Below, piece after piece: positions 1 through 23,319 of a stretch of 23,319 bases of DNA (positions are counted from its first letter, which is position 1; each line of letters starts with the position of its first letter). Below the pieces are notes generated by a model. That model was not told where the DNA came from, did not search any database, and saw only the letters and a list, made by a program, of their open reading frames with translations. The position numbers were made by a program, and so were the translations under genes. Source of the DNA: a virus. The stretch lies in the IMG/VR virus record IMGVR_UViG_3300033571_013924, positions 1 through 23,319 of that record. The stretch is one strand, 5' to 3'.

Positions 1-1
1 C

Positions 2-295
2 GTAGAGACTCAGTTGGGCGTGCCTGCAGTAGCCCTACTCGACGGTGTAGGGGTACCGGTCCTGTTCGAAGGTTCGAGCGTCGGTTGGCGCGGAGCCCTG
101 GGTGCCCTGGCAAAGGCAACGCGTGAAGCGTTGGAAGGCACCGAGGCGGTGAACGCGCAGCCCTTGGTCAAGCTGGGCACGCGCAAGTACATGCACGCGC
201 AGCACGGAGAACAGAATGCGCCGGTCCTGGAGTTCGTCAAGCTGGTAACGCCCAAGGAGATCGAAGAACTGTTGGCGGGGCAGAACAATGGCTGA
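2..295 (+). CDS. Unknown phage protein, 5' end outside window
   Basis: The frame is open from the left edge (codons V-E-T-Q-L-G) to a TGA at 293-295, so this is the last 97 residues of a longer protein. A TTG at 14 could be read as a start, but the open frame upstream makes a partial gene more likely. The visible part has a Gly/Val-rich segment (LLDGVGVPVLFEGSSVGW), an Ala-rich helix, then a Lys/Glu-rich C-terminus (TPKEIEELLAG). I do not recognise the family. The next gene starts inside its last codons (8-base overlap), so the two are translated together as the end of an upstream operon that stops at the terminator at 608-637. Confidence 0.6.
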   Translation, partial: VETQLGVPAVALLDGVGVPVLFEGSSVGWRGALGALAKATREALEGTEAVNAQPLVKLGTRKYMHAQHGEQNAPVLEFVKLVTPKEIEELLAGQNNG

Positions 296-590
296 TTTCG
301 AATTCCAGTTCGACTACGACAAACCGCTGCGGGACCGTCTTCTGGGCCAGGCCCCGCTGGTAATCGCCAAGCTCAAGGACGAAGGCATCATCGCCAAAAA
401 GATCGCCCGCACGTCAGCGTACCCTGCGTACAGCCTGTTCGGGCGCCTTGAGGGTGTGGCCGAGTTCACGGAGCACGCGCTCAAGTTCCGGATCACAAAG
501 TATCCGTGGGTCGCGTCCGAGAAAATGGTCAAGGACGCGATCATCAGCGGAATCAAGGACGTGGTCGCACACTCAAAAGCTGGCGGCTAA
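288..590 (+). CDS. Unknown 100-residue phage protein
   Basis: The ATG at 288 overlaps the end of the preceding gene by 8 bases, and the TAA is at 588-590. The protein is mixed acidic/basic. It begins with alternating Phe/Asp (ADFEFQFDYDKPL) and continues with a helical Lys-rich region (LVIAKLKDEGIIAKKIA) and a C-terminal amphipathic segment (MVKDAIISGIKDVV). There is no signal peptide, membrane segment or recognisable catalytic motif. It is the last gene of its operon, followed 18 bases later by an intrinsic terminator. Phage small proteins in this position often act early or modulate the host, but nothing in the sequence shows a function. Confidence 0.65.
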   Translation: MADFEFQFDYDKPLRDRLLGQAPLVIAKLKDEGIIAKKIARTSAYPAYSLFGRLEGVAEFTEHALKFRITKYPWVASEKMVKDAIISGIKDVVAHSKAGG

Positions 591-607
591 ACAAAACCCC
601 TCCAACT

Positions 608-637
608 GCCTCGCCCCTAACCGGGCGGGGCTTTTTT
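608..637 (+). terminator. Rho-independent terminator
   Basis: A 9-bp stem, GCCTCGCCC (608-616) and GGGCGGGGC (623-631), pairs with one G-U, has a 6-base loop (617-622), and is followed directly by six T (632-637). It lies 18 bases after the stop of the upstream gene and just before the next promoter, so it insulates the upstream operon from the replication operon. Confidence 0.93.
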
Positions 638-650
638 ATTGAAAAAAGAT

Positions 651-679
651 TTGACACGCGCGAACAGATCGCGCATAAT
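651..679 (+). promoter_or_regulatory. Sigma70-type promoter of the replication operon
   Basis: The -35 box TTGACA (651-656) is a perfect match to consensus. The -10 box CATAAT (674-679) matches 5 of 6, and the spacing is exactly 17 bp. It sits between the terminator at 608-637 and the first gene at 711, with a leader of roughly 25 bases. The host RNA polymerase should recognise it. No phage RNA polymerase gene is in the window. It is the only convincing promoter I found here, and it probably drives all genes to 9121. Confidence 0.9.
658..674. promoter_or_regulatory. Operator-like palindrome in the promoter spacer
   Basis: GCGCGA (658-663) and TCGCGC (669-674) form a perfect inverted repeat around a 5-base centre (ACAGA). 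It fills the spacer between the -35 and -10 boxes and touches the first base of the -10 box. A dimeric repressor bound here would block RNA polymerase, so I infer an operator. No regulator gene is visible in the window, and the palindrome could be chance in GC-rich DNA. Confidence 0.5.
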
Positions 680-698
680 GCAGACACCTTAACAAGAT

Positions 699-703
699 AG
701 GAG
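699..703 (+). promoter_or_regulatory. Ribosome binding site of the first operon gene
   Basis: AGGAG lies 7 bases before the ATG at 711, in an A-rich leader. It supports 711 as the start and contrasts with the many weak, translation-coupled starts later in the operon. Confidence 0.8.
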
Positions 704-710
704 ACATACC

Positions 711-1139
711 ATGACCTTCATTAGATGTACCCCGCAACCCGTAACCGACTTCGCCGCCGAGATTGCCGCCAAAATGATCTTGGCCTACGCTGAAACCATC
801 CAGGAAGTGGGTGGTGAGATGCCCGACCTGCCGCAAATCGCCGAGTTCGACCCGTCCTGGTGGCAACGCCAGATTGACGTCCACATCAAGTGGGCCGGCG
901 ACCGCATCCCGGAAGTGGCTGAAGCCAAAATCCGCAACGTTGCACGCTGCATGGCGCTGCGCCAATACTGCGGCCAGACCTGCCAGATCAACTTCGACAA
1001 GAAGGTGCCCTACTGTGACCGCAACTACTTGGCGGACACCCGCGCATGGCCTAAGCCCTGCCCGAAGACGCTTGACGACCTACTGAAATCGTTGAGCTGT
1101 CCGACCCACTACCCGACAGAAGAGGACAACAACGTATGA
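711..1139 (+). CDS. Cys-rich unknown protein, first gene of the replication operon
   Basis: 142 residues, starting with ATG after a good AGGAG and directly downstream of the strong promoter. It therefore should be among the first and most abundant products of this operon. The N-terminal half is predicted helical (FAAEIAAKMILAYAETIQEVG). A Trp-rich motif follows (DPSWWQRQIDVHIKWAGD, near 47-64). The C-terminal half has six cysteines (80, 87, 91, 102, 117, 130), including C87-x3-C91, which could bind metal or form disulfides. There is no signal peptide or membrane segment. I do not recognise the family. The promoter-proximal position suits a regulatory or host-takeover protein, but this is inference. 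Confidence 0.7.
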   Translation: MTFIRCTPQPVTDFAAEIAAKMILAYAETIQEVGGEMPDLPQIAEFDPSWWQRQIDVHIKWAGDRIPEVAEAKIRNVARCMALRQYCGQTCQINFDKKVPYCDRNYLADTRAWPKPCPKTLDDLLKSLSCPTHYPTEEDNNV

Positions 1140-1528
1140 AGCACACACCCAATCGCTACACCGAGATCTTCGCCGAGCTGCGCAGGTATGATGATCACCA
1201 CAGGAAGATCGCGCATCAAAACAAGTGGGTCCCTGTAGCCATTATCCTTCTTGGCCTGTTGCAAGTGGTGGATGGCGGCCTGACCTACTGGCTGATCACT
1301 GCGGGCGTGGCCACTGAAGCCAACCCGCTGGCCGCCCACCTGTTCAACAACTTCGGGCTGGCACAGGGAGTGGTGCTGGCCAAGGCCCCGCCAATCTTCC
1401 TCTGCTACATGCTGTGGACGTTGCGCGACTACATCCCCGGCCGGCCTTGGCGGGTTTGGATCATATACCTGCTGACCACCTTCTACGTGGGCGTGATCGG
1501 ATGGGAGATATTTGGGGTGATGCTATGA
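1136..1528 (+). CDS. Three-pass membrane protein, DUF5658-like
   Basis: 130 residues. The ATG overlaps the previous stop (ATGA), and AGAGGA lies 9 bases upstream. A charged 30-residue N-terminus is followed by three hydrophobic segments at about 32-56, 74-96 and 106-129. The first contains VVDGGLTYWL (D46 with a following L-T), and the loop after it has the signature E61-x-N-P. A membrane Asp with a following E-x-N-P loop is typical of DUF5658-type proteins, a bacterial and phage membrane family of unknown function. It acts in the inner membrane. Possible roles include superinfection exclusion or anchoring of replication, but neither is shown. It is the first of four small membrane proteins in this operon. 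Confidence 0.75.
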   Translation: MKHTPNRYTEIFAELRRYDDHHRKIAHQNKWVPVAIILLGLLQVVDGGLTYWLITAGVATEANPLAAHLFNNFGLAQGVVLAKAPPIFLCYMLWTLRDYIPGRPWRVWIIYLLTTFYVGVIGWEIFGVML

Positions 1529-1749
1529 ACTTTCCAAACTTAGAAGAGCTGTACACGCTACACACACGCGAGGGGTACGCCGCGCGGGAAGCGCTGCGCA
1601 CCTGGGCAGGGATCACAGCAAACAAGCACCTTGCCACGGAGATCGTCCACAAGGTCAACCGGGCAAGCGTGGACGCGTTCCGCAACCGGCATGCGCACCT
1701 GCACGAAAAGGACACCGGCGACCACGCAGCCGTGCGAGGTGAAGCATGA
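1525..1749 (+). CDS. Unknown 74-residue protein
   Basis: The ATG at 1525 overlaps the previous stop (ATGA) and follows GGGGTGA at 1514-1520. A longer frame begins at 1414 but would overlap the membrane protein gene by more than 100 bases, so the short form is preferred. The protein is hydrophilic and His/Arg-rich (FRNRHAHLHEKDTGDH), helical throughout, with no known motif. It overlaps the polymerase start by 4 bases, which suggests coupled translation. Function unknown. Confidence 0.65.
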   Translation: MNFPNLEELYTLHTREGYAAREALRTWAGITANKHLATEIVHKVNRASVDAFRNRHAHLHEKDTGDHAAVRGEA

Positions 1750-3593
1750 AGATCGTCGATTGTGAAACGTTAAGCCCGCAGCCGATCAAGTACGGCCTGG
1801 AGCGGTACTTCTCGGAAGGGGTCAAGGTGCTATGCTGGGCGTTCGGCAGTCACCCAGATAACGTATACGTGCAGCGCAACCCCCAGCCCCGAGAATGGGT
1901 TGGATACCGCGCCCACAACGCCGCGTTCGAACGCAAGGTGCTGCACAACTCCGACATCAAATGCACCCAGGCGCAGGCACTCGCAAACGGGTGTCCAGGC
2001 GCGCTGGATGACCTTACACGGTTCCTGAACGTGCCGCACCGCAAGAACCCCAAGGGCAAGGCCCTCATTCAACGCTGCTGCGTGCCAGGTGGCGCGCCAA
2101 CGGAGCAGGACTACCAGGACTTGGCCGAATACTGCGCGGACGACGTGCGCGCCACCTTGGCGGCCGTAGATCGTCTCCGTGTCCTCACTCCTAAGGAAGA
2201 GGATCAGTACGAGCTGAACGAGCGTGTCAACGCCCGAGGCGTGCTGGTGGATCAAAACCTTTGCCGTGCGGCGATCGCACTGAACGACAAGGAGCAGGAC
2301 GTGTTGAACCGCCAAGTGCGGGAGCGAGTAGGGTTGTCCCCGCGGTCCATAAAGATGGTAGATCTGATTAGGCAGCGTATCCCGGAGCGCTTGCACAGCC
2401 TGATGGTGGACCCGGATACGGGCCGCCCGACGCTGGGCGCGGCCGCACGTGCTGATCTGCTGGATGACGAAAACCTTGATCCGGACACCGCCGATCTTCT
2501 CACGATGATCGACGATGCCCGCGCCACGGCCGCATCCAAATACGCCAAGCTCCTCGAGCATCTGAACCACCCATACAGCGACGGTCGGCTGCGCGGAGCA
2601 CTGATCTTCAACGGTGCACGTGTGACCGGACGCTTCAGCTCGCAAGGCGTGCAGATTCACAACCTGCCGAGATCCCCAAAAGGTTTCGATCCGATACAGG
2701 CACGAGCCGAGATCATGTCGGGCGCCTTGACCGGGAACCTGCCAGACACGTTGAAATTCTCGCTGCGAACAGTGTTTATCGCTGCCCCAGATCACTCCTT
2801 TGTGTGGGGTGACCTGAACGCGATCGAGGCGCGGATGCTGCAGTGGCTGGCCTCGCCCGAACGGGATACGGACACTCTGGCAGACTTCCGTGCCGGACAG
2901 GACCCGTACATCCGTGCTGCGCGCGCGATCGGGCAGGACCGCTTCATCGGCAAGGTCCAGACTCTAGCCTGCGGCTATCAGGGTGGCGTGAACGCACTGG
3001 CCAGGATGGCGCGGGCATACGGACTCAAGTTACCGCCCGATCTACAGCTTTCCGCGGTTAACGCTTGGCGGAAATCGAACCCTGCGGTGGTGAAGTTCTG
3101 GGAACAGCTGGAGAACGCCGCCATCGAGGCGGTGATACACCGGGGCCGTATGTGCACGGTGGGCGTGCTGAACTTCTTCGCGTCAAGCGACCGGTTGATG
3201 GTGCTGCTGCCTTCCGGGCGCCTACTCACCTACTGGCAACCGGAGCTAGTGGACGGGCAATACGGTTTGGATCTAACCGTGTTGAATCCGTCGCTGAAAC
3301 CAAAGAAGGGGGGCTCGGAATGGCCGCGCAAACAGATGTACGGCGGCCTGTGGGCAGAGAACTTGACCCAGGCTGTGTGTGCGGACGTGTTGCGTGACAA
3401 GCTGGCCTTGGTTGAGGATATGGGCCTTCCTATCGTGCTGCACGTGCATGACGAAATAGTGTGCGAAGTGCCGGATGAAGCGGTATCCAGCGCACAGAAA
3501 ATGCTCGACGCGGCGCTCAAGAACCAGTTAGAATGGGCCCCAAACTTCCCGCTAGGTGCCGAGATAATGAGCGGCAAGGAGTACAGAAAATAA
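1746..3593 (+). CDS. Family A DNA polymerase with 3'-5' exonuclease
   Basis: 615 residues; the phage replicative polymerase, which extends primers and proofreads. Exonuclease motifs are D5-x-E7 (VDCETLS), HNAAFE at 57-62, where Glu stands in the usual Asp place, and Y129-x3-D133. The polymerase domain has motif A GDLNAIEAR with catalytic D356, motif B R399-x3-K403-x3-L407-x3-Y411, and motif C HVHDE with D569. There is no 5'-3' exonuclease domain, as usual for phage enzymes, and the exonuclease region is compact. The position matching E. coli Phe762 is Leu407; this residue is known to affect nucleotide selectivity and speed, and the Leu form is common in environmental phages. Motif A reads DLNAIEAR rather than DYSQIELR, placing it in the phage branch. 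GAGGTG lies just before the ATG, which overlaps the previous gene (ATGA). It works with the SNF2-type helicase and reductase downstream. Confidence 0.96.
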   Translation: MKIVDCETLSPQPIKYGLERYFSEGVKVLCWAFGSHPDNVYVQRNPQPREWVGYRAHNAAFERKVLHNSDIKCTQAQALANGCPGALDDLTRFLNVPHRKNPKGKALIQRCCVPGGAPTEQDYQDLAEYCADDVRATLAAVDRLRVLTPKEEDQYELNERVNARGVLVDQNLCRAAIALNDKEQDVLNRQVRERVGLSPRSIKMVDLIRQRIPERLHSLMVDPDTGRPTLGAAARADLLDDENLDPDTADLLTMIDDARATAASKYAKLLEHLNHPYSDGRLRGALIFNGARVTGRFSSQGVQIHNLPRSPKGFDPIQARAEIMSGALTGNLPDTLKFSLRTVFIAAPDHSFVWGDLNAIEARMLQWLASPERDTDTLADFRAGQDPYIRAARAIGQDRFIGKVQTLACGYQGGVNALARMARAYGLKLPPDLQLSAVNAWRKSNPAVVKFWEQLENAAIEAVIHRGRMCTVGVLNFFASSDRLMVLLPSGRLLTYWQPELVDGQYGLDLTVLNPSLKPKKGGSEWPRKQMYGGLWAENLTQAVCADVLRDKLALVEDMGLPIVLHVHDEIVCEVPDEAVSSAQKMLDAALKNQLEWAPNFPLGAEIMSGKEYRK

Positions 3594-3850
3594 TGGCGAA
3601 CGACAGAATGTACCTGAGACACAAAGACACCGGGCTATCCGTGTACCTGGCTAAAACACTGGCGTATGGCTGGTATGGTGCGCTGCCGACACTGCAAGAG
3701 TCGCTAACACTGCTGTTCGATGCAACCGAATGGTCAGAGTTTGAGCACCCGTATGAACTGGTGTTCGAATCCGATCCAAAGGTGACCAACATAATGGTTT
3801 CGGACGAGTTCCCTGGACTACTGTCCATAGCAAAGGAGGATCAACCATGA
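3593..3850 (+). CDS. Unknown acidic 85-residue protein
   Basis: The ATG at 3593 overlaps the polymerase TAA by one base (TAATG) and follows AAGGAG at 3576-3581. A longer frame from 3533 would lie inside the polymerase gene and is rejected. The protein starts with a basic patch (MANDRMYLRHKDTG), then aromatic residues (YLAKTLAYGWYG), and ends acidic. No membrane segment or motif is visible. Its place directly behind the polymerase suggests a replication accessory role, but I see no evidence for a particular one. Confidence 0.65.
   Translation: MANDRMYLRHKDTGLSVYLAKTLAYGWYGALPTLQESLTLLFDATEWSEFEHPYELVFESDPKVTNIMVSDEFPGLLSIAKEDQP
3832..3840 (+). promoter_or_regulatory. Strong ribosome binding site
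   Basis: AAAGGAGGA is nearly the full anti-Shine-Dalgarno complement, 6 bases before the ATG at 3847. It strongly supports the very short membrane peptide gene that follows. Confidence 0.8.
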
Positions 3851-4005
3851 CCTACGCCGAAACCTGTCTGACAATCCTGACCATGTGTGCGCTTTACCAT
3901 ATCGAGGGCCGTTTGAAAAAACTCAAGATCCTGATTGAAACCCTGATCCTATCCATCGTCGTCGGCTGGATCTCCACCGGAGCGATGAGCGAGCTGCTAA
4001 AATGA
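3847..4005 (+). CDS. 52-residue membrane peptide
   Basis: A short gene with one of the best ribosome binding sites in the operon (AAAGGAGGA). It overlaps the previous stop (ATGA) and the next start by 4 bases. The product begins MTYAETCLTILTMCALYH, has a basic patch (GRLKKLKI) in the middle, and then a hydrophobic stretch at about 28-44 (ILIETLILSIVVGW). The first 18 residues are also hydrophobic, so it may span the membrane twice as a hairpin with the basic loop in the cytoplasm. Two short hydrophobic segments around a basic turn resemble small holin-like peptides, but holins normally sit in a lysis cassette, and no lysis enzyme is next to it. Function unknown. Confidence 0.7.
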   Translation: MTYAETCLTILTMCALYHIEGRLKKLKILIETLILSIVVGWISTGAMSELLK

Positions 4006-5294
4006 GAGCATTATTACCGTTTCAGGAACGAATCCTGAAGGAGGCAATCGAAAAGAAGTGCGGTCTCGTCACGCTCAAACCCGGTGCGGGCAAGTCAGCC
4101 ATCATGGTCAAGCTGGCCGAGCACGTGTGGTCGGAGACCGCCGGACGCACAATAATCGTGGCTCCGTGCCGGGTTGCACATGCGGTCTGGAAGCGTGAGT
4201 TCGACAATTGGTCCTCGCCACTCAAGGTGGCCAACGCGCTGGGTAACATCTACGCCCGCAAGGTGGCAGCCTTGAGCGAGCATCAGGTTCTGGTAACGCA
4301 CTATGACCTATTCGAAAAGGTGCTGCCGCACATGAAGATAGGGCTGTACTCGGCGATCATCCTGGACGAAACCAGCTACATTACCCGCACCCAGACGGCG
4401 CGGTGGCAGGGAATGAAGGACATCTTCAAGCTGTTCGACTATCGGTTCTGCCTGAACGGCAACATCCGCAACCGCGGCGGCATTGAGGAGCTGTGGAGCC
4501 AATGCTTCGTGGCGGATCTCGGAAAGCGACTGGGGCCGCGGAAAGTACCGTTCCTGACGAAGTGGGGGTTCACCGATCGGTTCGGAAACTGGGAGCCGAA
4601 TCCGTGGAAGGACATGACCGAGGTATGGGACAAGGTGCGGGAGTTGGAGCTGACCGCGCCCGAGGAAGAGTACCGGCAACTGCCTGACTTGACCGAGACG
4701 CCGCGATACGTGCAGTACCCTAATGCCCTTAAGCAGCGGTACACAAAACTCAAGGAGGAGGCTGCTGAGCTGCTTCTCGACGATGCACAGCACAACAGAT
4801 ACCTGGGGTTCACCGAGAAGCTGCGACAACTGGCGTCGGGCTTCCTGTACGGACATGAGGGATCGGTGGAGATGTTCGACGACTTTAAGCTGAAGGAGTG
4901 CACCGATCTTGTGCGCGAGGTGGCGCCCTGCATCGTGGTGTATCAACACAAGTTCATGGTGTCCGAACTGCGCAAGCGGCTGGCAGCCGAGAACCTGAAG
5001 GTGGCTGAGTTCCGCGACGCGTCGCTGGAGGATCTAAAGCGTATGGACGTGATCCTGCTCCACCCCGCCAGCGCCGGCCACGGGGTTGACGGATTACAGG
5101 ACAAGTTCAGCAAAATGGTGTGGGTGCAACCAGACTGGAGCGGCGACCGCGCCGCCCAGACGATAGCACGGGTATGGCGACGCGGGCAAACCGCGCCGGT
5201 TCATGTGTATTGGCTGCTCTCGGAGGGCACGGTGGAGGAGCGGGAGTTCCTCAAATCCGAGTCAATCCGCGAGAACTTCGACATTCCGTCATGA
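4002..5294 (+). CDS. SNF2-type superfamily 2 helicase/ATPase
   Basis: 430 residues; an ATP-driven DNA translocase or helicase, probably for replication or recombination. Walker A is KPGAGKS with K31. Motif Ia is IIVAPCRV at 51-58. Walker B is LDETS at 121-125 rather than the usual DEAH/DEGH form. Motif III is LNGN at 151-154, where T-G-T is usual. Motif VI is Q386-TIARVWRRGQ, the Q-x3-R-x2-R-x-GQ arginine-finger signature of SNF2 proteins. At 430 residues it is a minimal two-domain SNF2 core without the chromatin or protein domains of larger relatives. Phage genomes often carry such a protein beside a family A polymerase, and this may be the replicative or fork-remodelling helicase. Its start overlaps the membrane peptide gene by 4 bases. 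Confidence 0.92.
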   Translation: MRALLPFQERILKEAIEKKCGLVTLKPGAGKSAIMVKLAEHVWSETAGRTIIVAPCRVAHAVWKREFDNWSSPLKVANALGNIYARKVAALSEHQVLVTHYDLFEKVLPHMKIGLYSAIILDETSYITRTQTARWQGMKDIFKLFDYRFCLNGNIRNRGGIEELWSQCFVADLGKRLGPRKVPFLTKWGFTDRFGNWEPNPWKDMTEVWDKVRELELTAPEEEYRQLPDLTETPRYVQYPNALKQRYTKLKEEAAELLLDDAQHNRYLGFTEKLRQLASGFLYGHEGSVEMFDDFKLKECTDLVREVAPCIVVYQHKFMVSELRKRLAAENLKVAEFRDASLEDLKRMDVILLHPASAGHGVDGLQDKFSKMVWVQPDWSGDRAAQTIARVWRRGQTAPVHVYWLLSEGTVEEREFLKSESIRENFDIPS

Positions 5295-5587
5295 AAATCA
5301 CAATCTACGAGAAACCGCCGGGACGGTACTTCACCGGTCCGAAACTGACCACGGAAGTCTTCAACGTGGGCGAACTAATCAAGGTGCGGACAGAGGTGGA
5401 GATACATCAGACGTGGCGCAAAAGCATACCGCTGGACACACCGCACGGGCTCAAACACTACCGGCCCGTGATCCGGTACTACAAGGGCACCGTCATCTAC
5501 CCGCCGCCACTGTCCCCAGGGTACAGCGACACGCTGGACGCTGACGATATCGAATTTGCCTTGTCATGGGGGGAGGGGAGAGCATGA
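5291..5587 (+). CDS. Unknown 98-residue protein
   Basis: The ATG at 5291 overlaps the helicase stop (ATGA). There is no clear Shine-Dalgarno, so it probably depends on ribosomes finishing the helicase gene. A longer frame from 5120 lies inside the helicase gene and is rejected. The protein is beta-rich and basic (KITIYEKPPGRYFTGPKL), with a Pro-rich turn (VIYPPPLSPGY) and an acidic end (LDADDIEFALSWGEG). No known motif is visible. Function unknown. Confidence 0.65.
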   Translation: MKITIYEKPPGRYFTGPKLTTEVFNVGELIKVRTEVEIHQTWRKSIPLDTPHGLKHYRPVIRYYKGTVIYPPPLSPGYSDTLDADDIEFALSWGEGRA

Positions 5588-5877
5588 ACGCCGTAACAGA
5601 GTTCATTTCGGAGCACGCTTTCTGGGCGCACTTGGCGTGGACCGTGGGATGCTTCGTGTTGCTGGTAGCACTACTACCGATGCTTTGGATTCGCCCGCGG
5701 TTTAACCGCCGCTCGGGGCCGCTTGGCCGCCGCGCGCACGACCAGCCGTGGTACGAGCCAGAAATATATGTTGAATTCTTCAACAAGCGGGGGTATTCTT
5801 TAACACGAAAGGACGTAGACGAACTTTTCCAATCCATCATCGAGAGAGGTGAATCATATGACCGAAACCTTCATTAA
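5584..5877 (+). CDS. Small single-pass membrane protein, 97 residues
   Basis: The ATG at 5584 overlaps the previous stop (ATGA) and follows a purine-rich GGGGGGAGGGGAG. One hydrophobic segment lies at about 16-36 (LAWTVGCFVLLVALLPMLWI). It is followed at once by a very basic stretch (RPRFNRRSGPLGRRAH), so by the positive-inside rule the C-terminal 55 residues should face the cytoplasm. That domain ends in an acidic helix (TRKDVDELFQSIIERGE). The family is not recognised. It overlaps the next membrane protein gene by 20 bases. Confidence 0.65.
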   Translation: MNAVTEFISEHAFWAHLAWTVGCFVLLVALLPMLWIRPRFNRRSGPLGRRAHDQPWYEPEIYVEFFNKRGYSLTRKDVDELFQSIIERGESYDRNLH

Positions 5878-6064
5878 ACTGATCAAGAAAATCATCCACG
5901 ACACGCCGACCCTTATCGGTGTCGTATGGGGTCTCCTGGTGTTCATGCTGCTCGCAGGTGCCAGCAGCCACGTGTCCCAGATCAAGTCGCACAACGCCGC
6001 GCGGTACCATCAGCAACTGCTCGACTATGCTTGGGCCGCCAAGCTGTCCGGGACGGGCCGCTAA
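5858..6064 (+). CDS. Small single-pass membrane protein, 68 residues
   Basis: The ATG at 5858 follows GAGAGG at 5843-5848; a GTG three codons upstream is possible but has worse spacing. The protein has a basic amphipathic start (ETFIKLIKKIIH), one hydrophobic segment at about 19-38 (TLIGVVWGLLVFMLLAGASS), and a His/Ala-rich tail. This resembles small phage membrane proteins and some type III holins in size, but no endolysin is adjacent. It overlaps the preceding membrane protein gene by 20 bases, so the pair is probably co-produced. Confidence 0.65.
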   Translation: MTETFIKLIKKIIHDTPTLIGVVWGLLVFMLLAGASSHVSQIKSHNAARYHQQLLDYAWAAKLSGTGR

Positions 6065-6546
6065 TGAGCGCAGCTGGCTCCGGCAACTCCAACATCTTCC
6101 TGGCCAAAGCCTACAGCAAGAGCCGCAAGCGCTGCCGTGAGGTGGGATGCTCCACCGAGCGGGAGCTGGCCAAGGCCATGCAGACGCTGACCGGCGTCAC
6201 GTTCGCCCGCAACCTAAAACAGTATCAGGTTGCGGGAGGGCAAGATATAATAGCGGTCGAGGAGTGTGCTTGGCGCAAGGTGTACATCGAGTGCAAGTAC
6301 CGCCGCACGCCCACCGTGCACGAGCTGCGGCGGATAGCGACGAAGACTGTTGCGTCCGCGCAGGCGGCAGGGTACGACTTAGTTCTGCTGGCGTTGCGCA
6401 AGTACGGGTCGACCGAGTTCCGCGGATGGATATACACAGGCGAGCTGCCAGAGATCCCGCACGCGGCCAGTGTGGACACTGTGACCGTACCGCTAGCAAT
6501 GGCGGTCCAAATGATCGAGCAACATTTCACGTGGGAGGGTAAATAA
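6064..6546 (+). CDS. PD-(D/E)xK nuclease candidate (resolvase-like)
   Basis: 160 residues. The ATG at 6064 overlaps the previous TAA by one base; the longer frame from 5926 is rejected because it would run through the membrane protein gene. The centre has the pattern of a PD-(D/E)xK nuclease: an early helix with E34, then GGQD with D61, then a strand with E76-x-K78 (YIECKYR), then a helix with R/K residues (TVHELRRIATKTVASAQAAG) and a strand (YDLVLLALR). This resembles archaeal-type Holliday-junction resolvases and phage nucleases, which cut branched DNA using metal. Neighbouring polymerase, helicase and reductase genes fit a recombination or DNA-processing role. No close family can be named from sequence alone. 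Confidence 0.65.
   Translation: MSAAGSGNSNIFLAKAYSKSRKRCREVGCSTERELAKAMQTLTGVTFARNLKQYQVAGGQDIIAVEECAWRKVYIECKYRRTPTVHELRRIATKTVASAQAAGYDLVLLALRKYGSTEFRGWIYTGELPEIPHAASVDTVTVPLAMAVQMIEQHFTWEGK
6533..6539 (+). promoter_or_regulatory. Ribosome binding site of the reductase
   Basis: GGGAGGG lies 6 bases before the ATG at 6546 and decides this start, which overlaps the preceding TAA by one base. Confidence 0.7.
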
Positions 6547-8789
6547 TGCAAGAAGTGAGTAGAGACGTACTGATCGAGAAATACTGCAAGAACGGGGAGA
6601 CGACCACGCTGGAAGTCTTTCACCGCGTGGCCAGGGCGCTGGCCTCAGTAGAGAACCACCCGGACGAGTGGGGGGCGAAATTCTACGCGGCGATGCTGAC
6701 CGGCTTCATCCCCGCCGGCCGTATCATGTCGGCCGCTGGCACGGACCTGGAAGCGACGCTGATTAACTGCTTCGTGCAGCCGGTCGGCGACGCGGTGCGG
6801 GGCGTGGACAAGAACGGCAAGCCGGGTATCTATCCGGCGCTCGAGATGGCGGCGGAGACGATGCGCCGCGGGGGTGGTGTTGGCTATGACTTCAGTTCGA
6901 TCCGCCCGAAGGGCGCTTGGGTGGCTTCTACTAAGTCACACGCTTCTGGTCCTATCTCTTATATGCGGGTGTTCGACAAGTCATGTGAGACTGTCGAATC
7001 CGCAGGTTCTCGGCGTGGGGCACAAATGGGGGTGTTACGAATCGATCACCCTGACATTCTGAACTTCATCAAGGCCAAGCAGGTCAAGGGTGAACTGACC
7101 AACTTCAACATCTCGGTCGGCATCACGGACGCGTTCATGCGCGCGGTGGAGGACGGTACCACGTGGAAGTGCGAGCATTCTGGCGTGAAAGCCGAGTTCG
7201 TCGCGCGCCAACTATGGGACGAGATCATGCGCTCCACGTACGACCACGCGGAGCCTGGTGTTGTCTTTCTGGACAACATCCGCGACGGCAACCCGCTGCG
7301 CCAATTCGAGAAGATCGAAGCCACAAACCCGTGCGGAGAGCAGCCGCTGCCCGACTACGGTTGCTGCTGCCTCGGCAGCATCGACCTGACCCGGTTCGTG
7401 CTGCATCCGTTCACGGATGACGCGAAGTTCTCTTTCACCAAGTTTTACTCGGTGGTCCGCCCCGCCGTGCGAATGCTGGACAACGTGTTGGACCTGACCT
7501 ACTGGCCGCTGCCCGAGCAAAAGGTTGAGGCGATGGCCAAACGCCGAATCGGGCTTGGCTTTACCGGCCTAGGCGACGCGTTCATCATGCTGGGTTATAA
7601 GTACGGCTCCTCCGAGGCTGTAGCGTTTGCGCGTGCAGTGGCTTCAGGCATGTTGACAGAAGCTTACGCTGTGTCCGAAGAGCTGGGTAAAGAGAAAGGT
7701 ATCCCGGAAGTCTGCAAGAAGGCAGGAATCGCGCGCCGCAACAGCCACTTGACCTCAATCGCGCCCACCGGCACGATCTCACTGGCGTTTGCGGACAACG
7801 CGTCCAACGGGATCGAGCCTCCGTTCTCCTGGAAGTACGACCGCAAAAAGCGGATGCCGGACGGCTCGGAAAAGCACTATGTGGTGGAGGACCACGCCTA
7901 CCGGTTGTACAAAGAGAAGTTCGGTGGAGAACCGCCGTTGGGGAGACTAGAGTGGGTGTCCGCTCTGGACCTCTCGGTGGAGGATCACCTAGCCATCCAG
8001 GCAGCGGTGCAACCCTTCGTTGATTCCGCGATCTCGAAGACGGTGAACGTGCCCGAGGACTACCCGTTCGAGGACTTCAAGGAACTGTATTGGCGGGCCT
8101 GGAAGCTGGGGTTGAAGGGTGTCGCCACGTACCGCCCGTCACCGACACGCGGGGCGGTGTTGACAGTGTCGAAAGATACGCCAGTGAAACCGGTCACCGC
8201 CGGCACCGGTACCGGATCAAGTATGGAGGTAAAGGTGAATGTGGATAAACCTGCTCTTGCGTTGCGCTTCAAACATCGCCCCCGTACATCCGGCGGAAAT
8301 CCGAGTCGGACCTATTGGGTCGATCATCCCGGCGGCAATTTCTCAATTACCATCGGGTGCCTCGATGATGACCCACGCCCATTCGAAGTCTGGGTTAACG
8401 GGGTGGGCGCCTCCCCGGCACTCGGCGCGCTGGCTAAGGCTTTGTCCCTGGACATGAGGGTTGAAGACCCGTCATGGCTCTCGCTGAAGCTGGCACAACT
8501 GAAGGACTACCCGGAGCACAACGGAGCGTTCTGGGCGCCGGTGCCGGGCAAGGAGAAGAAACGGCTGTACCCGTCGTCTATAGCCTATCTGGCGGACGTG
8601 GTGGAGTACGAAGTCAAGCGGCTGGGACCAAGTTTGGTGGAGCAGATTGCGACCAACGTAGCGGAGAACAACCAGCTGTATCACAAATTAGCTGGTATCG
8701 GTCAGTGCCCGGAGTGCGGCTCTGGTTTGGTCAAGCGTGACGGGTGCAAGGAGTGCCCGGAGTGCGGTTACAAAGGAGACTGTGGATGA
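6546..8789 (+). CDS. nrdJ: Adenosylcobalamin-dependent (class II) ribonucleotide reductase
   Basis: 747 residues; reduces ribonucleotides to deoxyribonucleotides using a B12-derived radical, supplying dNTPs for phage replication with or without oxygen. The active site NPCGE has N261, thiyl C263 and E265. By family analogy the redox pair is C75 (INCFVQP) and C274 (in CCCLGSID). The phosphate-binding loop is PTGTIS at 407-412. There is no N-terminal ATP-cone, so overall activity is probably not under dATP feedback. A Thr/Gly linker near 545-560 leads to a TSCPD-like domain (about 560-690). The C-terminus has C721-x2-C724, C734-x2-C737-x2-C740 and C746, a zinc-ribbon and redox tail that passes electrons to the active site. 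No separate small subunit or activase gene is present, as expected for class II. Confidence 0.95.
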   Translation: MQEVSRDVLIEKYCKNGETTTLEVFHRVARALASVENHPDEWGAKFYAAMLTGFIPAGRIMSAAGTDLEATLINCFVQPVGDAVRGVDKNGKPGIYPALEMAAETMRRGGGVGYDFSSIRPKGAWVASTKSHASGPISYMRVFDKSCETVESAGSRRGAQMGVLRIDHPDILNFIKAKQVKGELTNFNISVGITDAFMRAVEDGTTWKCEHSGVKAEFVARQLWDEIMRSTYDHAEPGVVFLDNIRDGNPLRQFEKIEATNPCGEQPLPDYGCCCLGSIDLTRFVLHPFTDDAKFSFTKFYSVVRPAVRMLDNVLDLTYWPLPEQKVEAMAKRRIGLGFTGLGDAFIMLGYKYGSSEAVAFARAVASGMLTEAYAVSEELGKEKGIPEVCKKAGIARRNSHLTSIAPTGTISLAFADNASNGIEPPFSWKYDRKKRMPDGSEKHYVVEDHAYRLYKEKFGGEPPLGRLEWVSALDLSVEDHLAIQAAVQPFVDSAISKTVNVPEDYPFEDFKELYWRAWKLGLKGVATYRPSPTRGAVLTVSKDTPVKPVTAGTGTGSSMEVKVNVDKPALALRFKHRPRTSGGNPSRTYWVDHPGGNFSITIGCLDDDPRPFEVWVNGVGASPALGALAKALSLDMRVEDPSWLSLKLAQLKDYPEHNGAFWAPVPGKEKKRLYPSSIAYLADVVEYEVKRLGPSLVEQIATNVAENNQLYHKLAGIGQCPECGSGLVKRDGCKECPECGYKGDCG

Positions 8790-9121
8790 GCAAAGCAAGC
8801 GAAAGACAGGTCGGCGGTAGCCACTACACCGACATGAAGATCCAGCCGTTCACCTTCTCGATGGCGAACGGCCTGGACCCGATGCGGCACACGATCATCA
8901 AGTACGTGTGCCGCAAGAAAGGCGGGAAGGAAGATCTGCTGAAGGCCCGGCACACGCTGGACCTTCTGCTGGAGTGGGAGTACCCGGAGGAAGAGAAGAA
9001 GCACTCAGGAGTCCCGTCCTGGGCGTTGTCACGGAACCCGTTGTACGCAAAGCTATCGCGTCAAAAGGACATCGAGGACGCCTCCCCGGAGTATCCGGCC
9101 GAGGAGATCTGGGGCTGCTAG
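8786..9121 (+). CDS. DUF3310 protein (T7 gp1.7-like)
   Basis: 111 residues. The ATG at 8786 overlaps the reductase stop (ATGA) and follows AAAGGAG at 8772-8778; a longer frame from 8744 is rejected. Residues 9-63 carry the DUF3310 pattern: GGSHYTDMKIQPF, a short helix with NGLDP, then IIKYVCRKKGGKEDLLKARHTL. This domain is found in T7 gene 1.7, a nucleotide kinase, and in many phage replication modules. A role in nucleotide metabolism fits its position behind the reductase, but nucleotide kinase activity cannot be assumed for a short protein. The last 45 residues are unrelated to the domain. Its TAG is shared head-on with the stop of the last minus-strand gene. Confidence 0.88.
   Translation: MSKASERQVGGSHYTDMKIQPFTFSMANGLDPMRHTIIKYVCRKKGGKEDLLKARHTLDLLLEWEYPEEEKKHSGVPSWALSRNPLYAKLSRQKDIEDASPEYPAEEIWGC
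9118..9121. other. Shared CTAG: overlapping convergent stop codons
   Basis: The palindrome CTAG is read as TAG on the plus strand (9119-9121) and as TAG on the minus strand (9120-9118). The replication and structural operons therefore overlap by 4 bases tail to tail, with no space between them for a normal intergenic terminator. Confidence 0.9.
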
Positions 9122-9426
9122 CTTAGCCCGCCAGCCAAGGCGCCAACAATGGCGCCTAAGGCTGTCCCAATGCCCGGCATTAGTGTCGACCCAGCCACTG
9201 CCCCTGAGAGCGCCCCCATCCCCGCGCCCGCTCCACGCTGCAAACCGGACTTCCCGGCGGGGCCGGGAGTTCCAATCTGACTCTGCATCTGCGAGTAAGG
9301 CTTAGGGTCCCACTGCGCAGGCTTTACACCAATCTGATCCCCAGGCTGCGCGCTCATCTGCATGAGCGCGTTGGCCAGCATCTTCGGGTCCGCCCCGCGA
9401 GGCGGTTGACCCATGAAGTTTGCCAT
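9118..9426 (-). CDS. Small Gly-zipper virion-associated candidate, 102 residues
   Basis: The last gene of the structural operon. The ATG (9426-9424) overlaps the previous TAA by one base and has GGAGGG at 9435-9440. The N-terminal half is polar with Met/Gln (ALMQMSAQPGDQIG). The C-terminal 40 residues are hydrophobic and Gly/Ala-rich (GAGMGALSGAVAG, then TALGAIVGALAGG), with Gly spaced like a glycine zipper, so it could insert into or span a membrane. Similar small Gly-rich proteins sit at the end of phage structural operons, where they may be minor virion or ejection proteins. A holin role is possible but there is no endolysin beside it. The gene is in normal frame despite its low complexity. 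Confidence 0.6.
   Translation of the reverse strand: MANFMGQPPRGADPKMLANALMQMSAQPGDQIGVKPAQWDPKPYSQMQSQIGTPGPAGKSGLQRGAGAGMGALSGAVAGSTLMPGIGTALGAIVGALAGGLS
9133..9163. other. Hairpin near the convergent gene ends
   Basis: AGGCGCC (9138-9144) and GGCGCCT (9151-9157) form a perfect 7-bp stem around AACAAT. It is extended by AGCC/GGCT at 9133-9136 and 9160-9163 across a small bulge. It lies 12 bases after the plus-strand stop and inside the end of the last minus-strand gene. There is no T-run on either side, so it is not a classical intrinsic terminator, but it may pause RNA polymerase or protect the 3' end. Confidence 0.45.
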
Positions 9427-9944
9427 TACACCATCCCTCCGAAATAGCCCATGCGGACAGGCGCGCCCACGTGGTATCCTGGACCGCGCGCGACAGGCGC
9501 GTACTTGTTGATCGGGTCTTCAGGCATTGGCGGCGCCAACGGTGCCATCGGCAGCGGGTCCGACAATGTGGGCACCGGCATGATAGTAGCGTCTGGGGTC
9601 GCAGGGGCTGCCGGAGCGGGGCCTGCTGGAGCAGGTACGGCAGGAGCTGCGCCCCACTTCCCGTTTGCGCCCTGCGCCATGTGGTTGCGCGCCGCCCACG
9701 CAGCCTGCGTCGCACCAGGCACTACTGCCGGCCCAGCGCCGCCGAGGGGGGAGTATCCATAGTTCTGGCCGCTGCGGTCTGCGCCGGGAACGCCTGCCGC
9801 CCCACCGTACGACGGAGTGGCGCCCAGCATGGAGCCAAACGACCCTGTTGCGGGTGCCCCGCCGAAGCGTGGTCCCGTGTTCCGACTAAACTGAGACGGT
9901 GCCGCCCCAGAGCTACCTCGGCCGCCACCAGTGAAATCAACCAT
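9426..9944 (-). CDS. Gly/Ala/Pro-rich virion protein candidate, 172 residues
   Basis: The ATG (9944-9942) overlaps the preceding stop by one base and has GGGAG about 9 bases upstream. The sequence is low-complexity: Gly/Ser/Phe-rich in the first 75 residues (GGGRGSSGAAPSQF), then Ala/Pro-rich (AAPAVPAPAGPAPAAPATP), then a short tail (INKYAPVARGPGYHVG). No membrane segment is strong, and I recognise no enzyme motif. Such disordered, Pro/Ala-rich proteins behind fibre genes may be fibre-associated or virion-internal proteins. The opposite strand carries long open frames here, but only because the GC-rich sequence lacks stops. Confidence 0.6.
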   Translation of the reverse strand: MVDFTGGGRGSSGAAPSQFSRNTGPRFGGAPATGSFGSMLGATPSYGGAAGVPGADRSGQNYGYSPLGGAGPAVVPGATQAAWAARNHMAQGANGKWGAAPAVPAPAGPAPAAPATPDATIMPVPTLSDPLPMAPLAPPMPEDPINKYAPVARGPGYHVGAPVRMGYFGGMV

Positions 9945-11326
9945 CAGAAGAACTCCCAGATTACAACAACACCATCACCGCCGGTCTGCCCCGTCTGCGT
10001 GGGGCTGCCGCCGGCACCTGTTTTCCCGCCACCGCCACCGCCATATCCGGGCGTGTTCGAGCCACCGCCACCGCCGTAGAAAGACACCCAGCCGCCGAAC
10101 CCCCAGCCGTTGCCAGAGGCGCCGCCACGGGGCGCGGGCGCGTAGGAGGAATACCCTACTGCCGGAGTTACAAAAAACCCTGGTTGGCCGTCCTCGCCAC
10201 TGATCATAATAAGCCCACCGGAAGCGTTCCCACCGTTTCCGCCGAACAGGCTTACTTGCGGCATGAGAACAGTAACGTTATACTGGTTAGCGGGTGCCGC
10301 CGCGCCGCCCGCACCCCCGCCAGCCGAGAACGAACCCATGGACGATGACCCGCCCGCGGAACCGGCAGTACCGCCCGCGCCGACTGTGACGTAATACGAA
10401 GACGCGATGCTGGTTATGATACCCAAGCAGTATGCACCGCCGCCCCCCGCGCAGGATTGGCCGCCGTAGTTAGCGGCCTGCGAACCGCACGTTCCGCCAC
10501 CGCCACCGCCGCCTACCAGCTCCACGATAATCATTCGCGTGCCGTTGGTAACGGTGTGCGTGCCCGAACCGGTGCGCACTGTCCGCTTGTAGTGCCCACA
10601 CACAGCGGAACCTACACTGCCGCGGCTACCATATGACTGTCCGGTGAGGCCGCGTAGCGTGGTAGGCCAGGATGAATCCGCGATCACGCGGGTCTCGCCC
10701 GTCTCTATCCGCGCTACGTTGTTCTGCAGTACGCTAACCGCGCCCGTGTACGTGAAGTTTGGGCTGTCCAGATTCCCGCTAGTGCTCGCGGTAAGATAAA
10801 GGGAATCCCCCGTCACGTTGGTAATGGCAGACGTAACAGTGGCCATCGTTGTCGGCGCAAGCGACATCGACGCCGAGGTGAACGTGTACACGGTAGAGAA
10901 CAGCTTGATCAACGTCGCTGAAATCTCTACGTTGAGCGTCTTGAACAGGGACGACGTGGTTTCGAGCAGGGTCGTGCTGCCCGCCGCGTTCTTGATCTTG
11001 AACGAGTCTGTCAAGAACTCGGTCAGCGCCGAGCCCACACGACCCAAGTAGTTCGACAAACCGGTGAACGCCACCTGGCCTGCGCCAATACGGTACAGGC
11101 CGGTAGATGTCTCCGCTTGATAGGTCAATGATGGTGCGACCGCTGATCCGCTGATAAGTTCCAGCGGCCCGTCCAACGGAGTGCGTCCGTCGATGCAGTA
11201 GCTCTCGGTCAACGCGTCCGCTATGTCCGACAGCGTGTCATTTGCCCACTCACTGGTGATAACATCACCAGAAACGACGGGGTTCCCGGCGGGGAGTGAG
11301 TATGTGCCGGTAATGTCGCGCGGCAT
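9944..11326 (-). CDS. Tail fibre with glycine-rich tip, paralogue 1
   Basis: 460 residues; probably a host-recognition fibre. Residues 1-42 (GTYSLP, NPVVSG, SEWANDTLSDIADALTES) match the N-terminus of the next gene upstream and are the likely virion attachment region. A second shared motif, AETSTGLYR, is at 71-79. The middle (about 100-250) is Ser/Thr-rich beta structure. From about 255 the sequence is very Gly-rich: GTHTVTNGTRMIIVELVGG followed by runs of Gly and a final VVVIWEFF. This matches the glycine-rich fibre tips seen in many phages, which can fold as polyglycine-type layers and carry variable receptor-binding loops. Cysteines occur only in a few places (C44, C243, C280). The gene ends overlapping the next ATG (ATGA). 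Confidence 0.85.
   Translation of the reverse strand: MPRDITGTYSLPAGNPVVSGDVITSEWANDTLSDIADALTESYCIDGRTPLDGPLELISGSAVAPSLTYQAETSTGLYRIGAGQVAFTGLSNYLGRVGSALTEFLTDSFKIKNAAGSTTLLETTSSLFKTLNVEISATLIKLFSTVYTFTSASMSLAPTTMATVTSAITNVTGDSLYLTASTSGNLDSPNFTYTGAVSVLQNNVARIETGETRVIADSSWPTTLRGLTGQSYGSRGSVGSAVCGHYKRTVRTGSGTHTVTNGTRMIIVELVGGGGGGGTCGSQAANYGGQSCAGGGGAYCLGIITSIASSYYVTVGAGGTAGSAGGSSSMGSFSAGGGAGGAAAPANQYNVTVLMPQVSLFGGNGGNASGGLIMISGEDGQPGFFVTPAVGYSSYAPAPRGGASGNGWGFGGWVSFYGGGGGSNTPGYGGGGGGKTGAGGSPTQTGQTGGDGVVVIWEFF
11304..11326 (-). repeat. Start-region repeat, copy 1
   Basis: These 23 bases include the ATG and first codons of fibre 1 and match the start of fibre 2 (12430-12452) at 22 of 23 positions. 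They mark the conserved N-terminus and could be a site for recombination between the two genes. Confidence 0.7.
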
Positions 11327-11327
11327 G

Positions 11328-12452
11328 TCACGCCCACTCGCGAATGATTATGGCGCCGGCGGTGCCGTCATTGCCGTCAACCGCTGAATCGTTCTGGTCC
11401 GCCCACTTGCCCGAGGCGCCATTGCCCGGACCCGCGCCGGCAGCCGACATACCGGACGCTTTCGATGTGTACGGGAACGCCGAGCCGCCCCCCACCCCAC
11501 CGCGCGCGATACCGCCTACCCCGTTGCCGCCGGTAAGCACTACGTGTTTCGTTCCGGGTGACCCCGCAGCGCCGTTAATCTTGATGTCGCCGGTGCCACC
11601 GGTTCCTCCTGCGCCACCAGCCACTTCACCCTGGTATGCCGTGGCGGAGTTGGTGGCCGTAGTCGTGCCGCCTGCACTGCCAGTGCCGCCCGAGGCACTT
11701 ACACGCAACGTGGAGGACGTGCCGCCAGTCACGGTGGACGCCCCTCCGTTCCCGCCAGCGCCGCCGCCCGTACCGCCCGTACCTGCCGCGCCGATCGACA
11801 ACGTGTACGTGGCCTCTACCTGGGTGCCGGTCAGGATGTGGCGAACAAACTCGCCGCCCCCACCGCCGCCGTTTGCCGTGATCTGATACGTGGTAGATGC
11901 TGCCGTGGCTGGCAGTGCCCCCGCACCGCCGCCGCCGCCGACCGCCATAATCTCGATCATCCGGGCGCCGGGCGTGGTCGTGTGCGTAGCCGCGCCGGGC
12001 GTGGTGTACCACGTCTCGCCGATCAACCCGTACATGGGCACGCCAGCAGTCGCATCGTCAGGCGCGATACGCAGCCCGATGTGCGCCGAGGCGGTGCCCG
12101 GCCAGCCGGATTGCTTGACAAAGTCAATGTTCTGGTTGACTTGGGTTTTGGTGGCGTTGTACACCCACTTTACGGCGGCTGCCACAACGAACACGATCTT
12201 GTTTGACGCTGCTCGGTACCAACCGGTGTTGGTTTCAGCCGCCCACGCGTACCCAGGCGTGGAGCTGGTCCCGGCCCACGCTTTCATCTGGCCTGTAAAC
12301 TGGGTCGTACCGTCCGCAGCCGCAGACTCGGTAAGCGCTTCGGCGATATCGTCCAGCGTTGTGTTAGCCCAGCTGGCGGTGATAGCCGTTCCGGTGATGA
12401 CCGGGTTAACAGTTCCGGGAAGGTTGTACGTGCCGGTAATGTCGCGAGGCAT
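11328..12452 (-). CDS. Tail fibre with glycine-rich tip, paralogue 2
   Basis: 374 residues. It shares with its neighbour the opening MPRDITGTY-LP, NPVITG, SWANTTLDDIAEALTES and the later AETNTGWYR (72-80). It then diverges: the middle is shorter (about 100-150, with QNIDFVKQSGW and GLRIAPDD), and the Gly-rich tip begins near 155 (HTTTPGARMIEIMAVGG) and runs to the end, closing with AIIIREWA. Tip sequences of the two fibres are clearly different in their loops, as expected if they bind different receptors. The ATG (12452-12450) has GGAG upstream and overlaps the previous stop by one base. It ends one base before the start of fibre 1, so both are made from one transcript. Confidence 0.85.
   Translation of the reverse strand: MPRDITGTYNLPGTVNPVITGTAITASWANTTLDDIAEALTESAAADGTTQFTGQMKAWAGTSSTPGYAWAAETNTGWYRAASNKIVFVVAAAVKWVYNATKTQVNQNIDFVKQSGWPGTASAHIGLRIAPDDATAGVPMYGLIGETWYTTPGAATHTTTPGARMIEIMAVGGGGGAGALPATAASTTYQITANGGGGGGEFVRHILTGTQVEATYTLSIGAAGTGGTGGGAGGNGGASTVTGGTSSTLRVSASGGTGSAGGTTTATNSATAYQGEVAGGAGGTGGTGDIKINGAAGSPGTKHVVLTGGNGVGGIARGGVGGGSAFPYTSKASGMSAAGAGPGNGASGKWADQNDSAVDGNDGTAGAIIIREWA
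12430..12452 (-). repeat. Start-region repeat, copy 2
   Basis: Matches 11304-11326 at 22 of 23 positions, including the start codon. Beyond this the DNA of the two genes has drifted although the proteins stay alike. Confidence 0.7.
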
Positions 12453-14047
12453 TATTGCTGCTCCGAATCCATCTGTTGAAGTATCGCCGCAATACGGGCG
12501 GGCGTGAGTTGTTTGTTCATGAGATCAGTCGCACCCAGACCTAGCGCGCGGCCAGCTTGGCTGGTCAATGCCCCTCCGACCAACGCCGGCAGTGCCAGCG
12601 GTAACAAGGCGCCTGCTGTCGCGCCCTCGGCGCCACCTTGGTAGCCGCCCGCGCCCGCGCCCGCCGCGGCGGTGAGTACCTGCAATGCATGCCAGCGGTC
12701 GGACGTGCCTGAGTTGTTCACTCGGCTGTTCAGGTTCTCAGTCATGCCGCGGAGGAACGGGGCTTCCTTGAACCGGGGCATGTCCTTGCCGACCGCAGAG
12801 CTTACCTGCGCGGGCGACGGCCACTGGCCTTTACTCTTCTCTAGCGCTTCGATCAGCGGCTGGGTGTTGGCACGCCATGAGTCAAGGCCTTTGAGGACGT
12901 CGTACGCGGCTCGATCCTGCGTTTTGAGCGGTGCGATCACCTCGTTGGCCTTGCGTCGGTTCACGCTTTCCCAGTCAGCGTTCGCGTTCGGGTTGGTCTG
13001 CTTGTTGCCGAACTGGTCCGCCTTGTCGCGGTAGCCGCGCTGAAATTTCTTCATTCCCGGATAGGGCAGATCCGAAAAGTTCGGATCAACCGGATTCGGG
13101 GTAGCGTCATACGCCGCACGTTCTGGGCTGAACTTGGGCAGTGCGTCAATTCCCTGATCCTCGCGCCACCTCATCAGCTGATCGTTCGGGACCGAAATGG
13201 CGGCCGGTGTTCCGTCAGGCTTCACGCGGTAGTCCAGCGCGGCGCCGTACGCCTTGTGAAAGTTGTCGTTGACTTGGCCGAGGTACTCCATCGGGTCGGC
13301 GGTCTTAGCCGGCCCGTATCCGGGTATGCCGCCGGGAGCTTGATTGGACACGCGCTCAGCCAACACCTTAAACCCTTCATCCTGGGCTCTCTTCCGCGCG
13401 TTCAGCACGCCAGCGCCACCCAGCGCCGAGCCGGTAGCTTCCTCCAGGTTGTTCAGCGCTTTCCCCAACCACTGGTTCTTGTCCACAGCCTGCCCAGTGG
13501 TCATGGGCACGCCAGCGTCAATCATCTCCTTCGCGCCGGTAACGCCGCCAGAGAACTGCCCTGCGGGCATGCCCGGGGCGTACCGCGGAATACCGTTAAG
13601 CGCGTAGCCACCCGCGGCGCCAATGATGCCGGAGCCCAGTGTGCGCAAGTCTGGGCTATAGCCTTCCTTGTCCATACGGTCAAGGTCGTTGATGACCGCG
13701 GTTGAGCCGCCATCCACGAGTGCGTGCTTTAGAAAGCCACCGCCCGTGTTGGGCAGCATGGTCAGACCGGCCAACGTGATCCCGCCGGGTTTGGCTAGGA
13801 ACGAGTCCCGGGATACGGGCTGCTTGGGCTCGCCGGGGAACGGTGATAGCCGCGCGGGCGCGGGCGTAGGTTCGGCGGGTGCCTTGGGCGCGTCCACGCC
13901 AAAGTTGCCGGGAGACGAGATCTGCACGCGGATCGCGCGGAGATGTTCCTCCGCCTGCGCCGCAAGCCTAGAGTCCCCTTTGGCGAGGGCCGCCTCTCGC
14001 AGCTTAAGCAGCCGCTGCGCTTTGTCGTACAGTTCGTTAGAATCCAT
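12452..14047 (-). CDS. Internal virion/DNA-ejection protein candidate, 531 residues
   Basis: Probably a virion protein released into the host with the DNA. Residues 1-42 are a charged coiled-coil-like helix (ELYDKAQRLLKLREAALAKGD). A Pro/Ala-rich linker follows at 52-80. Then come two Gly-rich hydrophobic stretches (GITLAGLTMLP and GSGIIGAAGGYALNG), and a segment LEEATGSALGGAGVLNARKRA (201-221) of the kind common in podovirus ejection proteins. Near the end, 458-505 is a long Gly/Ala hydrophobic region (AAGAGAGG, then LLPLALPALVGGALTS) that could insert in the membrane. No enzyme motif is visible. The ATG lies inside the end of the transglycosylase gene (11-base overlap). The family is inferred from position and composition. 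Confidence 0.65.
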   Translation of the reverse strand: MDSNELYDKAQRLLKLREAALAKGDSRLAAQAEEHLRAIRVQISSPGNFGVDAPKAPAEPTPAPARLSPFPGEPKQPVSRDSFLAKPGGITLAGLTMLPNTGGGFLKHALVDGGSTAVINDLDRMDKEGYSPDLRTLGSGIIGAAGGYALNGIPRYAPGMPAGQFSGGVTGAKEMIDAGVPMTTGQAVDKNQWLGKALNNLEEATGSALGGAGVLNARKRAQDEGFKVLAERVSNQAPGGIPGYGPAKTADPMEYLGQVNDNFHKAYGAALDYRVKPDGTPAAISVPNDQLMRWREDQGIDALPKFSPERAAYDATPNPVDPNFSDLPYPGMKKFQRGYRDKADQFGNKQTNPNANADWESVNRRKANEVIAPLKTQDRAAYDVLKGLDSWRANTQPLIEALEKSKGQWPSPAQVSSAVGKDMPRFKEAPFLRGMTENLNSRVNNSGTSDRWHALQVLTAAAGAGAGGYQGGAEGATAGALLPLALPALVGGALTSQAGRALGLGATDLMNKQLTPARIAAILQQMDSEQQ

Positions 14048-15791
14048 GTTGCTTCAACAGCTCGTCCAGGGAAGAAGTCGGTGCGGCAGGCGCCGGGACG
14101 CGCGGTGCCGGGCCGGTAGGTGCTGCGCCCGCACGGGATCGAAGTAGCGCTTCTAACTCTTTCGCCGCAGCAATCTTATCCTTCAACGCGTTTCGTTTTG
14201 TTTCCTTGTCCATCTCAGTGGATAGACCCATACCTAGGCGCGCCATGAGCTGTTCAGGGATGGCGATCTGTCCGCCGCCGGTCAAAGCTTTAAGGTTGGG
14301 GCCAACGACTGCTTCCGATAGCCGCTTAAACTCGTTCCGGGCCTGGTTCTCCGCGCCGCCGAAATTGCGCTGACCGTAATCCTTGGCCAGCCGAGCCAGA
14401 TTGCCGTGCCCTCCGGGAATGTCCAAATCCCAGTTGATCTGCTCATTCAGCTCATTCAGCCTATTGAGATCGGCCATGTACTGGCTGTGCTTGGCCAGCA
14501 GGTCCTCAGCCTCCACCGCGGTGGCCTTTTCCTGTTTGCTGGGGGCAACTTTGGTGACGCCCGGGATTTGGGACCGATCCATACGCCCCAGCGGGGAGTC
14601 CGGCGTAGGCACTTCGGTCGGCATATCCGGAATTTCCGGAGGCTGTACGTGGTTCTTGGCCGGGTTAGGCGCGGCGCCGTCGTCGGAGTACCCGGGGGTC
14701 CCCTCCACTAAGTTGACGTATCTTCTGTTCTTCGGCCCCCAATTCTTGGGGTCGGGTCCGCCGTGATATTTGCGTCGCGCCAATTCCACGTCGCCGCCAG
14801 ATTCTTCCAGGAGCTGTAACCACAGCTTCTGGCTGCCCTGTACGTTTTGCACCGGGTCGTTCGGGTCAATGCCCAAACCTTTCGCAGTCTCAGGGATGAT
14901 TTGGCCTATACCAATCGCACCCTGCGGGCTTACCGCGCTCTGCCGCCCGCCAGACTCGTGATTGGTCAGCTTCTCCCACTCGCGGTAAGCCGCCTGCGGG
15001 TCCACCCGCCCGTTGGGCAGGAGAATGTTGCGCTCCGGCATCTCCCGCGGTACACCGTTCGGGAGCGTTCCATACCCGCCAGCCGGTCTTTGTTGCCGGC
15101 TCCGCTGGATGTTCTGCCCGTGCGGCGTGTTCCTGTACATTTCGTTAGGGTCTGTCACCACGCCCTGGTCTGAGTCGTATTTCGGGTTCTCCGGGGTCGG
15201 TGCAATGGGCTGCGACTGGTCGTACCCTTCAACTCCGCCTATCTGCGGGCGGGTGTACACGCTGTCGCCCAGGCGGGTATCGTGCAACTCTACCGGTGCG
15301 TCGAAACCAGTCTCCTGTAGCGGCCCGTACCGCCGCGCCTGGGCGTACTTCAGCTTGCCGTCCTTCAGGATCTTGATCGGGACCCCGATGTTCTGGTCCT
15401 GCAGGTCCTGCTTCTCCTGTTGCGTAAGCGCCTTCGACTGCAGCATCTTGCCGCCAATGCCGCGCAGTTCCGGGTCCTCAGCGTTGATCAGGTCGCGTGG
15501 GTCTATCTGGTCCTTGGACGTGATTTTCTGGCGTTCCGCCTTCATGCGGTCACGCTGCCTGAGCTGTGCGTACTGGGACAGTGCGCCGGCGATCGCCGAG
15601 CCTACGTCCTGGGTCGCGTTGCCCATGACGCCCGGGTTGGCTTGTACCCAGCCGCCGTACTCGGCCGCCATCGGCTCCTGCTGCTGGTTACCCAGCCGGT
15701 TCGCGAGCTGCGCGAAAGCGCTGGCGGCCGGGTCGATCCCGTTGTCCGGGTTGAGGAGCTGTGCTAGAGATGCGAGCGAAAAGTTAGCCAT
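14037..15791 (-). CDS. Virion protein with lytic transglycosylase domain
   Basis: 584 residues from the ATG at 15791-15789; a GTG 12 codons upstream is open but lies in the previous gene. The ATG overlaps that gene's TAA by one base. A soluble lytic transglycosylase-like domain lies near 255-350. LTNHESGG holds the predicted catalytic Glu (E279), followed by SPQGAIGIGQIIPETAKGLGIDP and RRKYHGG, which are typical of SLT domains. It cuts peptidoglycan so the DNA can cross the cell wall at infection. The N-terminal 250 residues are Gln/Asp-rich, and the C-terminal 200 contain helical, coiled-coil-like stretches (EAEDLLAKHSQYMADLNRLNEL). This layout matches ejection proteins of podoviruses. It is not a free lysis enzyme, because there is no signal or holin next to it. 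Confidence 0.85.
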   Translation of the reverse strand: MANFSLASLAQLLNPDNGIDPAASAFAQLANRLGNQQQEPMAAEYGGWVQANPGVMGNATQDVGSAIAGALSQYAQLRQRDRMKAERQKITSKDQIDPRDLINAEDPELRGIGGKMLQSKALTQQEKQDLQDQNIGVPIKILKDGKLKYAQARRYGPLQETGFDAPVELHDTRLGDSVYTRPQIGGVEGYDQSQPIAPTPENPKYDSDQGVVTDPNEMYRNTPHGQNIQRSRQQRPAGGYGTLPNGVPREMPERNILLPNGRVDPQAAYREWEKLTNHESGGRQSAVSPQGAIGIGQIIPETAKGLGIDPNDPVQNVQGSQKLWLQLLEESGGDVELARRKYHGGPDPKNWGPKNRRYVNLVEGTPGYSDDGAAPNPAKNHVQPPEIPDMPTEVPTPDSPLGRMDRSQIPGVTKVAPSKQEKATAVEAEDLLAKHSQYMADLNRLNELNEQINWDLDIPGGHGNLARLAKDYGQRNFGGAENQARNEFKRLSEAVVGPNLKALTGGGQIAIPEQLMARLGMGLSTEMDKETKRNALKDKIAAAKELEALLRSRAGAAPTGPAPRVPAPAAPTSSLDELLKQHGF

Positions 15792-16144
15792 TACCACTGC
15801 CCCGCGCTGGGCGATCGGCTGCGCCACTGGTCGAAACTAACTTGGTTGCCGGTGCCTTGCGCGGTCGGAGCTTCCTGCCCGGACTGCCCCCACCACCCTT
15901 CGCCTTTGCCCAAGCCGTACAGGTTGGCGAGCGCACTCATGAGCGTAGCGCCGGTCTGTACGTTTGTCGCGATGGCCTTATTCTTGCTAGCCATTTCCGC
16001 CTGCCGCTTGTTGTATTGGTCCTTCTGAAACCCGGCGTAGTTTTGGTATAGCTCCGCCAGATCAACCGGGCGCGCAGGGTTGATACGCTGCGTGGGTTCG
16101 CGCGATGCGAGTAGCTGTGATACGACGTTGTCGATGTACGACAC
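15791..16144 (-). CDS. Small virion-associated candidate, 117 residues
   Basis: Starts with GTG (16144-16142) after a good GGAGG about 8 bases upstream and three bases after the previous stop. The protein is polar and helical, with a Lys/Gln-rich central helix (FQKDQYNKRQAEMASKNKAIA), then a Gly/Trp patch (GLGKGEGWWGQSGQE). It sits between two large virion proteins, where phages often encode a small chaperone or ejection partner. No family is recognised. Confidence 0.6.
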   Translation of the reverse strand: MSYIDNVVSQLLASREPTQRINPARPVDLAELYQNYAGFQKDQYNKRQAEMASKNKAIATNVQTGATLMSALANLYGLGKGEGWWGQSGQEAPTAQGTGNQVSFDQWRSRSPSAGQW

Positions 16145-16147
16145 GGA

Positions 16148-17899
16148 TTAGCCTCCGAGTAAAGCGTTTCGAAGTGCGAGCAGGCCGGAACCTTGCGCGT
16201 TCATTGCACCGACGCCAGAATTGAGCGCGTCCAGCTGTGAGTTCCCGGCGGTTAAGTTGCTGTTGGCCAGCGTGTTGGCCAGGTTGGCGTTGAACGCGTC
16301 CTGACCCTGCACCGTGTTCACGTAGTTGCCGAGCAACCCCTGCATCCCTTGCGCGTAGTTGGTGTACCCGGTCAGGTTTGCCATCTGCGATTCCAGATCC
16401 GCGCGCATGTTGGCAACGCTTGTGCTGGTCTGATTATTCGCATTGGAGATACTTGCCCCGGTCTGGTTGTTCGCATTGGCGATACTGGCACCGGTCTGAT
16501 TGTTCGCGTTGGCGACGCTGGCCCCGGTCATGTTGTTCGCCGTAGCGATGCTGGCCCCGGTCTGGTTGTTCGCGTTGGCTATGTTGGCGTTAGTCGTGTA
16601 GCCAGCATTGGCCACGTTGATGTTGCCCTCGCCAGTGAGTCGCGCGATGTCACCCTGTTGCAGCAACCCTTGCCGCTGATAGTCCGCATTCCACAACGCC
16701 AGCTCGTTCGCCTGCCGCTGATTCGCCAGACCGCTGCGCTGGCCGAATAGTTCGTTGCCGATGTCCTGATTCTGCCGCGCCTGGAACAGGTTGGAGCTGC
16801 GGGCGAGTGCCTGCGTCTGCAAATCCTGGGCCATAGCTGCATCGCCCTGCGTGACCGCGCCCAGGTAGGCGTCATTCATCGCCTGATCGTTGCGCCGCAT
16901 CTCCTTGTCCCAGATCTCGGTGCCCGGCCGCAGGCCCATGTTAACCAGCTTGGACTCGAGCGCGTTCTGGTTGTTGCTGAGCTGCGGGTTCATGCGCTGA
17001 TACAGCGCGTCGATCACCTGTTGCCGTACCTCGGGATTGGCCTGCAGGTCCGAGTAGTTAGTGGTGTAGTCCGCGGTAGGGTCAAGCTGGCCGTCCGCCA
17101 GATAGTTCTTGATCGTGGACGAATCCCGCACCGCGGTCGGATTCCAGTTGCTCCACGGATTGGCAGCCTGCCCGGCGGTGGCGTGGCCTGCAGTTGCGCC
17201 GAACCCTGACGCAGTTCCAGCAGATGCCGAACCAGCGGTGGCCGTGCCGGCAGTGGCTTGCCCGGCCCGTGTGGCGTAGTCCGCCATTCCGTTCCAGACG
17301 CCTTGCTGGTTCTGATACAGCGAGTTGTAGTTGTCGAGCCTTCCCTGGTTGTTGTAGTTCTGGTAGAAATCCTGCAGTGGCTGGTTGGCGGACCCCATAC
17401 GGTTGTAGACGTCCTGAAACTTGCCGCTGGCATCGAGGCCCGCCACTTGCTTGGCCAGGTCGTATACACTGCCATCCAGCTCAGACACGCGCGGGGCGTT
17501 GGTCAGTTGCCGGTTAACGTCGATGTCGAACAGCTTCTGCAGTTCCGGAGACAGACTGGTACTCTTGCTCCAGGTCGTGTACTTGTTCTGATCCGGAGCG
17601 ATCTCGGTGAACGGAGTGCCCGCCCGGATGTTGTTCGGGTTCTGCCCGTGCGCCCGCCACCGTGCGTTGTATTCGTCCATTGCCTTCGAGTACGCGGCCC
17701 AGTCGACCTGCTTGTTCCAGCTAGTGGAACCGTACGGGTTGGTCTCGTTGTACCGGTTTAGTGCCAGGTCCTGCTGCACAGCACGGTCATTATTGGCCGT
17801 CTGCTGTTGCGCCTGCAGGTTTGGGTTCATGTACGCCGCAGCTTGACTCTGGGCGTATCCCTGTTCTTTCGTTTGTGGTGCCGCGCCGCCTGCCGCCAT
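16148..17899 (-). CDS. Large repeat-rich virion protein, 583 residues
   Basis: The ATG (17899-17897) overlaps the previous stop (ATGA) with GGAGG at 17909-17913; a GTG ten codons upstream is open but would overlap more. The protein is very rich in Asn, Gln, Ala, Tyr and Thr. The N-terminal part has RYNETNPYGSTSW (49-61), an NPYGS-type motif often seen in podovirus internal or tail proteins. Residues 212-246 are pentad repeats (ATAG-type), and 436-490 are five 11-residue repeats (TGAS-I-ANANNQ type). Long helical Gln-rich stretches lie between. It lies beside the tail hub and the ejection proteins, so a structural role in the tail or injection is likely. No enzyme motif is visible. The exact family is not certain. 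Confidence 0.7.
   Translation of the reverse strand: MAAGGAAPQTKEQGYAQSQAAAYMNPNLQAQQQTANNDRAVQQDLALNRYNETNPYGSTSWNKQVDWAAYSKAMDEYNARWRAHGQNPNNIRAGTPFTEIAPDQNKYTTWSKSTSLSPELQKLFDIDVNRQLTNAPRVSELDGSVYDLAKQVAGLDASGKFQDVYNRMGSANQPLQDFYQNYNNQGRLDNYNSLYQNQQGVWNGMADYATRAGQATAGTATAGSASAGTASGFGATAGHATAGQAANPWSNWNPTAVRDSSTIKNYLADGQLDPTADYTTNYSDLQANPEVRQQVIDALYQRMNPQLSNNQNALESKLVNMGLRPGTEIWDKEMRRNDQAMNDAYLGAVTQGDAAMAQDLQTQALARSSNLFQARQNQDIGNELFGQRSGLANQRQANELALWNADYQRQGLLQQGDIARLTGEGNINVANAGYTTNANIANANNQTGASIATANNMTGASVANANNQTGASIANANNQTGASISNANNQTSTSVANMRADLESQMANLTGYTNYAQGMQGLLGNYVNTVQGQDAFNANLANTLANSNLTAGNSQLDALNSGVGAMNAQGSGLLALRNALLGG
16430..16594 (-). repeat. Five 33-bp tandem repeats (11-residue units)
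   Basis: Five contiguous units of exactly 33 bases start at 16430, 16463, 16496, 16529 and 16562, and a degenerate sixth lies on the low-coordinate side. Each encodes an 11-residue unit of the form T-G-A-S-(I/V)-A-N-A-N-N-Q (residues 436-490 of the protein above). The units differ at several silent and non-silent bases, so they are old or selected repeats rather than a recent slippage. An 11-residue period suits a helical coil with three turns per unit. Confidence 0.9.
17162..17266 (-). repeat. Pentad repeat region (A-T-A-G type)
   Basis: This stretch encodes residues 212-246 of the large virion protein, a run of about seven five-residue units of the form A-G-x-A-(T/S), such as AGQATAGTATAGSASAG. 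It is low-complexity, Gly/Ala/Thr-rich, and may be a flexible linker or a beta-roll-like segment. Confidence 0.75.
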
Positions 17900-18342
17900 C
17901 AGTCTTTTCCTCCGCGGAGCCACGGGCACTCGTCCCGCAGCATGTCAAAAACAATAAGGTCTGCAACCCCGTCCGTGCCCATAGCTCGACGCGTCCCCAC
18001 GCGCTTAAACCCTAACCGCTTGGCCGCAGACAAGCTGTCCTGGTTGTCGGCGGAGATCTCGACCTCTATACGCCGCATGCCCATCTCGACAAACGCGAAC
18101 TTAAACATCAGTCGGATTACGCGCCGTGTGACGGCTTTGTGGTCGTCAACCACTGCACTGTACCGGCACGAGCCGCGGGCGTAGTCGAATGCGTCGAAGA
18201 CCAGCACCGCCCCATACTCGCCTTTAGGGGACCGAAGGGCGAATACCGCTGGGTCGATGAACAGAAGGTGGGGGTCGGGCATTCGCGCGTACGCCCATTG
18301 CAGGGCGTTGCGCTGATCGAAAACGTCAAATTGATACGTCAC
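17899..18342 (-). CDS. GNAT-family acetyltransferase
   Basis: 147 residues from a GTG at 18342-18340. This start overlaps the tail-hub stop as GTGA and follows AGGCGGA; another GTG at 18384 is open but would overlap the tail hub gene by 46 bases. The C-terminal half shows the GNAT pattern: AVTRRVIRLMFKFAFVE (helix and acetyl-CoA loop region), then MRRIEVEISADNQDSLSAAKRLGF with the Asn and Gly-Phe positions typical of the family, then RVGTRRAM and DLIVFDML. GNAT enzymes move acetyl groups from acetyl-CoA to amines of proteins or small molecules. The loop that binds acetyl-CoA is not the classic Q/R-x2-G-x-G/A, so activity is less certain. Its place inside the tail genes suggests modification of a virion or host protein. 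Confidence 0.75.
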   Translation of the reverse strand: MTYQFDVFDQRNALQWAYARMPDPHLLFIDPAVFALRSPKGEYGAVLVFDAFDYARGSCRYSAVVDDHKAVTRRVIRLMFKFAFVEMGMRRIEVEISADNQDSLSAAKRLGFKRVGTRRAMGTDGVADLIVFDMLRDECPWLRGGKD

Positions 18343-19904
18343 AGGATTCCGCCTGGGGTGTATACTAATTCCCAGGATTGCCACGCGACAAACTGGGAGC
18401 TGACGGTGACCTCAGTTTTCAGTGCGGCTGCCATACCAACACCCTGAACCGTCACCCATTGATTGTTGACTGAATCGTTGTACCCGAATACGTCGTTATC
18501 CCACAGCGCAACGTCCCAGATACCGCCCGCGGAGACACCCACGTCCAGCTCGCCCAGAAGGGCGTTTTCCTGGAAATCCACATTGACGCCTAGCTTGATC
18601 GTGGACACACCGCCGTCGGTGTTCATCAAGATTCGTGCCAAGTGGAACTGCTTGGTCACAAGGCCGTGCGGCGTCTGCGTGTACGCGCACAACGCTTTAG
18701 CTGTCTTCGCTGTCCCGCCGGGGGAGGCTTGCGTCTGGAAGTCGCCGCCTGGTTGATCCAGCTTGTAGACTTTGTCACCTATTCCGCCATAAAGTTCCGA
18801 GTCGAAATAGGCTAGACAGGTTAAATTCCACCCGCTGAAAGAGCACCATGCTTTAGTCACTGTGTTCATGACGTACTGCTTGGCCTTGATGCCAGTACGC
18901 GTGGGCACATTGACTATCAGCTTGTTCGACCGCGGGGCGTACTCACATTGCCAGCCCTCAAGCCGCTTGTACAGCAGCGCGTCCGCGGCCAGCGCCGGGC
19001 GCACTTTGTCCGCCACCGTACCCCAGGCAGACTCCACGTCGGCGCCTAGCAGCGCGGACAGTGTGACGAGCCCAGAGTCCGTAATCAGGACAGCTTCGTT
19101 CAAGGCGTTGGTGAGACAGTTCCAGCCAATAGGCTTGCCGCAGCGGAACAAGCCGACAAGGTAAAACTCACCTGTAACCGTCGGGTCCGACCCGCCGTAT
19201 ACTACAATCTCGCCCTCAGACGAGATGAATCCTATGAACTCGTCCAGCGAGCTGCCGGTGTTGCTAGCGGCAAACGTCCCGATAGCTTTGATGTAGCCGC
19301 CACGCTTCAGGTACCCAGACAGATCGAACGAGGTGACAGCGCCACCGATTGCCAGCAGGCCGCCGTACCAAACCCGGGCCGAGTTGCGCTCAGTGAACCA
19401 CAGCCGATTGCGCCAAGCCGTGACGTTGGTGAACGTGTCCGTCGTGGTGCCGGTCACCGTCGGTGCCCAGTCGGTGCCGGTTTGCGCCCACGTACTCCCG
19501 TTGTACAGGAACATCGGGTCCACACCATTGACACACACCAGATAGTGGTTGGCCGCGGACCCGAAGTTCACGTAGCGGATTATGGGTTCGGAGATGCCTG
19601 AGGATACCGCCGCGCCCACTGTACCCTTGCCGGTCACGTCGTAGATGGACCCGGAGTTAGTGACCGCGAACAACTGCTTGCCGACATCCGTGCTGTTGTA
19701 TACAAGCAACGATTTGACGGTGTTGTCCAGGCCGGTGGCCCATGTCACAGACCCGTTGCGGACTTCAATCCGCCCGAACGCGGGAAACCAGTTGTCCAGC
19801 ATCAACGCGTCCTCTTTCGGGATCTGACCGAAAGCGTCGCGCGTGTTCAGGCCCCCGATCGGGGCCGGCAGGTTTACTGGTTGGCTGCTGGTCTTACGCG
19901 CCAC
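18339..19904 (-). CDS. Tail hub/stabilisation protein, beta-propeller type
   Basis: 521 residues starting with GTG (19904-19902) after CGGAGA; it overlaps the adaptor gene by 11 bases. Residues 10-50 have NLPAPIGGLNTRDAFGQIPKEDALMLDNWFP, a hallmark opening of podovirus proteins like P22 gp10 (packaged DNA stabilisation) and T7 gp12 (tail tubular protein B). The rest is beta-rich with repeated short units (LFAVTNSGSIYDV, LWFTERNSARVWYGG, YGGIGDKVYKLD), consistent with a beta-propeller-like fold. It closes or extends the tail under the adaptor. Several Trp/Asn loops (TAWRNRLWFTE) are typical. Whether it is P22-like or T7-like needs structure prediction. Confidence 0.85.
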   Translation of the reverse strand: MARKTSSQPVNLPAPIGGLNTRDAFGQIPKEDALMLDNWFPAFGRIEVRNGSVTWATGLDNTVKSLLVYNSTDVGKQLFAVTNSGSIYDVTGKGTVGAAVSSGISEPIIRYVNFGSAANHYLVCVNGVDPMFLYNGSTWAQTGTDWAPTVTGTTTDTFTNVTAWRNRLWFTERNSARVWYGGLLAIGGAVTSFDLSGYLKRGGYIKAIGTFAASNTGSSLDEFIGFISSEGEIVVYGGSDPTVTGEFYLVGLFRCGKPIGWNCLTNALNEAVLITDSGLVTLSALLGADVESAWGTVADKVRPALAADALLYKRLEGWQCEYAPRSNKLIVNVPTRTGIKAKQYVMNTVTKAWCSFSGWNLTCLAYFDSELYGGIGDKVYKLDQPGGDFQTQASPGGTAKTAKALCAYTQTPHGLVTKQFHLARILMNTDGGVSTIKLGVNVDFQENALLGELDVGVSAGGIWDVALWDNDVFGYNDSVNNQWVTVQGVGMAAALKTEVTVSSQFVAWQSWELVYTPGGIL

Positions 19905-20622
19905 TCCAATCTCCGTCCGGGCAGATCACGCCGGGGGACGCGGAGTAGTTTCGACGTCCGCCGGCGCCCAAGGTCTGCGAAGACCGCTCAGATCGCTGCA
20001 GAGACGTTAACAAGGACAGGTACTCACCTTCGTTGGCTGGCAGGTTGTTCTTTTGCAGGTACCGCATGACGACTGCGGCCACCATCAGATCGTGGTCAAA
20101 CACAACCTGGTCGTCGTCCGCTGTGGTGTACTCCTTCCAAGTGGTGACCGTAGGCGGGCCCGCGACCACGTTGTAACACCAGTCGGCAGACTTGTACTCG
20201 AACCGGATCGTCTGCCCGGCTGCCGGAACCGGGTAAAACAGGAGCGAGCCTCCACGAATGCGATACTCGGGGTAAGGCCCTGACAACTGATACGCCTTGC
20301 GGTCCTGCCAGGTACGCGGATCGTTCGGGCCGCGGACCGGGACCCGGAGCGTGGTGTTGTACACGGTCTCCGGGAGCAGGGCCAGGTAGTCCCCATCGCC
20401 GCATAGCGTTTCCAGGGCTCCTTGGTCCTCTGCTGCGGTAGTAGTGAACGTCTCTTCCTTGACCAGTGCTTGCCATTGGAACTTCGACGCGAGCCGCCGG
20501 GCCTCCCGGTTCAGCAGCGCGGCCATGAGCTTTGCCGTGTTGTCGAAGGTGCCGAACACCTGGTCGGACTTGACCAGCCCGAGCGCGTCCTGCGCGTCCT
20601 GGATGATTGTTAAGGTCGTCAT
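19894..20622 (-). CDS. Head-tail adaptor (P22 gp4/T7 gp11-like)
   Basis: 242 residues from an ATG that overlaps the previous stop (ATGA); the upstream bases have no clear Shine-Dalgarno, so translation is probably coupled. The N-terminal part (TIIQDAQDALGLVKSDQVFGTFD, then LMAALLNREARRLASKFQWQALVKEETF) matches the helical start of short-tail adaptor proteins. RGPNDPRTWQDRKAY, then YRIRGGSLLFYPVPAAG and IRFEYKSADW continue the pattern. This protein forms the ring between portal and tail. The gene order adaptor, then tail hub, agrees with podoviruses. It could be closer to P22 gp4 or to T7 gp11. Confidence 0.85.
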   Translation of the reverse strand: MTTLTIIQDAQDALGLVKSDQVFGTFDNTAKLMAALLNREARRLASKFQWQALVKEETFTTTAAEDQGALETLCGDGDYLALLPETVYNTTLRVPVRGPNDPRTWQDRKAYQLSGPYPEYRIRGGSLLFYPVPAAGQTIRFEYKSADWCYNVVAGPPTVTTWKEYTTADDDQVVFDHDLMVAAVVMRYLQKNNLPANEGEYLSLLTSLQRSERSSQTLGAGGRRNYSASPGVICPDGDWSGA

Positions 20623-21608
20623 CTGATAGTTGGGAAAGCAACGACTCGGCAGTATCGAACCTGGATGGCTTCATCCGCGGTGCCCACGCAAATGCCTACC
20701 CCGCCAGTAGTGTTGGTGGTTGTCGACCGGCCGGTAAGCACAGACGCGCCGGTTCCCGTCCCGAAGGATGTGCCGACCGTGGAAGACGCCGACGCGACAA
20801 TGAATTGACCCGCGGTGACGTTGTAGGCACCCAGCTTGTACCGGGCTTCCGTCACGGTGTTGGCTATCGTCATGCTGTAGCCGCCAGGGACGGTCGTGCT
20901 GCCGAGAGCCAGTCCGGGGCGCAGCGAGATCGATTTCGAGCCTGCCCCTGCCACTGCCGTGAGGACAATATCCGCCTCAATCGAGCCGCACGGCCCAAGG
21001 TCCGCCAACGTGACGACCGGGGCGATTACTGGGTGGGTGTTCGCTGTGGCCGTCCCCGCCACTACAGCTACCGGAGTGCCCAAGCCAGCCGAGTAGGGCA
21101 TGTCCAGCGTTATGCTGTTGACGTTCACGATGCTGCGGATGATACACTGGCCCGGCCAGTTGGTACCGGTCAACGTAATGAACCGCCCGACCGACGCCGT
21201 GGTCAAGCCGTGAACACCTGCTGACGTAACCTGGGGGTACCCCGAGGCGTCAGACACGGACAACGTGGTCCAGGTAGCCGCTGGTGAAGTGAACGTGGCG
21301 GGCATCTGGGCAACGACCGCGCTTACGCCGGCGGAAGGAGTGTCAACCGTAATGTTGTTGGCTGAGTCCCTGGTTAGGATTGTGTACACGCCCAGCGGGA
21401 GGCCGGTGCCGGATAAAATGATCCCGGCTCCGGGCGCTGCGGTGGCGTCTATACCGTGTGCGCCGGCGCCCTGCAACTGCAGTTTGCCAGCGTTGTCCGC
21501 GGCCGTGATAGCGCCCCAAGACACGGTGAAATTGATGGCGTTTCGCGTGTCGAAACACCCCGAGTACACCAGCCTGGGCGTGGTTGGGATCAGTACACCT
21601 TGTGCCAT
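20619..21608 (-). CDS. Beta-rich virion protein with two internal repeats
   Basis: 329 residues, ATG overlapping the previous stop by one base. It is Thr/Ala/Gly/Val-rich with almost no charge, as for phage decoration or fibre proteins. Residues about 48-100 and 130-184 are repeats of each other: GA-HGI/GV-HGL, then I-I-LSGTGLP/ITLTGTNWP, then NNITVDTPSAG/NSITLDMPYSAG, then AVVA. The C-terminal part (TTTNTTGGVGICVGTADEAIQVRYCRVVAFP) resembles ends of capsid-associated proteins. It lies between the capsid genes and the adaptor, so it may decorate the head or sit at the vertex. I cannot name a family. Confidence 0.65.
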   Translation of the reverse strand: MAQGVLIPTTPRLVYSGCFDTRNAINFTVSWGAITAADNAGKLQLQGAGAHGIDATAAPGAGIILSGTGLPLGVYTILTRDSANNITVDTPSAGVSAVVAQMPATFTSPAATWTTLSVSDASGYPQVTSAGVHGLTTASVGRFITLTGTNWPGQCIIRSIVNVNSITLDMPYSAGLGTPVAVVAGTATANTHPVIAPVVTLADLGPCGSIEADIVLTAVAGAGSKSISLRPGLALGSTTVPGGYSMTIANTVTEARYKLGAYNVTAGQFIVASASSTVGTSFGTGTGASVLTGRSTTTNTTGGVGICVGTADEAIQVRYCRVVAFPTIR

Positions 21609-21916
21609 CAGTAGGACCCGCAGATAAAGGCTAGAGAAGATCCACCCGTCTCAGTGATAGCGGCGACGTGGGTGGCGCCACCCGGAATCGGCAGGTCGAT
21701 CCACGAGTTGACCTCGATCGGAAGATCGGTGGTAGCCGCCTCGACGGACACGGAACCAAACTTGATGTACGCCAGCGCCGGGCCGCGGTTGCGAACCTGA
21801 CAGATTGACCCGCCCAGCTCGCCGTTACCGGACAGCGTGGCTCGGGAAGTGGTGGTGGTCGCAGCCAAGGCGACCTGGCCGCGGGGATAAAAGACCGAAA
21901 CGCAAGTCGTAGCCAT
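21608..21916 (-). CDS. Small capsid-decoration candidate, 102 residues
   Basis: The ATG at 21916-21914 follows GGAG with 6-base spacing; a TTG four codons upstream is rejected. The protein is beta-rich and nearly uncharged: FYPRGQVALAATTTTSRATLSGNGE, then ICQVRNRGPALAYIKFGSVSVEAATTDLPI, and a final SSLAFICGSY. The size, composition and position shortly after the capsid gene fit a head-decoration or head-stabilising protein. A perfect hairpin separates it from the upstream gene. No family is recognised. Confidence 0.6.
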   Translation of the reverse strand: MATTCVSVFYPRGQVALAATTTTSRATLSGNGELGGSICQVRNRGPALAYIKFGSVSVEAATTDLPIEVNSWIDLPIPGGATHVAAITETGGSSLAFICGSY

Positions 21917-21937
21917 TGAATGCTCCAAGTGTAGGGC

Positions 21938-21962
21938 GGCCCGCTACAGGGCGTAGCGGGCC
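21938..21962 (-). other. Perfect 10-bp hairpin between capsid-region genes
   Basis: GGCCCGCTAC (21938-21947) and GTAGCGGGCC (21953-21962) pair perfectly around a 5-base loop (AGGGC). In the minus-strand transcript it lies about 29 bases after the stop of the 145-residue gene and 21 bases before the next ATG. No T-run follows, so it is not a normal terminator. It may be an RNA-processing or pausing site that lets the capsid genes be expressed more strongly than those downstream. Confidence 0.7.
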
Positions 21963-21991
21963 GAAATGCCAGTCCGTGGCTTGATGTGTCC

Positions 21992-22429
21992 TTAAGCGTT
22001 GACGAAGGTTATCGGGATGACGCGGCTGTTAGCCGTACCATTCGAGAACCACCGAACTATGTACCGCAGTTGCATCGTGGTCGGCGTGAGCGAGGTGTTG
22101 CTAAGGAAGCTGACCGTAGCCGTGGTGCCGGAAGCCGCGATGCTGGGAACGATCGTAGCAGTGCCCGCGGATACAGCCGTTGCGTCCTGGTCCGACGCGG
22201 TGCCGTCAGCGTTATTGCGCTCGACGGTCAACGTGCCTGCCTTGTTGACGCCGGAGAACAGGAAGCTACCAGCCACACTTTGGACATCCGTGCCATCGGT
22301 GACGTAGAGGTGGTAGTCGACACGGCCGCCCAACGCGTCCAGCGTGGTGGGCAGCTCGAACGTGAACAGCGACGTCGCCGTGTTGTCCGTCAGCGTGCGG
22401 GTTTCGTATGCGATGAGATTAAATGCCAT
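21992..22429 (-). CDS. Capsid-associated beta-rich protein, 145 residues
   Basis: The ATG at 22429-22427 has AAGGGGGG upstream. The protein has strong alternating beta pattern: NLIAYETRTLTDNTATSLFTFELP, then RVDYHLYVTDGTDVQSVAGSFLFSG, and a last part TTMQLRYIVRWFSNGTANSRVIPITF. It is low in charge and without membrane segments. It starts 13 bases after the end of the major capsid gene, a usual position for a decoration or head protein. Family not recognised. Confidence 0.65.
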   Translation of the reverse strand: MAFNLIAYETRTLTDNTATSLFTFELPTTLDALGGRVDYHLYVTDGTDVQSVAGSFLFSGVNKAGTLTVERNNADGTASDQDATAVSAGTATIVPSIAASGTTATVSFLSNTSLTPTTMQLRYIVRWFSNGTANSRVIPITFVNA

Positions 22430-22442
22430 GTGAGTGCCCCCC

Positions 22443-23319
22443 TTACGCCTTCATCACGCCTTGCAGGAAGCGTGCGTTGGTCACCATGTTACCCATCCAG
22501 ATAACCGGCTTGACCACTGCGTCCTGGTTCAGCGAGCGTTTGTCGTCGAGAATTTCCAGATTCGCGTCCTTGTGAACGACCATCTCGATATAGTCGGTGT
22601 TGATGAAGTAGCCGTGACTAGCCGGGATACCGGAAGCCGCGGTGTCGTGCACCACGTCAGCCGACTTATACTTGAGCGCGATCATGCCGCCTTTGCCGTC
22701 GTCGCTCGGCGCGTACCGCTTCAGCGAGGTTTGGCTCTGCTCGTAGTACGAGTAGTAGATCTCGTCGAACACGATCAGGTCCGGCTTGTCAGCGCCGCGG
22801 GTCAGTTTCAGCCACAAAGGAAGCATCAGCGATTCCATAGTGCCCGAACCCGGGGTAATGCCGGCGCCGCCCTGCAACGGGGAGGCCGCAGACTGAACGA
22901 TGTTCTTCCAGAACGTCCAGGTCGAGCTGTTGATGCCGCCGACCGTACCGGTGCCCGCGTCCGCGATCAGGGCCTGCAGGCCGTTGATCTGGTTGGTTGC
23001 GGTGCCTGCCGAGTACAGGTCCTGCGACATGCCGTTGGCGAAGGAGTGGATGAGGTTGCGCAGCTTGGCTTTCGCCAAGTTGAAGATGGCGGATCTGCCA
23101 CTGTTGACGCGGATCTCACGACCGGACGCCGCCAAGTGAACTGCCACCTGCCGCCACGGATACTCCGCAGCAGTGATAACGTCCACCGGGTCAATGGTCA
23201 GGGCGTCATAGCCGCTGTACCGCTGGTAGGTAGTGTTCTGCGCGTACTCGAGATTGGCGACGATCGACAGACCGCCGTCCTCGGTGCGCACGTTTTTCTT
23301 CTCGGCGATGCGCCGATAC
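22443..23319 (-). CDS. Major capsid protein, 5' end outside window
   Basis: The frame is open to the right edge (reading ...YRRIAEKKNV from 23318), so the N-terminus is missing; about 292 residues are visible. The visible start EDGGLSIVANLEYAQNTTYQRY and SGYDALTIDPVDVITAAEYPWRQ match a family of phage major capsid proteins with an HK97-type fold. Later parts fit a capsid core: KAKLRNLIHSFANGMSQDLYSAG, GLQALIADAGTGTVGG, KPDLIVFDEIYYSYYEQSQ and ILDDKRSLNQDAVVKPVIWMGNM. A GTG at 23291 is not the true start. It should be one of the most abundant proteins of the virion. The scaffold, portal and terminase genes would lie to the right. Confidence 0.85.
   Translation of the reverse strand, partial: YRRIAEKKNVRTEDGGLSIVANLEYAQNTTYQRYSGYDALTIDPVDVITAAEYPWRQVAVHLAASGREIRVNSGRSAIFNLAKAKLRNLIHSFANGMSQDLYSAGTATNQINGLQALIADAGTGTVGGINSSTWTFWKNIVQSAASPLQGGAGITPGSGTMESLMLPLWLKLTRGADKPDLIVFDEIYYSYYEQSQTSLKRYAPSDDGKGGMIALKYKSADVVHDTAASGIPASHGYFINTDYIEMVVHKDANLEILDDKRSLNQDAVVKPVIWMGNMVTNARFLQGVMKA

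Follow-up and report, generated by a model that had tools for sequence, protein, structure and literature searches.

The window, by which we mean the whole stretch of 23,319 bases analysed here (G+C content, 61%), carries a closely packed run of + strand genes of about 8.4 kb behind a candidate promoter, with small proteins lacking a clear family placed between those listed in Table 1. The - strand genes, from about position 9944 to the right end, give tail, lysis and head matches, the major head protein being cut off. The run had been called a replication operon when the sequence was read alone, and its gene content supports the name, as PolA, a helicase and a ribonucleotide reductase lie together in this packed + strand series, which is presumably covered by a single transcript. 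Because a terminator-like site lies upstream at 608-631, the promoter at 651-679 is likely the main entry to the operon. Among the structural genes, the - strand frame at 17899-18384 gave a GNAT acetyltransferase match (27.5 bits, against a Pfam cut-off of 25.4). The only Rfam match, at 687-713, was below the threshold and was discarded (15.5 bits, cut-off 49).

Table 1. Position of the features and genes around the candidate promoter in the window.
Feature	Coordinates	Strand	Remarks
Intrinsic-terminator-like site	608-631	+	9-bp stem with 8 G-C pairs, loop of 6, TTTTTT; closes the upstream + strand genes
-35 box TTGACA	651-656	+	read from the sequence
Promoter spacer CGCGCGAACAGATCGCG, 17 bp	657-673	+	read from the sequence
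Candidate operator, dyad GCGCGA-ACAGA-TCGCGC, 17 bp	658-674	strand-neutral	centre at A666
-10 box CATAAT	674-679	+	first base shared with the dyad
Ribosome binding site AGGAGA	699-704	+	6 nt ahead of the ATG, read from the sequence
First gene after the promoter, 142 aa	711-1139	+	no Pfam or PHROG match
DUF5658 protein, 130 aa	1136-1528	+	Pfam
DNA polymerase, 615 aa	1746-3593	+	PHROG match; family A (PolA) by our own reading
DNA helicase, 430 aa	4002-5294	+	PHROG
Putative PDDEXK nuclease, 160 aa	6064-6546	+	below the Pfam cut-off
Ribonucleotide reductase, 747 aa	6546-8789	+	PHROG
DUF3310-like protein, 111 aa, final gene of the run	8786-9121	+	below the Pfam cut-off

The segment 651-679 matches the sigma70-type consensus at 11 of 12 positions, with the near-consensus boxes and the spacing within 16-18 bp that are expected of a sigma70 promoter carrying an operator in its spacer, and transcription would start near 685-686. 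In a search of both strands for sites with at least 11/12 consensus positions and a spacing of 16-18 bp this was the sole such site in the window, and at least one site of at least 11/12 appeared in 5 of 100 order-1 Markov resamples of the window. Both the promoter and the inverted repeat between its boxes were found exactly where the sequence-only reading had placed them. The two arms (658-663 and 669-674) are perfectly complementary around the loop at 664-668, and the -10 box begins with the last C of the right arm. As C and G at loop positions 2 and 4 also pair across the central A666, the element can be described as a 17-bp dyad with 7 of 8 symmetric pairs, the centres of its half-sites being separated by 11 bp, or roughly one helical turn. 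The 11-mer AGATCGCGCAT at 666-676, which runs across the right arm into the -10 box and includes a GATC site (667-670), recurs at 1206-1216 within the DUF5658 gene.

The symmetry exceeds what most of the window offers. At least 6 perfect base pairs were found in 253 of 23,302 random 18-nt stretches (1.1%), in 122 of 8,308 GC-matched stretches (1.5%) and in 0.9% of shuffles of the palindrome's own 18 nt, whereas the score of the 17-bp dyad with 7/8 pairs was equalled by 119 of 23,301 random 19-nt stretches (0.5%); these figures are somewhat flattering, because the feature was selected after being seen and the 17-bp score was likewise chosen afterwards. The CG-rich composition and partial self-complementarity of the arms (CGCGCG) also make it easier for palindromes to form by chance here. 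A 6-bp repeat is by itself not rare, as the window contains 12 perfect ones with a 5-nt loop, so that it is the position in the promoter that matters.

Multi-copy operator sets are known in phages, the oL/oR operators of lambda and the stoperators of actinophages being examples. The fragment, which is part of a genome, contains one copy of the present dyad: the arms GCGCGA-N5-TCGCGC occurred without mismatch nowhere else in the 23,319 bases, and the looser matches were at chance level, with 4 sites at up to 2 mismatches, the original included (chance mean, 4.26), and 24 at up to 3 mismatches (25.75 for permuted arms). No DNA-binding regulator family was matched in the + strand run (Pfam for ten proteins; PHROGs for the polymerase, the helicase and the reductase), nor among the two + strand proteins upstream of the promoter and the - strand proteins scanned. 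In the Arc/Pant arrangement the first gene encodes a known DNA-binding repressor, whereas the frame at 711-1139 matched neither Pfam nor PHROGs; single-sequence structural models of its 142-aa product (pLDDT 43.8) and of a 100-aa protein were too poor to be used. The 142-aa protein is a possible autoregulator, and other possible sources of the regulator are the part of the genome beyond this fragment, the remaining proteins without a family and the host. In the examined matches of a literature search for both half-sites the letters stood in primer tables, and a known repressor with this site is possible.

No relative keeping the promoter together with its genes was found in the phage records, in IMG/VR, among the capsid relatives or in the bacterial and archaeal genomes, and patterns of promoter plus dyad, exact or loosened, gave 0 matches in IMG/VR contigs and 0 in bacterial and archaeal genomes; such zeros are not proof of uniqueness, and records very near the window were possibly left out. 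Likewise, no close relative of the promoter region was found either by DNA or by the proteins of the region. The polymerase reached a maximum of 36-37% identity in the 80 loci listed of at least 556 and about 33% with named phages among the matches listed (40 of 1,610 records), and it was not found in bacterial and archaeal genomes. The reductase reached 45% over residues 54-544 in two contigs. Named phages have only distant relatives of the polymerase, the helicase and the reductase, with 26-39% identity among the matches listed. The head protein has relatives in many contigs that are 61-70% identical (best 80 of 121), a difference from the polymerase (up to 37% among the matches listed) that makes the genome look mosaic, with the replication module as an outlier. 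Neither the polymerase nor the 142-aa protein was found in 48 whole records of capsid relatives, an empty answer that shows nothing alone as it had no known positive, and no match to the 142-aa protein, the polymerase, the helicase or the reductase was obtained in the available stretches of 80 capsid loci.

The frequency of symmetric spacers in strong promoters was calibrated with 316 distinct spacers from promoter matches of at least 11/12, contributed by 125 of 289 loci (L002-L290). The sample is non-random: 120 of the 289 loci are among the matches listed for a pattern with AGGAG downstream, and are presumed to be phages, whereas the remaining 169 are relatives of the capsid, the polymerase or the reductase plus seven records or pieces of phages (L084-L090). 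Each distinct spacer was counted a single time, related loci may share promoters, and promoters less than 80 bases from the start of a strand or less than 200 from its end were dropped, which excluded the one in L229. Dyads with 7/8 pairs were present in 11 of the 316 spacers, against a control mean of 2.0 at 11 offsets between -70 and +80 (range 0-5; individually 0, 2, 5, 3, 2, 4, 1, 1, 0, 2 and 2). At least 6/8 pairs were found in 32 spacers (control mean, 13.6) and 8/8 pairs in 0 (0.27). Perfect arms of at least 6 bp occurred in 15 spacers, compared to 3-10 (mean 5.7) at the control offsets and a mean of 5.2, with a maximum of 11, in 100 dinucleotide shuffles. For 6-bp arms, a subset of 89 promoters showed a weak excess (3 versus 1.2, a value reached by 9.5% of the shuffles), and a subset of 90 promoters gave 3 versus 0.87. 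The sample is mostly AT-richer than the window, 80 of the pattern loci averaging 40% G+C, and loci with at least 50% G+C gave only 21 promoters, 2 of them with 6-bp arms. The spacers of strong promoters thus contain near-complete dyads about five times as often as neighbouring DNA does, so that, at face value, some four in five dyads of the quality seen in the window exceed chance, and most spacer dyads this good are probably not accidents.

More symmetry than chance would give does not by itself make a spacer an operator, however. Several of the palindromic spacers in the sample are plain A/T runs, and some are hairpins, L202 and L269 being among the 15 with perfect arms and L269 among the 11 with 7/8 pairs. 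Closest in form to the window is L251 (2637-2665; TTGACA CGCCTAC-ACG-GTAGGCG CATAAT), whose 7-bp arms pair perfectly and whose -10 box is identical; part of its palindrome (CACGCCTACACGG) recurs at 2812, inside the reading frame downstream. Two TTGACA/TATAAT promoters on the - strand of L219 (offsets 7872 and 9081) have common spacer arms (AAATACC ... GAGGTA) around a differing 4-base middle, and their sequences make them a good candidate operator pair, duplication being a possible alternative.

The hairpin spacers belong to contigs with jumbo-phage-like genes. L202 (- strand, 0-based offset 3273), L229 (- strand, offset 38) and L269 (+ strand, offset 3040) share TTGACA-N17-TATAAT ahead of a DUF2201/VWA-like gene; these genes are 73-86% identical to that of L269, and their best named matches are mostly jumbo phages among the matches listed. 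In all three the spacer lies within a 10-bp RNA hairpin of -16.5 to -17.4 kcal/mol, with the stems and UNCG loops GGGTC-TTCG-GACCC, CCTCC-TACG-GGAGG and GGACC-TGCG-GGTCC. As the stem covaries, it is structure and not sequence that seems to be kept. The more distant relatives L235 and L250 keep TTGACA and TATAAT, at a spacing of 16 bp and without a hairpin of this kind. The gene upstream in L269 encodes an AAA ATPase with a MoxR match below the cut-off.

Operators within spacers are already known from other phages. Pant of Salmonella phage P22 is, like the promoter in the window, a TTGACA promoter with a 17-bp spacer, and the annotated Arc operator (Oarc, 14798-14818) covers the spacer of Pant (14793-14821); however, Oarc differs in sequence, is 21 bp long and has only 6/10 symmetric pairs, and Arc is the first gene of its operon, whereas no Arc-like gene was recognised in the window. 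In phage lambda, oL1 (taken from the annotation, the boxes of pL being read from the sequence) likewise lies in a strong early promoter, as a 17-bp near-dyad with 6/8 pairs across the spacer and the -10 box, but it extends further into the -10 box and is one of three operators, compared to the single site of the fragment. With 7/8 pairs, the dyad of the window is more symmetric than oL1 (6/8), oR1 (5/8) and Oarc (6/10). The available part of PMC7730913 describes for Axe-Txe and YefM-YoeB operator repeats in the promoter spacer, one of them partly over the -10 hexamer, as in the window, although these are autoregulated toxin-antitoxin operons and not a replication operon. The same part lists, as repressors with a binding site in the promoter spacer, Arc, MerR and Fis, and states that all described spacer-binding repressors act on open complex formation. 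According to the available part of PMC7804116, earlier work obtained strong repression from spacer operators, and in the promoter library of that study lac promoters with a spacer operator were also expressed more strongly when uninduced, their fold changes being on a par with those of the other design.

We consider that a dimeric repressor probably uses 658-674 as its operator within a strong replication promoter, a reading favoured by its placement, by the 11-bp spacing of the half-sites and by the excess of dyads in virus promoter spacers. Of the earlier proposal of such an operator, the location and geometry hold, with annotated phage precedents and the 11 of 316 spacers against 2.0 on their side, whereas no regulator was recognised among the proteins scanned. 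In the mechanism that we infer, which extends to promoter function, protein binding, repression and the identity of the protein, a sigma70-type RNA polymerase of the host would read the promoter and drive the replication genes from about 686 to 9121. A dimeric protein, either a phage repressor, a phage autoregulator or a host repressor, would contact the two half-sites, which lie on the same side of the helix at a distance of one turn, and the bound protein would hinder RNA polymerase binding or promoter opening, so that the operon could be shut off.

The GC-rich, CG-repeat spacer of an ordinary constitutive promoter might instead be symmetric by accident. Between 0.5 and 1.5% of random stretches are equally symmetric, the feature was chosen after the fact and the dyad lacks a second copy in the 23-kb fragment, but strong promoter spacers have such dyads about five times as often as the DNA nearby (11 versus 2.0 of 316), and we regard an accident as rather unlikely, if well within reach. 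The calibration sample also bears on a selection for structure and not for sequence, as a hairpin (in read-through RNA or as a DNA cruciform) or as a stiff GC-rich spacer dependent on supercoiling. The jumbo-phage-like spacer hairpins, in which pairing is kept while the stem sequence varies, illustrate this, and 651-679 alone folds to -10.1 kcal/mol as RNA (z -3.1; -2.0 in a 41-nt context) and to -8.1 kcal/mol as DNA (z -2.9). Nevertheless, the hairpin in the window has neither a UNCG-type tetraloop nor a T run behind it, a terminator is already present upstream at 608-631, and the hairpin would be absent from the operon's own RNA as it lies upstream of the predicted start, all of which makes this origin improbable. 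Equally hard to credit, in our judgement, is the broader view that strong phage promoters repeatedly make use of palindromic spacers and that evolution retains their geometry (dyad or hairpin) and not one sequence; the promoter of the window would then respond to the structure of its DNA or to a host protein of wide occurrence and not to a dedicated phage repressor.

Activators of the MerR type also bind dyads within the spacer, twisting the DNA between the boxes, and the promoters on which they act have over-long spacers of 19-20 bp. The spacer in the window is 17 bp long and thus already optimal, which argues against such an activator, and no regulator gene of this type was found among the proteins scanned. 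MerR does appear as a spacer-binding repressor in the available part of PMC7730913, but we hold an activator of this type to be very unlikely here.

If 658-674 is an operator, as we favour, it would give access to the timing of DNA synthesis in an uncultured phage whose replication module is little known, and the regulator could be sought with the dyad as bait. The 11 of 316 spacers against 2.0 in the controls suggest, in addition, that scans for spacer symmetry are a cheap way of listing phage promoters possibly under the control of a repressor. The promoter of this replication operon would then be a further example of a well-known kind of off switch.
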